Shown here: positions 1 to 64,000 of the stretch, in pieces
Position numbering within the stretch: position 1 is the first letter of the stretch
Layout: each line of letters opens with the position of its first letter
Assembly (NCBI GenBank): GCA_013140985.1
Contig: JABFRU010000047.1
Coordinates: 1-64,000 of the forward strand
DNA from: Chitinophagaceae bacterium
GTDB taxonomy: Bacteria > Bacteroidota > Bacteroidia > Chitinophagales > Chitinophagaceae
Length of the DNA: 64,000 bases
Direction of reading: 5' to 3'
Made by a program: the position numbers and the translations under genes
Notes under the pieces: generated by a model
Databases searched by the model: none
What the model was told of the DNA's origin: nothing
Seen by the model: the letters and a program-made list of their open reading frames with translations, nothing else

Positions 1-280
1 GCGTAACCATATTAAGACCCCAGCTGGATAAGGATCTTACATCTACCTTGTATTTCTGCCCGGACCTGTCGGTCAAAGAAATACCTCCTTCTTTCTCATA
101 ATTTTTTATAGAAATAGTTCCTTCCAGGCGGGAGCCGTCCCGTAGTACTACATAGCCATCCGAACTGTTATCAAAATAAGGAAGCGGTGTGGTTTGTTTG
201 CCTTCCCGCAATCCCTGGGAAAATAAAAGTGCAGGGCATAGCAGTAAAAAGGTGATCATGCAATAAATGGTCCGTCTCAT
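1..280 (-). CDS. Hypothetical secreted protein, 3' end cut by window edge
   Basis: Reading leftwards from an ATG at 280-278 there is an open frame of 93 codons with no stop before the window edge. It starts MRRTIYCMITFLLLCPALLF and then SQ, a clear signal peptide with a likely cut after the Ser-Gln region. The visible mature part (…GYVVLRDGSRLEGTISI…, then DRSGQKYKV) resembles the small beta-strand modules of Bacteroidota periplasmic proteins that mention 'xxxDGsxxxGxI'. The family cannot be named from this fragment. It is divergent from the CHAT gene that starts at 416, so the 135 bases between them must hold both promoters. Confidence 0.7.
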   Translation of the reverse strand, partial: MRRTIYCMITFLLLCPALLFSQGLREGKQTTPLPYFDNSSDGYVVLRDGSRLEGTISIKNYEKEGGISLTDRSGQKYKVDVRSLSSWGLNMVT

Positions 281-415
281 AAAAATACTTTTAAGGGGTG
301 ATGTTTCCTGCGGGGTGGAAGTTGGTTTAGAAGGGGTAACGAAAGAAGATTAAATATAGTTTTTTTTAATTGCCCAACTAAAATTTATCTTTCATAAAAG
401 CAAGCATACTATGTT

Positions 416-3196
416 ATGAAGAAGAGGGGTTATTTCAGTAGAATGTTTTTTATCCTATGGGCGGTATTACTAACGGGCATACCCGCTTTTCCGCAAAATG
501 CTAACCTGCAAAACAACGTTGCAGGCCCTCAATATACCGAACTCAAATACTCAATTTCATTTGCCGACCAGTCGCAGATGGTGCATGATGGAATAAAACT
601 AAAGACACAGATCAACCAGTCATTCATGGAGACCGGGGATGTGGCATATTACAACGGAAAATATTTTAATGCTGCCGCCCGGTATTTATATGCCGCAAGT
701 TCATTTCCCCAAACTACTAATTCGGGCTATGGTCTTTATAAGATACTTGCCGGTGGCGCCGATCCTTCAAAGATGGATGATAAAATGAAGAAAATATATA
801 CCAGCGCCGCTTCTACAGTTGGTATGCTATACCAGACCCGTGGCAAGTTTACAGCAGCGGAAACATTGCTGAAGCTGGCGATGGACATAAGGGAAAGATC
901 GTTCGGCAAAACCAGCCGGGAATATATCAACAGCCTGCACAATATGGCGGTACTGAAAAAAGATCTCGGGCAATATGAGGAAGCGGAGAGAATGTTCAAC
1001 TACCTGGTGCCTGCATTCAAAAAATTATTTACCGTTAATTCATTGCAATATGTTGTTGTTATAAATAACAGGGCAATGCTATTGGCAGAACTGGGAAGGA
1101 CCAAAGAAGCTATTGCATTATTGGATGAAGCATTGAAGCTGGGAGAAGCGGTGTTAAGTGCAAGTTATATAGACTATGAAAGGATACTCACCAACCGGGC
1201 CTTGCTGGAACAGGAGTCGGGCAATTCAGATAAGGCAGAAACATATTACCAGCAGGCATTGGCAGGTATGGAGAAAAAAGAAATGGAAGACCATCCCGAT
1301 TATAATAATGTGCTGGTGTATTATGGTTCATTGCGGGTAGAAAAGAATGATGCAGATGTGACGTCTTTTTTATCTGGTGTGGCCGGCAAAGTAAAAAAGC
1401 GTTATGGCGATGATCATCCTTTGTATGCTAAAGCATTGATCAACTCCGGCGATCATTACCTGAATAAAAAAATGTATGCAGATGCAAAAGCTGTTTACAA
1501 TGATGCAGCGGGTATTCAATTAAAAAAGTTGGGAGAAAAACATAAGGACTATCTCGGCACTATGCTGAAGATCGCCGTTTGCGAATGGCAGTTACAGGAT
1601 AACAGCAATGCGTCTGCCCGTTTTCAAAAAACGATACGCCAGTATATTTTTCTTGCGGAGAATTTATTCCGTACGATGAGCGAATCGGAGAAAACAAATT
1701 TCTGGCGCACCTTAAAGCCGGCGCTGGATACTTATTTTTCTTTTATTCTTGATGCAGGAAAAGATGATCCTGAGTTGTTGAGAGAGGGGTACAATTTCTG
1801 GATAGCCACAAAAGGGATGCTGATCAATTCGACGAAACAAACAAAGAATATCATTCTGAACAGCAGCGATCCTGCTACCCGGAAATTATATGAGGACTGG
1901 CTGAACCTGAAAACTACACTGGCTGCTTATTACAGTTCACCATTGGAAGACCTGAAAGAAGATAAAATTGATCTTGATGAGATAGAGAAGCAGGCAAACA
2001 CAATTGAAAAAGAATTGACCAAAAGATCATCACGGTTCAGCGAAGAATATCTGCGAAAGCCATTGAGACTTCCTGATGTAAAAGACCTTTTATTGCCCGG
2101 GGAGGCCGCCATCGAGATCATCCGTTCCTTTCATTATTATGGAGATAAAAAAGGACAGGCTGAATATGCTGCGCTGGTTGTTAAGAAAGGAATTATGCAA
2201 CCGGTGTTGGTGCATATTGGAAACGGCGCCGACCTGGAAAAATATGCATCTGCGTATAAGAGATATATCAGGAATAAGATCGCCGATCCCAAAGCGTATT
2301 CATTGTACTGGCAACCGCTGGAACAAGCTATCGGCGACAGTAAAAAGATCTATTTGTCAGTGGATGGCGTTTATAATAGTATCAATCCAAATACATTTCA
2401 AAAAAACGACGGCACTTATTTGCTGGATGCTTATGAAATAATTTTGCTGCCGAACACAGCTTCCATTGCATCAGCAAAGACGCAGTTGCCGGTTGTGGCC
2501 GGTAAATCAGAAGCGACACTGATGGGCTCACCGTTTTTTGGCAATGATGCATTGATACCGCCGCTACCCGGAACAAAAGAAGAAGTGCAGCGTATCGATA
2601 CATTATTACTGGGAAGCAATGTCAGTACAAAATTGTACACCGATCAAAATGCTTCGGAGGAAAATATAAAACTGGTAAAAGGGCCTGCTGTGCTGCATGT
2701 GGCCACGCATGGTTTTTTTAATCCCGATGTAAGTATGGATAAAGCGATGACGATGGGAGTGCAGGTATCCAAAGCAAAAAATAATGCACTGCTTCGTTCA
2801 GGTCTTTTATTGAACGGCGCTGCTTCGGTATATAATGATGAACCCAATTTGCTCGGCAGCAACAATGGGGTGTTGTATGCATTTGAAGCAATGAACCTTG
2901 ACCTGCGGAATACAAAACTCGTTGTGCTCAGCGCCTGCGAAACAGGAACCGGTGAAATTATAAATGGAGAAGGCGTGTATGGGTTATGCCGTTCCTTCCA
3001 GGTGGCAGGTGCTTCAAAAATATTAATGAGCTTATGGAAAGTGGATGATGCGGCTACCAAAGACCTGATGACCGCCTTTTATAATAACTGGACAAAGCTG
3101 AATGATCCGCAACAGGCATTTGTGCAGGCGCAAAAAACGATCAAAGAAAAATACCCGCAGCCTTATTATTGGGGAGCGTTTGTGCTGCTGAACTGA
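416..3196 (+). CDS. TPR-repeat CHAT-domain protein (caspase-like peptidase fold)
   Basis: A 926-residue protein. The first ~25 residues are a signal peptide ending near PAFPQ, so the product is probably exported. Residues ~80-420 are TPR-like helical pairs (for example the stretch around YINSLHNMAVLKKDLGQYEE). The last ~330 residues are a CHAT domain, a caspase/separase relative. The His-Cys dyad is visible: His765 in HVATHGFF and Cys841 in LSACETGTGE, so the domain looks intact. CHAT proteins with TPRs are common in Bacteroidota. Some relatives are proteases in CRISPR or gasdermin systems, but no such partner is adjacent here and the signal peptide argues against a cytoplasmic defence role. 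The substrate is unknown. The gene stands alone, followed by an imperfect inverted repeat. Confidence 0.9.
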   Translation: MKKRGYFSRMFFILWAVLLTGIPAFPQNANLQNNVAGPQYTELKYSISFADQSQMVHDGIKLKTQINQSFMETGDVAYYNGKYFNAAARYLYAASSFPQTTNSGYGLYKILAGGADPSKMDDKMKKIYTSAASTVGMLYQTRGKFTAAETLLKLAMDIRERSFGKTSREYINSLHNMAVLKKDLGQYEEAERMFNYLVPAFKKLFTVNSLQYVVVINNRAMLLAELGRTKEAIALLDEALKLGEAVLSASYIDYERILTNRALLEQESGNSDKAETYYQQALAGMEKKEMEDHPDYNNVLVYYGSLRVEKNDADVTSFLSGVAGKVKKRYGDDHPLYAKALINSGDHYLNKKMYADAKAVYNDAAGIQLKKLGEKHKDYLGTMLKIAVCEWQLQDNSNASARFQKTIRQYIFLAENLFRTMSESEKTNFWRTLKPALDTYFSFILDAGKDDPELLREGYNFWIATKGMLINSTKQTKNIILNSSDPATRKLYEDWLNLKTTLAAYYSSPLEDLKEDKIDLDEIEKQANTIEKELTKRSSRFSEEYLRKPLRLPDVKDLLLPGEAAIEIIRSFHYYGDKKGQAEYAALVVKKGIMQPVLVHIGNGADLEKYASAYKRYIRNKIADPKAYSLYWQPLEQAIGDSKKIYLSVDGVYNSINPNTFQKNDGTYLLDAYEIILLPNTASIASAKTQLPVVAGKSEATLMGSPFFGNDALIPPLPGTKEEVQRIDTLLLGSNVSTKLYTDQNASEENIKLVKGPAVLHVATHGFFNPDVSMDKAMTMGVQVSKAKNNALLRSGLLLNGAASVYNDEPNLLGSNNGVLYAFEAMNLDLRNTKLVVLSACETGTGEIINGEGVYGLCRSFQVAGASKILMSLWKVDDAATKDLMTAFYNNWTKLNDPQQAFVQAQKTIKEKYPQPYYWGAFVLLN

Positions 3197-3200
3197 AAAA

Positions 3201-3299
3201 AGATAATAACTAATAGATAAAAGATAATAGTGCTTTACAGATTGGGAGGGTTTTATCGGATCGAAGACACTATTAGTTGTTAGTTATTATCTATTATCT
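3201..3299. repeat. Imperfect inverted repeat between convergent genes
   Basis: Words such as gataataacta, gataatagtg and their complements cactattag and tagttattatc lie at 3201-3232 and 3268-3298. They separate the convergent CHAT and GNAT genes, so a bidirectional terminator role is likely. The arms share words in a changed order and do not form a clean stem. Confidence 0.5.
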
Positions 3300-3302
3300 C
3301 TA

Positions 3303-3902
3303 TTAGCGGGTCCTTGTTTCCAGCAGCTTCTTCACTCCGCCGAACCATTCATTTTTTAAAATAGACAGAACAATACTATCCCTTCTTGACCCATCAACTG
3401 TTGGCATCTGGCTTCTTAATATCCCTTCTGCCACACAACCAATTGCTTTCATGGCTTCAATAGACTTTTCATTTTTTGCATGAGCCCGGAATTCTAATCG
3501 TTCCATTCCCCATTCTTCAAATACATAAGTAAGTAATAATAATTTGCAATGACGGTTGAGGCCGCTGCGCTGAAATTCCTTTCCATACCAGGTAAAGCCT
3601 AATTGTGCGTAGCCATATTGTGGTTGTATATCATAGAATCTTGTGCTGCCTGCATAGCGGTTCGTTTTTTTATCAAAAACAATAAAGACGTATTCTTTTT
3701 TTTCCTGCATGTTCTTGACGGCGCCGTTGATATAGTTGCGGAGGTTTTCTTCTCCTGCAGCAGTGATGAGTCCGAATTTCCAGATATCGGGTTCATTTAA
3801 TGAGAAAGGAAGTAAGTGTTCAACATCTTCTTCTTTGATGGGGCGGAGTAAGACTCTTTCGTTTTCGAGAACGGGATTTTCTTTGAAAATATCTTTTATC
3901 AT
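3303..3902 (-). CDS. GNAT family N-acetyltransferase (RimJ/RimL type)
   Basis: A 199-residue cytoplasmic enzyme that would transfer acetyl from acetyl-CoA to an amine, often an N-terminal or side-chain amino group in this subfamily. The frame contains the RimL-like opening ENERVLLRPIKEEDVEHL, the beta4 segment YAGSTRFYDI, the motif-A region (QLGFTWYGKEFQRSGLN) and the typical end ERLEFRAHAKNEKSIEAM with a following GCVAEGILR. All are hallmarks of Acetyltransf_3. The actual substrate cannot be read from sequence. It converges on the CHAT gene and starts ~100 bases from the left end of the transposon. Confidence 0.9.
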   Translation of the reverse strand: MIKDIFKENPVLENERVLLRPIKEEDVEHLLPFSLNEPDIWKFGLITAAGEENLRNYINGAVKNMQEKKEYVFIVFDKKTNRYAGSTRFYDIQPQYGYAQLGFTWYGKEFQRSGLNRHCKLLLLTYVFEEWGMERLEFRAHAKNEKSIEAMKAIGCVAEGILRSQMPTVDGSRRDSIVLSILKNEWFGGVKKLLETRTR

Positions 3903-4006
3903 GGAATAAAGGTATTTTTTTAATAGAGTTTGATCATGGTTCAGATGATTATAATTATTATAGATCAGTTTATTTGAATTGTTCTTCTTTACTTTTTGTC
4001 TTGATA

Positions 4007-4031
4007 GGTGACTATATACCTGTTAGACCAC
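4007..4031 (+). repeat. Left terminal inverted repeat of the transposon
   Basis: Twenty-five bases starting GGTGACTATATACCTGTT. They match the reverse complement of 9874-9898 exactly and are preceded by the TCTTGATA duplication at 3999-4006. Confidence 0.9.
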
Positions 4032-4047
4032 CCCAAAACCCTACCCC

Positions 4048-4146
4048 ATGACTAAAATTGAAATTGTTGGGGCTTGCTGCATTGTGTATGCCTTCGTTAT
4101 AGGATTATTTTGTGGGTTTATATTGGGGAAAAGGCGTAGAAAATAA
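4048..4146 (+). CDS. Small single-span membrane protein, 32 residues
   Basis: ATG at 4048 opens a 32-codon frame ending TAA at 4144-4146. The product starts MTKIEIVGACC, continues as a hydrophobic segment (IVYAFVIGLFCGFILG) and ends in KRRRK, the plan of a one-pass protein with its basic tail in the cytoplasm. It lies 17 bases inside the left inverted repeat and is tail-to-tail with the membrane protein at 4151. No family is recognised. Similar leaderless small ORFs occur by chance, but the hydrophobic block plus basic tail is suggestive. Confidence 0.4.
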   Translation: MTKIEIVGACCIVYAFVIGLFCGFILGKRRRK

Positions 4147-4150
4147 TCTT

Positions 4151-4996
4151 TTATTTTTCATTTTGTTTAATCATGGCAATTACGGACTTCCTTGTTTCCC
4201 CTCTAATTAAACGCACTGTTTTCGTTGTAAAATAATAGGCATAGACTTGGTTAATGAAAAAATTCCCTGTGCCATCCAGTCTTTTATAAGTACCGTTAAT
4301 CCATAAAAATAGATTAGATGGATTAGAATTTTCAAATGAGAAATTATGGTAAGAATCCAGCCTATAAATGGGAGAAAAAACCATTGTTGGCTCTACAGGC
4401 GTACTGTTGTCAGATTTTGTATAATAGATGTGGAAGCTATCTGAAACAACAAAACTATAGCGAATATTAATATTTGAACATCCAACCTCATGTGTTGTTA
4501 TTGATATTTTAAATTTATATTTATTATTAGGTAACTTTTCCACCAATTGTATTGGTTCAAAATCCTCCATATATAACTCTAATATGGGGTCACCGCCTGC
4601 AATCCCCTTAACAGAATCTCGTAAATTTATTAAGGTTTTATTACTTGAATCTAACTTATACCCGTATTTTCCCAATGTTTCCGAAACGATACTTGTTGTA
4701 GTGTCAAATTTCTTTTTCATTTCAACCAAAGAGGAATCATAGCTATATCTTAATCGAGCATCTCTCACCTCCTGTGATTTTGCGATTTCAATTTCTTTAT
4801 TATTATCTATGCTATCTTGAATAGCTTTTTGAATAGCAGGCATAAAAGCTAATATCCCGGTACAGATATAAAAGAACCATCCGGCTAATGTTATTCTTGA
4901 TAGACCTCTTTGTAGCGGAGCTTTTAGATCGTATGAGGTAGAAATAATTTGTGCAATGGCTGTGATAATGCTAATGGCTAATATTAAAAGAAACAT
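4151..4996 (-). CDS. Hypothetical membrane protein with coiled coil, transposon cargo
   Basis: A 281-residue protein of no family I recognise. Two hydrophobic segments lie at about residues 1-20 and 37-57. They are followed by a charged, probably coiled-coil stretch (~57-130, with EIEIAKSQEVRDARLRYSYD) and a beta-rich C-terminal half with a repeated aromatic/Asn character. The likely topology is two membrane spans with the large C-terminal part on one side. It starts 4 bases after the stop of the Xre gene, so it should be the last gene of a transposase-xre-membrane protein operon. Its role in the element is unknown. Confidence 0.75.
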   Translation of the reverse strand: MFLLILAISIITAIAQIISTSYDLKAPLQRGLSRITLAGWFFYICTGILAFMPAIQKAIQDSIDNNKEIEIAKSQEVRDARLRYSYDSSLVEMKKKFDTTTSIVSETLGKYGYKLDSSNKTLINLRDSVKGIAGGDPILELYMEDFEPIQLVEKLPNNKYKFKISITTHEVGCSNINIRYSFVVSDSFHIYYTKSDNSTPVEPTMVFSPIYRLDSYHNFSFENSNPSNLFLWINGTYKRLDGTGNFFINQVYAYYFTTKTVRLIRGETRKSVIAMIKQNEK

Positions 4997-5000
4997 AGAC

Positions 5001-5213
5001 TTAAAGTAAGTCTTTTACATCTAATTTCAATACATCAGCGATGCTTTTTAAAGTAAGTATGTGAACGTTTCGCATACCGTTTTCTATAAACCATAGGTTA
5101 GACAGATCAGTAGCACCTGACAAATCACTTAGCCTTTGCAAAGTCATTTTTTGAGCTTTTCGGGCAGCTTTAATCTTGCTGCCCATTTGCTTTAAATAAG
5201 TTCCGTTGTTCAT
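5001..5213 (-). CDS. Xre-type HTH transcriptional regulator, 70 residues
   Basis: The whole protein is one HTH_3 (Cro/C1) domain: KIKAARKAQKMTLQRLSDLSG, then the recognition helix region and ENGMRNVHILTLKSIADVLKL. It would bind DNA as a dimer, probably near promoters of the element. Its ATG overlaps the transposase stop by 4 bases (ATGA at 5210-5213), so it is co-translated with the transposase. Autoregulation of transposition is the natural guess but nothing in the sequence proves it. Confidence 0.88.
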   Translation of the reverse strand: MNNGTYLKQMGSKIKAARKAQKMTLQRLSDLSGATDLSNLWFIENGMRNVHILTLKSIADVLKLDVKDLL

Positions 5214-6136
5214 TCTTTTCCTATTAATACTTTATACTTTAATGTTCCATTGCATTGGGTTAATACTTTGGCAAATCTTTCATCTTGAAATAGCTCTCTG
5301 TTGTTATATCTAAACTCTGATTCATTACAATAGCGTTGTAAATGCTTTTCGCTAACTACATGGTGAATCCCTACTATTTGTTTCTTCAAGATGTTCCAAA
5401 ACCCTTCAATATTATTTGTGTGAACCTTTAAGCCGTTTTCATTTCTTACATATTCTTTTTCTCTATGGTTAACTGTCTTGTGGGTATAAACGGCAGCCAG
5501 TTTTTTATAAGCATGATGTTCATCCGTTACCATAATGCTATCAGGTTGTACGAATGAAGTAACGGTAGCCACCACATTTGCAGTATCAGTTTTAGGAATA
5601 ACTTTTGTCCTTACTTTCCCGTTACGCTGAACTGCGCCTAATACCATAGCCTTGTTACCTGTGCCACCTTTTACAGTTCTTTTGCTTGCGTGTTTATTTC
5701 CTTCCTTGCCGCCAACGTAAGTTTCGTCGATCTCAACTATTCCCTCCAACAATTCAGGGGCTGAATCTGTCAGCATCTTTCTTATTCTATGGTTTAAATG
5801 CCATGCAGTTTTTTGAGTTGTTCCTAACCATGTAGCCAGTTGTAAACTGCTTATCCCCTTAGAATGTACGGCCAAAATGTATGTAGCAAGAAACCATTTT
5901 GTAAGTGGCAGTTTGCTGTTTTCGTATATCGAACCAACTGTTACGCTGAATTTACTTCTGCATCCTTTTTCCCTGCATTTAAAAATCTTACCATTAGGGA
6001 AACGGCAAACATTTATAGAACCACAGAACGGACAAGCCGGAGTACCATCCCAACGTTGTTGCTCTAAATATTCTCTGCACTTTTCTTCTGTGTTAAACTC
6101 CTTTTGAAACTCTAATATACTTTTGAATGTTTTCAT
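5210..6136 (-). CDS. IS1595-family (ISXO2-like) DDE transposase
   Basis: A 308-residue transposase that would cut at the element's inverted repeats and join the ends to target DNA. An N-terminal zinc ribbon has Cys35/Cys38 (CPFC) and Cys54/Cys59. The DDE catalytic core shows Asp137 in VEIDETYVGG, Asp215 in MVTDEHHAY and Glu244 in HTNNIEGFWNILKKQ, the diagnostic IS1595 motifs. The C-terminal FRYNNRE signature is also present. Length is normal for the family and no frameshift is seen, so it appears functional. A near-consensus -7 element (TACCTTTA, 6156-6163) lies 20 bases upstream. It is divergent from the zinc-ribbon gene at 6219. Confidence 0.95.
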   Translation of the reverse strand: MKTFKSILEFQKEFNTEEKCREYLEQQRWDGTPACPFCGSINVCRFPNGKIFKCREKGCRSKFSVTVGSIYENSKLPLTKWFLATYILAVHSKGISSLQLATWLGTTQKTAWHLNHRIRKMLTDSAPELLEGIVEIDETYVGGKEGNKHASKRTVKGGTGNKAMVLGAVQRNGKVRTKVIPKTDTANVVATVTSFVQPDSIMVTDEHHAYKKLAAVYTHKTVNHREKEYVRNENGLKVHTNNIEGFWNILKKQIVGIHHVVSEKHLQRYCNESEFRYNNRELFQDERFAKVLTQCNGTLKYKVLIGKE

Positions 6137-6155
6137 TGTTTTTATTTGTCATAGA

Positions 6156-6163
6156 TAAAGGTA
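6156..6163 (-). promoter_or_regulatory. Candidate -7 element of the transposase operon
   Basis: On the minus strand this reads TACCTTTA, one base from the Bacteroidota TAnnTTTG element, 20 bases before the transposase ATG. No clear -33 TTG was found. Confidence 0.4.
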
Positions 6164-6189
6164 GAAAATATATTTGAAACATCCAAATT

Positions 6190-6197
6190 TATTTTTG
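6190..6197 (+). promoter_or_regulatory. Candidate -7 element of the zinc-ribbon gene
   Basis: TATTTTTG matches TAnnTTTG and lies 21 bases before the ATG at 6219. It makes the upstream in-frame TTG at 6174 unlikely as a start, since that would precede transcription. Confidence 0.45.
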
Positions 6198-6218
6198 TAC
6201 CTTGCCTATCCATTAGCT

Positions 6219-6614
6219 ATGACACTAAAAAGTATATATAGAAAATACCCCTCTCATGCTAAAGCAATTGCCATGCTTGAGGAAATAAAATGGCCCAACG
6301 GGCCGATTTGTCCTTACTGCTTAAGTAAGCAGTTCACCCCCCTACCCAATGAAAGTAGATACCATTGTAATGTTTGTAATGCCAGCTTTAGCGTTACTGT
6401 TGATTCGTTGTTTAAAAGAACAAGGGCTGATCTACAAAAATGGTTTTTAGCCATCCATCTTTTAAAAGACGAACCCGATATATCAGCAAGAACTCTTGGA
6501 GAAAAAATAGAAGCAACAAAGGATAGTGCATGGCTAATGATTCAAAAGATTAATAGAGCTAAAAGAGAATCTAAAGAGTTTATAGAAAGCATTGAAAATG
6601 AACTAAATAAATAA
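6219..6614 (+). CDS. Stand-alone zinc-ribbon transposase-like protein without DDE domain
   Basis: A 131-residue protein from the ATG at 6219. It resembles the N-terminal third of an IS1595 transposase: an opening helix, a four-Cys zinc ribbon (CPYC … CNVC), then SFSVTVDSLFKRTRADLQKWF. That line up closely with the ribbon and SKFSVTVGSI…LTKWF of the neighbouring transposase. A helical, HTH-like segment follows (SARTLGEKIEATKDSAW). The frame then stops in an orderly Lys/Glu-rich tail with no trace of a DDE core. It is probably a DNA-binding accessory or competitor for the transposon ends. A degraded transposase is less likely because no remnant follows. Confidence 0.75.
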   Translation: MTLKSIYRKYPSHAKAIAMLEEIKWPNGPICPYCLSKQFTPLPNESRYHCNVCNASFSVTVDSLFKRTRADLQKWFLAIHLLKDEPDISARTLGEKIEATKDSAWLMIQKINRAKRESKEFIESIENELNK

Positions 6615-6687
6615 GGTCCCGAAAACGATAGTTTTTAATAAATATGTCTTGCATACCACTGATATTCAACTCTTTAAATAAGGTCCA

Positions 6688-7563
6688 ATGAATAAAGAAG
6701 TAACAACTACCGATTTTGTCGGTTCTATCAAAATTGGGAAAGCGGAAATCCCTTGTGCCGTATTATATCCAGAAAGCGAAAATCCTATTAGAGTAATTGT
6801 CCAAAGAGAAGTGGTCGGATTATTGACAGGTAATAAAAAGGGAGGATTAGAAAGATATTTAAAGCCTGAAAATTTACAGCCTTATCTACCAGAGAAATTT
6901 AAAGATAAAGACCTAAGCAAAAGCACACACACATTTAGAGTAGCATCCAACGGAAGAATTGCACAAGGATTTGAGGGCAATGATCTTATTGACATCTGTC
7001 AAATGTATATGCAAGCAAGGACAGATCGAAAGTTGTTACCTACTCAAAAGAAATTAGCAATTCAAGCCGAAGTAATTGTTTTCGCATTTGCAAAAACGGG
7101 AGTTGCTGGTCTTATTGATAATGTGACCGGATATGAAGAAGTGAGACCCCGTTTTGCTTTGAATAGATTGTTTGAAAGATATATTGAGGAAGAAGCAAGA
7201 AAATGGGTAAAGAGATTCCCTGATAAATTTTATCAACTAATATTTAAACTAAATAATTGGGAGTACACTGAAGAAAGTATTAAAAAAAGACCAGGGATTG
7301 TAGGCAAATGGACAAAGGATATTATTTACTCAAGATTCCCCAAAGGTGTTTTATCTAAATTGGAAGATAAAAATCCAATTAACGAAAAAGGGAAAAGAGC
7401 AAGAAAACACCATCAGTTATTAACGGATATTGGGAATGACGAACTTAAAGATTATATATCTAATGCAATGTTTTTAATGGAAGCAGCACCTAATTGGCCG
7501 AGATTTAAAAATATGTTGGCTCGTGCTTTGGGTAAGACATATCAGCAAGAAATATTTGAATAA
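6688..7563 (+). CDS. P63C domain-containing protein
   Basis: A 291-residue protein recognised by the P63C-type features: an N-terminal region with CAVL and IRVIVQREVVGLLTG, the central RTDRKLLPTQKKLAIQAEVIV segment and the C-terminal RPRFALNRLFERYIEEEARKW stretch. P63C proteins occur in phages and mobile elements and have no firmly known function. The start at 6688 is preceded at a good distance by AAGG. The upstream stop at 6612-6614 and this start are separated by 73 bases in which AAATAAGGTCC occurs twice. It probably shares a transcript with the zinc-ribbon gene. It is followed by a short GC-rich hairpin. Confidence 0.8.
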   Translation: MNKEVTTTDFVGSIKIGKAEIPCAVLYPESENPIRVIVQREVVGLLTGNKKGGLERYLKPENLQPYLPEKFKDKDLSKSTHTFRVASNGRIAQGFEGNDLIDICQMYMQARTDRKLLPTQKKLAIQAEVIVFAFAKTGVAGLIDNVTGYEEVRPRFALNRLFERYIEEEARKWVKRFPDKFYQLIFKLNNWEYTEESIKKRPGIVGKWTKDIIYSRFPKGVLSKLEDKNPINEKGKRARKHHQLLTDIGNDELKDYISNAMFLMEAAPNWPRFKNMLARALGKTYQQEIFE

Positions 7564-7566
7564 ATA

Positions 7567-7585
7567 AGGGGCTATAAAAGCCCCT
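7567..7585 (+). terminator. Hairpin after the P63C gene
   Basis: AGGGGC, a loop of TATAAAA, then GCCCCT, starting 4 bases after the P63C stop. No T-run follows, so it may only stabilise the 3' end or terminate weakly. Confidence 0.4.
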
Positions 7586-7707
7586 CAAAATACCGGAAGG
7601 AAATAGCGGCAACAATATATCTGCCGTGAACCCTGCAATGTTTGGCCTTCTCATTAGAGGCTTTCTTTGCGGGGGTTTCCCGTTGTATAAAATTAGTAAA
7701 TTGCAGT

Positions 7708-7821
7708 ATGGCAAAAGCAACAAAAAAGAAATCAGCTAAAGAAGCATCAAACATCTTTCACTCTATTATGAAGGCTTCTGTAAAAGGTAATCCTAAGCCT
7801 CAAAAAAAGAAATCCAGCTAA
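7708..7821 (+). CDS. Small lysine-rich protein, 37 residues
   Basis: ATG at 7708, stop at 7819-7821. The product opens MAKATKKKSAKEASNIFHSI, has a short amphipathic middle (IFHSIMKASVKG) and ends in PKPQKKKSS. It is strongly basic and would be expected to bind nucleic acid. Small proteins of this MAK…KKSAKEAS type recur in Bacteroidota genomes to my knowledge, without assigned function. It is convergent with the nuclease-like gene and overlaps its 3' end by 4 bases. It is too short for confident gene calling from sequence alone. Confidence 0.45.
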   Translation: MAKATKKKSAKEASNIFHSIMKASVKGNPKPQKKKSS

Positions 7822-8396
7822 TCAAAAGCTGTTGATTCTAAGTTATCAAATGAAATGTGATTACCTTCTTCCAAACTAACCTTATACTGTTCTAAAAAAA
7901 GGGCCCGTTTTGTATTTAAGGAAGGCTGTGTAGGTCGGATTGCGCCCATTTTAAAACAAATAATAGCCTTTGTTTCTAACCCATTCAAATCAATATTATA
8001 TTCTCTTAACAAATTGATTGTATATCCTAATTGCTCAACAGCATCATTCCTTTTACTATTTCTCCTACCATTACTTGTCTCACTAATTTCGACAAAAAAA
8101 CATTTGTATTTATTAAAGAGAATACAATCGCATTTTTTATGATCTTGAGTAAATAAACACTTATCTGTTTTCAGAACACATATTTCGTTTTCTTCTTTAT
8201 TCCTGTTGGAGACCTTTAGCTGATGATCTTCTCTTTTTTTCACAACTCTAACTGGTTGATCTTCGCTTCTATCATCAAATACGCAAAAAAGACGGTGGGT
8301 AATAATTTCATAAGAAGTTCCTGAAATACAATTAGAAGTGTCAAGCCTCTTACAATCGCCTAAAGCATTTTTTAAGGATATAATGAATTCGTTCAT
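7818..8396 (-). CDS. Nuclease-like partner of the AAA ATPase (divergent PD-(D/E)XK?)
   Basis: A 192-residue protein, no family recognised outright. The region Asp90 … Glu103-Ile-Ser105 (CDCILF, then CFFVEIS) followed by a helix with AVEQLGYTINLL has the layout of a PD-(D/E)XK fold, where ExK sits on a strand and a Gln on the next helix. Here the Lys is replaced by Ser, so the active site is altered or the protein is a pseudo-nuclease. Five Cys residues (73, 80, 89, 91, 99) crowd the same region and might bind metal. The ATG overlaps the ATPase stop by 4 bases (8393-8396), so the two are translationally coupled. The pairing suggests an anti-phage or toxin-like module. Confidence 0.6.
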   Translation of the reverse strand: MNEFIISLKNALGDCKRLDTSNCISGTSYEIITHRLFCVFDDRSEDQPVRVVKKREDHQLKVSNRNKEENEICVLKTDKCLFTQDHKKCDCILFNKYKCFFVEISETSNGRRNSKRNDAVEQLGYTINLLREYNIDLNGLETKAIICFKMGAIRPTQPSLNTKRALFLEQYKVSLEEGNHISFDNLESTAFD

Positions 8397-9736
8397 TTCG
8401 TTAACTCCATTAGCTGTTCAAAATCATCATTAATTTTATCTGTTGCTAAATCAATATAATTATCCTCAATTAAGCCAGTTTCATTATTAAATATTGATCT
8501 TGCTGAGCCGTCACAAATCTGGTAGGCCGTAAAATTTTCTGGATTAATAGTTGCTTTTACTATTTTCTGGACTCTTTCTGTAGCCTCCTGCATGTTCTTG
8601 CTAGGAGTTGCATCACTCGAATCATTTAATTTATCAAATAGTTTCATCCTTACTTTGAAAGCATACAATAAATTATTTAAAGAAGATAGTATGTAGGGAC
8701 TGTGAGTAGTGTATGTATGTATTGTTCCATAATCTTCCCACCTGCTACGTGGATCAGTTCTCCTGGCTTCGAGAAGCTTAATTAGTTCATATTGGGCAAG
8801 AGGGAATAAGTTTAATTCTGCTTCTTCAATAACAAATGATCTATGATATATTGTCTGTTCGCTTAAAACTGAAGCAAGTAATGGTACGACACTTTGAATG
8901 CCGGAAGCAGCTTCATTCAACGAAATGATATTATCTGCATTTATATAAACCTTATCTTCTCCATCAATGATTTTATATACCAATTCTTTTTGAATAAAAT
9001 CTAATTTAATTTCATTAAGAGTAATTTTTTCTAATTCTGCTCCAAAAGATAAAATATGTTTTGGAATAGGTACGGAATTTACCATTAAGTTTAATGCCGC
9101 CTTCTTAATGATATTTACTAAGTTTCTTTCGGCGGGTATATATATGGCAGTTGATGTACTTAAATGTTCTTCAATCTCTCTAATTACTTCAAGAATTTCT
9201 TTGCTCTTGTTTTCGGAAGCGCTAACGTAATTATTCTTGTCTAGAATTGTAGGTAGGTCTTTTTCATAAAGAAGCCTACTTGCTTTTATATCGAATACTA
9301 GAAATTTACCAGAGAATTCGGAAAATTTTGTAGCTATTTCTGTTTTGTTTTTATCAAAATCAACAAATAATATCTCTAGATAATTGATTTGATCTAAAAG
9401 TTTTGGTTCGTAATTTAATACACCATTCTTGTAGGTAATTAGATGTAATTCCGATTCAAATTCTATTTCGGTTTGAGTATTTAAGAAAGAACTTATATTG
9501 TATTCAGAAAAAACATCTGCAAATTGTTTGGAAGCTTTTTCGTTATCAATTATTTTTTTATTTGTGTCTGAATCTGTTTTATAGAAAAATTTTCTAGGAG
9601 CTTTAAAAATGGTAAATATTTTAGCAAGTGCACTTTTACCAGTTGCTTGAGGCCCTATAAATACATTTACATTTCTAAGGTCTAGAGACACCTCTTTTAT
9701 TGGGCCAAAATTCTTAACTACAAGTTTAGACTTCAT
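8393..9736 (-). CDS. AAA/ABC-type ATPase of the OLD-like group, transposon cargo
   Basis: An ATPase related to the AAA_15/AAA_21 (OLD-like) group. Numbering from an upstream in-frame ATG at 9802, the motifs are Walker A GPQATGKS (50-57), an ABC-like signature NEAASGIQS (~296), Walker B FVIEE (323-327) and the H-switch TTHSPYILSSLNN (~365). The ATG at 9736 (MKSKLVVKNFGPIKEVSL) is preferred because a -7 element TATATTTG lies at 9760-9767, downstream of the 9802 start, leaving 447 residues. No TOPRIM domain follows, unlike true OLD nucleases. It is coupled to the nuclease-like gene. In known systems such ATPases sense phage and activate an effector; that role here is inferred. Confidence 0.85.
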   Translation of the reverse strand: MKSKLVVKNFGPIKEVSLDLRNVNVFIGPQATGKSALAKIFTIFKAPRKFFYKTDSDTNKKIIDNEKASKQFADVFSEYNISSFLNTQTEIEFESELHLITYKNGVLNYEPKLLDQINYLEILFVDFDKNKTEIATKFSEFSGKFLVFDIKASRLLYEKDLPTILDKNNYVSASENKSKEILEVIREIEEHLSTSTAIYIPAERNLVNIIKKAALNLMVNSVPIPKHILSFGAELEKITLNEIKLDFIQKELVYKIIDGEDKVYINADNIISLNEAASGIQSVVPLLASVLSEQTIYHRSFVIEEAELNLFPLAQYELIKLLEARRTDPRSRWEDYGTIHTYTTHSPYILSSLNNLLYAFKVRMKLFDKLNDSSDATPSKNMQEATERVQKIVKATINPENFTAYQICDGSARSIFNNETGLIEDNYIDLATDKINDDFEQLMELTK

Positions 9737-9759
9737 TATACACGTCGCTGAATTAGGGA

Positions 9760-9767
9760 CAAATATA
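9760..9767 (-). promoter_or_regulatory. Candidate -7 element of the ATPase/nuclease-like operon
   Basis: On the minus strand this reads TATATTTG, a full TAnnTTTG match, 23 bases before the ATG at 9736. It decides between two possible starts of the ATPase. Confidence 0.5.
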
Positions 9768-9873
9768 TTGCTTTGCCGATAAGTGGTTAATTTTTTAGAC
9801 ATCTGATAGATTTTTACTTTTTAGCTAAGATTTTGAGCAAGAAACGAGGGGGTGTGTTTGTGGAATTTTAGAA

Positions 9874-9898
9874 GTGGTCTAACAGGTATATAGTCACC
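9874..9898 (-). repeat. Right terminal inverted repeat of the transposon
   Basis: Its reverse complement equals 4007-4031 exactly. TCTTGATA follows directly at 9899-9906 as the second copy of the target duplication. Confidence 0.9.
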
Positions 9899-10236
9899 TC
9901 TTGATACAAAAAGTAACAAAAAAATCAAGGCAATTCGATGAGAAATTTCCTTATTACTAGTTTTCCTTTGCGAATTGCCGATGGGAAAGTCATTCTCCAT
10001 GGGATTATTTGCAGATAATGCTGCTTGTTACTCGAAGAAACTAAGGCGCTGGCTTTTTCGCATGGAAATGTTGTATAAGAAATTAAGCATAGTTCGATGC
10101 GAAAAAAATGCGCAGACAAATTCATTCTCTTTGCAGTTTCTATTCGAATAGATAAGGAGTTTTTAAAAGTTCAGCGTCTAACGCCCCCTCTCCGAAAGGA
10201 GAGGGTTGGGGTGAGGCCGTTCCAAATACCCGGAGT
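9899..10236. other. Gene-free, structured intergenic stretch right of the transposon
   Basis: No coding frame is convincing here. After the target duplication come CAAAAAGTAAC (right half of the split palindrome), an inverted pair GGCAATTCG / CGAATTGCC (around 9928-9981), and a larger pair with TTTTTCGCAT (10054-10063) and ATGCGAAAAA (10097-10106). Outer GCGC blocks flank that pair. A hairpin CCCTCTCC-GAAA-GGAGAGGG (10186-10205) is of the kind dispersed between genes in this group. It reads as a conserved intergenic repeat, not a gene. Confidence 0.5.
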
Positions 10237-10896
10237 CTAAAGCCCCGCTTGCGGAGGGGTTTGGGGAGGCCCGGTTATTTCACAAACGCAACGCACAGCG
10301 AACTTGCGGATTTTTTTTGGCTTGTCGATGATATGATGTTCATGACTGTGTTTCACCATTCCCAGTTTGCCGATATGAAAATGGTATTTTTCATCATTTG
10401 TTTCGGTATCAACTACCCACAGAGTTAATCCATCATTTTTTACAAGCCGGATGCCTTCCACCCAGCCGAGAGGAAGAAGGTTCAATAAAGTATCCTTAAA
10501 GATCTCAGCGCCTTTCATACTGATGCCAAAATGTTTATCCAGGAACTTGCTTGTGTCATATTGCAGCACACCATTGTTGATGCCGTTATTTTTCATGAAT
10601 ACACTCATATAACTTTCCCACTCCGGGATAGTAGCTACATGCCATCCCGACGGGCAGATCGTATTTAATTCACTGTTGGAATAAAAATTTCCATCCTTGC
10701 ATGCTGCTGAATCTTTATTAAAGTTGGGACAAAAAGAAAAGTTTGTCTGGAAGCGAAGATTTTCACGGAACCATTTTTTGCCGGCAATAACGATCGTCTT
10801 GTATTGTTGTCCATCCCGTTCGTCAGTAAATACTCCTGTTTGTGCTATGCAGCCAAAGGAAAATGTGCAGGAAAGAATAAGCAGGATTGGTTTCAT
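10237..10896 (-). CDS. FISUMP-domain secreted protein
   Basis: A 219-residue exported protein with signal peptide MKPILLILSCTFSFGCIAQ. Most of the rest is a Fibrobacter succinogenes major paralogous (FISUMP) domain: FTDERDGQQYKTIVIAGKKW, then FRENL, GNFYSNSEL, and CPSGWHVATIPEWESYM are the characteristic motifs. Function is unknown; the family is extracytoplasmic and common in Bacteroidota. The last ~11 residues (GPPQTPPQAGL) are encoded by a dispersed intergenic repeat (tccccaaacccctccgc type on this strand), so the natural C-terminus may have been replaced by a repeat insertion. Confidence 0.85.
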   Translation of the reverse strand: MKPILLILSCTFSFGCIAQTGVFTDERDGQQYKTIVIAGKKWFRENLRFQTNFSFCPNFNKDSAACKDGNFYSNSELNTICPSGWHVATIPEWESYMSVFMKNNGINNGVLQYDTSKFLDKHFGISMKGAEIFKDTLLNLLPLGWVEGIRLVKNDGLTLWVVDTETNDEKYHFHIGKLGMVKHSHEHHIIDKPKKIRKFAVRCVCEITGPPQTPPQAGL

Positions 10897-10935
10897 TGAT
10901 GATAAGAACGCAAAGAGGATAGATTTATTTTCTTT

Positions 10936-12246
10936 CTATGCTTTGATCCTTTTTATATCAGCGCCTAATTTTTTTAATCGCCCATCAATATCCTGGTAAC
11001 CCCGGTCTATCTGCTCGATATTCTGAATAATGCTTTTTCCCTCTGCACTCAATGCTGCGATCAATAAGGCCACACCGGCACGGATGTCGGGAGAACTCAT
11101 TACAATGCCCCGCAGCATTTGTTCTCTTTCCAAACCAATCACTACGGCACGGTGCGGATCGCAGAGAACAATTCTTGCTCCCATGTCAATAAGCTTGTCA
11201 ACAAAGAACAAACGACTTTCAAACATTTTCTGATGAATGAGCACAGAACCTTTGGCCTGTATCGCCGTTACCAACACAATACTTAAAAGATCCGGCGTAA
11301 AACCCGGCCAGGGATGATCGTAGATGGTCATTACCGAACCATCGAGAAAAGTTTGTATCTCATAACTTTCCTGTGCCGGTATATGAATATCATCGCCATT
11401 GAAATTCATTTTAATTCCCAGTTGCTGAAATTTTTCAGGGATGATACCAAGATGTTCAATGCCGGCGCCTTTGATCGTTATGTCGCTTTGTGTCATTGCA
11501 GCGAGACCAATGAATGAGCCTACTTCGATCATATCCGGAAGAATAGTGTGAGATGTACCATTGAGTTTGTCAACACCATCAATACTTAACCTGTTACTTC
11601 CCACACCGGCGATCTTTGCACCCATCTTCTGCAACATCTTACAGAGTTGCTGGATATACGGTTCGCAGGCAGCATTATAAATGGTTGTCACACCTTTTGC
11701 AAGGACCGCTGCCATAATGATATTGGCGGTGCCGGTGACAGAAGGTTCATCTAATAATAGATCTGCTCCTTTTAAATTGGGAGCTTCCAAATGAAAGAAG
11801 CCATCTTCTTCATGATAAGTAAATGAAGCGCCGAGTTTTTCAAAACCAATGATATGTGTATCTAATCTTCGTCTTCCTATTTTATCGCCACCTGGTTTTG
11901 GAATAAATGCTTTTTTAAATCTCCCCAGCAATGGACCTGCCAGCATCACTGACCCCCGAAGCTTACCGCTTTTCTTTTTATATTCTTCGCTGCGCAGGTA
12001 ATCAACATTTATATTGTCGGCCTGGAAAGTACAGGTATCTCTTTTGGGTCTTTCAATCTTTACATTCATCTCACCCAGTAATTCTATCAGCAGGTTTACA
12101 TCGGTGATGTCAGGAATATTGCTGATGGTAATTTTTTCTGCTGTCAGCAATACCGCACTGATAACCTGCAATGCTTCATTCTTGGCGCCCTGCGGAATAA
12201 TCTCGCCGGATAATTTTTTACCGCCTTTTACTTCGAAGGAATGCAT
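10936..12246 (-). CDS. murA: UDP-N-acetylglucosamine 1-carboxyvinyltransferase
   Basis: Catalyses the first committed step of peptidoglycan synthesis, adding enolpyruvate from PEP to UDP-GlcNAc in the cytoplasm. The start MHSFEVKGGKKLSGEIIPQG at 12246 aligns with the usual MurA N-terminus; an upstream in-frame ATG at 12330 would add 28 atypical residues. Lys-Asn of AKNEALQ, the SGKLRGSVMLAGPLL and DIRAGVALLIAAL blocks are all present. The residue that is Cys115 in E. coli is Asp121 here (KPGGDKIGRRRLD), as in other naturally fosfomycin-resistant MurA enzymes. It lies downstream of the DUF4290 gene with ~110 bases between and is likely co-transcribed. Confidence 0.96.
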   Translation of the reverse strand: MHSFEVKGGKKLSGEIIPQGAKNEALQVISAVLLTAEKITISNIPDITDVNLLIELLGEMNVKIERPKRDTCTFQADNINVDYLRSEEYKKKSGKLRGSVMLAGPLLGRFKKAFIPKPGGDKIGRRRLDTHIIGFEKLGASFTYHEEDGFFHLEAPNLKGADLLLDEPSVTGTANIIMAAVLAKGVTTIYNAACEPYIQQLCKMLQKMGAKIAGVGSNRLSIDGVDKLNGTSHTILPDMIEVGSFIGLAAMTQSDITIKGAGIEHLGIIPEKFQQLGIKMNFNGDDIHIPAQESYEIQTFLDGSVMTIYDHPWPGFTPDLLSIVLVTAIQAKGSVLIHQKMFESRLFFVDKLIDMGARIVLCDPHRAVVIGLEREQMLRGIVMSSPDIRAGVALLIAALSAEGKSIIQNIEQIDRGYQDIDGRLKKLGADIKRIKA

Positions 12247-12355
12247 CTTGTTTGTTAACGGGTTAACAAGTTTATAAGTTGATAGGGACTGCAATGTAAA
12301 AGAAAAAGGTTGACCGGAAAACCCTGTCAACCTTTCAACATGTTAACTTATCAAC

Positions 12356-13045
12356 TTAGTATCTTTTCTTCTTAAATCCACCGCCGCCGCCACGGTTATC
12401 CCTTCTGTCATTGCGGCCACCACCTCTTTGCTGAAACTTGCCGCCGCCTCTTTTGCCGTAACCACCCCGGTTATCTCTTTCAGGTTGCGGACGGAAAGCT
12501 TTTACATAAGGAGTGTTGGTGAAAGTGAGCTGACCTTGCGTAATGCTTGTTAGTTCACTCTGTATGGCATCATCATGTACGATCTCTTTGTGCCAGTTAT
12601 TATAAGCCAGCTTCATATAATATGCAACCGCATTGGCGAAGCCGAGCCTTTTATCAGGATTTTCTTCTTTCAACGCTTTATCAATGATCACTTCCAGGTT
12701 TTTGCCCAAATGAGAAAACCTTGGATGACGTTTGGGATAAGGAAGCGGTTTTGGTTTTGCCTTTAATGCTTCCCGGGTTGGGATTGGATAGGGCGACTTT
12801 ACGTCCAGTTTAAAATCAGCGATCAGGAATAAATGATCCCAAAGCTTATGACGAAAATCTTCCACATTTTTTAAATGAGGGTTGAGGAATCCCATCAATT
12901 CAATGGCGGCCTGGGCATTGCGTTGGCGGCGTTCGGGATCTTCAATGGTAAGAATATGTTCGATCATTTTCTGCACATGCCGTCCATATTCACGCATAAT
13001 CAGATGATTTCTCGTCGTATTATACTCCATGTTATCGATGTTCAT
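12356..13045 (-). CDS. DUF4290 protein with RGG-type C-terminal tail
   Basis: A 229-residue protein from the ATG at 13045 (MNIDNMEYNTTRNHLIMREY), preferred over an upstream TTG at 13060. The first ~165 residues are the helical DUF4290 domain, conserved next to murA in Bacteroidota (YGRHVQKMIEHILTIEDPERR and MGFLNPHLK are typical). The last ~45 residues are a low-complexity tail rich in Arg-Gly (GGYGKRGGGKFQQRGGGRND and so on) ending FKKKRY, as seen in RNA-binding proteins. The biochemical role is unknown; RNA association is an inference from the tail. Confidence 0.9.
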   Translation of the reverse strand: MNIDNMEYNTTRNHLIMREYGRHVQKMIEHILTIEDPERRQRNAQAAIELMGFLNPHLKNVEDFRHKLWDHLFLIADFKLDVKSPYPIPTREALKAKPKPLPYPKRHPRFSHLGKNLEVIIDKALKEENPDKRLGFANAVAYYMKLAYNNWHKEIVHDDAIQSELTSITQGQLTFTNTPYVKAFRPQPERDNRGGYGKRGGGKFQQRGGGRNDRRDNRGGGGGFKKKRY

Positions 13046-13230
13046 TACAAATGAGCTCAAAATTATAAATTTTTAAAAATTAAAAGATGTGAAAGCGGAC
13101 TTCAGTAATGAACCGGTAAATGGGAGTTGTATAACCGGGATAATGAAGTTGAATGAACCTTAAAGGTAAGGGAAAAGTTGGAAAGTTGTAAGCCAGGGAT
13201 TCAGGGGTTGCTTCGGGTTTTGGATCTGGT

Positions 13231-13264
13231 AAAAAAGAAAGGGGCCCCGAACCAAGGCCCCTTT
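13231..13264 (-). terminator. Strong intrinsic terminator on the minus strand
   Basis: Reading the minus strand: AAAGGGGCC, a 9-base loop, GGCCCCTTT, then a run containing TTTTTT (13236-13231). The 9-bp GC-rich stem with T-tract is a textbook Rho-independent terminator, yet no gene lies directly upstream of it on that strand. Confidence 0.75.
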
Positions 13265-13340
13265 TACAAGCCACCATCCTCTTCCACCTAAGAGGTCGTT
13301 TAGTAAAGTTGATTGACACAGTACAGATGGCTTGCCATCC
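13231..13340 (-). ncRNA. Candidate small RNA or leader RNA
   Basis: Upstream of the terminator on the minus strand is a second hairpin, CCTCTT-AGGTGG-AAGAGG (13295-13278), and further upstream a short palindrome GATGGCAAGCCATC (near 13326-13339). A chain of small hairpins ending in a strong terminator, with no protein gene, is what an sRNA or an attenuator leader for the DUF4290-murA operon would look like. No known family was recognised and the 5' end is not defined. Confidence 0.35.
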
Positions 13341-13791
13341 TTTTCTGCCTCAACCGCAATATTTTTATAAGAGCAACCCTTTCCGGGTATAAATTTCCGG
13401 CTGAAATATTAGCAAAATTGATACCAAGCTGCGCAGAATGTGGATTACTTCCGGCATTTTTTTTCTTCCCCCCTTTAAAAATTTTTTTCTGTGGAGCAGT
13501 ATATAATATATAAGGAGAGATTGTGTTGAGTTGTTTCATAAGGCACTGTTTCGGTACACTGATAATGACATAAAACTAAGCAGATACTCTGAATGCTGCA
13601 ATTGTAATACTGCTCAACTTTTAACGGAGTATTTCATGAATATGCACAGCAAATCTCCCCACATTTTTATGCTTTGATCAAATGTAAAAGATGAATGACC
13701 TGGCAGGTAATGCAGGAAAGTAGAAAAGGGCGGCCTGTTGTAATATTTACAAGACCGGCAGAGTTGTTTTACTAAGTAATAAAGCAACTAA

Positions 13792-13799
13792 TACCTTTG
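13792..13799 (+). promoter_or_regulatory. -7 element of the glycosyltransferase gene
   Basis: TACCTTTG, a full match to TAnnTTTG, 19 bases before the ATG at 13819. A TTG stands at 13764-13766, farther away than the usual spacing. Confidence 0.55.
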
Positions 13800-13818
13800 C
13801 CTGCCGCATATTAGTATC

Positions 13819-14970
13819 ATGACAATAGCTGTTAATACAAGATTTCTGTTGACCGGTTACCTGGAAGGCTACGGCTATTTTATTTATGAAACATTCAAAC
13901 GTATCACCGCCAGTCATCCGGAACATGAATTCATTTTTATTTTCGACAGGCCTTATGATGAAAAGTTTGTGTTTGGAAAAAATGTAAAACCTGTAGTTGC
14001 TGGTCCGCCGGCAAGACATCCTTTGCTTTGGAAATATTGGTATGATATCAAGATACCGGCGATACTAAGAAAATATAAAGCCGATGTGTTTGTATCCTGC
14101 GATGGATTTTGTTCGCTAAGAACTAAAGTGCCACAATGCCTGGTGGTGCATGACCTAGCTTTTTTGCATTATCCTTCTTTTAATAAGCGATCACATGTGT
14201 CTTTCTTAAAAAGAAACATGTCTAAGTTTTTAGAGAAAGCGGGGTCAGTTGCTACGGTTTCAGAATTTTCCAGGAAAGATATTCTTGCTAACTATAAAGC
14301 AGGCAATGATAAGATCGATATTGTTTTCAGCGCAGCCAAGGAAATTTTTCGCCCGGTAACTGAAGAAGATAAAACTGCTACAAAAAATAAGCATACAGAA
14401 GGTAAAGAATATTTTGTGTATGCCGGTGCCATCCACCCCCGTAAAAATTTGATGAACCTGCTAAAAGCTTTTTCAGTATTAAAAAAAAGAATGCAGACAA
14501 ACATGAAATTGGTGCTGGCAGGAAGACTTGCCTGGAAATATGAGTCATTTATAGAAAGCCTGAACTCATATAAATATAGAAATGATGTGGTGATAACAGG
14601 ATATGTTGCGGAAGAAGAACTAGTAAAGATCATCGGCTCTGCATATGGAATGATCTATCCTTCTTTTTTAGAAGGTTTTGGCGTGCCGGTGCTGGAAGCG
14701 ATGCAGTGTAGTGTGCCGGTCATTACTTCGATCAATTCTTCTATGCAGGAGATAGCGAAAGAAGCGGCTTTGTATGTCAACCCGGAAGATCATAATGATA
14801 TTGCTGATAAAATGATGTTATTGTATAAAGATGAAACGCTGAAAAAAGAACTGGTAGAAAAAGGAAAGATCGTTTCTAAAGAATATAGCTGGGATAGAAC
14901 AAGCGACTTACTTTGGCAAAGCATTCTGAAAACAGTCGGAAAGACCGAAAGCCGAAAAGACCGAAAGTGA
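13819..14970 (+). CDS. Glycosyltransferase, GT-B fold (GT4-like)
   Basis: A 383-residue cytoplasmic sugar transferase using a nucleotide-sugar donor. The C-terminal half carries the GT4 signature: FVYAGAIHPRKNLMNLLKAF for the donor domain start, then YGMIYPSFLEGFGVPVLEAM with the EGFGVPVLE motif that contacts the donor. The N-terminal acceptor domain includes QCLVVHDLAFLHYPS. Acceptor and product are not predictable; no polysaccharide cluster surrounds it. The last residues (VGKTESRKDRK) are encoded by a dispersed gtcggaaagaccgaaag-type repeat, so the C-terminus appears extended by repeat DNA. Confidence 0.9.
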   Translation: MTIAVNTRFLLTGYLEGYGYFIYETFKRITASHPEHEFIFIFDRPYDEKFVFGKNVKPVVAGPPARHPLLWKYWYDIKIPAILRKYKADVFVSCDGFCSLRTKVPQCLVVHDLAFLHYPSFNKRSHVSFLKRNMSKFLEKAGSVATVSEFSRKDILANYKAGNDKIDIVFSAAKEIFRPVTEEDKTATKNKHTEGKEYFVYAGAIHPRKNLMNLLKAFSVLKKRMQTNMKLVLAGRLAWKYESFIESLNSYKYRNDVVITGYVAEEELVKIIGSAYGMIYPSFLEGFGVPVLEAMQCSVPVITSINSSMQEIAKEAALYVNPEDHNDIADKMMLLYKDETLKKELVEKGKIVSKEYSWDRTSDLLWQSILKTVGKTESRKDRK

Positions 14971-15008
14971 GTTAACTATCTTTCCGACTTCCAGACTTCT
15001 CGTCTTTC
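14934..15008. repeat. Imperfect inverted repeat built from ACCGAAAG-like words
   Basis: Left arm 14934-14968 repeats ggaaagaccgaaag-type words; right arm 14980-15008 carries their complements (ctttccgactt, cgtctttc). The left arm is inside the 3' end of the glycosyltransferase gene. It may act as a terminator before gldC. Confidence 0.5.
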
Positions 15009-15010
15009 TT

Positions 15011-15018
15011 TACCTTTG
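15011..15018 (+). promoter_or_regulatory. -7 element of gldC
   Basis: TACCTTTG, a full TAnnTTTG match, 18 bases before the ATG at 15037. It shows that an earlier in-frame codon at 15016 cannot be the start. Confidence 0.6.
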
Positions 15019-15036
15019 CTCCCTTCAAATTTAAGT

Positions 15037-15387
15037 ATGAATAAATCAACAATTGCTATTGATGTAATGACGGATGAGAACCGGGTTCCGGATTCTATTA
15101 TATGGAGTGCAACGGATACGGGTGCTGAAAATGCACAGAAGGCAAAGGCCATGATGCTCTCTTTTTGGGATAGCGCAGAAAAAGCGGCTTTGCGAATTGA
15201 CCTTTGGACAAAAGATATGATGGTAGATGAGATGGCAGATTTTTTTTACCAGACATTGATGACAATGGCCGATACCTATGGCCGGGCTACGAAGTACCAT
15301 GAACAGGCAGAAGAGATGAAAACATTTGCAAAGGATTTCTATGAAAAATTCAGGGCAAAACAGTTGAAAGAAAATAAAGCCGACTAA
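15037..15387 (+). CDS. gldC: Gliding motility protein GldC
   Basis: A 116-residue protein matching GldC: MNKSTIAIDVMTDENRVPDS, then IIWSATDTG, KAKAMMLSFWDSAEKAALRI, DLWTKDMMVDEMADFFYQTL are the conserved blocks. GldC is a small soluble protein first linked to gliding in Flavobacterium and widespread in Bacteroidota, including non-gliders; its molecular role is not settled. The start is fixed by the promoter just upstream. The yqeY gene follows after 30 bases. Confidence 0.93.
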   Translation: MNKSTIAIDVMTDENRVPDSIIWSATDTGAENAQKAKAMMLSFWDSAEKAALRIDLWTKDMMVDEMADFFYQTLMTMADTYGRATKYHEQAEEMKTFAKDFYEKFRAKQLKENKAD

Positions 15388-15417
15388 AATATTTATATAA
15401 CAACAAACAACAGAACT

Positions 15418-15870
15418 ATGAGTCTTGAGCAAAAAATAATGGTGGACTTAAAAGCGGCCATGTTAGCAAAAGATGAAGCAGCATTAAGAAGTTTACGGGC
15501 AATCAAAGCAGCTATATTATTGGCGAAAACTTCTGAAGGCGGCGGCAGTGATATAAAAGAAGAAGATGAAATAAAGTTGTTGCAGAAATTAGTGAAGTCA
15601 AGAAAAGATTCATTGGAAATATTTCAACAACAGAACAGGGCCGATCTTGCTAAAAAAGAAGAGGAAGAAATTGCAGTGATCGAAAAATTTTTGCCGAAAC
15701 AAATGTCTGCTGATGAAGTAAAAGAAGAATTGCAAAAGATCATTGCGGCAGTGGGGGCATCATCTCCGGCAGATATGGGCAAAGTAATGGGAGCTGCTAC
15801 CAAACAATTGGCCGGCAAAGCAGATGGAAAAACTATTTCTGCACTGGTGAAAGAGTTGTTGGCAAAATAG
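15418..15870 (+). CDS. GatB/YqeY domain protein
   Basis: A 150-residue protein that is entirely a YqeY domain, related to the C-terminal tRNA-binding part of GatB. Typical stretches are SLEQKIMVDLKAAMLAKDEA, LRAIKAAILLAKTSEG, the KLVKSRKDSLEIFQQQNRADL block and the C-terminal DMGKVMGAATKQLAGKADG. It is probably a small helical protein acting with tRNA or amidotransferase, though stand-alone YqeY has no proven function. It is likely in an operon with gldC. Confidence 0.92.
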   Translation: MSLEQKIMVDLKAAMLAKDEAALRSLRAIKAAILLAKTSEGGGSDIKEEDEIKLLQKLVKSRKDSLEIFQQQNRADLAKKEEEEIAVIEKFLPKQMSADEVKEELQKIIAAVGASSPADMGKVMGAATKQLAGKADGKTISALVKELLAK

Positions 15871-15896
15871 TTAAGAGTAGTTCGGGGTATATTGGT

Positions 15897-15971
15897 TTCC
15901 CACAAAGGCACAAAGGACACTAAGTAATATTATGATGCCCTTCCTTGGTGATCTTGGTGTCTTTGTGGGAA
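15897..15971. repeat. REPIN-like inverted repeat pair (no gene inside)
   Basis: Two 29-base arms in inverted orientation: 15897-15925 begins TTCCCACAAAGGCACAAAGG and 15943-15971 is the complement of TTCCCACAAAGACACCAAGA… They are separated by only 17 bases, so the RNA or single strand would fold into one long hairpin. The arms are the same family as the inverted repeats bounding the GxxExxY gene at 32622-33093. It sits between yqeY and the cvpA-like gene. Confidence 0.75.
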
Positions 15972-16069
15972 CTTCTTTTCAAACTGAGACATTAACAGGA
16001 ATTCCGGTTTTGTTAGCAAATTCTTAGCATTATCTTCATCGGGTTGGTCGTTTAATAACAAATCCTTTC

Positions 16070-16612
16070 ATGCTCCTCGACATAATTTATGTTGTCATTA
16101 TCGTCCTCGCAGTTTTGCATGGCTATAGCCGTGGTTTGATCGTTGGAATATTTTCATTGATCGCAATTATCATTGGCCTTGCAGCAGCGATGAAATTATC
16201 CGCAGTTGTAGCAGGCTTTATTGGGAAAAACGTAAATGTTTCAGAAGAATGGCTGCCGCTTATTTCTTTTGCTGTTGTTTTTTTATTGGTTGTATTGTTG
16301 ATACGCTGGGGCGCAAAAGCTATTGAAAAAACAGTGGAGATAGCGATGCTGGGATGGGTGAACAAGCTCGGGGGGATTATTTTCTATGTTGCTATCTATA
16401 CGATCGTCTTCAGTGTATTGCTATTTTATATTGAGCAAATGAAATTGATCCGGCAAGAAACAATTGATAAATCCGTCGTTTATTCTTTTGTTCAGCCGTG
16501 GGGGCCAAAGGTCATCAATGGCTTTGGTAGTATCATTCCTGTTTTTAAGGATGTCTTTGACGAGCTGGAAAACTTCTTTGAAAAAATTTCTGCGAAGATA
16601 TCAATGCTCTGA
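16070..16612 (+). CDS. CvpA family membrane protein
   Basis: A 180-residue integral membrane protein with four hydrophobic segments (about 1-28, 29-50, 60-85, 100-125) and a short soluble tail. The opening MLLDIIYVVIIVLAVLHGYS then RGLIVGIFSLIAIIIGLAAA is the CvpA (colicin V production) signature. Relatives affect biofilm and colicin export in E. coli; the function here is unknown. It follows the REPIN-like hairpin. Confidence 0.9.
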   Translation: MLLDIIYVVIIVLAVLHGYSRGLIVGIFSLIAIIIGLAAAMKLSAVVAGFIGKNVNVSEEWLPLISFAVVFLLVVLLIRWGAKAIEKTVEIAMLGWVNKLGGIIFYVAIYTIVFSVLLFYIEQMKLIRQETIDKSVVYSFVQPWGPKVINGFGSIIPVFKDVFDELENFFEKISAKISML

Positions 16613-16798
16613 TCCGCAAGTATTGCCGTGAACTTTCGATCTATCTCAAAAAAACATAAAGAATTTCAATTTTGCTGTATGCGACGCCCATTAATTCCAT
16701 AATCAGCTTTCTTTTATGCGCAGGGTGCTGTTTTATTGGGGTAAATCGAGTATTTTAGTACCCAAATTCATTCGGAAAAAGTACAGAATTGACTGCTC

Positions 16799-17575
16799 AT
16801 GCAATACGAGATCAAACAACAGGACAAGTTCAAATTTTTGGAAGAAGGCGATGGTGAACCCTTGGTGTTGCTGCACGGGCTGTTTGGAGCACTCAGCAAC
16901 TTTGAACCACTCATCGGATATTTCCGTCATCACAATAAAGTAATAGTGCCTTTACTTCCTTTACTGGAAATGGACATACTGCATACTTCTGTAGGCGGTT
17001 TAGCGAAATATGTTCACCGCTTTTTAGAAGCAAGAGATTATAAAGGAGTGAATCTGTTGGGCAACTCCCTCGGCGGACATGTGGCGTTGGTGCATACACT
17101 CAAACATCCTGAAAGGATAAAATCGTTGATATTGACAGGCAGCTCAGGTTTGTTTGAAAATGGAATGGGCGACAGCTATCCCAAGCGGGGGGACTATGAA
17201 TACATAAAGAAAAAAACCGAACTAACTTTTTACGACCCGAAAACGGCTACCAAGGAATTGGTGGACGAAGTGTACAGCATTACTAACAACCGGATCAAAG
17301 CGATCAAGATCATCGCATTGGCGAAAAGTGCCATTCGTAATAATCTGGGGGAAGAGCTCAATCAAATCAAACTTCCAACGTTATTGGTATGGGGACAAAA
17401 TGATACGATCACTCCGCCATTTGTAGCGCAGGAATTTCACAAGCTGATACCGAACAGTGAATTGCATTTTGTAGATAAGTGTGGTCATGCACCGATGATG
17501 GAAGTGCCCGAGGAATTCAATGCCGTACTGCATAAATTTTTAAAAAAACTCAATGAGCCTGCAACAGTTGGATGA
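16799..17575 (+). CDS. Alpha/beta hydrolase
   Basis: A 258-residue hydrolase. HG of LLHGLFG forms the oxyanion region, nucleophile Ser90 is in the elbow LGNSLGGH, the acid is the Asp in WGQNDTITPP and the His is in CGHAPMMEVPEEF, so the triad is complete. No signal peptide is present. The substrate is unknown; it could be an esterase or C-C hydrolase. The gene begins a co-directional run with the CBS, POTRA and nadK genes. Confidence 0.9.
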   Translation: MQYEIKQQDKFKFLEEGDGEPLVLLHGLFGALSNFEPLIGYFRHHNKVIVPLLPLLEMDILHTSVGGLAKYVHRFLEARDYKGVNLLGNSLGGHVALVHTLKHPERIKSLILTGSSGLFENGMGDSYPKRGDYEYIKKKTELTFYDPKTATKELVDEVYSITNNRIKAIKIIALAKSAIRNNLGEELNQIKLPTLLVWGQNDTITPPFVAQEFHKLIPNSELHFVDKCGHAPMMEVPEEFNAVLHKFLKKLNEPATVG

Positions 17576-17611
17576 CCGTTGAGGTCTTGTTGAAAATAAA
17601 CGCCGCTATCC

Positions 17612-18274
17612 ATGTTAACCCGTGAACTCTCTTCCCAAACACTTCCTGTACTGCGCCTGCAGGATAAAGTGTTCCAGGCATTAGAAATGATGAATGATAA
17701 CCGGGTTACTCACCTGCCGGTAGCAGACGGCGATAAGTATGTTGGTATTCTCAGCGAGGAAGATCTGCTGCAGGCTGAGAATGATCATTCGACATTAGAC
17801 ACACTGGAACAATCTTTTTTTAATGTGTCTGTAAAAGAAGAAGAACATTTTTTGAAGGCTATCCAGGTGGCAGCTGAAAATGGGTTGACTGTGGTGCCGG
17901 TAGTGTCCGAAGAAAATGACCTGGTAGGCTCTGTTGCTTATAATGATCTGTTGAAATTTTCATCTGAGTTCATGAGTTTGAGTGAACCGGGTGGGTTGAT
18001 GGTGCTGGAAATGGAGAGCAACCAGTATTCTTTTAATGATATCAGCAAACTGGTAGAGGCCAATAATGCGCAGATCACACAATTGAATACATCCAACGAT
18101 GCGGAGACTGGTTTGATGCAGGTGACCATTCGTGTCAACAAACCGGAGATATCCGATATCGTTGCCGCTTTTCAGCGCCATGAGTATAATGTAAAATATT
18201 TTTTTGGCGAAGAGCTTTATACCAACGAATTGCGCAGCAATTATGATAACCTGATGAACTATCTTAAGATCTGA
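17612..18274 (+). CDS. CBS-domain protein
   Basis: A 220-residue cytoplasmic protein. Two CBS motifs fill the N-terminal ~120 residues (MNDNRVTHLPVADGDKYVGI and AENGLTVVPVVSEENDLVGS), forming a Bateman module that usually binds adenine nucleotides. The C-terminal part (from ~130) looks like a small ACT-like regulatory fold (VTIRVNKPEISDIVAAFQRH). It sits 36 bases after the hydrolase and upstream of nadK, a recurrent arrangement in this phylum. A ligand-sensing role is inferred only. Confidence 0.88.
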   Translation: MLTRELSSQTLPVLRLQDKVFQALEMMNDNRVTHLPVADGDKYVGILSEEDLLQAENDHSTLDTLEQSFFNVSVKEEEHFLKAIQVAAENGLTVVPVVSEENDLVGSVAYNDLLKFSSEFMSLSEPGGLMVLEMESNQYSFNDISKLVEANNAQITQLNTSNDAETGLMQVTIRVNKPEISDIVAAFQRHEYNVKYFFGEELYTNELRSNYDNLMNYLKI

Positions 18275-18329
18275 TGACCGTTTATCCTCATCGTATATTT
18301 TTTGATCATGAACACCCGTTTAAAAAAGA

Positions 18330-19751
18330 ATGCTGAAGAAAAGAATAAAATATTGTGTTTGGGTGTTTGCACTACTGATCGTTTCCTCTTCCGCATCGGC
18401 ACAAGCTGATACTACTGCTGTTCCCATAGACACATTATACACTGTAGGAAAGATCACTATTACCGGGAATAAAAAAACCAAAGACGTTATTATCCTCCGG
18501 GAGATCCCTTTCAGAGAAGGAGATCAATACACTTTAAAAACGTTGATAGAAAAATTCGGGGATGCACATCGCCAGTTGTTGAACACTTCTCTTTTTCATA
18601 CGGCAGAAGTGGGAATTAAGAATATGGAAGGCACCATTGCAACCATTGCCGTTACGTTGAAAGAAAGATGGTATTTTTTTCCAACTCCTTTTTTAAAACC
18701 TGTTGACAGAAATCTCAATCAATGGATAGTAGAGCAAAAGGCGAGTCTTGACCGGGTGAATTATGGCGTCAAATTCATTTATTATAATGCCACGGGCAGG
18801 AATGACAAATTAAAAGGATCATTTGGTAGCGGATATACAAGACAATTCTCATTGGGCTACGATCGCCCTTATTTTGATAAAAACCTTAAATGGGGATTCA
18901 GTACCGGCTTCTCTGTTTCGAAGAACAGGGAAGTAAATTATAACACTGTTCATGACAAGCAGGTGTTTGTAAAAGATGAGGATGTTTTCCTGAGCAATTT
19001 CGCTACTATTTATACAACGCTTACTTACAGGAGAAAAATAAAAACAAAACATAGCCTCGGGTTTGCTTATACAAGCGGCGAAGTGAGTGATACCGTAGTA
19101 ACATTGAACTCTTCTTACTTTAAAGGGGGAAGGCAAAGGGTACAGTTTCCTGATCTTCTTTATGCAATGAGTTATTTTGATGTTGATTTTATTCCCTATC
19201 CCACTAAAGGATATGCTGCCCAAATTACATTTAATAAAAAAGGCTTTGGCTCTGCCGGAGTCAATGTATGGCAGTTGGGTGTGCAGGCATCGGGAACCTG
19301 GCACATTGGAAAAAAATCATTTGTAAATGTTGGTGTATATGGCGGATTGAAACTCCCTTTCAAACAACCATATTATAACCAGCGGTTTCTTGGGTATGGA
19401 GATGTTTATATGCAGGGCTATGAATATTATGTGATCGACGGGGTGGCCGGAGGTTATCTGAAAACAGGATTGTACCAGGAGCTTTTCAATTTCAAAATAA
19501 AAGTACCGCCTTTAAAAAAAGGAAAAGAGCCGATGAGGATACCGTTCCGTATTGTTGGAAAAACATATGGCAATACAGGCTATGTACACAATCCTCAACC
19601 CGGAAATAATTTATTATCCAATAAGATGCTTTATTCCGGTGGCTTTGGTGTTGATATCATCACTTTTTATGATATTGTATTGAAACTGGAATATAGCTTC
19701 AACCAGTTAGGTGAAAACGGGTTATTTTTACATAGAAAGTCTATTTTTTAA
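18330..19751 (+). CDS. POTRA-containing BamA/TamA-like outer membrane protein
   Basis: A 473-residue protein with signal peptide (ALLIVSSSASAQA). One POTRA-like domain follows (ITITGNKKTKDVIILREIPF, then REGDQY). The rest is beta-barrel-like, with alternating aromatic strands such as GFAYTSGEVSDT and a C-terminal strand ending HRKSIF. It would sit in the outer membrane. It is shorter than BamA (23224) and has a single POTRA, so it is probably an Omp85-related accessory of unknown substrate. The nadK gene starts 2 bases later. Confidence 0.85.
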   Translation: MLKKRIKYCVWVFALLIVSSSASAQADTTAVPIDTLYTVGKITITGNKKTKDVIILREIPFREGDQYTLKTLIEKFGDAHRQLLNTSLFHTAEVGIKNMEGTIATIAVTLKERWYFFPTPFLKPVDRNLNQWIVEQKASLDRVNYGVKFIYYNATGRNDKLKGSFGSGYTRQFSLGYDRPYFDKNLKWGFSTGFSVSKNREVNYNTVHDKQVFVKDEDVFLSNFATIYTTLTYRRKIKTKHSLGFAYTSGEVSDTVVTLNSSYFKGGRQRVQFPDLLYAMSYFDVDFIPYPTKGYAAQITFNKKGFGSAGVNVWQLGVQASGTWHIGKKSFVNVGVYGGLKLPFKQPYYNQRFLGYGDVYMQGYEYYVIDGVAGGYLKTGLYQELFNFKIKVPPLKKGKEPMRIPFRIVGKTYGNTGYVHNPQPGNNLLSNKMLYSGGFGVDIITFYDIVLKLEYSFNQLGENGLFLHRKSIF

Positions 19752-19753
19752 GC

Positions 19754-20632
19754 ATGAAGGCCGCCATTTACAGCCGCCTGATGGAAGAAGATCAGCGGAA
19801 AGATGTTCAACTTTTTTTTGATGAACTGGCTCAACAAAAGATCAAGCCGGTCGTCTTTCATCATTTCTTTGAACAAATAAAGAGTAGTATTAACCTGCCG
19901 GCAGATACCACAACTTTCTCTGATTCTGCAGACCTCAAAGATGAAGTTGAATTTATCATCAGCCTTGGTGGCGATGGAACTTTGCTGGATACTGTTACCT
20001 TGGTAAGGAACAGGAATATTTCTATTATGGGTATCAATTTTGGTCGCCTGGGTTTTTTAGCCAGTATTGGCCGGGATGAAGTGAGAACAGCAGTAAAAGC
20101 AATAGCGCAAAGAACCTATGTAACGGATAAAAGGACGATGATACATTTGGATGCAGACATTCCTTTGTTTGGCAATGTGCCGTATGCATTAAACGAATTT
20201 TCCATACATAAAAGGGATGTGGCTTCTATGATCAAGATCCACACTTATCTGAATGGGGAGTTTTTAAATACGTATTGGGCTGATGGCCTGATAGTGGCTA
20301 CACCGACAGGTTCAACCGGCTATTCCCTTAGCTGCAATGGGCCGATCGTATTTCCGGATACCGGCAGTTTTGTAATAACTCCTGTGGCACCGCATAATCT
20401 GAATGTCCGCCCTATTATTGTGCCTGACGATAATATTATTTCCTTTGAAATTGAAAGCCGGTCGGATCAACTCATTGTGGCGCTTGATTCAAGGCGGGAG
20501 ATAATCGGAAAAGATGTGCAACTCGCTGTAAAGAAAGAGGATTTCAGCATAAACCTGGTCCGGCTGAGCGAAAACAATTTTCTGCAAACCCTTCGCAATA
20601 AACTCACCTGGGGTCTCGATAAACGCAACTAA
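19754..20632 (+). CDS. nadK: NAD kinase
   Basis: A 292-residue cytoplasmic enzyme that phosphorylates NAD to NADP. It contains the GGDGT motif at residues 72-76 with Asp74 as the catalytic residue, NFGRLGFLASI, the family NE (ALNEFSIHKRD) and the glycine-rich GDGLIVATPTGSTGYSLS-like block (DGLIVATPTGSTGYSL). Length is normal. It starts 2 bases after the POTRA gene stop, implying translational coupling. Confidence 0.96.
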   Translation: MKAAIYSRLMEEDQRKDVQLFFDELAQQKIKPVVFHHFFEQIKSSINLPADTTTFSDSADLKDEVEFIISLGGDGTLLDTVTLVRNRNISIMGINFGRLGFLASIGRDEVRTAVKAIAQRTYVTDKRTMIHLDADIPLFGNVPYALNEFSIHKRDVASMIKIHTYLNGEFLNTYWADGLIVATPTGSTGYSLSCNGPIVFPDTGSFVITPVAPHNLNVRPIIVPDDNIISFEIESRSDQLIVALDSRREIIGKDVQLAVKKEDFSINLVRLSENNFLQTLRNKLTWGLDKRN

Positions 20633-20701
20633 ATTGCTCTCCCAATAAAAGAAATTGCTATTTTTATCGTTCTAATGTATTCCGAACCATATTTATCTGT
20701 T

Positions 20702-21562
20702 ATGACGAAGAAGATTTTTGCTGCTGTCTCACTTATTACCATAATTGGTACCAGTCAATTAAATGCCCAGAATGCTGTAGTCCAGGAGGGTGAGTTTGGA
20801 TTTGGCGTAGGCGCCGGCCATTATTTCGGCGATCTGAATACAAAAGCAAGATTGAACAGGGCCAAGCTGGCCGCCACTGCATTTTTTCGCAAAAACCTGG
20901 GCAATTATATCGCTGTAAGAGTAGGAGCAAGTTTTGCTCAATTGGGTTATTCCGATCAATACAATACGCATAATGTCTATATGTACCAGCGCAACTTGAG
21001 CTTTAACACTAAAGTTTGGGAGTTGGCCTTGCAAGGCGATTTTAATTTTTTCCGCTTTATGCCCGGTGAGCCGCAATATAGCTTCACTCCTTATATAACA
21101 TTAGGCTTCGGCATTTTTACTTATGATCCTTATGCATACCTGCGGGGAGAAAAGATCCAGCTTCGTCCATTAGGTACGGAAGGACAGGGAAGCAATGATC
21201 CCCGTTATGCCGATCGCAAGCAGTATAGCTCAATGGCCTTCAGCATCCCTTTTGGCGGCGGTATCAAATATGCATTGAATGAAAAAGTGAACATAGCTTT
21301 TGAAGTATTGCATCGTTTTACCAACACGGACTATATGGATGATGTAAGCAAAACCTATGTTGATCCCGCTATATTTCCTTTAAATCCTGATGGCAGCACA
21401 TCCAATGCACAACTATTGCATGACAGGTCATATGAAATTGGCGACCCCATTGGTGCACCCGGTGTAGCAAGAGGAATGAGCCGGCAGAAAGACCAATTCG
21501 TTACGGCCATGGTTCACCTTACCTTTAACCTGCAGTCTTACAAATGCCCGACGGCTAAGTAA
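20702..21562 (+). CDS. DUF6089 family outer membrane beta-barrel protein
   Basis: A 286-residue secreted protein from the ATG at 20702 (MTKKIFAAVSLITIIGTSQL, then NAQ), giving a proper signal peptide; a codon at 20675 would put nine polar residues in front. Mature sequence is an eight-to-ten-stranded barrel pattern: EFGFGVGAGHYFGDL, YITLGFGIFTYDP, FGGGIKYALNEKVNIAFEVL. The DUF6089 family is specific to Bacteroidota and often stands next to uppS-bamA. Function unknown. Confidence 0.87.
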   Translation: MTKKIFAAVSLITIIGTSQLNAQNAVVQEGEFGFGVGAGHYFGDLNTKARLNRAKLAATAFFRKNLGNYIAVRVGASFAQLGYSDQYNTHNVYMYQRNLSFNTKVWELALQGDFNFFRFMPGEPQYSFTPYITLGFGIFTYDPYAYLRGEKIQLRPLGTEGQGSNDPRYADRKQYSSMAFSIPFGGGIKYALNEKVNIAFEVLHRFTNTDYMDDVSKTYVDPAIFPLNPDGSTSNAQLLHDRSYEIGDPIGAPGVARGMSRQKDQFVTAMVHLTFNLQSYKCPTAK

Positions 21563-21707
21563 GAAAAACCTTAAAAAAATAATATATCACCTTTTTGGGT
21601 TACTGCCAATCAATAGTTTTATTTTTATTTTGCATAAAGTTTAAACCATAACAGACCAATTGCAGTCTGTTAGTAAACAATTTATTTACCACTTAAACAT
21701 TACTCTT

Positions 21708-22121
21708 ATGCGCCTGACAAAAATTGCATTATTGTTTTCTGTAGTTGCACTTTTCAGTTTTACTACACTGAAAAATAGCAACACTACTACAAAACCCGGC
21801 GACTGGTTTTTCCTGGAAGATAAAAGTGTAGGCTTTGGAGTTGATCATGATGTTATTCATTTTGGTAACTGGAAAGATGATGTTCGCCAGATCAAATTGA
21901 AGATTACCGACGGCCCGATGAAAATGTACAACATGAAGATCCATTTTGATAATGGCACTACACAAGATGTGGAGCTCCGCAAACGCTTTGCACAAGGCAG
22001 CGAAAGCCGGGTGATAGATATGGATGGCGGTTTACGCCATTTGACCAAAATAGAATTCTGGTATGAGACAAAAGGGTTCCTGAGAGGAAAATCGAGAGTG
22101 GCTGTGTGGGGGAAGAACTGA
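21708..22121 (+). CDS. DUF2541-like secreted protein
   Basis: A 137-residue protein starting MRLTKIALLFSVVALFSFTT, a signal peptide without a clear lipobox. The mature part is a small beta domain (DGPMKMYNMKIHFDNG, VELRKRFAQGSESRVIDMDG, KIEFWYETKG) resembling DUF2541 proteins. Role unknown. It stands alone with a terminator after it. Confidence 0.7.
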   Translation: MRLTKIALLFSVVALFSFTTLKNSNTTTKPGDWFFLEDKSVGFGVDHDVIHFGNWKDDVRQIKLKITDGPMKMYNMKIHFDNGTTQDVELRKRFAQGSESRVIDMDGGLRHLTKIEFWYETKGFLRGKSRVAVWGKN

Positions 22122-22142
22122 TCTCAAATACTATTATTTGAG

Positions 22143-22180
22143 GAGGTTGTGCTGAAGAGGTACAACCTCTTTTTATTTTT
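22143..22180 (+). terminator. Intrinsic terminator after the DUF2541-like gene
   Basis: GAGGTTGT, an 11-base loop, ACAACCTC, followed by TTTTTATTTTT-type sequence. Eight-base stem with T-tract. Confidence 0.75.
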
Positions 22181-22188
22181 ATCCTTGT

Positions 22189-22196
22189 TACCTTTG
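22189..22196 (+). promoter_or_regulatory. -7 element of uppS
   Basis: TACCTTTG, full TAnnTTTG match, 22 bases before the ATG at 22219. Confidence 0.55.
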
Positions 22197-22218
22197 TTTT
22201 TCTGTTTTGAAATTCACT

Positions 22219-22965
22219 ATGTCAGCGTTATTGGAAAAAATAGATAAAAGCAAGCTTCCTCGCCATATTGCCATCATCATGGATGGTAATGGAAGATGGG
22301 CCAAGGAAAAAGGAGAAGATCGTCTCTTCGGGCATTTCCATGGTGTAGAAAGTGTCCGCAATATCGTCGAAGGCTCTGCTGAACTCGGTATCGAATATCT
22401 TACACTCTATGCTTTTTCTACCGAGAACTGGGATCGCCCCGAATACGAAGTAATAGGATTGATGGAATTATTGGTCAGCACTATCCGCAAAGAAGTAGAA
22501 AGCCTTGATAAGAATAATATCCGCCTTCATGTAATTGGCGATATGAATATGCTTCCCGATTATGCCCGCAATGAATTGAATGAAGCATTGGACATAACAA
22601 AAGACAATACCGGTCTTAACCTGATCATGGCCCTAAGCTACAGCGGCCGGTGGGAACTGCTGAATGCAGTAAAGAATATTGCACATGAAGTGAAGCTGGG
22701 CAAACTGAATGTTGAAGCCATTGATGAAAATATTTTGCAACGATTTCTTTGCACCAGCGAATTTCCCGATCCTGAACTAATGATCCGCACCAGCGGCGAA
22801 TTCAGGATAAGCAACTTCCTCCTTTATCAGTTGGCATATGCAGAACTCTACTTCACCAATGTAAGATGGCCGGATTTTAGAAAAAATAATCTCTACGAGG
22901 CTATCCTCGACTACCAGGCCCGGGAAAGAAGGTTTGGAAAGACCAGCGACCAATTAGTAACATAG
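22219..22965 (+). CDS. uppS: Isoprenyl (undecaprenyl diphosphate) synthase
   Basis: A 248-residue cytoplasmic cis-prenyltransferase that makes the C55 lipid carrier for peptidoglycan from farnesyl diphosphate and isopentenyl diphosphate. The family motifs are clear: HIAIIMDGNGRWAKEKG with catalytic Asp22, TLYAFSTENWDRP, and RTSGEFRISNFLLYQLAYAE. I chose the ATG at 22219 (MSALLEKIDKSKLPRH), since the frame's earlier start would be a TTG. It heads the uppS-bamA-ompH run. Confidence 0.95.
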   Translation: MSALLEKIDKSKLPRHIAIIMDGNGRWAKEKGEDRLFGHFHGVESVRNIVEGSAELGIEYLTLYAFSTENWDRPEYEVIGLMELLVSTIRKEVESLDKNNIRLHVIGDMNMLPDYARNELNEALDITKDNTGLNLIMALSYSGRWELLNAVKNIAHEVKLGKLNVEAIDENILQRFLCTSEFPDPELMIRTSGEFRISNFLLYQLAYAELYFTNVRWPDFRKNNLYEAILDYQARERRFGKTSDQLVT

Positions 22966-22972
22966 TCAAATC

Positions 22973-23067
22973 AGTCAAATTGGTCATATAAGGTCAAAAG
23001 CAGCAAGACCTGTATAAATCAGCGACTTTTGTTGGTGAAAAGACCCTCCGATATGACTAATTTGACT
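22973..23067. repeat. Inverted repeat between uppS and bamA
   Basis: AGTCAAATTGGTCATAT (22973-22989) pairs with 23051-23067, one mismatch in 17. Neighbouring words (agtcaaat, ggtcaaaag, gactttt) extend the pattern. The rest of the 258-base gap to bamA shows nothing else I can name. It may separate the two transcripts. Confidence 0.55.
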
Positions 23068-23223
23068 TTTATGCCCCATCTGACCTGATTCTCAGGTTTC
23101 TTTAACAAAGACTTCAATTTTTTCCCGTTATTTTGCCGCCTCAACCCGAAATTTAAAGGGGTTGATAAAGCGGTCTGTGAGAACTGCTTAGTGAAATTTT
23201 AGACAGCTTCTGAACAATCAATC

Positions 23224-25962
23224 ATGCAACTAATTTTACGAAGACTTAGTGGAACAATACTGGTAATGATTTTATCCGTTCCCGTACTCCTTGCCCAGGA
23301 ACCCGACACGTTGAAACCGACCTCTCTTGATCCTAAATTGATTGAGTGGCAAAAATCCCGGATACCCAAACAATACACAATTGCATCTGTAAATATCACC
23401 GGCATTCGTTTTTTGGATACATCCATTGTTTATTCGATCGCTAATCTGCAACCCGGAGATAAATTCACACACCCCGGCGAAGATATTTTTGCAAAATCTA
23501 TTGCTTCTTTGTGGAGACAAAAGCTTTTTGCCAACGTCAAAGTTTTTGTAACAAAAGTGGAAGATGACAAGGTGTGGGTAGAAGTAAACCTGCAGGAAAG
23601 ACCAAGACTGGGCAATTTCAAATTTGTTGGCATTAATAAAACGGAAGAAGAAGACTTGCTGGGGAAGATCAATCTTGCCAAACAAACGATCATTACAGAA
23701 AACACCCGCCGGGAAATAACAGAAAGGATCACAAAATATTTTCAGGAGAAAGCATACAGGAATGTAACAGTGCGGATAGATGATTCACAACCTGACCCAG
23801 CCTTTGTGAACTCAAAAGCTATGACCATTTACGTTGATAAGGGAGAGAAGGTCAAGATCAACGAGATCAATTTTTATGGTAATAACAATGTAGATGATCT
23901 TAGGCTGAAAAAACAAATGAAGGGGACCAAAGAGATGAGCAAGTTCACTGTTCATCGTGACGAAGGAGTGGTACCAAGTCCTTTTGGCAAAAAAGAGAAA
24001 TACAATTTCGGCCAATATATCAACGACTGGGGTTTTCTTTCCATCAGTAAAACAAAAAAACTAATTGATCCCTGGTTTAAATTCAAACTCAGCGGCGCCA
24101 AATTCGATGCAAAGAAATTTGAAGAAGACAGGGAAAAAGTGCTGGACTATTATAATTCTATGGGTTACCGGGATGCCCAGATATTGGATGATACTTCTTA
24201 TGCAACCCTCAAGGGCAATATGAATATTGACCTTAAAATAGAAGAAGGCAGAAGATATTATTTCGGAAATATTACATGGAAAGGCAATGCTAAATATTCC
24301 GATTCATTGCTCAACGCAATCTTAGGTATCAATAAAGGAGATATTTATAATATCGGCATACTGAATAAGCGATTGGGTAAAGAAGCAGCGCAGGAGGGCG
24401 GAGATATCAGTGGCTTGTATATGGATGATGGCTATCTTTTTTTCCGTGCAGAACCGGTGGAAACCGCCGTTTATAATGATACCATTGATCATGAGATAAG
24501 AATTGTGGAAGGTCCGCAGGCAAGGATCAAGAATGTTACCATCGCCGGCAACGATAAAACAAAAGATTGGGTAATCCGCCGTGAACTGAGAACAGTCCCC
24601 GGTGAATTGTTTAGCCGCACCGACCTTATTCGTTCTCAAAGAGAATTGGCCAATCTGCAATACTTCAACCAGGAAACGATCAACCCAGGGGTTGTTCCCA
24701 ATGCAGAAGATGGTACGGTTGATATCAACTGGAAACTGGAAGAAAAATCATCAGACCAGCTGGAGTTATCCGCTGGCTGGGGCGGTGGCGTGGGACTTAC
24801 AGGAACACTCGGCGTTACTTTCAATAATTTTTCTATCAGGAATATCTGGAAAAGATCGGCATGGGATCCTTTGCCAACAGGGGATGGTCAAAAACTTAGC
24901 CTGCGGGTACAATCAAATGGCAAAGCTTATCAATCGTATAGCTTTTCATTTACAGAACCCTGGCTGGGAGGCAAAAAGAGAAATTCTTTATCTCTTTCAT
25001 TGAACAAAAGTGTTTACAGGAACGGGTATTATGACCAGACAACCGGTAATTATGAATTCGATGAGAATACCCTTCTGAAAACTTTTGGTATTGGCCTTTC
25101 ATTAGGCAAACAATTAAAATGGCCTGATGACTATTTCAGTATTGCTTATTCTATTAATTACACCCAATACAAAAGAAAGAACTATAACATATTTCCGGGA
25201 GCAAGTCCAACAGGAACGTCTAACAATTTAAGTTTCAAAATTTCATTGCAGCGTTCCTCTGTTTTCAATCCTGTTTATCCTGTAAGCGGATCGAATTTCC
25301 TTGCAAGTGTGCAATTCACTCCGCCTTATTCGCTTTTCAACAAGAGTATCGAAACATCAGAAGATAAGTATAAAAACCCTGAATATCACAAATGGCGTTT
25401 TAATGCAGAATGGTATGTTCCTATTGGCAAACCATTGGGCGCTGAGAAGAACAGGCAATTCGTTTTAAAGCTTGCAGCTAAGTACGGTTTCATGGGTCGC
25501 TATAATAGTAATCTTGATTATTCTCCGTTTGAACGGTTCCAGGTGGGTGATGCAGGACTAACCAACAACTTTGGTTTATTGGGATATGATATCGTAGCAC
25601 ACCGGGGCTATCCCGTTTATCAATCATCTGATCCTACCGTAAATCCTGATCAGCAAAGTGCGCAGAATTTTTTCACCATATTCAATAAATACCAGCTTGA
25701 ACTTCGTTTTCCATTGGTAACAAATCCGAGCAGCACTATTTATGGACTAACATTTTTTGAAGCAGCCAATGGGTGGTATAACTACAAAGACTATAATCCT
25801 TTCCGTTTGCGCCGCAGCGTAGGTGTGGGTATGCGTTTCTTCCTGCCTATGTTTGGATTGCTTGGATTTGATTATGGTATTGGACTTGACAGGCTGACAC
25901 CACAAACCGGCTTGAAAGGCGCAGCAAGATTCACCTTTATGCTGGGCTTTGAGCCGGAATAA
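23224..25962 (+). CDS. bamA: Outer membrane protein assembly factor BamA
   Basis: A 912-residue Omp85 protein, the core of the complex that inserts beta-barrels into the outer membrane. Signal peptide at the N-terminus (VLLAQEPDT follows). Several POTRA domains span about residues 50-440, for example NITGIRFLDTSIVYSIANLQ, EINFYGNNNVDDLRLKKQMK, NVTIAGNDKTKDWVIRRELR. The C-terminal barrel begins near LSAGWGGGVGLTGTLGVTFN and ends with FTFMLGFEPE. It is longer than the E. coli protein, mainly through an extended POTRA3-like segment. OmpH genes follow, as usual. Confidence 0.95.
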   Translation: MQLILRRLSGTILVMILSVPVLLAQEPDTLKPTSLDPKLIEWQKSRIPKQYTIASVNITGIRFLDTSIVYSIANLQPGDKFTHPGEDIFAKSIASLWRQKLFANVKVFVTKVEDDKVWVEVNLQERPRLGNFKFVGINKTEEEDLLGKINLAKQTIITENTRREITERITKYFQEKAYRNVTVRIDDSQPDPAFVNSKAMTIYVDKGEKVKINEINFYGNNNVDDLRLKKQMKGTKEMSKFTVHRDEGVVPSPFGKKEKYNFGQYINDWGFLSISKTKKLIDPWFKFKLSGAKFDAKKFEEDREKVLDYYNSMGYRDAQILDDTSYATLKGNMNIDLKIEEGRRYYFGNITWKGNAKYSDSLLNAILGINKGDIYNIGILNKRLGKEAAQEGGDISGLYMDDGYLFFRAEPVETAVYNDTIDHEIRIVEGPQARIKNVTIAGNDKTKDWVIRRELRTVPGELFSRTDLIRSQRELANLQYFNQETINPGVVPNAEDGTVDINWKLEEKSSDQLELSAGWGGGVGLTGTLGVTFNNFSIRNIWKRSAWDPLPTGDGQKLSLRVQSNGKAYQSYSFSFTEPWLGGKKRNSLSLSLNKSVYRNGYYDQTTGNYEFDENTLLKTFGIGLSLGKQLKWPDDYFSIAYSINYTQYKRKNYNIFPGASPTGTSNNLSFKISLQRSSVFNPVYPVSGSNFLASVQFTPPYSLFNKSIETSEDKYKNPEYHKWRFNAEWYVPIGKPLGAEKNRQFVLKLAAKYGFMGRYNSNLDYSPFERFQVGDAGLTNNFGLLGYDIVAHRGYPVYQSSDPTVNPDQQSAQNFFTIFNKYQLELRFPLVTNPSSTIYGLTFFEAANGWYNYKDYNPFRLRRSVGVGMRFFLPMFGLLGFDYGIGLDRLTPQTGLKGAARFTFMLGFEPE

Positions 25963-26102
25963 ATTATCAGATCGCAGATTATATAATTATAAATCCCTTT
26001 ATATGAAATGAGCTTTAAAAATTTACGGGCAATTTATTATGTTGACGAAGTAAGTTTTTAGGGCGAATTCTATGTGGCCAAAAAACAATAAAAATTAAAC
26101 AC

Positions 26103-26612
26103 ATGAAAAAGATCTTCTTGCTTGCCTTCTTTTCGGGTATTGCCATGATGGGTTTTTCACAGAAATATGCCATCATTGATACAAGGTATATATTGGATAA
26201 GATGCCTGAATACAAAGCAGCCCAAAAGCAGCTGGATGATATTGCTGCAGGCTGGCAAAAAGAAATTGATACTAAGCAAATGGAGCTGGATAATATGTAT
26301 AAATCTTTCGAAGCTGAGCAGGTAATGCTGACAGAAGAGTTGAAGAAAAAAAGAGAAGATCAGTTGTTCAATAAAGAAAAGGAATTAAGAGATCTGCAGC
26401 GCAAACGCTTTGGTTTTGAAGGCGATCTGTTCAAAAAAAGGCAGGAGTTGATAAAGCCTATCCAGGATAGGGTCTATAACGCCGTTCAGAAAATGGCGAT
26501 AAATAAGGAATACGATTTTGTGCTGGACAAAAGCGAGGGAATTACCATTATCTTTGCCGACCCTAAATTAGACAAGAGCGAAGATGTGCTGAAAGAACTG
26601 GGAATAAAATAA
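26103..26612 (+). CDS. OmpH/Skp family periplasmic chaperone (first copy)
   Basis: A 169-residue exported protein (signal peptide MKKIFLLAFFSGIAMMGFSQ). YAIIDTRYILDKMPEYKAAQ opens the OmpH domain, and a long charged helical section, the Skp tentacle (DKMEL-type heptads to ~residue 130), follows. The fold traps unfolded outer membrane proteins. It is 140 bases downstream of bamA and next to a second paralogue. Confidence 0.93.
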   Translation: MKKIFLLAFFSGIAMMGFSQKYAIIDTRYILDKMPEYKAAQKQLDDIAAGWQKEIDTKQMELDNMYKSFEAEQVMLTEELKKKREDQLFNKEKELRDLQRKRFGFEGDLFKKRQELIKPIQDRVYNAVQKMAINKEYDFVLDKSEGITIIFADPKLDKSEDVLKELGIK

Positions 26613-26732
26613 TGATGGGCGGATGTTAAAACGTCTTTTGAAACGCAACCAAATATTTAAAGGATTAATCTTTTAAAAGCTAATAAAATCTCCCGCTGAA
26701 ACGGGAACTAATTGAAAAGTAAAAAAAAACTC

Positions 26733-27290
26733 ATGAAAAAATTGCATGTATTGATCGCAGCGGTTGGATTGCTAATGGCTGGCAGCGCATCTGCACAAAC
26801 CAAAATTGCTTATGTACGCATTGATGATATAGTAAGCGTAATGCCCGACCTGGCTCCGGAAAAGATAAACATGGATACTGTAGGAGCACAGTTTGTAAAA
26901 GATTCCGTAATGCCCCGGTTGAATTATGTTCAGTCGGAGTATAACAGGAAACTCACCGAATACTCGGATTCTACAAAGCCTAAATCCGTCAGGGACCTGA
27001 TCCTAAAAGATTTGCAGGCCTTTCAGGAGGAATTGAGTAATGCCGACGCCCAAATACAGCAGGCCCAACAATACAAACAGCAAGAACTATTAAAACCATA
27101 TTATGCGAAAGCAAAAAAAGCTATAGAGCAGGTAGCAAAAGAAAAAGGTTATACGCATGTTATGAATACAGATGTTTTCCTGGTAGCTCCTGAAGCAGAT
27201 GATATTTCCCTTGCGGTAGTAGCTAAGCTCGGTATTAAATTGCCAAATCCACCCGCAAATAATAAGCCTGCACCAAAAACAGGTAATTAA
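26733..27290 (+). CDS. OmpH/Skp family periplasmic chaperone (second copy)
   Basis: A 185-residue protein from the ATG at 26733; an earlier in-frame TTG at 26712 is not needed. Signal peptide MKKLHVLIAAVGLLMAGSAS then AQ. KIAYVRIDDIVSVMPDLAPE begins the OmpH domain and a helical tentacle (NADAQIQQAQQYKQQELLK) follows. The C-terminus is a Pro/Asn-rich tail (PNPPANNKPAPKTGN) that the first copy lacks. It is followed by a strong terminator. Confidence 0.92.
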   Translation: MKKLHVLIAAVGLLMAGSASAQTKIAYVRIDDIVSVMPDLAPEKINMDTVGAQFVKDSVMPRLNYVQSEYNRKLTEYSDSTKPKSVRDLILKDLQAFQEELSNADAQIQQAQQYKQQELLKPYYAKAKKAIEQVAKEKGYTHVMNTDVFLVAPEADDISLAVVAKLGIKLPNPPANNKPAPKTGN

Positions 27291-27311
27291 TAAGAACTGG
27301 TTTCTATTCTG

Positions 27312-27346
27312 AAAACAGTCCCGTTTAAAGCGGGGCTGTTTTATTT
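27312..27346 (+). terminator. Intrinsic terminator after the ompH pair
   Basis: AAAACAGTCCCG (27312-27323) pairs with CGGGGCTGTTTT (27331-27342), 12 bp with one G-T pair, and runs into TTTTATTTT. Confidence 0.85.
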
Positions 27347-27369
27347 TCAGGCATACAAGAGCCGCTGCT

Positions 27370-27377
27370 TAATTTTG
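27370..27377 (+). promoter_or_regulatory. -7 element of murI
   Basis: TAATTTTG, full TAnnTTTG match, only 4 bases before the ATG at 27382, which implies a very short or absent leader. Confidence 0.4.
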
Positions 27378-27381
27378 CAAT

Positions 27382-28227
27382 ATGGCTTCTCGAAATCCTA
27401 TCGGAGTATTTGATTCAGGCTATGGTGGCCTTACCGTATTGAAAGAGATCATTTATAAGCTTCCGCAATATGATTATCTCTATTTGGGAGATAATGCAAG
27501 ATCACCGTATGGCAATCGTTCATTCGATACTGTTTATCATTATACGCTTGAATGTGTGCAATGGTTCTTTCAGCAGGGTTGTTCATTGGTGATACTGGCT
27601 TGTAATACGGCTTCTGCAAAAGCATTAAGAACTCTTCAGCAAAATGATCTTCCGAAAATCGCACCTAATAAAAGAGTATTAGGAGTAATAAGACCAACCG
27701 CTGAAATTATCGGTAATTTTTCGGAAACACAAGAAGTGGGCATACTGGCAACAATCGGAACGGTGGTGTCTGAGTCTTATCCCATGGAGATCGCTAAATT
27801 TTTTCCTGACCTGAAAGTATTCCAGGAGGCTTGCCCCATGTGGGTGCCATTGGTAGAGAATAATGAACACACACATCATGGGGCAGATTTTTTTGTGAAG
27901 AAGAATATGCATAGCATATTTGAAAAAGGAGAGAATATTGACGTATTGCTGATGGCCTGCACTCATTATCCCTTATTGAGAGAAAAAATTGAAGAGTACT
28001 TGCCGGTGGGTGTAAAGCTTGTTTCGCAGGGCGAAATCGTAGCTGATAGTCTTGCTGATTACCTGCTCCGGCATCCTGAAATAGAAAGTCTTTGCAGCCA
28101 AAAAGGCCAACGGAGTTTTTATACCACCGACTCAACAGCTGACTTTGATAACCATGCTACAATCTTTTTTGGAGAGGCTGTGCTTTCAAAACATATTGAC
28201 CTCGAAACCATTAAATCAGGGAAATAG
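27382..28227 (+). CDS. murI: Glutamate racemase
   Basis: A 281-residue enzyme that makes D-glutamate for peptidoglycan. The two catalytic Cys motifs are present: ACNTASAKALR (Cys74) and MACTHYPLL. The N-terminal IGVFDSGYGGLTVLKEI and YLGDNARSPYGNRS also match. Length is typical. It is downstream of the OmpH terminator and has its own promoter. Confidence 0.95.
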   Translation: MASRNPIGVFDSGYGGLTVLKEIIYKLPQYDYLYLGDNARSPYGNRSFDTVYHYTLECVQWFFQQGCSLVILACNTASAKALRTLQQNDLPKIAPNKRVLGVIRPTAEIIGNFSETQEVGILATIGTVVSESYPMEIAKFFPDLKVFQEACPMWVPLVENNEHTHHGADFFVKKNMHSIFEKGENIDVLLMACTHYPLLREKIEEYLPVGVKLVSQGEIVADSLADYLLRHPEIESLCSQKGQRSFYTTDSTADFDNHATIFFGEAVLSKHIDLETIKSGK

Positions 28228-28300
28228 CCTGTCATTGATCTTTGTAGCCAGTTTACATAATTTAAGCCTCTTGTACCCTCGTTTTAAGGCTCAAACCCCT

Positions 28301-28308
28301 TACCTTTG
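28301..28308 (+). promoter_or_regulatory. -7 element of rpmH
   Basis: TACCTTTG, full TAnnTTTG match, ~120 bases before the rpmH ATG. The transcript would have a long leader that contains the CCCGCC / GGCGGG hairpin near 28322-28336. Confidence 0.45.
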
Positions 28309-28430
28309 CCGTCCTTTCATCCCGCCTGGGCGGGACAAGTGTGGTGACTTGTAAAATCCAGGCGAAATGTTGAAACCTGGTTCGCTTCTCCCGAACCTTA
28401 TTTCATCAAAGTGAAAAAAAGAAAATAATA

Positions 28431-28586
28431 ATGAAACGTACATTCCAACCTCATCGTAAGCGCCGTAAAACAGTACATGGTTTTCGTAAGCGTATGCAAA
28501 CTGCTAATGGCCGAAAAGTATTGGCTAGCCGCCGTGCAAAAGGCCGCAAGAAACTGACAGTTTCCGATGAAAGTAAATTAAAATAG
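28431..28586 (+). CDS. rpmH: 50S ribosomal protein L34
   Basis: A 51-residue basic protein, [20 protein letters not shown], then [20 protein letters not shown], an unmistakable L34. It packs into the exit-tunnel side of the large subunit. It stands upstream of rnpA and yidD, the classical rpmH-rnpA-yidD order. A terminator hairpin after the stop suggests that it may be made as a separate short mRNA, with partial read-through. Confidence 0.97.
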
Positions 28587-28626
28587 TTCCTGCCCCTGGT
28601 GAAACGGATGGGTTAGATTATTAATG

Positions 28627-28660
28627 GTCCCGGTTACGCCGGGACTATTTTATTTTTGTA
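28627..28660 (+). terminator. Intrinsic terminator between rpmH and rnpA
   Basis: GTCCCGG (28627-28633), loop TTACG, CCGGGAC (28639-28645), followed by TATTTTATTTTT. Confidence 0.7.
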
Positions 28661-28678
28661 TGGATCGGGGAAAAAATC

Positions 28679-29065
28679 ATGACAAGGAAATTTACATTAG
28701 GAAAAGATGAACGGCTGAAAAGCCGGAAGCTGATCGATGAATTATTTGATAAAGGCCAAAAATTCTCAACGGGCTTTTTCAGGGTTCATTTTCTTTTTAA
28801 TGAATCGGCTGAATCAAAGCTTCAGTTTGGTGCCGGAGTAAGTAATAAAAATTTTAAAAAGGCAGTTGACCGCAACAGGATAAAACGATTGACAAAAGAA
28901 GCATGGCGATTACAAAAAAATGAATTGAATGAGAAGCTATTATTATCGGGAAAAATGATGAATGTTTTTCTTATTTATACGGGTAAAACAATACCTGAGT
29001 ATAGCGGGGTATTCGAGACGATAACAAAGATCATAAACAAGCTTACTAAAACTATTCCTGGTTGA
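28679..29065 (+). CDS. rnpA: Ribonuclease P protein component
   Basis: A 128-residue basic protein that pairs with the RNase P RNA to mature tRNA 5' ends. The core motif [17 protein letters not shown] (RNR … K … WR) is present, along with the [20 protein letters not shown] start. It overlaps the yidD start by 4 bases (29062-29065). Confidence 0.95.
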
Positions 29066-29292
29066 AAACATTTCTCCGCATATTAAGCCTTCCTTTTATT
29101 GCCCTGATAAAAGTTTATCAATGGGTCATTTCTCCCATACTGGGGCCCAAGTGCAGGTTCACACCCACCTGCTCACATTATGCAGCTGAAGCATTAAAAA
29201 AACATGGGGTATTTAAGGGTATGTGGTTGGCTCTCAAACGCATCAGCCGGTGTCATCCATGGGGAGGCAGTGGATATGATCCTGTGCCATAA
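29062..29292 (+). CDS. yidD: Membrane protein insertion efficiency factor YidD
   Basis: A 76-residue protein that helps YidC-dependent membrane insertion. [20 protein letters not shown] and [11 protein letters not shown] match the family exactly, with the [14 protein letters not shown]-type end ([14 protein letters not shown]). The start is a TTG at 29062 lying inside the rnpA stop region, as no in-frame ATG occurs before the conserved part; translational coupling to rnpA is likely. A single N-terminal hydrophobic helix is visible. Confidence 0.95.
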
Positions 29293-29377
29293 TTTAATTT
29301 CCACCGGTAGCGAAATAATTCTATTTTGTAGGCTCATTAAATCAAAACCAGTTTTAATAATTTAAAAAATGACATTT

Positions 29378-29683
29378 ATGAGAAAGAATTTGTTTTCGTT
29401 TTTTGCACTTGCACTTGTGATTTCACTGGCTTCCTGCGGAGGTAAGGGCGGTGGATTTGAAGGTGATGTAAGAAAGATGGCCAACTATCGTTGTGAACTT
29501 CAGAAGTTGATGGCAATGGACCAGGCGGATGAAAAAACGCAGAAAAAAGTAGCCGATCTGCAGAAAGAAATGGGTGAATTTGCAGACAAAATGGGAAAAA
29601 AATATGAGGATAAAAAAGATGATAAAGCAATGGAGGAAAAAGCAGAAAAGATCATGGATGAAGTAATGGAAAAATGTAAATAA
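29378..29683 (+). CDS. Small lipoprotein with charged C-terminus
   Basis: A 101-residue protein starting MRKNLFSFFALALVISLASC, a lipoprotein signal with lipobox SLASC, so it would be lipidated at that Cys. A Gly-rich linker and a long, highly charged helical part follow (KKVADLQKEMGEFADKMGKK and EEKAEKIMDEVMEKCK). An ATG three codons upstream (29369) is also possible. No family recognised; it lies between yidD and a bidirectional terminator. Confidence 0.75.
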   Translation: MRKNLFSFFALALVISLASCGGKGGGFEGDVRKMANYRCELQKLMAMDQADEKTQKKVADLQKEMGEFADKMGKKYEDKKDDKAMEEKAEKIMDEVMEKCK

Positions 29684-29692
29684 AAGAACAGT

Positions 29693-29730
29693 AAAAAAAT
29701 CCCCTGCTACGCCAGGGGATTTTTTTATTT
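29693..29730. terminator. Bidirectional intrinsic terminator
   Basis: AAAAAAATCCCCTG (29693-29706), 6-base loop, CAGGGGATTTTTTT (29713-29726). Both strands end in a T-run, so it serves the lipoprotein gene and the convergent sod gene. Confidence 0.9.
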
Positions 29731-29752
29731 AGTCTCTTCCCGATAATAAACC

Positions 29753-30349
29753 TTAGTATCTCTCTGCCACTCTGTTCCAGTCAACCACATTCCAGATAGC
29801 AGTTAAATAATCGGCTCTTTTATTCTGATACTTCAGGTAGTAAGCATGTTCCCATACATCTATACCCAATAATGGCACTCCTTTATTTTCTGCAACATCC
29901 ATCAATGGATTATCCTGGTTAGCAGTTGATGTAATATCCAGTTTACCGTCTTTCTTAATAATCAGCCAGGCCCAACCGCTGCCAAACCTGCCAACACCCG
30001 CCGCTGCAAATTTTGTTTTGAATTCATCAAATGAACCAAATGCTTCATTGAGAGCATCAGCTAATTTACCAGAGGGAACTCCGCCACCATTGGGCGACAA
30101 ACTATTCCAGAAAAAAGTATGATTCCAGTGACCGCCACCATTATTACGAACGGCAGGAGAGATCGACCCTGCTGATTCTACCAGTTCTTCCAATGATTTG
30201 TTCTCATGCTCTGTTCCTGCAATTGCTTTATTCAGGTTGTCAACATAAGCCTGGTGATGTTTGCCATGGTGTATTTGCATGGTTGTGGTGTCAATGTGCG
30301 GCTCCAGTGCATCATGTGCATAAGGTAATGCCGGTAGTGTAAAGGCCAT
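29753..30349 (-). CDS. Superoxide dismutase, Fe/Mn type
   Basis: A 198-residue cytoplasmic enzyme that converts superoxide to hydrogen peroxide and oxygen. Metal ligands are visible in [11 protein letters not shown], in [11 protein letters not shown] and in [14 protein letters not shown] (Asp and His of DVWEH). Gly-Gln type and metal cannot be decided with certainty. The -7 element TACTTTTG (30401-30408, minus strand) stands ~52 bases upstream of the start. Confidence 0.95.
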
Positions 30350-30400
30350 ATTATTTTAGATTTTTGATTTAAGATTTACGATCTGTTCTTTATTGGATAA

Positions 30401-30408
30401 CAAAAGTA
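30401..30408 (-). promoter_or_regulatory. -7 element of the superoxide dismutase gene
   Basis: Minus strand reads TACTTTTG, full TAnnTTTG match, 51 bases before the sod ATG. Confidence 0.45.
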
Positions 30409-30462
30409 GCAACTGTGATTATAAATTAAGACAGGAATTGATTTTGTTTCGGTTCTCGCAAA

Positions 30463-30768
30463 TCATTTTTTCAACCTGTTCAGCTTTTTTCCTTTTTCAG
30501 TAAAAGTTTCTACAATGCCTCTTGTTTCAAGGTCCAGCCGAATGGAAATAGTGTACCATGGCACAGAACCGTTGAAAGACGGCATCTTTTTTCGCATGAT
30601 CTTTACCACATCATCTGTCAGGTCGGTAAATGTTTTTCCTTTACTTCCTTTCAGGCTTTGAAGAATAGCAGCTTTGACAGGTTCATAGATCTCGCTATCA
30701 ATTTTAAATTGACTACCCGTCCGGGGATGTGTGGTAATGATAGATTTTTGTCTGACAGCTTTTGCCAT
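30463..30768 (-). CDS. DUF6958-like hypothetical protein
   Basis: A 101-residue basic cytoplasmic protein (MAKAVRQKSIITTHPRTGSQ, then a winged-helix-like pattern with SVPWYTISIRLDLETRGIVE). It resembles DUF6958, a small family of unknown function. The ATG overlaps the tadA stop (30768-30770), so it is the second gene of a tadA operon. A nucleic-acid-binding role would fit the basic, winged-helix-like layout but is only inference. Confidence 0.6.
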   Translation of the reverse strand: MAKAVRQKSIITTHPRTGSQFKIDSEIYEPVKAAILQSLKGSKGKTFTDLTDDVVKIMRKKMPSFNGSVPWYTISIRLDLETRGIVETFTEKGKKLNRLKK

Positions 30769-31205
30769 TATCGTTTGTTTTTAAAAAAATCTTTTACGAG
30801 TTTGGCACATTCATCTTTCATCACTCCTCTTATCAATTCTGTTTTAGGATGAAAAGGCCAGTTGCTTCCGGCAGTTTTTTTATAACCGTTTTTTTCATCG
30901 TCTGCACCATACACAAGTTTTCCGATCTTGCTCCAATAAATAGCGCCGGCACACATGAGGCAGGGTTCTATTGTTACATATAATGTTGCCTCCGGCAAAT
31001 ATTTGCTGCCAAGTGAATTAAAAGCGGATGTCAATGCGATCATTTCTGCATGAGCTGTCGGGTCATTCAATCGCTCGGTCATATTATGTCCTCTGGCAAT
31101 GATCTTATCATTGATGACGACAACAGCCCCAATAGGAATTTCATCATCTTCCAATGCCTTCTTTGCTTCTTTCAGCGCCTGCATCATATAGTATTCATCG
31201 GTCAT
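30768..31205 (-). CDS. tadA: tRNA-specific adenosine deaminase
   Basis: A 145-residue zinc enzyme converting A34 to inosine in tRNA-Arg. His52 and Glu54 (TAHAEMIAL) and Cys82 / Cys85 (PCLMCAGAI) form the zinc site and proton shuttle of the cytidine/deoxycytidylate deaminase family. It is divergent from the aldehyde dehydrogenase gene and has the DUF6958-like gene downstream. Confidence 0.95.
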   Translation of the reverse strand: MTDEYYMMQALKEAKKALEDDEIPIGAVVVINDKIIARGHNMTERLNDPTAHAEMIALTSAFNSLGSKYLPEATLYVTIEPCLMCAGAIYWSKIGKLVYGADDEKNGYKKTAGSNWPFHPKTELIRGVMKDECAKLVKDFFKNKR

Positions 31206-31245
31206 TATGGAACGGTTTGACTAACTTGGTATAAAATTAAAGTTA

Positions 31246-32619
31246 ATGGCAGATATATCAGCCCTGGAAAAAATGAGGCAGTATTTTGACGCCGGTACCA
31301 CCAAACCGTATGCTTTTAGAAAAGAGCAATTAAAAAAACTAAAAACTTCTATTTTAAGCCATGAGCAGGAGCTGTATGATGCATTATATGCTGATCTGAA
31401 AAAAAGTCCCGAAGAGACCTGGGTCACCGAAACAGGAATGGTGTTGGCGGAATTAAACACTGCTATTAAACACCTGAAAAGCTGGATGAGCCCTGATAGA
31501 GTGGGAACAAATTTGCTGAACCTTCCTTCCCGCAGCAGGGTGATGAAAGAACCATTGGGAGTTGTTTTGATCATCGGGCCATGGAATTATCCTTTTCAAT
31601 TACTCATCAACCCATTGATCGGTGCTATTGCGGCCGGTAATTGTGTAGTATTGAAGCCCAGTGAATTTGCGCCAGCTACTGATGCAGTGATGAAAAAGGT
31701 CATTGAAGAAGTTTTTTCAAAAGAATATATTTTATATGTGCAAGGCGATGGTGCAACTGTCATTCCTCAAATGACGAACAACTTTACATTCGGTCATATT
31801 TTTTATACAGGAAGTACGGCAGTAGGAAAGATCATTTATAAAATGGCAGCGGAAAGATTGGTTCCTGTTACACTGGAGCTGGGAGGAAAAAGCCCCTGTA
31901 TTGTAGAAAGTGATGCCAATATCAAAGTATCGGCACGCCGCATTGCCATGACAAAATTCTCAAACGCCGGGCAAATGTGTGTGGCGCCTGATTATGTATT
32001 AGTGCAGGAATCAGTAAAAGATAAGTTCATAGCAGCAGTAAAAGAAACGATACAACAATTTTATACAGAGAGGCCGGAGGAAAGTTATAATTATGGAAAG
32101 ATCATCAATGAAAAACAATTTGATCGCATTGCAAATTATTTGTCAAACGGAACAAAAATTCATGGCGGAAGAATAAACAAAGAAAAACTTTTTATTGAAC
32201 CCACTATATTGACCGATGTTCCATTGGATGCGCCGGTGATGCAGGATGAGATATTCGGGCCGGTATTGCCCATTATTTCTTTTAATACGATGAGTGATGC
32301 AAAGAAAATAATTGATAAACATCCCAATCCTTTATCAATATATGTATATACATCCAGTAAGAAAAAAGAGAATGAGTGGCTGGAAGCTATACCCGCTGGC
32401 GGTGGTTGTGTAAATAATTCAAGCTGGCATTTGACGAACCATAATTTACCATTTGGGGGAAGAGGTTTTAGTGGCACGGGCAATTATCATGGCAAATATT
32501 CCTTTGATACATTCAGTCATAAAAAAGCGATCATGAAAACGCCAACATGGTTCGACCCGAAGATCAAATACCCGCCACTGAAAGGAAGATTGAAATTGTT
32601 TAAATGGGTGATACGATAA
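31246..32619 (+). CDS. Aldehyde dehydrogenase, class 3 / fatty aldehyde type
   Basis: A 457-residue NAD(P)-dependent enzyme oxidising aldehydes to acids. Catalytic Cys245 is in NAGQMCVAPDY and general base Glu211 in LELGGKSP. The length, the GPWNYPFQLL motif and the PFGGRGFSGTGNYHGKYSFD end match the class-3 family that includes coniferyl and fatty aldehyde dehydrogenases. No signal peptide. Its stop lies 2 bases before the left inverted repeat of the GxxExxY element. Confidence 0.94.
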   Translation: MADISALEKMRQYFDAGTTKPYAFRKEQLKKLKTSILSHEQELYDALYADLKKSPEETWVTETGMVLAELNTAIKHLKSWMSPDRVGTNLLNLPSRSRVMKEPLGVVLIIGPWNYPFQLLINPLIGAIAAGNCVVLKPSEFAPATDAVMKKVIEEVFSKEYILYVQGDGATVIPQMTNNFTFGHIFYTGSTAVGKIIYKMAAERLVPVTLELGGKSPCIVESDANIKVSARRIAMTKFSNAGQMCVAPDYVLVQESVKDKFIAAVKETIQQFYTERPEESYNYGKIINEKQFDRIANYLSNGTKIHGGRINKEKLFIEPTILTDVPLDAPVMQDEIFGPVLPIISFNTMSDAKKIIDKHPNPLSIYVYTSSKKKENEWLEAIPAGGGCVNNSSWHLTNHNLPFGGRGFSGTGNYHGKYSFDTFSHKKAIMKTPTWFDPKIKYPPLKGRLKLFKWVIR

Positions 32620-32621
32620 GG

Positions 32622-32650
32622 TTCCCACAAAGCCACTAAGAACACAAAGA
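32622..32650 (+). repeat. Left 29-bp inverted repeat of the GxxExxY unit
   Basis: Begins TTCCCACAAAGCCACTAAGA. Partner at 33065-33093 differs at three positions. Confidence 0.75.
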
Positions 32651-32676
32651 AATTCTTTTCTCGTAAAATCAAATGA

Positions 32677-33060
32677 ATGACGGAAAATGAATTAGCTGCA
32701 ATTGCGGTTGACGTTTGTTTTAAAATACATACAACTCTCGGACCCGGTTTATTGGAGAGTGTTTACGAAGCTGCATTTGCATACGAATTGGATAAAAGGA
32801 AGATTCCCTTTACCCGACAACAAGGAGTGGTAACGAAATACGAAGACTTTGTTCTTGATGTTGGATTCAGAACAGATATAATTATGGATAATAAGCTCAT
32901 CGTTGAAATCAAATCCGTCGAACACTTGGATAAATCACATCATAAAACCTTGCTTACCTATTTAAAACTATCGGGAATAAAGCTTGGGATATTGGTAAAT
33001 TTTAATGTCAACTTGATTAAAGAGGGTATTCATAGGAAAATATATGGCCAGCTTCTTTAA
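32677..33060 (+). CDS. GxxExxY protein, PD-(D/E)XK-like
   Basis: A 127-residue protein with the naming motif Gly24-x-x-Glu27-x-x-Tyr30 (GLLESVY) and a later Asp67 … Glu77-Ile-Lys79 (DIIMDNKLIVEIK), the order of a PD-(D/E)XK nuclease core. That the motif is intact suggests catalytic ability. GxxExxY proteins are widespread in Bacteroidota and elsewhere without established function. It is the only gene between two 29-base inverted repeats, with 26 bases between the left arm and its ATG and 4 bases between its stop and the right arm. Confidence 0.9.
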   Translation: MTENELAAIAVDVCFKIHTTLGPGLLESVYEAAFAYELDKRKIPFTRQQGVVTKYEDFVLDVGFRTDIIMDNKLIVEIKSVEHLDKSHHKTLLTYLKLSGIKLGILVNFNVNLIKEGIHRKIYGQLL

Positions 33061-33064
33061 AAAA

Positions 33065-33093
33065 TCTTTGTGATCTTTGTGTCTTTGTGGGAA
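33065..33093 (-). repeat. Right 29-bp inverted repeat of the GxxExxY unit
   Basis: Complement begins TTCCCACAAAGACACAAAGA. It ends 5 bases before the GPx ATG, so it lies in the GPx leader. Confidence 0.75.
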
Positions 33094-33098
33094 ACAAA

Positions 33099-33782
33099 AT
33101 GAGAAAACTAAAACGTTTTTTGCTTGTTGTCTTAATATTGCTGGTGGCTTTCACCGGCTATGTGATGTACGTCAACCGAAATTCAAAGAATATGACCCTG
33201 CGACAAAAAGTGTTGAAAGCGGTTTACCCGGCATTTATGTGGTGGACGAAAATGCGGGGCAAGAATGTTACAGAACTAAAGAATGAACAGAAACAACCAC
33301 CTGTTTCATTTTATTCGGTAAAAGGAACAGCGAATGATGGTTCTTCTTTTGATTTTGAAACGCTGAGAGGGAAAAAAGTATTGCTGGTAAATACCGCCAG
33401 CAATTGTGGCTATACGGAGCAATATGAATCCTTGCAAAAATTGTATGATCAGCATAAAGAACACCTGTTGGTAATTGGTTTCCCGGCCAATGATTTTAAA
33501 CAACAGGAAAAAGGAACCAATGAAGAGATAGCAGCATTTTGCAAAGCCAATTTTGGCGTCAACTTTCCGCTGATGCAAAAAAGTTCAGTAATAAAAGGCA
33601 CTGATCAAAACCCGGTATATAAATGGCTGACCGATTCCACACTCAACGGATGGAATAACAAAGCTCCTTCATGGAATTTTTGCAAATATATCGTCAATGA
33701 AAATGGAGTACTGACCAATTATTTTGGTTCATCCATTTCTCCGATGAGCAAAGAAATGTTGAAAGCTATCAATAAGGAATAA
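33099..33782 (+). CDS. Membrane-anchored glutathione peroxidase-like protein
   Basis: A 227-residue protein from the ATG at 33099; a GTG at 33087 in the same frame lies within the repeat and is unlikely. The N-terminus (MRKLKRFLLVVLILLVAFTG) is a single membrane anchor. The GPx domain follows, with peroxidatic Cys103 in NTASNCGYTEQYE, the IGFPANDFKQQEKG block and the Trp in APSWNF. It would reduce peroxides at the envelope, with thioredoxin as the probable reductant as for other bacterial Cys-GPx proteins. It is 3 bases from the next gene. Confidence 0.9.
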   Translation: MRKLKRFLLVVLILLVAFTGYVMYVNRNSKNMTLRQKVLKAVYPAFMWWTKMRGKNVTELKNEQKQPPVSFYSVKGTANDGSSFDFETLRGKKVLLVNTASNCGYTEQYESLQKLYDQHKEHLLVIGFPANDFKQQEKGTNEEIAAFCKANFGVNFPLMQKSSVIKGTDQNPVYKWLTDSTLNGWNNKAPSWNFCKYIVNENGVLTNYFGSSISPMSKEMLKAINKE

Positions 33783-33785
33783 TTC

Positions 33786-34031
33786 ATGAATTATAACGAC
33801 ATAATTGGCACAGTTGGAGTTGGGCTGATACTCGTTGCTTACTTCTGCAATATATTCGGGTGGATAAATGGAAAGAACATACTGTTCTTTATCCTGAACA
33901 TCGTTGGTGCAGGCATGGCCTGCTATGCTTCTGCGCTCATTAACTACATACCGTTTGTTATTCTGGAAGGTATTTGGACATTGGTGTCCCTGTTGGGGTT
34001 AGCTAAAAGTCTAAAGAGGAGGAAAGCTTAA
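33786..34031 (+). CDS. CBU_0592-like small membrane protein
   Basis: An 81-residue protein with three hydrophobic segments, opening MNYNDIIGTVGVGLILVAYF and containing LNIVGAGMACYASALINYIP and FVILEGIWTLVSL. It resembles the CBU_0592 family of unknown function. It starts 3 bases after the GPx gene and is likely co-transcribed with it. A short basic tail (KSLKRRKA) is expected to be cytoplasmic. Confidence 0.75.
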   Translation: MNYNDIIGTVGVGLILVAYFCNIFGWINGKNILFFILNIVGAGMACYASALINYIPFVILEGIWTLVSLLGLAKSLKRRKA

Positions 34032-34037
34032 AACAGC

Positions 34038-34580
34038 CTACTCCACTTTAAACGATTCTATCATCTTCCTTACCATGCCGATGTTTTTTTTGTAAAACTC
34101 ATCTTCGGAAGTAAATGTAAGGGCATATAGCTTTTCCTTTATGATGGCTACTTTTTGCAGAATGTGCAGGTAATAGGTGTCATTTCCACTGGCTTGGGTA
34201 CAGGAGTATTCTATTTCGTAGGCAGTAACATTGTTCCAGTTGGAATAACCGGAATTGATGATCTTAAAATCAGACAGGTTCTCAGAAAGTGTTTTTGTAA
34301 TATCTGTCTCTGCCATTTGTATGGTAACACTTTTGTCAACAGATCTTGGTACAATACAGTTGAGGTTATCCCTGAAATTATCCGTTTCAGATTCGGCGTA
34401 GCTTGTAATAAAGAAGCGGGCCTTTTCCGTTGGCGGTTTCAGTTGCCAGTCCGATGGGTATTGCATCGTAAGATTATATAGTGAATCTGTATGCGTAAGC
34501 CATTTAACCGGTGAACTTCCGGGTTGCGCTGTTGCTGAAAAAAAGATGAACAAAGAAGCTGCTAAAAAGGATGTTTTCAT
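34038..34580 (-). CDS. PsbP-like secreted protein
   Basis: A 180-residue exported protein, signal peptide MKTSFLAASLFIFFSATAQ. The mature domain has SLYNLTMQYPSDWQLKPPTE and later ALTFTSEDEFYKKNIGMVRK, then MIESFKV, typical of the PsbP/MOG1 fold seen in many Bacteroidota lipoproteins and periplasmic proteins (YPxdW … then F..ml.SF). No lipobox is present. Function unknown. It is convergent with the small membrane protein gene. Confidence 0.75.
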   Translation of the reverse strand: MKTSFLAASLFIFFSATAQPGSSPVKWLTHTDSLYNLTMQYPSDWQLKPPTEKARFFITSYAESETDNFRDNLNCIVPRSVDKSVTIQMAETDITKTLSENLSDFKIINSGYSNWNNVTAYEIEYSCTQASGNDTYYLHILQKVAIIKEKLYALTFTSEDEFYKKNIGMVRKMIESFKVE

Positions 34581-34619
34581 GTTTCAGTTTGAATGGGTAA
34601 AGTAATAACTTCTTGGAAC

Positions 34620-35690
34620 CTAATGCACAGGGCATTTTTCATGATAATTCACCAACTCGATCGGTGTTTTTTCAAATTCATAACCGCTGTACGTTCTGGC
34701 AATATCATCAAATACTTCGTTGATCTCCTCTTCTGTTTTTAAGGTCACCAGTTTATTCCTGAATTCTTTGATATTAGGCAAGCCTTTTAAATAATTGGCA
34801 TAATGACGGCGCATTTCATTGATACCAACAATTGGGTTTTTCCATTCAATGGATCGGCGAAGATGTTTCCTGCAAACAAATAAACGGTCTTCAATGGTAG
34901 GAGCAGGAAGATGCTCTCCGGTTCTTACAAAATGTTTTATTTCATTAAATATCCAGGGATAGCCTATTGCAGCTCTGCCGATCATGATACCATCAACACC
35001 ATAACGGTTCTTATATTCCAAAGCTTTTTCAGGCGAGTCAATATCACCATTGCCAAAAATGGGGATAGTGATCCTCGGATTGTTTTTTATTTTACCGATC
35101 AGTGTCCAGTCAGCTTCACCTTTATACATCTGTGTTCTTGTTCTGCCATGGATCGCCAATGCTTTGATGCCGGCATCCTGCAAACGTTCAGTAACTTCTT
35201 CAATGTTCTTTGTCTTATCATCCCACCCCAACCTTGTTTTTACCGTAACAGGAAGCGATGTTGCTTTCACAACAGCCGATGTCAACCGCACCATCAGGTC
35301 AATATCTTTTAAAACACCGGCGCCGGCGCCTTTCATTGCCACTTTTTTTACCGGGCATCCAAAGTTGATATCGAGAAGATCAGGATTAGTTACCTCAACA
35401 ATTTTTGCAGCCAGGGCAAGACTCTCTTCATCACCACCAAATATCTGGATGCCGACAGGTCTTTCATATTCGAATATGTCTAATTTCTTCCGGCTTTTGA
35501 TCGCATCTCTTATCAAACCTTCAGAGGAAATGAATTCGGTGTACATCAAATCGGCGCCATTATCCTTGCAAACGGCACGGAAGGGCGGATCGCTTACATC
35601 CTCCATCGGGGCGAGGAGAAGCGGGAAATCAGGAAGTTGTATGTTGCCTATCTTTACCACTTTGTCAGAATAAAAGCCCTCCGTCGCCAA
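34620..35690 (-). CDS. tRNA-dihydrouridine synthase
   Basis: A ~350-residue flavoenzyme that reduces uridine in tRNA D-loops. Characteristic motifs: LLLAPMEDVSDPPFRAVCKD, INFGCPVKKV with the catalytic Cys, VTVKTRLGWDD, HGRTRTQMYKGEADW and IPIFGNGDIDSPEKALEYKN plus IGRAAIGYPWIF. Layout matches DusB-type enzymes. The longest frame begins with a TTG at 35690 inside a hairpin; a GTG at 35660 (VVKIGNIQLPDF) is an equally good start. A -7 element (TAAATTTG, 35708-35715, minus) fits a transcription start near 35700. Confidence 0.93.
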   Translation of the reverse strand: MATEGFYSDKVVKIGNIQLPDFPLLLAPMEDVSDPPFRAVCKDNGADLMYTEFISSEGLIRDAIKSRKKLDIFEYERPVGIQIFGGDEESLALAAKIVEVTNPDLLDINFGCPVKKVAMKGAGAGVLKDIDLMVRLTSAVVKATSLPVTVKTRLGWDDKTKNIEEVTERLQDAGIKALAIHGRTRTQMYKGEADWTLIGKIKNNPRITIPIFGNGDIDSPEKALEYKNRYGVDGIMIGRAAIGYPWIFNEIKHFVRTGEHLPAPTIEDRLFVCRKHLRRSIEWKNPIVGINEMRRHYANYLKGLPNIKEFRNKLVTLKTEEEINEVFDDIARTYSGYEFEKTPIELVNYHEKCPVH

Positions 35691-35735
35691 AGCTTTGGAG
35701 GGCGATGCAAATTTACATTTTAATCGCTGAAATCT

Positions 35736-36686
35736 ATGTACGATAAGGATTCAAAAGGCATTTCATTCACAGCCGGTTTTTTTATGCTGATCGCATTTAC
35801 GATCGCTGCCAGTGTGCTTGCTTATGTAATAAGTAAATATGTATGGCAATCGATGACAGGTCTGGATTTTTCAATGATGCTGGAGGCTTCAAAAAATCCG
35901 GCCAACAGGGATGCGGTCAGGGTGGTGCATTGTATATCTGCTGTAGTGGGATTTCTTTTGCCGGCCATTGTCACTGCATGGGCACTTAATCACAGGCCTA
36001 TGAAGCTGATGGGCTTTACTCCGAAAATGAACTGGCAGCAAATAGCCATTGTTTGTGTGATCATGTTTACTGCTCTTTGGGTGTCCACCTCTTTTTCATA
36101 TTTGAATGATCATTTGCCTTTATCCGATTCACTGAGACAGACGTTCGATAAAATGGAACAGGAATATACTCAGCAGGCATCGGCGATATTAGGTCTTACT
36201 AATATCAGCGAATATTTGATTGCAATAGCAATGATGGCTATCATTCCGGCTGTTTGCGAGGAAGCCTTATTCAGGGGTGGATTACAGAATTATTTGACCC
36301 GTGCTACCCGCAAGCCATGGCTTTCTATTATTATTGTAAGCATCATCTTCAGTGCTCTTCATTTTTCTTTTTATGGATTTCTTTCCAGGTTATTTCTGGG
36401 GATCGTATTGGGGTTGATCTTTGAATATTCAGGAAAACTTTGGCTCAGCATTATCGCCCATTTTTTCAATAATGCATTTGCCGTTACGGTAGTTTATATA
36501 ATGAGTCAAAACGGAAAGCCAATAAACGAAGCAATGGCCGAAAACGATGGCACCTGGGCGGGAGTATTGGCATTGCCGGTTGTCATTGCATTACTGATAT
36601 TCTTTAAAAAGATCGCCGGCAAACCCAAAGAATTTCCCGACGGAACAGTAAAAAATGAAGAACTGCGGAACACTCCTTTCTATTAA
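35736..36686 (+). CDS. CPBP family intramembrane glutamic endopeptidase
   Basis: A 316-residue multi-pass membrane protein of the CPBP/Abi family, related to eukaryotic Rce1. It contains the catalytic EE-R motif (VCEEALFRGGLQ), the HxxxG-like LHFSFYGFLSRL and the FxxN/D box HFFNNAFAV. About eight hydrophobic segments are visible. The substrate is unknown. The cdsA gene follows after 12 bases, so the two may share a transcript. Confidence 0.9.
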   Translation: MYDKDSKGISFTAGFFMLIAFTIAASVLAYVISKYVWQSMTGLDFSMMLEASKNPANRDAVRVVHCISAVVGFLLPAIVTAWALNHRPMKLMGFTPKMNWQQIAIVCVIMFTALWVSTSFSYLNDHLPLSDSLRQTFDKMEQEYTQQASAILGLTNISEYLIAIAMMAIIPAVCEEALFRGGLQNYLTRATRKPWLSIIIVSIIFSALHFSFYGFLSRLFLGIVLGLIFEYSGKLWLSIIAHFFNNAFAVTVVYIMSQNGKPINEAMAENDGTWAGVLALPVVIALLIFFKKIAGKPKEFPDGTVKNEELRNTPFY

Positions 36687-36698
36687 ACGATTTTATCC

Positions 36699-37586
36699 AT
36701 GGCTTTCAACCGGCAAACATTTAAAACAAGGGCATTGACCGCTATTGTATTTGTAGTGGTGATGCTGGCCGGTTTGCTTATCAATCATTGGAGCTTTCTT
36801 ATTTTATTTTCTATCATTCATTTCGGCTGCTGGTGGGAATATTTAAAGCTCACGGAGAAAATTCATAAGACCAACTTTCATGTTTATACTAAGCTGGGTT
36901 TTATGGTAATGGGTTTTGGATTGATGTTATGGTTTTGCGGGCCGGTTTATCAAATCAATAGTTATAGTTTAAAAGAAAATCTTTCATTGCCGGTATCGGC
37001 GGCAGGATTTGCTTTGTTGCTGATCGGGATATTTCAAAAAAATGCGATTAAGCTGAAAGGATTTGGAATGGCCTTGCTTGGATTGATTTATATTTCTCTT
37101 TGTTGGGGTTTCTTGATAAGCTTATGGCAACAAGGTATTCAGTGGTGCAATATTTCCAACAATACTATGACCAGGGTACCTCATATTTTAATTGCAAGTA
37201 TTTGGATAAATGATACGATGGCTTATATCGTTGGTTCTTTTATCGGGAAAACCTCTTTGTCAAAAATTTCTCCGAAGAAAACCTGGGAAGGTACAATAGG
37301 GGGTATCCTCCTCGCAACAATAATAGTTGCTTTTGCTGCTCCGCAGATATTGGTCGGCCAGTTTTATCAGCCCCTGGTAATATTCTGTGGATTAATTGCA
37401 TTGATCGCATCTGTTGCCGGAACTTTCGGCGACCTGTTTGAATCCAAACTCAAACGAATGGCCGGGGTAAAAGACAGTGGCTCATTAATGCCGGGTCATG
37501 GCGGATTTTTAGATAGATTTGATTCCCTGCTTTTAGCAACACCGGCCGTTTGGTTGTATTTATATATCCTGGTGAATATGCAATAA
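36699..37586 (+). CDS. cdsA: Phosphatidate cytidylyltransferase
   Basis: A 295-residue inner membrane enzyme making CDP-diacylglycerol from phosphatidate and CTP. Multiple hydrophobic helices plus the C-terminal signature are clear: KISPKKTWEGTIGG and the SKLKRMAGVKDSGSLMPGHG, then GFLDRFDSLL block. CDP-DAG feeds the phosphatidylserine decarboxylase branch encoded 760 bases downstream. Confidence 0.95.
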   Translation: MAFNRQTFKTRALTAIVFVVVMLAGLLINHWSFLILFSIIHFGCWWEYLKLTEKIHKTNFHVYTKLGFMVMGFGLMLWFCGPVYQINSYSLKENLSLPVSAAGFALLLIGIFQKNAIKLKGFGMALLGLIYISLCWGFLISLWQQGIQWCNISNNTMTRVPHILIASIWINDTMAYIVGSFIGKTSLSKISPKKTWEGTIGGILLATIIVAFAAPQILVGQFYQPLVIFCGLIALIASVAGTFGDLFESKLKRMAGVKDSGSLMPGHGGFLDRFDSLLLATPAVWLYLYILVNMQ

Positions 37587-37619
37587 GCAGCAATTTTTCA
37601 TCTCATTTGTCATTTTAGT

Positions 37620-38309
37620 ATGCCAAAACCATTTCTTCTACTTCTATTGATCTTGCCGGCCAGCTTGCTTGCGCAAAAAGACAGTACACAAAAAGGATGG
37701 GCTGCTACATTTACTGTTACTGCTGTTCCTATCGGTCAGCCGGGACTTGGGATACAACCCGGTGTTGAATATCGCTTCAATGATCGCTATAGTTTATTGG
37801 CGGAAGTAGCTTTCAGGGCGAACAAAAATATAAGCAAGGATTCATCGGAGTTTGATAAACATTATTTGAAATTCAAAACAGAGTTGCGTTATCATATGCC
37901 CGGCAATAAAGGAAGATGGGGTCATGAGTATTTTGCATTCCAGCTTTCTCATACCACCCGCACATTTACAACCAGGAATGGTTTTTATCATGGCGATCTT
38001 CCCGGCGATAGTGTTTATTATTATAGCCAGGCAGCGATCAAAAGCCCTGTTACTACGGCTTCTGTACAATTCGGAACCATCCTGACAGAAGGCCGGTTTG
38101 CCTTGGATGCATTCATTGGCATTGGCGCCCGTTTTATCAATACCAGTATCAGTGATATAAAAAATCAAGCCAAGGGTATCCATACTCCTGAAGGACTCCA
38201 TTTTACCGCCTCTTATTCGTATGCAGGAAATAAAACGATGTTTCACCTGAATGGCGGTATCCGGTTCATGTGGCATTTCTACCATTTCAAACATCCCCGG
38301 AAGCAATAA
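37620..38309 (+). CDS. Putative outer membrane beta-barrel protein
   Basis: A 229-residue exported protein, signal peptide MPKPFLLLLLILPASLLAQ. Mature part alternates beta strands and turns (GVEYRFNDRYSLLAEVAFRA, LKFKTELRYHMPG, LHFTASYSYAG) and ends HLNGGIRFMWHFYHFKHPR, typical of small barrels of the DUF3575 type. I cannot assign a family firmly. It sits between cdsA and psd. Confidence 0.7.
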   Translation: MPKPFLLLLLILPASLLAQKDSTQKGWAATFTVTAVPIGQPGLGIQPGVEYRFNDRYSLLAEVAFRANKNISKDSSEFDKHYLKFKTELRYHMPGNKGRWGHEYFAFQLSHTTRTFTTRNGFYHGDLPGDSVYYYSQAAIKSPVTTASVQFGTILTEGRFALDAFIGIGARFINTSISDIKNQAKGIHTPEGLHFTASYSYAGNKTMFHLNGGIRFMWHFYHFKHPRKQ

Positions 38310-38345
38310 ACTTTGTTTACTTATTTTTGAGTCTTAACGATCACA

Positions 38346-39002
38346 ATGACGATCCACAAAGAAGGCTATAAGAGTATTGCGATAAGTGTTATCATTTTTG
38401 GCATCATCAATCTCTGTTTCTTTTATTTTTTTAGTTATGCTTCGCCTTTTTTAGGCTGGATAGTTTTTGGAATTACTCTATTTCTTCTTCTTTTCATCAT
38501 TTCTTTTTTCAGGATACCCAAAAGAAAGCTCACCAACCAGGACGATGCTATTGTAGCTCCTGCTGATGGTAAAGTAGTGGCCATTGAAGAAGTGCAGGCC
38601 GATGAATATTTTACCGATCGCCGCATACAAGTTTCTATTTTCATGAGCCCGTTGAATGTACATGTAAATCGTAATCCTGTGAGTGGTGAAGTGGCATACA
38701 GCCAGTATCACAAAGGAAAATATTTAGTGGCATGGCATCCCAAGTCATCCACCGAAAACGAAAGGCATACTGTGGTGTACAGGAAAGACAGCAAAGAATT
38801 ATTGGTAAAACAAATAGCCGGCGCGTTGGCAAAACGCATCATCAATTATTTGCAACCGGGTCAGCCCGTAAAACAAACTGCCGAAATGGGATTCATCAAA
38901 TTTGGTTCAAGAGTTGATCTTTTATTACCATTAGATGCAAAAGTGCAGGTGAAAATCGGAGATAAGCCTAAAGGCGGAGTGACGGTGATTGCTACCTGGT
39001 AG
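38346..39002 (+). CDS. psd: Phosphatidylserine decarboxylase family protein
   Basis: A 218-residue membrane-associated pyruvoyl enzyme making phosphatidylethanolamine from phosphatidylserine. DAIVAPADGKVVAIEEV, the RIQVSIFMSPLNVHVNRNPV block and C-terminal FIKFGSRVDLLLPLD are all present. In the last of these, Gly-Ser is the self-cleavage site that makes the pyruvoyl group. Short length without a long N-terminal extension fits the archaetidylserine-decarboxylase-like subtype. Two hydrophobic segments lie at residues ~10-50. Confidence 0.93.
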   Translation: MTIHKEGYKSIAISVIIFGIINLCFFYFFSYASPFLGWIVFGITLFLLLFIISFFRIPKRKLTNQDDAIVAPADGKVVAIEEVQADEYFTDRRIQVSIFMSPLNVHVNRNPVSGEVAYSQYHKGKYLVAWHPKSSTENERHTVVYRKDSKELLVKQIAGALAKRIINYLQPGQPVKQTAEMGFIKFGSRVDLLLPLDAKVQVKIGDKPKGGVTVIATW

Positions 39003-39005
39003 AAA

Positions 39006-39037
39006 AGCTAATAGCTAACAGCTTTTAGCTATTAGCT
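39006..39037. terminator. Perfect 12-bp inverted repeat between convergent genes
   Basis: AGCTAATAGCTA (39006-39017) pairs with 39026-39037 across an 8-base loop. It sits 4 bases after psd and right at the end of yjjG on the other strand, so it can act for both. Confidence 0.6.
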
Positions 39038-39743
39038 AGAATATATCTTCCAGTTCTTTTAAGGAGTAAACGGTATAAGTAGGCTGCTTCTCATTTATTG
39101 TCAATGGTTCTTTGGTAAGATGATTCACATGAATTTGATCTATGCCCACATTCATGGCGCCTAATATGTCCACCTCCATTGTATCTCCGATCATAATACT
39201 TTCTTCCGGCGCAGCCCCCGTTTTCTGAAATGCATATTCAAAGATCTCTTTGTGCGGTTTCAAACTACTGCTGGCTTCAGAAGTGATCACTTCTTTGAAA
39301 TATTTGTCCAGTCCTGAATATTTCAGTTTGCTGTGCTGTGTTTTTTCAAAACCATTGGTGATAAGGTGCAGGATATATTTTTTGTCAAGCAGGTAGTCTA
39401 ATATCTCTATGGTGTAAGGGAATAATATTTTTCTTGTTGGCAGCAGGTCCAAAAAAACAACACCCATTTCTCTTGCCAGCGGTTCATCGGCAACTTTAAA
39501 ATCCAGTAATGCCAGCCACATTCTTTTCCATCTCAATTCATCTACTTTAATGTACCCGTTCCGGTAACGGTCCCAGAGTTTATCATTATGGACGAGATAG
39601 TTTTTATGGAACAGGTCAAAATCATTGATGCCCTTTGCCTGCAGGTTCATCGTTTGATAAAGCTCCTGCAATGTCTGCCGGCTATTGGCTTCAAAATCCC
39701 ACAGCGTATGATCCAGGTCGAAGAAAAGGTGTTTGTATTTCAT
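39036..39743 (-). CDS. HAD hydrolase, YjjG-type nucleotidase
   Basis: A 235-residue phosphatase. Asp9 and Asp11 of FFDLDHTLWDF are the HAD nucleophile and acid; TNGFEKTQHSKL, the Lys motif and IMIGDTMEVDILGAMNVGID complete motifs II-IV. Subfamily traits fit noncanonical pyrimidine nucleotidase YjjG. I chose the ATG at 39743; a TTG one codon upstream is less likely. Confidence 0.9.
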   Translation of the reverse strand: MKYKHLFFDLDHTLWDFEANSRQTLQELYQTMNLQAKGINDFDLFHKNYLVHNDKLWDRYRNGYIKVDELRWKRMWLALLDFKVADEPLAREMGVVFLDLLPTRKILFPYTIEILDYLLDKKYILHLITNGFEKTQHSKLKYSGLDKYFKEVITSEASSSLKPHKEIFEYAFQKTGAAPEESIMIGDTMEVDILGAMNVGIDQIHVNHLTKEPLTINEKQPTYTVYSLKELEDIF

Positions 39744-39784
39744 CAATGCAAAAAAATAATAGATGCAAAAGAAAGATTTTTTTC

Positions 39785-40531
39785 TTACAAAGACTTTAAT
39801 CGTTGAATTACTTCCTCCCTTCGCCTTCGGGATATTTCTACTTTTGAATTATCCACTAAAGTGAGGAGGCCGTCGCCGCTGTAATTTACCACATGGGCCT
39901 TGTTAACAATATGCGATTTGTGGATTCGGATAAAACCATGATTACTGAGGATTTCTTCATACTCTTTTAATGTCCTGGAAGTAACCAACGTTTTGTTCCC
40001 GGTAAAATAGAATTTGGTGTAGTTGCTTTCCCCCTCCAACCGGATGATCTCTTCGGTCTTGTAAAAAAAAGTGCCTTGGGTGGTAGGCAATGCCAGCTTG
40101 AATCCCTTGCTATCTGCAGCATGTATATTATGCAAGAAATTATTGTATAAAGGCCGGTTGCTAATTGCAGAAGATAGTTTACCCATATATCGTTTTATCG
40201 CCTGCTGCAGTTCATCGCCATCAATAGGCTTCATCAGGTAGTCTAAGGCGCTGAAGCGGATGGCTTCAATAGCATATTGATCATGGGCTGTTGTAAAAAT
40301 AATATTGAAATTTATTTCGGGTAGTTGCTTCAATAATCCAAAGCCCGTCATCAAAGGCATTTGAATATCCAGGAACAACAGGTCCGGCTGATACGTTTTA
40401 AGCAACCGCAAACCATCATGGGGATCGTTAGTGCTTTTCAATTCACTTATTTCCGGTACATAGTGGGAAAGCAGCAATGTAAGTGTCTTTACTGCGGAAG
40501 GCTCATCATCTATTATTAAAGCTTTTATCAT
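39785..40531 (-). CDS. LytTR response regulator
   Basis: A 248-residue regulator. Receiver domain: acidic pocket LIIDDEPSAV, phospho-acceptor Asp55 in LLFLDIQMPLMTGF, then FTTAHDQYAIEAI and DYLMKPIDGDEL with the conserved Lys. C-terminal LytTR DNA-binding domain (EIIRLEGESNYTKFYFTGNK, then FIRIHKSHIVNKAHVV). It is 8 bases downstream of the large histidine kinase and should be its cognate partner. Confidence 0.95.
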   Translation of the reverse strand: MIKALIIDDEPSAVKTLTLLLSHYVPEISELKSTNDPHDGLRLLKTYQPDLLFLDIQMPLMTGFGLLKQLPEINFNIIFTTAHDQYAIEAIRFSALDYLMKPIDGDELQQAIKRYMGKLSSAISNRPLYNNFLHNIHAADSKGFKLALPTTQGTFFYKTEEIIRLEGESNYTKFYFTGNKTLVTSRTLKEYEEILSNHGFIRIHKSHIVNKAHVVNYSGDGLLTLVDNSKVEISRRRREEVIQRLKSL

Positions 40532-40539
40532 ATTTGGAT

Positions 40540-43500
40540 TTACCCGGTATAAATATGCAGTTTTACCTCTGTACCAGCAGGTACGTTATTGCTATCAGTA
40601 ATGTCTTTTATTTTTACTTCAAAGGCCTGTCCATATTGCTGGCGCAAAATATTCAACCGGTCATATACTAATGAAAGGCCTTTTGATTTATGTTGGCCAT
40701 GCCCGTTTTGTTTTAAACGGGCCGAGGCATCCCGGCCAATTCCGTTGTCTGTTACCGTACATAATAACAGATCATCGCTGCTAAGTTCAAAATGTATCCG
40801 TACCCATCGTTCGCCCTGTTTGGGCATCAGGCCATGCCAGATAGAATTTTCAACAAAAGGCTGAACGATCATGGGAGGAATTTTTATTTCATCATCGTCA
40901 ATAGCAGGGTCTGTTTTTATTTCGTAGTTAAAATTTCCATCAAAACGCAATTGCTCCAGTTCTAAGTAAAGGGTAAGCACTTCCAGTTCTTTTTCCAGTG
41001 AAATAAAGTCCTGGTCACTATGGTTAAGCACCTCCCGTTGCAATTTGGAAAATTTTGACAGGTACTTGTTGGCCTCCACTACATTCCCTTGCAAAATGTA
41101 TTGTTGCACACTGTTCAGGGCATTAAAGATAAAATGCGGGTTCATTTGAGCCCTCAGGGTGGTGAGCTGGGAAGTCGCAAGGTCTTTATTAAGCTTCAGC
41201 ACTTCCATTTCTTTTTCCCGGCCCTGCTGTTGTGCTTCTATCTTATCAATTTTATCGGCCAGCATAGAAGCAATAGTAGTGAGTATCTGCAAATGTCGTT
41301 CTGTATAAAAACCCTTTTCTGAATGTTCAGTGTTAATAGCCCCGATGGCTTCATCATTTTTAATAATCGGCACACATAATTCACTTAGCCTTATTTTATC
41401 ATCGGCAGCAAAATACCTGTTGTCTTTTGAAGTATCATTGATCAGCAGGGGACGTTTGCTTTCCACTGACGCACCTACTATCCCTTTTCCTTTTGGCACA
41501 TGGTATTTATTTTTATCCATTTTAGCCTGCATGGATCCTTTTATCCCATAGCCTGCTTTTTGAAGCAGCAGTGTTTTGCCAAGGTCCCATAAATAGATCA
41601 TACAGTCCTCAAACTCCAGTTTGCCGATCAGGTTTTTGGCCACATCCCATAACAGCTCATCCGTATTATCATGCTGGTGTATGGTGGCGCCAAAAAAACC
41701 GGTTACATTTTCAATTTCCAGTTGATAGCGATAATTAACGGCTTTTAGTTTCTCAATTTCTGTTTTCTCCGATTCCTTTTTCTTTATGCCTTCTTCCCTT
41801 CTCCTGATAAAATAGAAAATACTGCCGGCTGCTGCTATTGCTGCCAATAAACGGAACCACCATGTTTTATAAAATGGCGGTGGTATATAAATACTGATCT
41901 CGTTATCTGCATTCACCCAATTGCGGTTATCATTGCTGGCCCTTACTTTAAAAACATATTTGCCCGGCGCCAGTGAATTATACCTTACTGAATTCTCGTT
42001 AATCACCTGTATCCACTCTTTATCCTGTCCCTCTAATTTATATTGGTAAAAAATACGAAGCTGCGGCAGGTATTCAATTGTATTGAAATGAAAAGTGATA
42101 TTGTTATCGCTGCTACGCAAACGAAATGAATGGCTTTGCGTAAGCTCTTCTTTCAAGTTCTCGGATTCAAAACCACTGATGGCAGCTTTTAAAACCTGCT
42201 TGTAGTTGTATAGATCGTCCGGATAAAAATACTGTATGCCTTTTTCAGTGCCCCAGAACAGTTCATCATCCCCCGCCCGGAAATAAGCCCATTTGCGTAT
42301 CTCTTCAATACTCAGCCCATAGCCCTGGTCAAAATATTTCAGGCTCGCATCCGCAGGATTATAACAGGCAATGCCAGTTATATTGCTCATCCACATCCTG
42401 CCTTTTGCATCAGGCATTAGTATGTTCACCCTGCTATTTACCAATCCTTCTTTCGCAGTAATTGTTTTTGTTTTTCCATCGGCAAAAAATATTTGCAACC
42501 CTTTGCTAGTACCGGCATAAATATTATTTGCATTGTCTTTATTGACACAGGAGACATGATTGCCGGGCAAACCTTCCTTAGTAGTAAATTGCTGAACAGT
42601 GCCTGCGGTCTTATTATATTTCCATAACCCCCTGCCACCCGTAGCTATCCAGATATAACCAGGGTCATTAAAAAAAATATCCAGTACCGAAATGCCCTTT
42701 AACTGGTGGAGCGGCGTATTGCGTAAATCGTCAATTTCAAAAGTAGAAGGGTTAATGCGCCGCAAGCCGTTATGTGTACCAATCCACATCCATCCGTCAT
42801 CACCATTTGTAATATGCTCAGCCCAGGTAGCCATCAATCCATTTTTATTGATTGTATCAAACGGAAATTGTTTTACTAGTTTTTCGTTCTTATCAATTAC
42901 TGCAATTCCCATGGTGGAAGTAAGAAACCAAAGCCGGCCCATTTTATCAAAGGCTAATAAGGAAGCCCCTTCTTCATTGGCAACAGGCTTGCCATCTATC
43001 ACGGCATAGTTAACGAAAGTGCTTTGGTTCGTATTCCTGTTCCAGCGAAGCAGGCTGGTGCTGCCGCCGATGTAATACTCCTCCTTGTTCTTTTGAATAA
43101 TACTATTAATATAACCATCATAACTGCTGCCTGCTTTGTCAGCAAAAAAAGTTTGTTGCCTGATCACAGCATCGGTCTTAAAATAACAAATACCATTGTG
43201 GCGGGAGCCGATAAAAACCCAGCCTTCATTGCTTTTATAAATTACAGAAGGCCGGTTGTTGAGCAGGGTGGATGGATCGCCGGCACGGTGCAGGTATTGT
43301 GTCAATTTTTTTCCGGTGATATTGAAAAGATAGAGCCCATCCCGTAAAGAGGCCAGTAGCAAGTTGTCTTTATCCAGCAGCTCTGCCGCAACAATACGCT
43401 GTGCAATGGGCTGGCCGTACTGATCATTTATACTCCGCAACGGGTAACTTATTTCCCGGGTGCCGAGATTAATTGATTTTATTTCTTTTGCTGCATTATC

Positions 43501-44232
43501 ATACAAAAGCAGTTCTCCTTGCTGCCATTGCCCCAATACAGTTGCACCAGGACAATGATAGTTGCCTGTGATTTTTTTTTCTTTAAAATGGATGACATAA
43601 AGATCATCCCTCACACTAAAAGCAAAACTGTTGTTGTCAAACTTTTCTACCTGTATATTACTTTTTGTGATAAGTGAATCAGCGCCGGGTATATTTATCA
43701 ATGAAAAATCAGGCAGCGTTAACGAATCCTTTCCCTTTATTTCTTTGTTTGCCGGAAAGGTGAAGAATCCTTTTTTGGTAAACAGCACAAGGCCCTGCCC
43801 GCCTGTATTTAATATTCGCCTTACGGGAAGTATTTTATCATCTGCATATAAGGATACTTTATAAAATTTCCTGTTTTCATCAATCAGGGTAACAAAGCCA
43901 TCATCGCACCGGACCCAAATGCGGTTGTTGTTGTCGCATATAAGCTCCGATATATTATTATTAGCTAATTGCGGAAAACCATCTTTAAAAAAACGGGTAA
44001 CCGTTTTTCCATTAAAGCGGTTGAGCCCTTCATTAGTCCCGATCCAGAGGTTGCTGTTTTTATCGGTACAGATGCTGGTTACATAATTATCTGAGAGGCC
44101 CTGCTCTATATTCAACTGGTAAAAGAGCAGGTTGTGCGGCTGATTTTTGTTTTGTGCAAATACAGCCGTGGCCATCAGCAGTAATAAAATTATGCAGATT
44201 GTATGTAGTGCATATATTCTTCGCCTGGACAT
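40540..44232 (-). CDS. Propeller-type sensor histidine kinase with GAF domain (locus A)
   Basis: A 1230-residue sensor. Signal peptide, then two-component regulator propeller repeats in the periplasm (e.g. SICTDKNSNLWIGTNEGLNR, WMWIGTHNGLRRINPST). A Y_Y_Y domain comes next (~727-780, FYQYKLEGQDKEW), then one membrane span (~790-810, WWFRLLAAIAAAGSIFYFI). A cytoplasmic GAF domain (~856-987, WDVAKNLIGKLEFEDCMIYL) precedes the LytS-type kinase: phospho-acceptor His in AQMNPHFIFNALNSVQQYIL (~1030), and ATP lid VTDNGIGRD. It is followed by its LytTR regulator and preceded, in the same operon, by three fibre protein genes. The ligand is unknown. Confidence 0.93.
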   Translation of the reverse strand: MSRRRIYALHTICIILLLLMATAVFAQNKNQPHNLLFYQLNIEQGLSDNYVTSICTDKNSNLWIGTNEGLNRFNGKTVTRFFKDGFPQLANNNISELICDNNNRIWVRCDDGFVTLIDENRKFYKVSLYADDKILPVRRILNTGGQGLVLFTKKGFFTFPANKEIKGKDSLTLPDFSLINIPGADSLITKSNIQVEKFDNNSFAFSVRDDLYVIHFKEKKITGNYHCPGATVLGQWQQGELLLYDNAAKEIKSINLGTREISYPLRSINDQYGQPIAQRIVAAELLDKDNLLLASLRDGLYLFNITGKKLTQYLHRAGDPSTLLNNRPSVIYKSNEGWVFIGSRHNGICYFKTDAVIRQQTFFADKAGSSYDGYINSIIQKNKEEYYIGGSTSLLRWNRNTNQSTFVNYAVIDGKPVANEEGASLLAFDKMGRLWFLTSTMGIAVIDKNEKLVKQFPFDTINKNGLMATWAEHITNGDDGWMWIGTHNGLRRINPSTFEIDDLRNTPLHQLKGISVLDIFFNDPGYIWIATGGRGLWKYNKTAGTVQQFTTKEGLPGNHVSCVNKDNANNIYAGTSKGLQIFFADGKTKTITAKEGLVNSRVNILMPDAKGRMWMSNITGIACYNPADASLKYFDQGYGLSIEEIRKWAYFRAGDDELFWGTEKGIQYFYPDDLYNYKQVLKAAISGFESENLKEELTQSHSFRLRSSDNNITFHFNTIEYLPQLRIFYQYKLEGQDKEWIQVINENSVRYNSLAPGKYVFKVRASNDNRNWVNADNEISIYIPPPFYKTWWFRLLAAIAAAGSIFYFIRRREEGIKKKESEKTEIEKLKAVNYRYQLEIENVTGFFGATIHQHDNTDELLWDVAKNLIGKLEFEDCMIYLWDLGKTLLLQKAGYGIKGSMQAKMDKNKYHVPKGKGIVGASVESKRPLLINDTSKDNRYFAADDKIRLSELCVPIIKNDEAIGAINTEHSEKGFYTERHLQILTTIASMLADKIDKIEAQQQGREKEMEVLKLNKDLATSQLTTLRAQMNPHFIFNALNSVQQYILQGNVVEANKYLSKFSKLQREVLNHSDQDFISLEKELEVLTLYLELEQLRFDGNFNYEIKTDPAIDDDEIKIPPMIVQPFVENSIWHGLMPKQGERWVRIHFELSSDDLLLCTVTDNGIGRDASARLKQNGHGQHKSKGLSLVYDRLNILRQQYGQAFEVKIKDITDSNNVPAGTEVKLHIYTG

Positions 44233-44264
44233 ATAAATTAAAAATACCGAAAAGCCTGTTTTGC

Positions 44265-46058
44265 TTACAGGCTGCCCGCCTGCTTTTGCTTTATTAATTC
44301 TATTTCTTTCTGCTGCTGAAGGATGATGGCCTTCAGTGCTTCAATTTCTATTTTCAGGCTACTTGTTATTTTTTCAGTTTCTGTTTTTTGTAAAGATGTT
44401 CTTTTTTCCAATGCCTGTATAGCAATTAGATTCACTCCGTCAAAATCAGCAGAGTTAATAGTAGTGTCATTACCGATAGTTCCATATTTATCTTTTCCAA
44501 AAGCGGCATAAAAATCCTGCGCCATAGGGCCGTAGTGCCGGAATTTTGAAGCATCCTGTTTTTTATAATTCCAGCTTGTAAGGTTCATGGCTGATATCTT
44601 TTTTAAAAAATCTTCGCCGTTTATTTTCTCAAAATTTTCTTTCAACCGAACATCACTGGTAGTACTCCATGCATTGGTACCGGCTGCCAATAAACAACTT
44701 TCGGCTGTGGTTGCTGCCGCACTTGTAAAAAAACGATAACCGCCATCAAACCTTGCACGGAAAGAATTAGGAATGGCGGATGCTAAAACTGTTGTGGTTG
44801 AATTATCTCCTATTATTAATGCACCTTCTTCACCACTTGTGGAAACATAGTTGCCAATGGCGGTGGAATAGTCTCCGCTTGCAGTCGTATTTCGCCCCAT
44901 AGCTGTAGCAGCAAAGCCGCTTGCAGTGGTTGTCATCCCCATGGCAGTTGCCCAGCTTTGACTGGCAACGGTAGATTTGCCCATAGCTGTTGAAAATGTG
45001 CCACTTGCTGTTGTACCATCTCCCATGGCTGTTGATCTTGCGCCGCTTGCAGTTGTATTAAATCCTATGGCAGTTGCATTATCGCCGGATGCTTCTGTGT
45101 TATTGCCCATTGCGGTGCTATAAAATCCACTTGCTATGTTATTATCCCCGAGGGAAATACAGGAAGTGCCGCTTGCAACAGCATTGTGGCCTATTGCTAC
45201 AGCATTGCTGCCACCTGCGTTGCTACTATGTCCAATGGCTGTGGCATAAGCTCCCAATGCAAAATTATTTCGCCCAATTGCTGTTGAATTAAGCCCGTTT
45301 GCAACTGATATTTCACCGATAGCTGTTGAATATAAGCCGGCACAGGTATTTCCAACCCCTAATGAAGTACTGTAGTTTCCTATTGCAAATGAGTTAAATC
45401 CTAACGCTGTTGAATAGATACCGGTTGTTACGTTACTTATACCCCCACTTCTTATTGCCCCGGTCTTAACATCAAAGTAAAAAGCCTTACCTGTAATACC
45501 TGATACATTAGGTTGTGAACTGCTATTATCAAACAACCGCCTGAAGAGTATTGAAAACCCGGCGCCGTTGTTTCCATCAGCGTTACTTGTAAAAAATACA
45601 AGCAGCCTGCCTGAATTGAAATTTATTTCGCCGGTAGAAACATACCCGCTTCCAATTGCCATTAACGGGTTACCACCACCATCTTGTATAAAAATTGAAT
45701 CGCCTGTACCAAGATCCAGACTTTCTATGGATATGGCTATGCCAACACAATTTGAAGCAGCAAGAATATCAACATTACATGCCTGGCTGTTTGTATAATT
45801 TCCTGCCGGGCCGCCGGGATCAAAAAAACGACCTGTCGAATCGGAGGACAGAAAAAAAGTAACTCCCGGATTAATCATTGTTTTTATCTGGCCTGCAGTT
45901 GGTGTTGAATTTGTTGCTGTTGTTGGCGTATTCACAAGGAGACTACCCGATACCTCGAGTTTATTTGAAGGCTGAGATGTTCCAATACCTACATTTTGTG
46001 CATGTATATGCGTGGATATGATTACGATGATAAAAAGCAAAAGAAGGATTGATTTCAT
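44265..46058 (-). CDS. CUB / YadA-head / S74 surface protein 1 (locus A)
   Basis: A 597-residue exported protein. Signal peptide, GIGTSQPSNKLEVSG motif, then a CUB-like domain (~75-190: FDPGGPAGNY, ESLDLGTGDSIFIQ). Then come ~14 tandem 14-residue YadA-head repeats (e.g. STAMGNNTEASGDN, ATAIGFNTTASGAR), a short β segment, and an S74 intramolecular chaperone domain (SDVRLKENFEKINGEDF, then FRHYGPMAQDFYAAF). A C-terminal coiled coil ends it. S74 domains cleave themselves off after fibre trimerisation in phage tail proteins; cleavage here is inferred. The gene is 7 bases from the next upstream paralogue and 32 bases before the kinase. Confidence 0.88.
   Translation of the reverse strand: MKSILLLLFIIVIISTHIHAQNVGIGTSQPSNKLEVSGSLLVNTPTTATNSTPTAGQIKTMINPGVTFFLSSDSTGRFFDPGGPAGNYTNSQACNVDILAASNCVGIAISIESLDLGTGDSIFIQDGGGNPLMAIGSGYVSTGEINFNSGRLLVFFTSNADGNNGAGFSILFRRLFDNSSSQPNVSGITGKAFYFDVKTGAIRSGGISNVTTGIYSTALGFNSFAIGNYSTSLGVGNTCAGLYSTAIGEISVANGLNSTAIGRNNFALGAYATAIGHSSNAGGSNAVAIGHNAVASGTSCISLGDNNIASGFYSTAMGNNTEASGDNATAIGFNTTASGARSTAMGDGTTASGTFSTAMGKSTVASQSWATAMGMTTTASGFAATAMGRNTTASGDYSTAIGNYVSTSGEEGALIIGDNSTTTVLASAIPNSFRARFDGGYRFFTSAAATTAESCLLAAGTNAWSTTSDVRLKENFEKINGEDFLKKISAMNLTSWNYKKQDASKFRHYGPMAQDFYAAFGKDKYGTIGNDTTINSADFDGVNLIAIQALEKRTSLQKTETEKITSSLKIEIEALKAIILQQQKEIELIKQKQAGSL
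44838..45430 (-). repeat. Tandem 42-bp units coding 14-residue YadA-head repeats (gene 1)
   Basis: About 14 in-frame units with the protein pattern (S/A)TA(M/I)GxxxxASGxx. Units are similar, not identical, at DNA level. Confidence 0.85.
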
Positions 46059-46065
46059 GGGTAAA

Positions 46066-48072
46066 TTATTTTGTTGTCAATAAATTATTTGGACAATCGC
46101 AATCACATTTTTTATTTTTTTTGAGTTCATCCATTTCCTTTCTTATCTGAAGTAGCATATTTTTTAACTCATCGTTTTCCAGTTTTTGTGCAGTTGTTCT
46201 TTTTTCCAGTGCCTGGATGGCAATTAAATTCACCCCATCAAAATCGGCAGAGTTGATGGTGGTGTCGTTACCAATGGTGCCGTATTTATCTTTTCCAAAA
46301 GCAGCATAAAAATCCTGCGCCATGGGGCCGTAGTGGCGGAATGTTCTTGCATCCTGCGATTTGTAATTCCAGGAAGTGAGTTCCATCTTTGCAATTTTTT
46401 TTAAAAAATCCTCGCCATCTGTGGAGGCTAAATTTTCTTTGAGGGTTTTATCACTGGCCGTACTCCAGGCATTGGCGCCTGCGGCAAGCAGACAATAAGA
46501 AGAAAGGGTACTGCTGGTATAAAAAATATAACCCCCGTCAAACCTGGCCCTGAAAGTGTTTGGATTGGCAGAGTTTGTAACAGTCGTTGTGGAATTATCT
46601 CCAATAATAAAGGCTCCGTTCTTATTATTGGTAGAAACAAAATTACCCATCGCTGTTGAAGCTGAACCATTGGCTGTTAGATTATTTCCTATTGCAGTAG
46701 ATTGAGAACCTGAGGCTTTTGCATAATATCCCATTGCTGTGGACTTAGCACCGCTGGCAATTGCATTATCTCCCATGGCAGTAGAACGTAAACCTGTTGC
46801 ACTTCCATAGCCCATTGCTGTGGAATAATCCCCGGTGGCTACGGAAAAGCCGCCCATAGCAGTTGCGCCAACACCACTTGCAATATTTTGATTACCCATT
46901 GCGGTAGAGTAATTACCACTTGCTGTAACATTGTTTCCTGATGCAGTTGCGGCATCACCACTTGCAGTACTCTGGCTACCCAGTGCTGTTGAGTAGCTGG
47001 CGCTTGCAGTAGTATAATAGCCTAATGAGATAGATGCAGTAGTGCCATTAGCAACAGCATTATAACCCATGGCCGTACTTGCATAACCACTGGATTCGCA
47101 ATTATATCCGGCAGCAAAAGAAAGATAGCCTCCGGAGGTAGAATATTTCCCCATTGCAGTAGAATGCTGACCACTGGCGGTTAAGTAGCTTCCTATCGCT
47201 GTAGCGTTTTCCCCACTTGCAGTATTAATCATTCCCATTGCTACTGAATTATTTCCAGTGGCTTCGCTAATCCAGCCTAGTGCTACGGAATTTGTTCCGA
47301 TGGCCTTTGCAGAACTACCCAAAGCAACAGAACCATCTCCATTAGCTACTGTATAATTTCCAAGAGACGTTGCTCCCCATCCACCTGCGACTGCGTTGGA
47401 TCCCATTGCGGTTGAATACTGCCCACGGTATGATGTGTTAATATAGCCAGCTCTGAATATCCCTTTTTTAATATCAAAGAACATAGAGTTGTCAATAGGG
47501 GCGGTAACCTCCTGTAATGCAGAATTGTTTTTAAATAAACGGCGGAACAGGATTGAAAAACCAGCACCATTTACAGCATCTGCATTACTTTTGAAAATGA
47601 CCCTGATGTAGTTTGTATTAAATATCCACTTACCTGTACTTGTATATCCATTACCAATAGCCAGCAGCCTGGTAGGCCCATAAGATAAACTTTCTATAAT
47701 AACTGAATCACCGGTACCCAGGTCTATACTTTCAATTATAAGCTCAGTACCTACAGAGAGATTAAATTCATCCTGAGTGATAATCAGGGCGCTTAAAAGG
47801 TTACTCAGGTAATTACCGGCAGGTCCGCCCGGATCATAGAAACGGCCTGTAGAATCAACGCCGCCAAAACCGCTGGTCTGGTCATTGATCATTGTTCTGT
47901 GTTGTGCCGGTGTGGGCGCAGTAGTGACTGTGGTAGTTGGAGTACTTACCAAAAAACTTCCGGCAACATGTACTTTGGCCTGGGGTTCGCTGGTACCAAA
48001 ACCATAATTCTGTGCGGAAATTGTTTTTGCTAACGTAAAAAGCAGGATAACAGCTGTAAGTCTCTTCTTCAT
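46066..48072 (-). CDS. CUB / YadA-head / S74 surface protein 2 (locus A)
   Basis: A 668-residue paralogue with the same order of parts: signal peptide, CUB-like domain (YDPGGPAGNYLSNLL, ESIDLGTGDSVIIES), the longest head-repeat array of the three (about 19 units, e.g. STAMGYNAVANGTT, SVALGSSAKAIGTN), S74 domain (FRHYGPMAQDFYAAFGKDKY, then the Glu-Lys-Arg-Thr end), coiled-coil tail and a final Cys-rich KKCDCDCPNN. The chaperone region is nearly identical in protein sequence to that of gene 1. Spacing of 7 and 8 bases to its neighbours implies one transcript. Confidence 0.88.
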   Translation of the reverse strand: MKKRLTAVILLFTLAKTISAQNYGFGTSEPQAKVHVAGSFLVSTPTTTVTTAPTPAQHRTMINDQTSGFGGVDSTGRFYDPGGPAGNYLSNLLSALIITQDEFNLSVGTELIIESIDLGTGDSVIIESLSYGPTRLLAIGNGYTSTGKWIFNTNYIRVIFKSNADAVNGAGFSILFRRLFKNNSALQEVTAPIDNSMFFDIKKGIFRAGYINTSYRGQYSTAMGSNAVAGGWGATSLGNYTVANGDGSVALGSSAKAIGTNSVALGWISEATGNNSVAMGMINTASGENATAIGSYLTASGQHSTAMGKYSTSGGYLSFAAGYNCESSGYASTAMGYNAVANGTTASISLGYYTTASASYSTALGSQSTASGDAATASGNNVTASGNYSTAMGNQNIASGVGATAMGGFSVATGDYSTAMGYGSATGLRSTAMGDNAIASGAKSTAMGYYAKASGSQSTAIGNNLTANGSASTAMGNFVSTNNKNGAFIIGDNSTTTVTNSANPNTFRARFDGGYIFYTSSTLSSYCLLAAGANAWSTASDKTLKENLASTDGEDFLKKIAKMELTSWNYKSQDARTFRHYGPMAQDFYAAFGKDKYGTIGNDTTINSADFDGVNLIAIQALEKRTTAQKLENDELKNMLLQIRKEMDELKKNKKCDCDCPNNLLTTK
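46640..47430 (-). repeat. Tandem 42-bp units coding 14-residue head repeats (gene 2)
   Basis: About 19 in-frame units, patterns STAMGxxxxASGxx and SVALGxxxxAxGxN. Longest array of the trio. Confidence 0.85.
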
Positions 48073-48080
48073 AAAAGTTA

Positions 48081-49661
48081 TTATTTTTGGTTGCGGGATA
48101 ATATAATTTCTAATTTTAGCAGCTTCGTTTTAATATCTTCTATTTCTTTATTCGTTATTTGCTGCTGCTGTTTCAACGCATTATTTTCTTTTTCTAATTG
48201 TTCAATCTTTTGCGTTCTTTTTTCCAATGCCTGTATGGCAATCAAGTTCACCCCATCAAAATCCGCAGAGTTGATCGTTGTATCATTTCCAATAGTTCCA
48301 AATTCATCTTTTCCAAAAGCGGCATAAAAATCCTGGGCCATGGGGCCGTAGTGGCGTTGCTTCAATGGATTTTGAGAGAGATAATTCCAGCTACCGAGTT
48401 TCATTGTTGCAATCTTTTTTAAAAAATCTTCACCATCAGCTATTGTTATTTTTTCTTTTAATCTTGAATCACTTGCTGTAACCCAGGCATTGCCACCGGC
48501 AGGCAACTGGCAACTTTCTGCATTGATAGCTGCGGCACTGGTGAAGAAGCGGTAACCACCATCAAACCTTGCACGGAAGGAATTGGCGGTGGCGATGTTG
48601 AGAATAGTGGTGGTTGAGTTATCTCCTATAATTAATGCTCCGTCAAAATTATTTGTGGAGACATAGCTTCCCATAGCAGTGGAATAATTGCCGTTGGCAA
48701 TTGTAGTGCGACCCATTGCGGTAGAGTAATTGCCACTGGCAATCGTGGAAGAACCCATGGCAGTAGCTGCTATACCACTGGCAGTAGTAGAAGAACCCAT
48801 TGATGTAGAAGAACTGCCGGAAGCAATGGTATTATTTCCCATGGCAACGGCAGTTTCACCACTGGCGCCTGTTTCACTTCCGATAGCGGTAGAAAAATTT
48901 GCGGATGCAATAGTATTATAGCCCATGGCAACGCTGAATATACCACTTGCAGTAACACCGGTGCCAATAGCTACAGATTGGGCTGCGCTTGCTACTGCTG
49001 ATGAACCCATGGCAACAGATTTATCTCCCCTCAATGCATTACTTATAGTGCCGCTTCTAAATACCCCGGTTTTAACATCAAAAAAAAAGGTATTACCTAC
49101 AAAACCATCTGCCTCTTGCAGCATGCTGGATTCATTTTGAAGTTTCTTAAGCAGTAAGGAAAACCCGGCACCAGTGTTGCCATCTGCATTACTTTTAAAA
49201 AGTAAGTAAACAGAAGAAGAATTGAAAACCCATTTACCGGTAATCGTATAACCATTCCCAACTGCCATCAAAGTAGTTCCCGTTGCAGAAGATTTTATTA
49301 TCAGCGAATCACCGGTTCCTAAATCCATACTTTCTACAGTAAGTTCAACACCCGGATTAGTAAGTCCCGGGAAAAAAGCATTGGCTGTAAGATTGGCTAA
49401 ATAATTTCCGGCAGGCCCGCCGGGGTCGTACACTCTGCCCGTTGCATCACTTGTTTGAAAATTAAAACTATTACCGTTTATCAATGTGTGAGTTTGCCCG
49501 GCTGTCGGCGGTGTACTCGTTGATGATACAGGTACTGTTACCAATAAACTTCCATGTACTTGTAGTTTGTTTTGTGGCTCTGTGGTGCCGATGCCTACGT
49601 TTTGGGCGGCAAGATTATGAATCAGTGAAACTGCTAGGGCAAAAAAGGGAATTTTTTTCAT
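48081..49661 (-). CDS. CUB / YadA-head / S74 surface protein 3 (locus A)
   Basis: A 526-residue paralogue with the shortest head array (about 9 units, e.g. AVAMGNNTIASGSS, STSMGSSTTASGIA), between a CUB-like domain (YDPGGPAGNYLANLT, ESMDLGTGDSLII) and an S74 domain (SDSRLKEKITIADGEDF, RHYGPMAQDFYAAFGKDEF). A C-terminal coiled coil (KIEQLEKENNALKQQQQITN) follows. It is the first gene of the locus A operon; the BNR protein gene lies 96 bases upstream and has separate character. Array length differences among the three suggest unit gain or loss. Confidence 0.88.
   Translation of the reverse strand: MKKIPFFALAVSLIHNLAAQNVGIGTTEPQNKLQVHGSLLVTVPVSSTSTPPTAGQTHTLINGNSFNFQTSDATGRVYDPGGPAGNYLANLTANAFFPGLTNPGVELTVESMDLGTGDSLIIKSSATGTTLMAVGNGYTITGKWVFNSSSVYLLFKSNADGNTGAGFSLLLKKLQNESSMLQEADGFVGNTFFFDVKTGVFRSGTISNALRGDKSVAMGSSAVASAAQSVAIGTGVTASGIFSVAMGYNTIASANFSTAIGSETGASGETAVAMGNNTIASGSSSTSMGSSTTASGIAATAMGSSTIASGNYSTAMGRTTIANGNYSTAMGSYVSTNNFDGALIIGDNSTTTILNIATANSFRARFDGGYRFFTSAAAINAESCQLPAGGNAWVTASDSRLKEKITIADGEDFLKKIATMKLGSWNYLSQNPLKQRHYGPMAQDFYAAFGKDEFGTIGNDTTINSADFDGVNLIAIQALEKRTQKIEQLEKENNALKQQQQITNKEIEDIKTKLLKLEIILSRNQK
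48650..49035 (-). repeat. Tandem 42-bp units coding 14-residue head repeats (gene 3)
   Basis: About 9 in-frame units of the same pattern as in the two paralogues. Confidence 0.85.
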
Positions 49662-49757
49662 ACCCGGAATTTTAGACTACATAATTACCCTGCCTGAACA
49701 GGAAGACATAATCTGGTTATGCAACGGCAATAAGCAGTTAGCCAATGGCGGAAGAAT

Positions 49758-52661
49758 TCAATATTTATTTTTTCCGGAAAATAAATCAGGGATTTCCTGG
49801 TAATGCACCAGGTCATTATTGTACCATAGTTGTAAGTATTGCATTTCTGTTACAGCAGGTTTTGTGAAAGGAAATGTATGTACACCTGCAGCCATTTGCT
49901 TTCCGGTTAATGTCTGAATGATATAGCCTTTATCATCGGTTACTTGCAATGTGTAAGCTCCGGGCTTATAAATACGGTAAGTAACTTCACTACCCGCAGG
50001 GTTCAGTTCTATTGTGCCGTACGGAAATTTAGCTGAATCACCCATTGGCAGGCGGTATGAAGTATAATCTATTCCACTGGTGAGCCTGCCATTGGCACCT
50101 GGTATGCCGCCGAGGCCGCAACCATTGATGTAGGCTTTGAATTCGCTGCCAGTATTGGCTTCAAAGCCGGGTAATAGTGTTACATTATTGCCCCCTTTGT
50201 AAATAATATTTGTACCAATTCCACCAGTTATAAGGGCGCTGCTTGTTATGAATGAAGAGGCCTCATAATAATTGATACCTGTTTGTGTACTATTAAAATT
50301 TATAGAAACTTCACAATTGGCATGCAGAGGCGACTCCCAAATGCCACGGCCAAAAGTGGAGGCCCTTATCTTACCTGCCAGTTCGTTGATTACTAGATCC
50401 GTTACTGGTGAACGGGGCAGGCCATTATAGTATGGTGTCCAGTTGCCGCCTGTTGGACGATAATATACACCAATCTCTGTTCCGATATACACATCATTGG
50501 TGGGGGTAACGGCTATACAGTTAACCGGTACATTGGGCAGGCCGGCGCTATTAATATTACTCCAATTATCGCCGGCATCGCTGCTGAAAAACACTTTTGC
50601 CGTATCGTTTGTACCACCGAAAGTGATCCATACAAAATTACTGTTCGATGGGTTCACCCCTATGCTTGTTATTTTTGGCCGTGTATAGCCTTGTCCCCCG
50701 CCAATTAAAAAATTCCAGTTCTCGCCCAAATCATTGCTGCGGGAAAGTTGCCCGGGGTTAGATGCTGAGTAATCAAAGCTACCTGCTGCATAAATACGAT
50801 TGCTGTTACTCGGACAGGTTTTTATATCCCAGCTGCCGCTGGATTCTTTGTTAGTATATGTGTCGCCTGAATTTGTACTTTTAAATACATCGCTATAGCC
50901 AACAAATATTGTATTGGGGATGGTTACATGCTGTGCAAGATTAGCATACCACTCATATCCATCACAACCTACCGTACAGCAATCTACATTGATACAAACA
51001 GCAGCAGAGCCAGAGTTGTCTGTTCGTCGTAATGATTGGTTGACCGACCACCAGGCCCTTGATGTATTGTTATAATCAACTACCACATCAAACCCATCTG
51101 CACCTTGTATATGCCGCCATGTTTGTGTATTAGTTAACCGGTTTTTCACCCCGTTATCCTGGCTGCCGAAGTATAAAATATCAGGGTTGCTCTCTGTGCC
51201 GGCAAGATGGTAAGGTTGTGCCGTCCCAATATCTTCACTATAATCAACCCAGGTCAAGCCATCATCAGTACTTCTGTATAATCCGCCATCAGTTGCAGCC
51301 CACAGGTCACCATTTACAGAGTTTACCTGCAGGTCATGTATATCAGGGTGAATATATATTGATAAAGAAGCGGTGTCTTTATATAATGTAGAAAAAGAAA
51401 ATGTAAACCCGCCTGTAGTGCTTCGCCAAACACAAAGGCCGCCGGTAAAAATAGTGTTGATGTTGGTAGAAGAAACAGCAACGGCTAAGTCATAACCGGA
51501 TTGGTCGCTATCGCCAGTACCATCGGCCTGTGACCCAAGAATATTTGGCACAGGGGTACGTATTGTAAAATCTTGCCCGCTATTACTGCTTGCCCATACA
51601 CCTTTGAAAGTGCCATTAAATGCAGGACCGCATAACAGATATACATAGTTATTGTTAGCGGGGCTTACACCTATCTGAATGCGGTTGGAACCGGAAATAG
51701 ATTGATTAAAAGATGCCTGACTCCAGGTTAATCCGCCATTCGTTGAATACCTGAACCAGCCGTTTCCCGCTGCATAGCAGGTAAGGCCGCTGCCGGGTTT
51801 AAATTTTACATCGGTAACAAAATCGTTAATGACTTCTGTCCATGTATTGCCGCCGTTATCAGTACGATAAAGTCCATTGCTTGAAGCAATCAGCAGCACC
51901 AGCGGGTTGGTATGGCTTTGCGCCATTGCATATCCCACCCATTGTCCGGTTGGTGGTAACCCGTTTGTTTGCAATGCCCAGCTGCTTCCGCCGTTGGTAC
52001 TCTTCATAACACCCACACTGTAGCTCCTGTAACCAAAATCGGTGATAAAACCGCCTCCATCACCATCGCCGGTGAGTACATAAATATCATTAGGGTCTGC
52101 ATGGCTTACTACTATTCCGCTTACACCTAAATTGGGCCCATAGGTTGAAATCGGGTTCCAGGATACAGCGGAGTTGGTACTTCGCCATAAGCCGCCATTC
52201 GGCATACCAGCATACATATAAGTACTGTTAGAAGGGTCAAAAGCGATTCGGTTGATCCTGCCTAATCCTCTGTATAGTCCATTTACATGTGTAAATGCGG
52301 TGGGGCCTATAGAAGTCCATTGACCCGTTGACTCATTCAGTTCTGCCAATGGCTGCTGTTGCCGTCTTTGCTCTTCCTGCAATAACGCATCACTGTATAT
52401 TTTTTTGGTGTTTACTAATTTACCATCATCGTTTACATAGCGGCTCATTTCCCATTCCCAGCGTTTCCAGTGTTTCCATTCCCGCATTGATTGATTATCG
52501 GAAGAAGGTTTCGTTTTATAAAAGCTATCCACCTGGTGCATTATTTCATGCAGTTTGTCTTTGCCGGCAATGCGCTGCTCAAGTACTGCGGGTACTTTTG
52601 TCTGTGCTGATAAGGCTGCAGAAAGTAAAATTGTTGCTGCTATAAATAGGATCCGTTTCAT
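49758..52661 (-). CDS. Secreted BNR/Asp-box propeller protein
   Basis: A 967-residue exported protein (signal peptide MKRILFIAATILLSAALSAQ). Many Asp-box/BNR motifs build beta-propellers: STNGGSSWAL, RTDNGGNTWTEV, STNGGLTWSQ, STDDGLTWVDY, SNDLGENWNF, SSDAGDNWSN. The pattern is that of sialidase- or Vps10-like exported proteins without visible catalytic residues. Near the C-terminus is a short stack with NFNSTQTGINYYEASSFITS then LLPGFEANTGSEFKAYINGC, a '3-coathanger stack' domain. No type IX secretion tail is obvious at the end (DLFSGKNKY). It stands 28 bases below the small fibre-like gene. Confidence 0.88.
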   Translation of the reverse strand: MKRILFIAATILLSAALSAQTKVPAVLEQRIAGKDKLHEIMHQVDSFYKTKPSSDNQSMREWKHWKRWEWEMSRYVNDDGKLVNTKKIYSDALLQEEQRRQQQPLAELNESTGQWTSIGPTAFTHVNGLYRGLGRINRIAFDPSNSTYMYAGMPNGGLWRSTNSAVSWNPISTYGPNLGVSGIVVSHADPNDIYVLTGDGDGGGFITDFGYRSYSVGVMKSTNGGSSWALQTNGLPPTGQWVGYAMAQSHTNPLVLLIASSNGLYRTDNGGNTWTEVINDFVTDVKFKPGSGLTCYAAGNGWFRYSTNGGLTWSQASFNQSISGSNRIQIGVSPANNNYVYLLCGPAFNGTFKGVWASSNSGQDFTIRTPVPNILGSQADGTGDSDQSGYDLAVAVSSTNINTIFTGGLCVWRSTTGGFTFSFSTLYKDTASLSIYIHPDIHDLQVNSVNGDLWAATDGGLYRSTDDGLTWVDYSEDIGTAQPYHLAGTESNPDILYFGSQDNGVKNRLTNTQTWRHIQGADGFDVVVDYNNTSRAWWSVNQSLRRTDNSGSAAVCINVDCCTVGCDGYEWYANLAQHVTIPNTIFVGYSDVFKSTNSGDTYTNKESSGSWDIKTCPSNSNRIYAAGSFDYSASNPGQLSRSNDLGENWNFLIGGGQGYTRPKITSIGVNPSNSNFVWITFGGTNDTAKVFFSSDAGDNWSNINSAGLPNVPVNCIAVTPTNDVYIGTEIGVYYRPTGGNWTPYYNGLPRSPVTDLVINELAGKIRASTFGRGIWESPLHANCEVSINFNSTQTGINYYEASSFITSSALITGGIGTNIIYKGGNNVTLLPGFEANTGSEFKAYINGCGLGGIPGANGRLTSGIDYTSYRLPMGDSAKFPYGTIELNPAGSEVTYRIYKPGAYTLQVTDDKGYIIQTLTGKQMAAGVHTFPFTKPAVTEMQYLQLWYNNDLVHYQEIPDLFSGKNKY

Positions 52662-52689
52662 TGTACTTTTTATTAAGGCCTGTAGAGAT

Positions 52690-53568
52690 CTATTTTTGCT
52701 TTTTCAGTTGTTGTATTTCTTCCTCCAGCTTCAGTACATACAATGTCAGCTCTTCAATCTTTTCCATCATTCGCTTTTGCATATCGCCCAGCTCTATCCC
52801 GTTTTTTTCTACTTCAGCAGCAGCAGGTATATTAGGTAAATGTTTATTGGCAGAGATAAATCTTCTCAGTTCATCAAAAGAGCGGAGTTTGTATTTATTG
52901 TCAAATACATAATCGGGCCAGTTGCCGCTTAGTTGCACTTTCACTTCTTCGCTGATAATTTTTCCATCAACTGCCAGTAAAAAACCTGCGGGAATGCTGG
53001 AGCCGGCAATAACGCCAATACCAACACTACCCTGTTCGTTGCTGCATAAAATCACATTTCCAGAATCAGCTTGTAAAAACATATCGGCTTTAAGGCCATT
53101 GTTTCTTGCTACTATTTCATTATTATCTATAACCAGATTGGCACCTGTTACAGTCCCATTCATTATGTAACCGTTGTTGGTGGCACCAAAGCCTGCATCC
53201 TGTCCGCCGGTAATATGTAACTTGGTAAGCGGCGTGGTATTGCTTATGCCAAGACCTTCACTTTTTAAATATGCAGTTGTGCTGCCGTTTGACCACATAG
53301 AATAATCGCTGGGAGCACTATATCCAAAATAAGCACTGGGGCTTATTGCCGAAAAATTGTTATAGAAATTAATATAGCTCTGATCGTTAGTACTACCACT
53401 ATACATACTAATGACGGCATCACCACTGCTGACTCCAGCCGCATCTATCCGGGCAATACCTTTTACATGCAGTTTTTGCAATGGGGTAGGGGTACCGATA
53501 CCAACATTTTGTGCCTTTACCATGCAACCGGTATGGGCCAGCATAATGGCCAGAACTATTTTTTTCAT
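52690..53568 (-). CDS. Small tail-fibre-like secreted protein
   Basis: A 292-residue exported protein from the ATG at 53568 (MKKIVLAIMLAHTGCMVKAQ). It opens NVGIGTPTPLQKLHVKGIAR and repeats TPLTKLHITGGQD, the motif of phage-tail-like fibre N-termini seen across this region. No head repeats and no S74 domain. A C-terminal helical coil (KRMMEKIEELTLYVLKLEEE) follows the conserved NWPDYVFDNKYKLRSFDELR and HLPNIPAAAEVEKNGIELGD blocks. The coil may trimerise. It is the likely first gene of a pair with the BNR protein. Confidence 0.85.
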   Translation of the reverse strand: MKKIVLAIMLAHTGCMVKAQNVGIGTPTPLQKLHVKGIARIDAAGVSSGDAVISMYSGSTNDQSYINFYNNFSAISPSAYFGYSAPSDYSMWSNGSTTAYLKSEGLGISNTTPLTKLHITGGQDAGFGATNNGYIMNGTVTGANLVIDNNEIVARNNGLKADMFLQADSGNVILCSNEQGSVGIGVIAGSSIPAGFLLAVDGKIISEEVKVQLSGNWPDYVFDNKYKLRSFDELRRFISANKHLPNIPAAAEVEKNGIELGDMQKRMMEKIEELTLYVLKLEEEIQQLKKQK

Positions 53569-53659
53569 TTGCAGCAATTTTGCTACATAGTTATATTCAT
53601 TATACAGTAGCGGCGAATCCGCTTATCCAACGGCGAAAAGCGATTAGGCAGTGGAGAAA

Positions 53660-53690
53660 TTGCAGTACAAAAAACGGAGTAGTAGATTTG
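53660..53690 (+). promoter_or_regulatory. Complete Bacteroidota promoter of the SDR gene
   Basis: TTG (53660-53662), 20-base spacer, then TAGATTTG (53683-53690), a full TAnnTTTG. The ATG at 53705 is 14 bases downstream. Confidence 0.6.
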
Positions 53691-53704
53691 TATAAATAAG
53701 CGAC

Positions 53705-54403
53705 ATGAACGTAGTAATCACCGGCGCATCAAGAGGGATCGGCAAAGCTATTGCTGAGGTTTTTGCAGCTAATGGTCACAACCTTTTTTTATCTGCCCGC
53801 AATGAAGTGACTTTATATAAAACAATGGAAGAGCTGGTGACTAAATATCCCGGGGCTGGCATCAAAGCAAAACCTTTTGATCTTAGTGTGAGAGAGCGGG
53901 CAATGGAATTTGGAATTTGGTGTTTGGGATTTTGTACCCCCGATATACTGATCAACAATGCCGGCTCATTTGAACCCGGCAGTGTTTACAATGAACCCGA
54001 AGGATTATTAGAAGGTCAGATAGAAACTAATCTGTACAGCGCCTATCATCTTACAAGAATATTGTTGCCGCCAATGATGAAAAGAGGGTCGGGTCATATT
54101 TTCAATATGTGTTCCATTGCGTCGCTTCATGCATATGCAAACGGCGGCGCTTACAGCATCAGCAAGTTTGCTATGTATGGATTCAGTAAAAATTTGCGGG
54201 AAGAAATGAAGCCGCATGGAATAAAAGTTACGGCTGTTCATCCGGGAGCCGTGATGACGGATTCATGGAGCGACTTTGATAATTCAAAGAAACGCATCAT
54301 GGAAACAAGTGATATTGCCAAAATGATCTATGCAGCATCACAACTTTCTCCTGCTGCTTGTGTAGAAGATATTGTGATACGGCCACAGTTGGGTGATCTG
54401 TAG
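53705..54403 (+). CDS. Short-chain dehydrogenase/reductase
   Basis: A 232-residue NAD(P)-dependent oxidoreductase. Nucleotide-binding TGASRGIGKAI, NNAG, catalytic Ser of NMCSIAS, and Tyr/Lys of GGAYSISKFAMY are all present, with a PGAVMTDSW block typical of classical SDRs. Substrate not predictable. No signal peptide. Transcribed from its own promoter, divergent from the minus-strand fibre gene. Confidence 0.92.
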   Translation: MNVVITGASRGIGKAIAEVFAANGHNLFLSARNEVTLYKTMEELVTKYPGAGIKAKPFDLSVRERAMEFGIWCLGFCTPDILINNAGSFEPGSVYNEPEGLLEGQIETNLYSAYHLTRILLPPMMKRGSGHIFNMCSIASLHAYANGGAYSISKFAMYGFSKNLREEMKPHGIKVTAVHPGAVMTDSWSDFDNSKKRIMETSDIAKMIYAASQLSPAACVEDIVIRPQLGDL

Positions 54404-54481
54404 CTCCTTTGAAACGATCATTTGCCCATTGATACTATTTAAGACTGTCTTTAACCCGGCTGTTTTATTTTTATAACGGTA

Positions 54482-56257
54482 ATGAAGAAAACCACCGCCA
54501 TATTCTTCTTTTTGTTATTTCCTTTTTTGCTAAGGGCACAGGAAGATTTTGAAACCAATGTTCCTGGTAAACCGGTGGTGGTGGGAGAGTCTTTCCAGGT
54601 GCAGTATATCTTTCCCGGAACAAATAAGATCACAAATTTCAAAGCTCCGGTGTTCAGATCTTTTCGTTTCATCAGCGGACCTAATCAATACACTGGTTCG
54701 GTAAATAGTATTAGTGGCAAGATACCTGTTGTCAATTTTGTTTTTACGATCGAGGCAACAAGAGCAGGAAGATTCAACATCCCCGGGGCCACAGCAACTA
54801 TCAATGGAAAACCTGTTCAATGTGATGACGCATTTGTGGAGGTGATATCGGTACAGCAATCAAAAAAAACAGCTGAGAGAGGTTCATTTACTAATTCTGA
54901 TTATGTGTTGCGGCCCGGCGAAGATCCCTATGAGAAGATCAGGCAAAATCTTTTTTTGAAAGTAATGGTTGACCGGAACACCTGTTTTGCAGGTGAGCCA
55001 ATATTGGCGACTTTCAAATTGTATTCAAGACTTCAGTCAACATCTGATATTGTTAAGAATCCGGGTTTCTATGGTTTTACGGTGTATGATATGGTTAATC
55101 TTGCTGATAAAGAAATGGTGACAGAAGAGGTAAATGGAAAATTGTTTGATGTGCATACCATCCGCAAGGTGCAGTTGTTCCCATTACAGGAAGGGGTTTT
55201 CACCATTGATGCCATGGAAGTGATCAACAAAGTTGAATTTTCAAGGAGTGTGGTCAATAAAAAGACTGAACAGGAAATAACAGAAGGGGTGCTGAATGAT
55301 GAAGAAGAAATCCTCAATGAGAATACGGAATTATATGAAACGAAAATGAACACAGCACCGGTACTTATCCGGGTAAAAGCCTTGCCAAATAAACCTGTAT
55401 TGTTTGATGGAGCTGTTGGTCATTTCAGCATTTCATCATCACTGATAAAAAATAAGATCGCTAAAAATGAAGAAGGGGTTTTTGAGATTATCATCAGCGG
55501 ACAAGGAAATTTCACACAACTGAATGCGCCCGTCATTCAATGGCCAAAAGGCATTGAAGGGTTTGAGCCAACCATAAATGATGCAATTGATAAAACACAA
55601 ATGCCTTTGAAAGGAACAAGGACATTCCGGTATTCATTTACCTGCACAAAAGAGAGCAAATATCAATTGCCGGCTGTAGAGCTCATTTATTTTAACCCGG
55701 GCGGTAGTTATAAAACCATTTCATCATCACCTGTAATAGTCGAGGTAGGCCCGGAAGAAAAAAAGAATATTATCAGCAAAGAGAAAAAAATTTCAATAAC
55801 GGCAACCAATGCATCGGCAAGTAAAATAGCGGCTATTATTGTTGTTTCACTTGTCGTTATAGTAATGATCTATTGGCTCCGGTATAAAAAAGCACCTGAG
55901 ACCGTAAAGGAAGAAAATGAAGTATGGCCTTCTATTCAGGAATTCCTTGCACCAGCTTATTCGGTAATGGATTTAGATGACAAACAATTTTATGCAGCAT
56001 TGCATCAGTCTGCGTGGGATTTTTTCATTGCACATTTTCATCTTTCGGGAAGTGATATAAATAAAGAGAAGCTGATATCTAAAATGAAGGCCGGTGGCAT
56101 TGCCGATGAAAATATTGCCGGGGTTGATAATATTTTAAAAAAGTGTGAGGTGGGAATGTTTACACAAGCCAATATCGCAGAAAACAAAGAAGAATTGTTG
56201 CGACACACAGAAGAAGTGCTAAAAAAGATCAGTTCAGATCTTTTCAAGCCGACTTAA
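54482..56257 (+). CDS. BatD family protein
   Basis: A 591-residue protein with signal peptide (FFLLFPFLLRA then QED), an extracytoplasmic part of Ig-like beta domains (RPGEDPYEKIRQNLFLKVMV, VDRNTCFAGEPILATFKLYS), a single membrane helix (~445-465, IAAIIVVSLVVIVMIYWLRY) and a C-terminal cytoplasmic helical tail. That is the BatD (oxygen tolerance) plan. In most Bacteroidota it accompanies BatA/BatB; here it is alone. Its last 24 bases overlap the convergent regulator gene. Confidence 0.88.
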   Translation: MKKTTAIFFFLLFPFLLRAQEDFETNVPGKPVVVGESFQVQYIFPGTNKITNFKAPVFRSFRFISGPNQYTGSVNSISGKIPVVNFVFTIEATRAGRFNIPGATATINGKPVQCDDAFVEVISVQQSKKTAERGSFTNSDYVLRPGEDPYEKIRQNLFLKVMVDRNTCFAGEPILATFKLYSRLQSTSDIVKNPGFYGFTVYDMVNLADKEMVTEEVNGKLFDVHTIRKVQLFPLQEGVFTIDAMEVINKVEFSRSVVNKKTEQEITEGVLNDEEEILNENTELYETKMNTAPVLIRVKALPNKPVLFDGAVGHFSISSSLIKNKIAKNEEGVFEIIISGQGNFTQLNAPVIQWPKGIEGFEPTINDAIDKTQMPLKGTRTFRYSFTCTKESKYQLPAVELIYFNPGGSYKTISSSPVIVEVGPEEKKNIISKEKKISITATNASASKIAAIIVVSLVVIVMIYWLRYKKAPETVKEENEVWPSIQEFLAPAYSVMDLDDKQFYAALHQSAWDFFIAHFHLSGSDINKEKLISKMKAGGIADENIAGVDNILKKCEVGMFTQANIAENKEELLRHTEEVLKKISSDLFKPT

Positions 56258-56977
56258 AAAATCTGTCTTTCTTGTACGGGAAACAGGCAGATGTGTGCCG
56301 TTATTCAACACTACTTCGCCCCCTTCGCCACGGATATAGCTCTGCACACATTTCATATTGATGCAATAACTGTGATGGATGCGGCAGAAATCGCCAATCT
56401 GTAAAACTTCCTCCACCTCTTTCAATGTTTTAGAAATAACCAATGGCTTATTGGAGTTGATAAAAAAGATCTTGCAATAAGCACTATCGCTTTCACAGTA
56501 TAGAATAGTGTCAGCGTCCACCATGATCAGGCCTTCGATGGTAGGTACGGCAAAACGCTTGTTTTTCTTTTTGAGATTCAATATCTCCAGCAAATTATCC
56601 ACCCGTTGCGATGCTTTTGATGCCTTGTGGTTAGTAGCTCTTTCTATTGTTTGGATCAATTCATCTTTATCAACAGGCTTTAAAAGGTAGTCCAGTGCGC
56701 TATGTTTAATGGCTTTGATAGCATACTCATTATAGGCTGTTGTAAATACGATCTCGAATTCCGGCTGATGAAATTTTTCCAGCAACTCAAAACCATTCAT
56801 GCCCGGCATTTCGATATCTAAAAACAAAATATCAGGTTGTTGTTTGGCAATAGCAGCCAGGGCTTCTTCACCACCGGCACAGGAAGCAATTATTTTTACA
56901 CTGCTGCAATGTTTGTTCAAAAGATGCCCGAGCACTTCCCGGCAATGTTTTTCATCATCCACTATAATGGCTGTCAT
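56234..56977 (-). CDS. LytTR response regulator (locus B)
   Basis: A 247-residue regulator. Receiver: IIVDDEKHCREV, Asp54 in ILFLDIEMPGMNGF, FTTAYNEYAIKAI, DYLLKPVDKDEL. C-terminal LytTR (DADTILYCESDSAYCKIFFI, DFCRIHHSYCINMKC, VSRTRKTDFLSRL). The start overlaps the kinase stop by 23 bases, so translation is coupled. The end overlaps BatD by 24 bases on the other strand. Confidence 0.95.
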   Translation of the reverse strand: MTAIIVDDEKHCREVLGHLLNKHCSSVKIIASCAGGEEALAAIAKQQPDILFLDIEMPGMNGFELLEKFHQPEFEIVFTTAYNEYAIKAIKHSALDYLLKPVDKDELIQTIERATNHKASKASQRVDNLLEILNLKKKNKRFAVPTIEGLIMVDADTILYCESDSAYCKIFFINSNKPLVISKTLKEVEEVLQIGDFCRIHHSYCINMKCVQSYIRGEGGEVVLNNGTHLPVSRTRKTDFLSRLEKI

Positions 56978-59900
56978 GTGTTTTGTATTTAAGTGTTATC
57001 AATACCCGGGTGCCGCTGCGGTCCTTTTCAATGTCCAGGTCGGTGATAGTAACACCGGCATTTACATTATAAACTTTGTTGACAATTTCCATTCTTTCTG
57101 CAGTGATCTTCATACCATGTGATTTTTGTTTGGTAGCTGTTTTACTTCTCAATCGTTTTGCTTCATCTCTTCCTACGCCGTTGTCTTCAATTTCAATATA
57201 AAGGGTGCCGTCATTCTTCCAGAGTTTAATATCCAGTCTGCCGCCCGGTTCTTTGCGGTGTAATAATCCATGCCAGATGGCATTTTCTACATAGGGCTGT
57301 ATCAGCAGGGGCGGCACAATTACTGTTTCTATATTTATATCATGGACAACTTCTATTGAATAGCTGAATGCATGATCAAAACGAACCGCTTCCAGTTGAA
57401 TATATAGTTCGAGCGCCTTCAATTCATTCTCCAATAACACCCATTCACTTCTTGAATTATCCAGTATCAGCCGCATCAGTCTTGAGAATTTGGTGAGGTA
57501 ACCTGAGGCGTTATCAGGATCATTCTTTAAAATAAAATTATTGATACTATTCAGGCTGTTGAACATAAAATGCGGGTTCATCTGTGCTCTCAGCGAGGCC
57601 ATTTCTACTTCGGCGATCTTTTGTTCATACTGCGATCTTATTTTTTCTCTTTCTTTTATAACAGCCACCCTGCGCCGGAAAAAATAAAAAACGAGCCCTG
57701 CTATCAATAGAACGCCCAGTGTTCTGAACCACCATGTTTGCCATAAAGCAGGACGGATCCTCACAGTTATAGTATTTGACAGTGAAGACCAGTTAATTCC
57801 ATCAGCCGAAGCTCTTACCTGGAATGAATACTTTCCCGGCCTGAGAGAATTATAGCGTACCTGGCGGATGCCGGCACTATTGATCCACTCATTGTCCTGG
57901 TTGCTGAGCCGATATTGATAAATGATATTTTCTCCTCCATAAAGATCAATCGTAGTGAACGAAAAGCTAAGTGTGTTACTCTTATAGGGCAGCTTAATGA
58001 GATTTGATCCGGCAAATGAATAAGAAGAGTCGGTTGTAGTAACCCCATATACAATGGGATTTAAGACAGTTCTTGTTGTCCTGAGCTTATCCGGGTTGAA
58101 AAAGATAATACCTTTCTCAGACGCCCAATATTGCAATGAATCGGAGAAAGCAATAGCGCCTGCATTAAAACCATAAGTGCGTTGAGCTATTTTCTCGTCG
58201 AAAGACCTAAAGGTTTTTGTGGATGCAGTAAGAGTAAAAAGTTTTCTGTTGCTGCTGAACCAAAACTGGTCATTATTTCCCAGTAACAAAGCGCTGCAAT
58301 TTTTATACTCCTGCCCGTTCTCACCACTAAGGAGTACCTCTTTTCCCCGCTCATCAATCCAGGCGATACCTTCACTGGTAGCTGCATAGATCTTTCCATT
58401 CTTATCTTCAGCGAAATCGGTTACAAAACTTGCTTTTTTAGTACCAGGATATTTAACTTCATTCAATGTAGCATGTTCGGGATCGTAGCAATAGATGCCA
58501 TTGTTCCATGTACCGAGCCACATTTTCCCCCGGCTATCTTTAAATATCCTTATTACTGCTTTATCTTTTCCCTTATCAACAAAAATGGATGGCCGGAGTG
58601 TATCCGTTTTGAAGGTTGTTGTATTGAAAAGTACAGCACCCACAGAACATCCTACCCAGATCATATCATTATTTCCGGCTGTAATATTGAATATGACATT
58701 GGATACAAAGCCGGGCTTTTTGCCATCAAGGCTATCGACACTGAATTTTATGAATTGACCTGTCGCTTCATTCAGCATTCCCATTCCCCCGCCATTTGTT
58801 CCAACCCAAATCTGGTCCCGGTTATCGATGCCGATACAATTTATTTCGAATGATCTTTCTCCAATATTCAGGATAGGATAAAAATAACGGTAGATAGCAC
58901 TTTTACCGCTGAGTGGATCATACATCACAAGGCAGTCCCTTCCTCCCAACCACAGGCGGCCTTTCCTGTCTTTTTCAATGCAATTAACACGGCCATCATA
59001 TATCTCACCACCAGGACCGGTGAATAGAGAAATATGAACGGGAGAGTAGTGTTTTATATTAAAATAATCCAGGCCATTGTTGCTGCCACATATAAAAACA
59101 TTACCGTTGGCATCACAAAAAATATTTTCGTTGGCATTATCAGACAATGAGCCGGGGTCTAATGGATGGTGTTTGTATTGAGAAAATCGTTCTGAAACTG
59201 GGTCAAATACGAATAGGCCGCCGACACCAGTTGTAATAATGATCTTCCCGGTTGCTGCTTGTCTTAATCTTATGATACTGGTATTGACCAGTTTTCCATT
59301 CTGCATTTTTGTAAGCGGGTATTCTTTGATGATCTTTTTTTGACGTATACTTACCCGGACCAGTTTGCCTTCGAAAGCTGCAACCAGTATTTCATCATCA
59401 TTGATCCTGCAGGAAGAAATGGCATTGGGAACATCAAATTCAAAACTCTTTCGTTGACTGGCATAGTCGAGTATTATAAGTTTATCATAACCTGTTTGTA
59501 TATATTTTTCGCTGTCAAAGCGGGAATTGTCACGCCAGCCAATTTTAAACTGCTCCGTGGTAGACCATGTTAAAGGATACCATTTGCCTTTTTTTTCATC
59601 AAAGCAATAATGCCCTTCGCTGGTGTACATAATGATACCAAGGCCTGGGGATTCAATGATGACAGCACAACTGTAATTTGTTTTTATTGAATCATTGAAA
59701 ATGATCGTATGAAACCTCCTGTATTCATCGATCATCGTTACACCGCTGTAAGACCCGACCCATATCCTGTTCCTGCTGTCGCAAAAAATACCAAAGATAT
59801 TATTGGAGCAAAGCTGTGGTTGCTGCGACTTGTAATAGGTGGTAACGGTATGGCCGTCGTACCTGTTCAGTCCATTAGCGGTGCCGATCCATAAAAAGCC

Positions 59901-60041
59901 ATTTTGATCGGTAATAGCACAACGAACCAGGTTGTCACTTAATCCGGTAGTAGTATTAAGATGACTAAAAGAAACCGCTTGCGACAATACCCGGGTAACA
60001 AATAAAAGGCCTGCCAGTAGTATCGTTGATGTTTTTTTCAA
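56955..60041 (-). CDS. Propeller-type sensor histidine kinase (locus B)
   Basis: A 1028-residue sensor. Signal peptide (ILLAGLLFVTRVLSQA), propeller repeats (e.g. CAITDQNGFLWIGTANGLNR, MWLGTWNNGIYCYDP), Y_Y_Y domain (~690-760), one membrane span (~767-790, WWFRTLGVLLIAGLVFYFF), then directly the LytS-type kinase with His in AQMNPHFMFNSLNSINNFIL (~822) and IEDNGVGRDEAKRL. It lacks the GAF domain of the locus A kinase. The frame starts with a TTG at 60041-60039; no in-frame ATG precedes the signal peptide, so this start is probably real. Two 17-residue-repeat fibre genes lie upstream. Confidence 0.93.
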   Translation of the reverse strand: MKKTSTILLAGLLFVTRVLSQAVSFSHLNTTTGLSDNLVRCAITDQNGFLWIGTANGLNRYDGHTVTTYYKSQQPQLCSNNIFGIFCDSRNRIWVGSYSGVTMIDEYRRFHTIIFNDSIKTNYSCAVIIESPGLGIIMYTSEGHYCFDEKKGKWYPLTWSTTEQFKIGWRDNSRFDSEKYIQTGYDKLIILDYASQRKSFEFDVPNAISSCRINDDEILVAAFEGKLVRVSIRQKKIIKEYPLTKMQNGKLVNTSIIRLRQAATGKIIITTGVGGLFVFDPVSERFSQYKHHPLDPGSLSDNANENIFCDANGNVFICGSNNGLDYFNIKHYSPVHISLFTGPGGEIYDGRVNCIEKDRKGRLWLGGRDCLVMYDPLSGKSAIYRYFYPILNIGERSFEINCIGIDNRDQIWVGTNGGGMGMLNEATGQFIKFSVDSLDGKKPGFVSNVIFNITAGNNDMIWVGCSVGAVLFNTTTFKTDTLRPSIFVDKGKDKAVIRIFKDSRGKMWLGTWNNGIYCYDPEHATLNEVKYPGTKKASFVTDFAEDKNGKIYAATSEGIAWIDERGKEVLLSGENGQEYKNCSALLLGNNDQFWFSSNRKLFTLTASTKTFRSFDEKIAQRTYGFNAGAIAFSDSLQYWASEKGIIFFNPDKLRTTRTVLNPIVYGVTTTDSSYSFAGSNLIKLPYKSNTLSFSFTTIDLYGGENIIYQYRLSNQDNEWINSAGIRQVRYNSLRPGKYSFQVRASADGINWSSLSNTITVRIRPALWQTWWFRTLGVLLIAGLVFYFFRRRVAVIKEREKIRSQYEQKIAEVEMASLRAQMNPHFMFNSLNSINNFILKNDPDNASGYLTKFSRLMRLILDNSRSEWVLLENELKALELYIQLEAVRFDHAFSYSIEVVHDINIETVIVPPLLIQPYVENAIWHGLLHRKEPGGRLDIKLWKNDGTLYIEIEDNGVGRDEAKRLRSKTATKQKSHGMKITAERMEIVNKVYNVNAGVTITDLDIEKDRSGTRVLITLKYKTHDSHYSG

Positions 60042-60138
60042 ATAAAGAAATAATAAAAAGTAAGTTACACTTAAATGCTTTCATCAATTCTGTGTTATTG
60101 TTTGAGGGATAGTTTTTTCATAACGCTGGTTTTAGTGG

Positions 60139-62148
60139 TTATTGTTCATAAATGATCGTGATCTTTATTGGTTTGGAAAGTATGTTGGCTGCATTGCTTG
60201 CAGCGGTACCGATAGTAATGCTGGTCCCCGTGTAGAAATAATAAAATTCATAACCAGAACCCCAGAGATAACCCGGCGGCACATAGTTGTTGCTGCCATA
60301 TTCGAGCAATACGTTTACAGAAAGGATCTTATCAGAATTCAATCCATGCGCTATGCTGATGCTTGTTCCCTGCCCGGCCGGGGAAGTTCCGGTCAATTTT
60401 TTTACCTGGATCTTTGGAGAAGAACTTCCCAACATAGTATATCCATTTACTTCAAGAGTAGCATCCGGAGATGTGGTACCTATACCTACATTCACTGCAT
60501 AGCCTCCCGTACCACCTAACACAAGGCTGTTACTTTGAGTAACATTTGCATTGGTGCCGATCGCAATCGCATTGGAGAAAGAAGCGCCAACCTGCGCATT
60601 ATAACCTAAAGCAATATTGGATGAACCACCCAGGTTATTACTACCGCTTAATGAACCAATAAAAGTATTGCTGCTACCGGTCGAGCCATAACCACTAAGA
60701 CATCCTATCATCGTATTGCCGCTCCCGATGCTGTTACTGAACAAGGCCGTGGCTCCAAGAGCTGTATTAAAGTTGCCGGTGGTATTATACCTCAGGGCAT
60801 CTATACCATGAGCCGTATTGTGTTCGCCGGTAGTGTTTGCATAAAGCGCCGATACACCGGCGGCAGTATTTGCATACCCCGTCGTATTGCTGATAAGCGA
60901 ATAGGCGCCACTGGTGGTATTATAATAACCGGTAGTATTGGAATCGAGGGCCTGGTAGCCGGTAGCGGTATTCAGAAACCCGGATGTGTTGGCTCTTAAA
61001 GCATGAAAACCGATACCTGTATTATTAGAACCAGTTGTATTGTTCCGCAAAGCCTTGCTTCCAACAGCAGTATTTTCTACACCTTCGTTAGCGGCTGCGA
61101 AATATCCATTGGTAAACAAAGCACTGTCACCAATGGCAACTATATTGCTTCTGTTATATTGATAGTGAAGCGCACCAACTCCTATCGCAACATTCGCACG
61201 GCCCGCCGAATCACTGAACAATGCATTATTGCCAATAGCAGTATTGCCACTACCAGTCTTGCTATTAAGCATGCTGTTATAACCCATAGATGTATTGTAA
61301 TTACCCGTTGTATTGAAGTAAAGGGATTGTGTGCCCACCGCAGCGTTGCTATTTCCGGAAGTATTATACCGGAGTGCGTCGATCCCGGCTGCCGTATTGA
61401 AATTTCCTGTTGTGTTGGCATAAAGAGCTGACATTCCTGCGGCGGTGTTACCAATGCCGGTTGTATTGGTAATAAGCGAGAGGGAGCCATGAGCTGTATT
61501 AGCAGCGCCGGTAGTATTGGAATCAAGGGAACGGTACCCGGTAGCAGTGTTGAAATTTCCACTTGTATTGCTTCGTAATGTATAAAAGCCGGTGCCGGTA
61601 TTGTGTGAGCCGGTAGTAGTACTGCTTAAAGCAAAATATCCATGGGCTGTATTATTGTTTCCCGATACACCAGCGTTAAGCGATTTAAATCCTGAGGCAG
61701 TGTTATAAAAACCGGTATTGTTTTTTCCTGAACCATAACCAAAGAAGGTCAATCCAAGTGTTGAAGAATCAAGTAAGCCGGCATATTGATTATTGATCTT
61801 AAACCGCAAAGGATTATTATCGGTTGTGCCGACAAAATCGGATGACGTTGTGCCAGCATTACCAGATGTTCCCCAACCGTTATTGCCATTCAATGTTTCT
61901 ACCCAATTGGCGCCATCATTGTACCAAAAACTACTTGTTGTTGTATCATAAACCAGCAATCCTTTTACAGCAGGGATGGTTAACCTTGTTGTAGTGGATG
62001 TTCTTGGGATCAGGATACCTTTGGTGTTGCTGCTTATTTCAAGTAATGCATTGCTGTTGGGTGTGGTAGTGCCAATGCCTACATTTTGTGAAAACGCATT
62101 GACTGTTATCAAAAAAATTACTGTGTAAATCAAGAGTTTCTTTTTCAT
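60139..62148 (-). CDS. 17-residue-repeat fibre-like surface protein (locus B)
   Basis: A 669-residue exported protein (signal peptide MKKKLLIYTVIFLITVNAFS). After GIGTTTPNSNALLEISSNTK and a short linker (YDTTTSSFWYNDGANWVE) it consists of 17-residue repeats with Asn-Thr-Ala-x-Gly starts, e.g. NTAAGMSALYANTTGNF, NTAAGIDALRYNTSGNS. Then comes a fibre-like middle (VGIGTTSPDATLEVNGYTML) and a beta-rich C-terminal domain ending KPIKITIIYEQ. No S74 domain is present, unlike its neighbour. The repeats resemble tail-fibre/needle-like beta-helix turns. It lies 97 bases above the kinase and 21 bases below the next fibre gene. Confidence 0.85.
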   Translation of the reverse strand: MKKKLLIYTVIFLITVNAFSQNVGIGTTTPNSNALLEISSNTKGILIPRTSTTTRLTIPAVKGLLVYDTTTSSFWYNDGANWVETLNGNNGWGTSGNAGTTSSDFVGTTDNNPLRFKINNQYAGLLDSSTLGLTFFGYGSGKNNTGFYNTASGFKSLNAGVSGNNNTAHGYFALSSTTTGSHNTGTGFYTLRSNTSGNFNTATGYRSLDSNTTGAANTAHGSLSLITNTTGIGNTAAGMSALYANTTGNFNTAAGIDALRYNTSGNSNAAVGTQSLYFNTTGNYNTSMGYNSMLNSKTGSGNTAIGNNALFSDSAGRANVAIGVGALHYQYNRSNIVAIGDSALFTNGYFAAANEGVENTAVGSKALRNNTTGSNNTGIGFHALRANTSGFLNTATGYQALDSNTTGYYNTTSGAYSLISNTTGYANTAAGVSALYANTTGEHNTAHGIDALRYNTTGNFNTALGATALFSNSIGSGNTMIGCLSGYGSTGSSNTFIGSLSGSNNLGGSSNIALGYNAQVGASFSNAIAIGTNANVTQSNSLVLGGTGGYAVNVGIGTTSPDATLEVNGYTMLGSSSPKIQVKKLTGTSPAGQGTSISIAHGLNSDKILSVNVLLEYGSNNYVPPGYLWGSGYEFYYFYTGTSITIGTAASNAANILSKPIKITIIYEQ
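60700..61725 (-). repeat. Tandem 51-bp units coding 17-residue repeats
   Basis: About 19-20 units in frame; two blocks of consecutive units (near 60.78-61.0 kb and 61.36-61.6 kb) are closely alike in DNA, suggesting block duplication inside the gene. Confidence 0.8.
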
Positions 62149-62169
62149 ATATTTTTATTTGGATAAGAT

Positions 62170-64000
62170 TTATAATCCAATTTTATTTTTTATTAATTGC
62201 AGTTCTTTTTTCATAGCAGCATTCTCTTTTTTTAATATTTCTATTTGCAGTTGCTGCTCTTGTATGGCTTTTACGGCAATGATGCCAAAGTTGTGATAGG
62301 CAATCCCCCGGTATCCGTTTTGACCGTTATGTACAAATTCAGGAAACAGTTTTTCTACATCCTGTGTTAAAAACCCGGTAAGGGTTGTATTGCTGTATGC
62401 CGGATCGGTTAATACATATTGATAGGTTTTGGGTTGCAGCATCAACAGCTTATCTAAAACATTGGCAAGCGGTTCTATATTTTTTTTCAGGCGTTGGTCA
62501 GAAGGATTTACAAAAGCGCCGCCTACCGGTTCTATATAAGAGTAAAGGCTGTTGTTATATTCAAAAATGTAATTATTGCTGGGGTCAATTAATGTACGCC
62601 ACTGATTGGAATTGATAGAACGTTGTAAGCGGATACCTCTTGTTTTATCTGCTCCGTTATCTGATTGCTGAATGATGTGAAGATCTGTAAAAGGAGTGCT
62701 TTGATTGATGCCAACTTTGGTACGGCTTGTTGAAGTGTTTCCTCCTAATGCTAAACAATTACTGCAATTCACATCTGCATCAGCGCCTATTGCTGTTGCA
62801 TAGTTTAAAGCAACCTGGTTAACATCTGCCGATGATCCAATTGATGTATTATTGTTACCCGAAACATTAGTATTTAGAGCATTATAACCTAAAGATGTGT
62901 TTGACTCTCCCTGCACATTATTTAATAATGCTGCGGATCCGATTCCGGTATTCCAATTGCCTGTAGAATTATAAAGTGCTGATGTACCTACAGCCACATT
63001 CTGGGCGCCAAACAGACTGTTTCTTAATGCATCAGCACCTATTATCGTATTAGAAGAACCTCCGGTGTTTTTTTGCATAGCTCTTATGCCAACCGCCACA
63101 TTACTCCCTCCCTGTGTGTTTGAAAAAAGGGCATGGTCTCCTATTGCTGTGTTAGAATGGGCATAAGTGTAAGCAACCTGCTGATAAAGGGCAGAATCGC
63201 CAATGGCAACAGTACCTGAACTGCTGGTAGTGTTTGCCATAGCACCAGTGCCAATGGCGATAAGACCATTGGAAGAGGTATCGCTGTAAAGGGCATTTCT
63301 GCCAATAGCAATATTTCTGTCTCCATCTTTGTTGTTGTACAGGGCAAAAGAACCTAAAGCCACATTGCTAAAACCGGTAGTATTAAACCGAAGCGATGAT
63401 GCTCCCATGGCCGTGTTGTGTTGCCCGGTTGTATTTGCAGGCATACTTAAATTTCCAACTGCGGTATTATAAAAGCCATTGCTGTTGGCATACAAAGCCC
63501 TTTGCCCAATAGCAGTATTACTGCCCCCGATACCGCCACTGAGATTGGCTAATGCGGAATCGCCAATGGCAACCAAACCAACAGGGTTTGAATGTCCACT
63601 CATTGTACCGCTGCCAATGGCTATATTGCCATTACCAGCAACCAGGTTTAACAAAGCGCCATCACCTAAAGAGTAATTTCTAGTGCTCCTGTTCCATTCG
63701 CCGGCCCAGTTATTATTAAGCCTGAAGCGCAGGGGCTGATTATCGGCCGTGCCAATAAAGTTTAAAGAAGGATTTGTGTTATTGTTGCCCTTTATTCCCC
63801 AGCCAGTGCTGCCATTCAGTATTTCTGTCCAATTTGTACCATCATTATACCAGAAACTGCTGGTCGTTGTATCGTATATCATTAAACCTTTTACCGCAGG
63901 AATTGTTAGCCTCGTTGTTGTAGATGTCCTTGGAATTAAAATTCCCTTAGTACTGCTGCTTATTTCCAGCAAAGCGTTGCTGTTAGGAGCAGTAGTGCCA
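62170..64000 (-). CDS. 17-residue-repeat protein with S74 domain, 5' end beyond window
   Basis: The frame is open to the window edge; its N-terminus (signal peptide and GIGTT… start) is not seen, but the LEISSSTKGILIPRTSTTT part aligns with the paralogue at 60139. About 15 repeats of the NxAxG … (T/S)G type follow. Then comes a conserved block (TPFTDLHIIQQSDNGADKTR and RGIRLQRSINSNQWRTL) and an S74 chaperone domain (PSDQRLKKNIEPLANVLDKL, TLTGFLTQDVEKLFPEF). The C-terminal coil ends it (LQIEILKKENAAMKKELQLI). It would be the first visible gene of locus B. Confidence 0.85.
   Translation of the reverse strand, partial: GTTAPNSNALLEISSSTKGILIPRTSTTTRLTIPAVKGLMIYDTTTSSFWYNDGTNWTEILNGSTGWGIKGNNNTNPSLNFIGTADNQPLRFRLNNNWAGEWNRSTRNYSLGDGALLNLVAGNGNIAIGSGTMSGHSNPVGLVAIGDSALANLSGGIGGSNTAIGQRALYANSNGFYNTAVGNLSMPANTTGQHNTAMGASSLRFNTTGFSNVALGSFALYNNKDGDRNIAIGRNALYSDTSSNGLIAIGTGAMANTTSSSGTVAIGDSALYQQVAYTYAHSNTAIGDHALFSNTQGGSNVAVGIRAMQKNTGGSSNTIIGADALRNSLFGAQNVAVGTSALYNSTGNWNTGIGSAALLNNVQGESNTSLGYNALNTNVSGNNNTSIGSSADVNQVALNYATAIGADADVNCSNCLALGGNTSTSRTKVGINQSTPFTDLHIIQQSDNGADKTRGIRLQRSINSNQWRTLIDPSNNYIFEYNNSLYSYIEPVGGAFVNPSDQRLKKNIEPLANVLDKLLMLQPKTYQYVLTDPAYSNTTLTGFLTQDVEKLFPEFVHNGQNGYRGIAYHNFGIIAVKAIQEQQLQIEILKKENAAMKKELQLIKNKIGL
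62810..63640 (-). repeat. Tandem 51-bp units coding 17-residue repeats (edge gene)
   Basis: About 15 in-frame units, e.g. NTAMGASSLRFNTTGFS and NIAIGRNALYSDTSSNG; more divergent than in the paralogue. Confidence 0.75.

What the first reader, a model, noticed from the sequence alone, without database searches (positions are those of the whole stretch)
4007..9898. Intact IS1595-type transposon carrying seven passenger genes
Seen: 25-bp perfect inverted repeats at both ends, matching 8-bp duplications TCTTGATA outside them, and an intact DDE transposase with all motifs. The cargo is unusually rich for this family: an Xre regulator, a membrane protein, a DDE-less ribbon protein, a P63C protein, two very small proteins and a coupled ATPase/nuclease-like pair. 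Known: IS1595 elements make 8-bp duplications and some carry passenger genes. Inferred: this is a recent, possibly active, defence-carrying element.
Basis: partly seen in the sequence, partly recalled or inferred. Interest (0 to 1): 0.78.

Follow-up and report, generated by a model that had tools for sequence, protein, structure and literature searches.

The report
Cargo transposon that enters hairpin loops
This is a complete mobile DNA element carrying a likely anti-phage gene pair; it and most of its close relatives sit at the loop of small dispersed palindromes, and they share a tiny protein of unknown function.

Summary
Window 4007-9898 has perfect 25-bp inverted ends, an 8-bp duplication and an intact IS1595-family transposase.

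I compared it with relatives having the same ends: 21 complete chromosomal elements, window included.

(1) Target. The duplicated 8-mer is the loop of a palindrome in the host. In 16 of 21 sites at least 5 of 6 flanking bases pair across it (intergenic background 0.9%); pairing exceeded 100,000 of 100,000 re-pairings of the flanks. The window's target is a dispersed repeat with uninterrupted copies in the same genome. Exceptions: 5 of 21 sites, both paired phage-contig sites and one Tnp-less pair of ends.

(2) Core. A Lys-rich microprotein (window 7708-7821) is in 21 of 21 elements, and an Xre gene at the end of tnp in 20 of 21.

(3) Cargo differs. The window has a PDC-M29-like ATPase/nuclease pair; 4 of 20 relatives gave restriction-type or defence-candidate matches among the ORFs scanned. 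The window's nuclease lacks the usual ExK lysine.

A new variant of a known kind. Transposition, defence and the microprotein's role are untested.

The parts
3989..3998 (+). left arm of the target palindrome (host DNA), TTACTTTTTG
   Evidence: pairs 10 of 10 with 9907-9916
3999..4006 (+). left copy of the 8-bp target duplication TCTTGATA = loop of the palindrome
   Evidence: one copy only in the uninterrupted repeat on contig C29
4007..4031 (+). left terminal inverted repeat (25 bp)
   Evidence: same type of ends in relatives
4048..4146 (+). 32-aa putative single-pass membrane ORF
   Evidence: read by eye; not tested for conservation
4151..4996 (-). 281-aa cargo protein with hydrophobic N-terminus (by eye), function unknown
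   Evidence: no family above its cut-off
5001..5213 (-). Xre-type regulator, start overlaps tnp stop (ATGA)
   Evidence: HTH_3; in 20 of 21 elements; coupling
5210..6136 (-). IS1595-family DDE transposase (308 aa)
6137..6218 (.). divergent promoter region with a TTTGG...CAAA-like palindrome next to a Bacteroidota-type -7 box (possible Xre operator)
   Evidence: by eye; promoter consensus recalled
6219..6614 (+). 131-aa zinc-ribbon protein: transposase N-terminus without the DDE domain
   Evidence: Zn_ribbon_IS1595; 31% identity to tnp residues 11-133; relatives in L011, L013, L062, L100
6688..7563 (+). P63C-domain protein, phage antirepressor-like
   Evidence: Pfam P63C; phrog_2384 (unknown function) and a weak match to anti-repressor Ant
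7708..7821 (+). 37-aa Lys-rich 'KEAS' microprotein MAKATKKKSAKEASNIFHSIMKASVKGNPKPQKKKSS, conserved core gene
   Evidence: in 21 of 21 complete elements; 9 of 9 matches in 244 genomes lie in or beside IS1595-type elements or an end-like sequence
7818..8396 (-). 192-aa PD-(D/E)XK-like nuclease (PDC-M29B), ExK changed to ExS
   Evidence: model pLDDT 66, fold matches not significant
8393..9802 (-). 469-aa AAA_15/AAA_21 ATPase (PDC-M29A), overlaps the nuclease gene
9874..9898 (-). right terminal inverted repeat (25 bp)
9899..9906 (+). right copy of TCTTGATA
9907..9916 (+). right arm of the target palindrome, CAAAAAGTAA
9899..9995 (-). right part of the interrupted dispersed repeat; its other part is 3985-4006
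   Evidence: they cover bases 1-99 and 92-113 of the uninterrupted repeat, overlapping by exactly the 8-mer

Best explanation
A complete cargo-carrying IS1595-family transposon (a 'transporter IS'). Shown by sequence: it interrupts the loop of a dispersed palindromic repeat and left an 8-bp duplication; its clade shares the same ends, a tnp-xre pair (20 of 21) and a microprotein (21 of 21), and carries differing cargo, in some cases restriction-type or candidate defence genes. Inferred: a symmetric transposase complex selects palindromic DNA, perhaps as a hairpin or cruciform, and joins the ends at the two stem/loop borders, so the loop becomes the duplication. Xre represses the tnp promoter, with the P63C and ribbon proteins as antagonists. 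The basic microprotein is a DNA-binding accessory of transposition. The ATPase/nuclease pair is an anti-phage module, possibly weakened by ExK to ExS. Landing in dispersed repeats spares host genes.
For: Ends, duplication and transposase. Same-ended elements with own duplications and different cargo. Palindrome at the site: 16 of 21 with at least 5/6 paired (intergenic background 0.89%), 11 of 21 with 6/6 (0.13%). Pairing sum 98 against permuted mean 61.4 and maximum 85 in 100,000 permutations. For 20 sites, mean pairing 4.6 at the exact centre against 2.45 or less at any other offset scanned. Hairpin energy (RNA parameters) -10 kcal/mol or lower in 15 of 21 against 10% of random and 17% of swapped sites. 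Uninterrupted copies: own genome; 35 of 50 matches, in 4 of 5 genomes, run through the junction. Varied but paired arms in uninterrupted repeats. Microprotein 21 of 21, Xre 20 of 21. Cargo.
Against: 5 of 21 chromosomal sites lack adjacent arms (L012, L013, L102, L104, L107); three of these have a looser palindrome by eye. Both paired phage-contig sites lack arms (the second, L127/L128, was paired by eye), and so does a 586-bp Tnp-less pair of ends in L082 (by eye). So palindromes are preferred, not required. Many sites share a few repeat families, so they are not independent in sequence. By a crude ORF test (80 aa or more) only 12 of 21 sites, the window's not among them, count as intergenic; some of those ORFs are probably spurious. 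Nine same-genus loci read gave no empty site with the hairpin. Single copy here; no transposition seen. The nuclease lacks the ExK Lys, and its best fold match is not significant (E 0.07).
Confidence: 0.8

Rival explanations
1. The transposase has only a loose symmetric sequence consensus (about TTTTG[TnTnnAnA]CAAAA) as double-stranded DNA; palindromes are hit because their sequence fits, with no role for the hairpin.
For: A symmetric consensus is visible in 20 sites; flanks paired across different sites already complement above background (2.81 against 1.55 of 6).
Against: True partners pair better than swapped ones (98 against maximum 85 in 100,000 permutations); arms as different as GTTGG/CCAAC, GGTTCG/CGAACC, AAGGTTTG/CAAACCTT and CCGTTG/CAACGG are used. 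Swapping does not fully control for shared repeat families.
Confidence: 0.35
2. Survivorship: insertion is random, and only insertions in harmless dispersed repeats survive.
For: Such placement is tolerated; the phage-contig insertions lack palindromes.
Against: Intergenic background is 0.9% while 16 of 21 sites qualify; pairing is centred to the base on the duplication; 7 of 7 relatives with other ends whose ends I could place (one low-confidence) lack arms (by eye), though they face the same survivorship.
Confidence: 0.07
3. The outer inverted arms belong to the transposon (composite ends), not to the target.
For: They flank most copies (16 of 21).
Against: Arms differ between copies whose ends are conserved, and the same palindromes occur without any element.
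Confidence: 0.02
4. The ATPase/nuclease pair is not defence but another Rad50/OLD-like DNA-repair or addiction module.
For: PDC-M29 is only a candidate system in PADLOC; no paper with that name was found in the held library; possibly inactive nuclease.
Against: Four of 20 relatives in the clade carry GmrSD-like, MmeI-like or HEC-09-like genes, so defence-type cargo recurs in the clade.
Confidence: 0.3

Closest known systems
IS1595 family, transporter ISs with passenger genes (Siguier et al. 2009, recalled, not held; tIS as a class seen in passages of PMC3129680 and PMC7986276)
   Same: Zinc ribbon plus DDE transposase, inverted ends, 8-bp duplication, passenger genes
   Different: Here a clade with palindrome-loop targets, coupled xre, a shared microprotein and some restriction/defence cargo; I saw none of these in the listings
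REP-targeting insertion sequences IS1397, ISKpn1, IS621, ISPpu9 (PMC1525189, passages read)
   Same: Insertion into dispersed extragenic palindromes
   Different: That paper names IS3, IS110, IS4, IS256 and IS5 families and has no occurrence of IS1595; cargo is not mentioned in the passages I saw
PADLOC candidate system PDC-M29
   Same: Adjacent AAA ATPase and small nuclease-like gene, both matched
   Different: Carried inside a transposon; ExK is ExS in the window
Tn7-like and other transposons that carry defence genes (recalled)
   Same: Exchangeable defence cargo between fixed ends
   Different: Single small DDE transposase, many dispersed target sites

Membership tests
IS1595 family | Zn-ribbon plus DDE_Tnp_IS1595 transposase above curated cut-offs | tested here: met
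IS1595 family | 8-bp target duplication | tested here: met
   window and 19 relatives 8 bp; L017 reads as 7 bp
IS1595 family | terminal inverted repeats | tested here: met
Transporter IS (tIS) | passenger genes unrelated to transposition between the ends | tested here: met
REP-targeting IS | insertion inside dispersed palindromes | tested here: met
   by sequence only, 16 of 21 sites
REP-targeting IS | experimental target selectivity of the transposase | not testable with these tools
   needs a transposition assay
REP sequences proper | high copy number, extragenic place and a RAYT partner | tested here: inconclusive
   9 matches, about 8 copies in this genome; 5-13 through-junction matches in each of 4 Mucilaginibacter genomes; RAYT not looked for
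PDC-M29 | adjacent A and B genes | tested here: met
   ATPase ORF beside the small gene in 4 of 4 relatives read
PDC-M29 | catalytic ExK in the nuclease | tested here: not met
   ExS in the window, ExK in 4 of 4 relatives
PDC-M29 | anti-phage activity | not testable with these tools
   only a candidate in PADLOC

The most novel reading that the evidence does not exclude
A DDE transposon that reads DNA secondary structure: the transposase, helped by a transposon-encoded Lys-rich microprotein, recognises an extruded hairpin or cruciform and cuts at the two stem/loop borders, so the target duplication is the loop and follows loop length (one element, L017, has a 7-bp duplication in a 7-bp loop). 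The clade uses this to place exchangeable defence cargo in harmless dispersed palindromes.
Probability: 0.25. Interest if true: 0.85.

Novelty: new variant of a known kind. Interest (0 to 1): 0.62.

Why it matters
It would extend palindrome targeting to the IS1595 family and to a transposon clade that moves restriction-type and candidate defence genes, a natural safe-site strategy for spreading immunity in Bacteroidota. The microprotein found in 21 of 21 elements is a directly testable candidate for a new transposition factor, too small for usual annotation.

Tried and rejected
Orthologous empty site: the acetyltransferase left of the element is found in 20 of 42 same-genus genomes, own included. 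I looked at 9 fetched relatives (L137-L145): murA is on the same stretch in 8 of 9. A scan of the 9 for 8-base loops with arms of 7 or more found two palindromes, neither between murA and the acetyltransferase gene; I printed the region upstream of the gene for 6 of 9 and saw no empty site. Uninterrupted copies of the repeat were used instead.

Tnp-less elements: single ends without tnp were fetched. Of the 25 single ends scanned, one had a convincing partner (L082, 586 bp, one end with 6 mismatches, exact duplication AATTATTT, no arms by eye); the rest end at contig ends, are decayed or had no partner found. Two further insertions whose two ends lie on different contigs of one genome (G258, G312, paired by eye) fit the palindrome rule but were left out of the counts.

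L017 is left out of the 20 (7-bp duplication) and included in the 21. L010 has two left ends; the outer was used, the inner.

A 9-bp duplication suggested by L071/L072 was dropped because they are different genomes. Orientation bias of the loop relative to tnp (5 of 6 for loops of the TCAAG type) is too small to claim. Searching the cargo pair in plasmids gave 1 weak ATPase record and 0 for the nuclease. Solved-structure searches gave nothing useful.

Full report
What is there. The element at 4007-9898 is real. Its ends are perfect 25-bp inverted copies, with no other match in the genome at up to 3 mismatches. TCTTGATA is repeated directly outside. The transposase carries both IS1595 domains and passes the curated cut-offs. 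The genome also holds a second, 44%-identical IS1595 on contig C9 with other ends.

Relatives. A scan of species genomes gave 18 transposase relatives. Eleven of the 18 form complete elements with the same type of ends and an exact 8-bp duplication, L017 has a 7-bp one, four showed one end only, and two have other ends. Searches of family, order and phylum samples gave more: an end in 26 of 394 genomes, the transposase in 15 of 396 (E 1e-90 or better) and in 6 of 395 (1e-80 or better), own genome counted each time and samples overlapping. These added eight complete elements (L062, L100, L102-L107). With the window, 21 complete chromosomal elements remain after removing duplicates. They span 2.8-6.5 kb and all carry genes beyond the core.

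Target site. Putting the flanks together shows a palindrome whose loop is the duplicated 8-mer. For 20 sites, pairing of six bases on each side averages 4.6, against 1.55 at background positions and 2.45 or less at any other offset from -12 to +12. With L017, 16 of 21 sites have at least 5/6 pairs and 11 of 21 have 6/6; at 37,737 intergenic positions the fractions are 0.89% and 0.13%. Re-pairing left and right flanks 100,000 times never reached the observed sum (98 against at most 85), so this exceeds a shared consensus, though several sites come from the same repeat families. By hairpin energy with RNA parameters, 15 of 21 reach -10 kcal/mol against 10% of random and 17% of swapped sites. Exceptions: L012, L013, L102, L104 and L107 lack adjacent arms. 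By eye L012 has arms CGTTGTTG/CAACAACG one or two bases further out, and L102 and L104 have wider palindromes; L013 and L107 show little. Both paired insertions on phage contigs (L126; L127 with L128, the latter paired by eye) lack arms, as does a Tnp-less 586-bp pair of ends in L082. Seven relatives with other ends (L026, L027, L108, L109, L117, L118, L119; L117 low-confidence) show none, read by eye. A crude ORF test places 12 of 21 sites in intergenic DNA and flags the other nine, the window included, as overlapping an ORF of 80 aa or more; I think several of these ORFs are spurious but did not prove it.

The window's target is a dispersed repeat. An uninterrupted copy on contig C29 used as query gave 9 matches in the genome. 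Two of these are the halves of the window copy, covering query bases 1-99 and 92-113, an overlap of exactly the eight duplicated bases. The joined sites of L016, L018 and L023 were searched in five genomes: four of Mucilaginibacter gave 50 matches, that of L011 gave none at 1e-10. By my reading of the table, 35 of the 50 run at least 10 bases past both sides of a junction (9, 8, 5 and 13 per genome); some matches overlap each other, so they are not 35 separate copies. In 37 loci holding such repeats, 18 distinct palindromes around TCAAG were found, most with different but complementary arms such as TTAC/GTAA, TCC/GGA and TTC/GAA. That scan asked for pairing, so it shows variety, not a rate, and one of the 18 (L177, loop ACACTCAAG) is probably unrelated. 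This looks like a REP-type repeat.

Core genes. An iterated profile, seeded from five elements, found the Lys-rich microprotein (mostly 34-47 aa, in some a longer ORF) in 21 of 21 elements (22 ORFs); one seeded from two found the Xre gene in 20 of 21, absent in L107. By my reading the Xre start overlaps or lies within about ten bases of the tnp stop in those 20. In the 21 loci no microprotein match fell in the flanks outside the elements (window searched to 20 kb). In 244 family genomes the microprotein had 9 matches in 8 genomes: 7 lie in elements or end-bearing fragments of this clade, one lies about 290 bases from an end-like sequence with 6 mismatches (L171), and one lies beside a 49%-identical IS1595 transposase (L172). 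It has no Pfam, NCBIfam or PHROG match. Its basic, short form suggests DNA binding; that is inference.

Regulatory module. The ribbon-only protein plus P63C protein occurs in W, L011, L013, L062 and L100, with a P63C relative alone in L023. P63C resembles phage proteins of unknown function and weakly anti-repressor Ant. In W, L011, L013 and L100 the tnp upstream region shares a palindrome near a promoter-like box (by eye). A repressor/antirepressor switch is my inference.

Cargo. The window pair matches PDC-M29A (1.9e-40) and PDC-M29B (2.9e-12). Relatives of the small protein were found in 7 of 376 order genomes, own included; in the four I read, an ATPase ORF lies beside it, and in one of them (G177, L176) neither this transposon's ends nor its tnp was found nearby. 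The nuclease motif is D-x12-ExK in those four and ExS in the window. The model is of moderate confidence (pLDDT 66); no fold match is significant, though PD-(D/E)XK-type nucleases are frequent among the weak ones (type recalled). For other elements I scanned selected ORFs only: 20 with Pfam and 10 with PADLOC, of 137 ORFs of 60 aa or more in the 21 elements (tnp, Xre and spurious ORFs included). Restriction-type or defence-candidate matches came from four relatives: GmrSD (L010), a GmrSD N-part plus HNH (L102), an MmeI-like enzyme (L022) and an NYN/HEC-09 protein (L105). L104 has a MazF-like match below the curated cut-off. A two-gene pair shared by L016 and L017 has no match. L016, L018 and L023 have about 90% identical transposases but different cargo, and L016 shares a gene pair with L017 whose transposase is 70% identical; I infer that cargo is exchanged.

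Literature. Passages of PMC1525189 name IS3, IS110, IS4, IS256 and IS5 as families with REP-targeting members; IS1595 does not occur in its text. Searches for IS1595 with hairpin, palindrome, target specificity, passenger and defence terms, and for palindrome-targeting ISs in Bacteroidetes, listed no paper on this as far as titles and abstract openings tell (some searches listed only 15 of 50, 15 of 657 and 20 of 29). Beyond listings I saw only the passages. The 2009 IS1595 paper was not held, so novelty of the target rule is provisional.

Verdict. A known kind of mobile element, with a target rule and a conserved microprotein that I have not found described.

Noticed in passing
L010:4876-5344: Two left ends in tandem, both preceded by GTTGG and TCGCCTGA, with one right end; either left end would give a valid element, a possible route to cargo gain.
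   Followed up: partly
L175:9427, L174:5662, L173:8049: Single transposon ends without tnp found on the stretch fetched, two of them (L174, L173) with the microprotein just inside; decayed or Tnp-less elements.
   Followed up: partly
G173: L100:7289-7296 and L171:8961-8968: Same 8-mer TGGGGACA with the same right arm CGAACCAAGGCGG at two loci of one genome, suggesting the same repeat was hit twice.
   Followed up: no
L016, L018, L023 target repeats: The repeats often lie in close inverted pairs, like BIMEs; TCAAG in the loop can also pair with CTTGA upstream of the left arm (by eye).
   Followed up: no
L116:7511-7660, L109:9766-9966, L134:7117-7326: Variant microproteins beside or inside IS1595 relatives with other ends (L116, L109), and in a phage contig between end-like sequences (L134; tnp not checked), so the small protein may be wider than this clade.
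   Followed up: partly
window 10936-12330 and 3303-3902: murA lies on the same short stretch as this acetyltransferase gene in 8 of 9 same-genus loci read; in the window a Fib_succ-domain gene and the transposon lie between them.
   Followed up: partly
window 7818-8396: Nuclease ExK changed to ExS compared with 4 of 4 relatives.
   Followed up: partly
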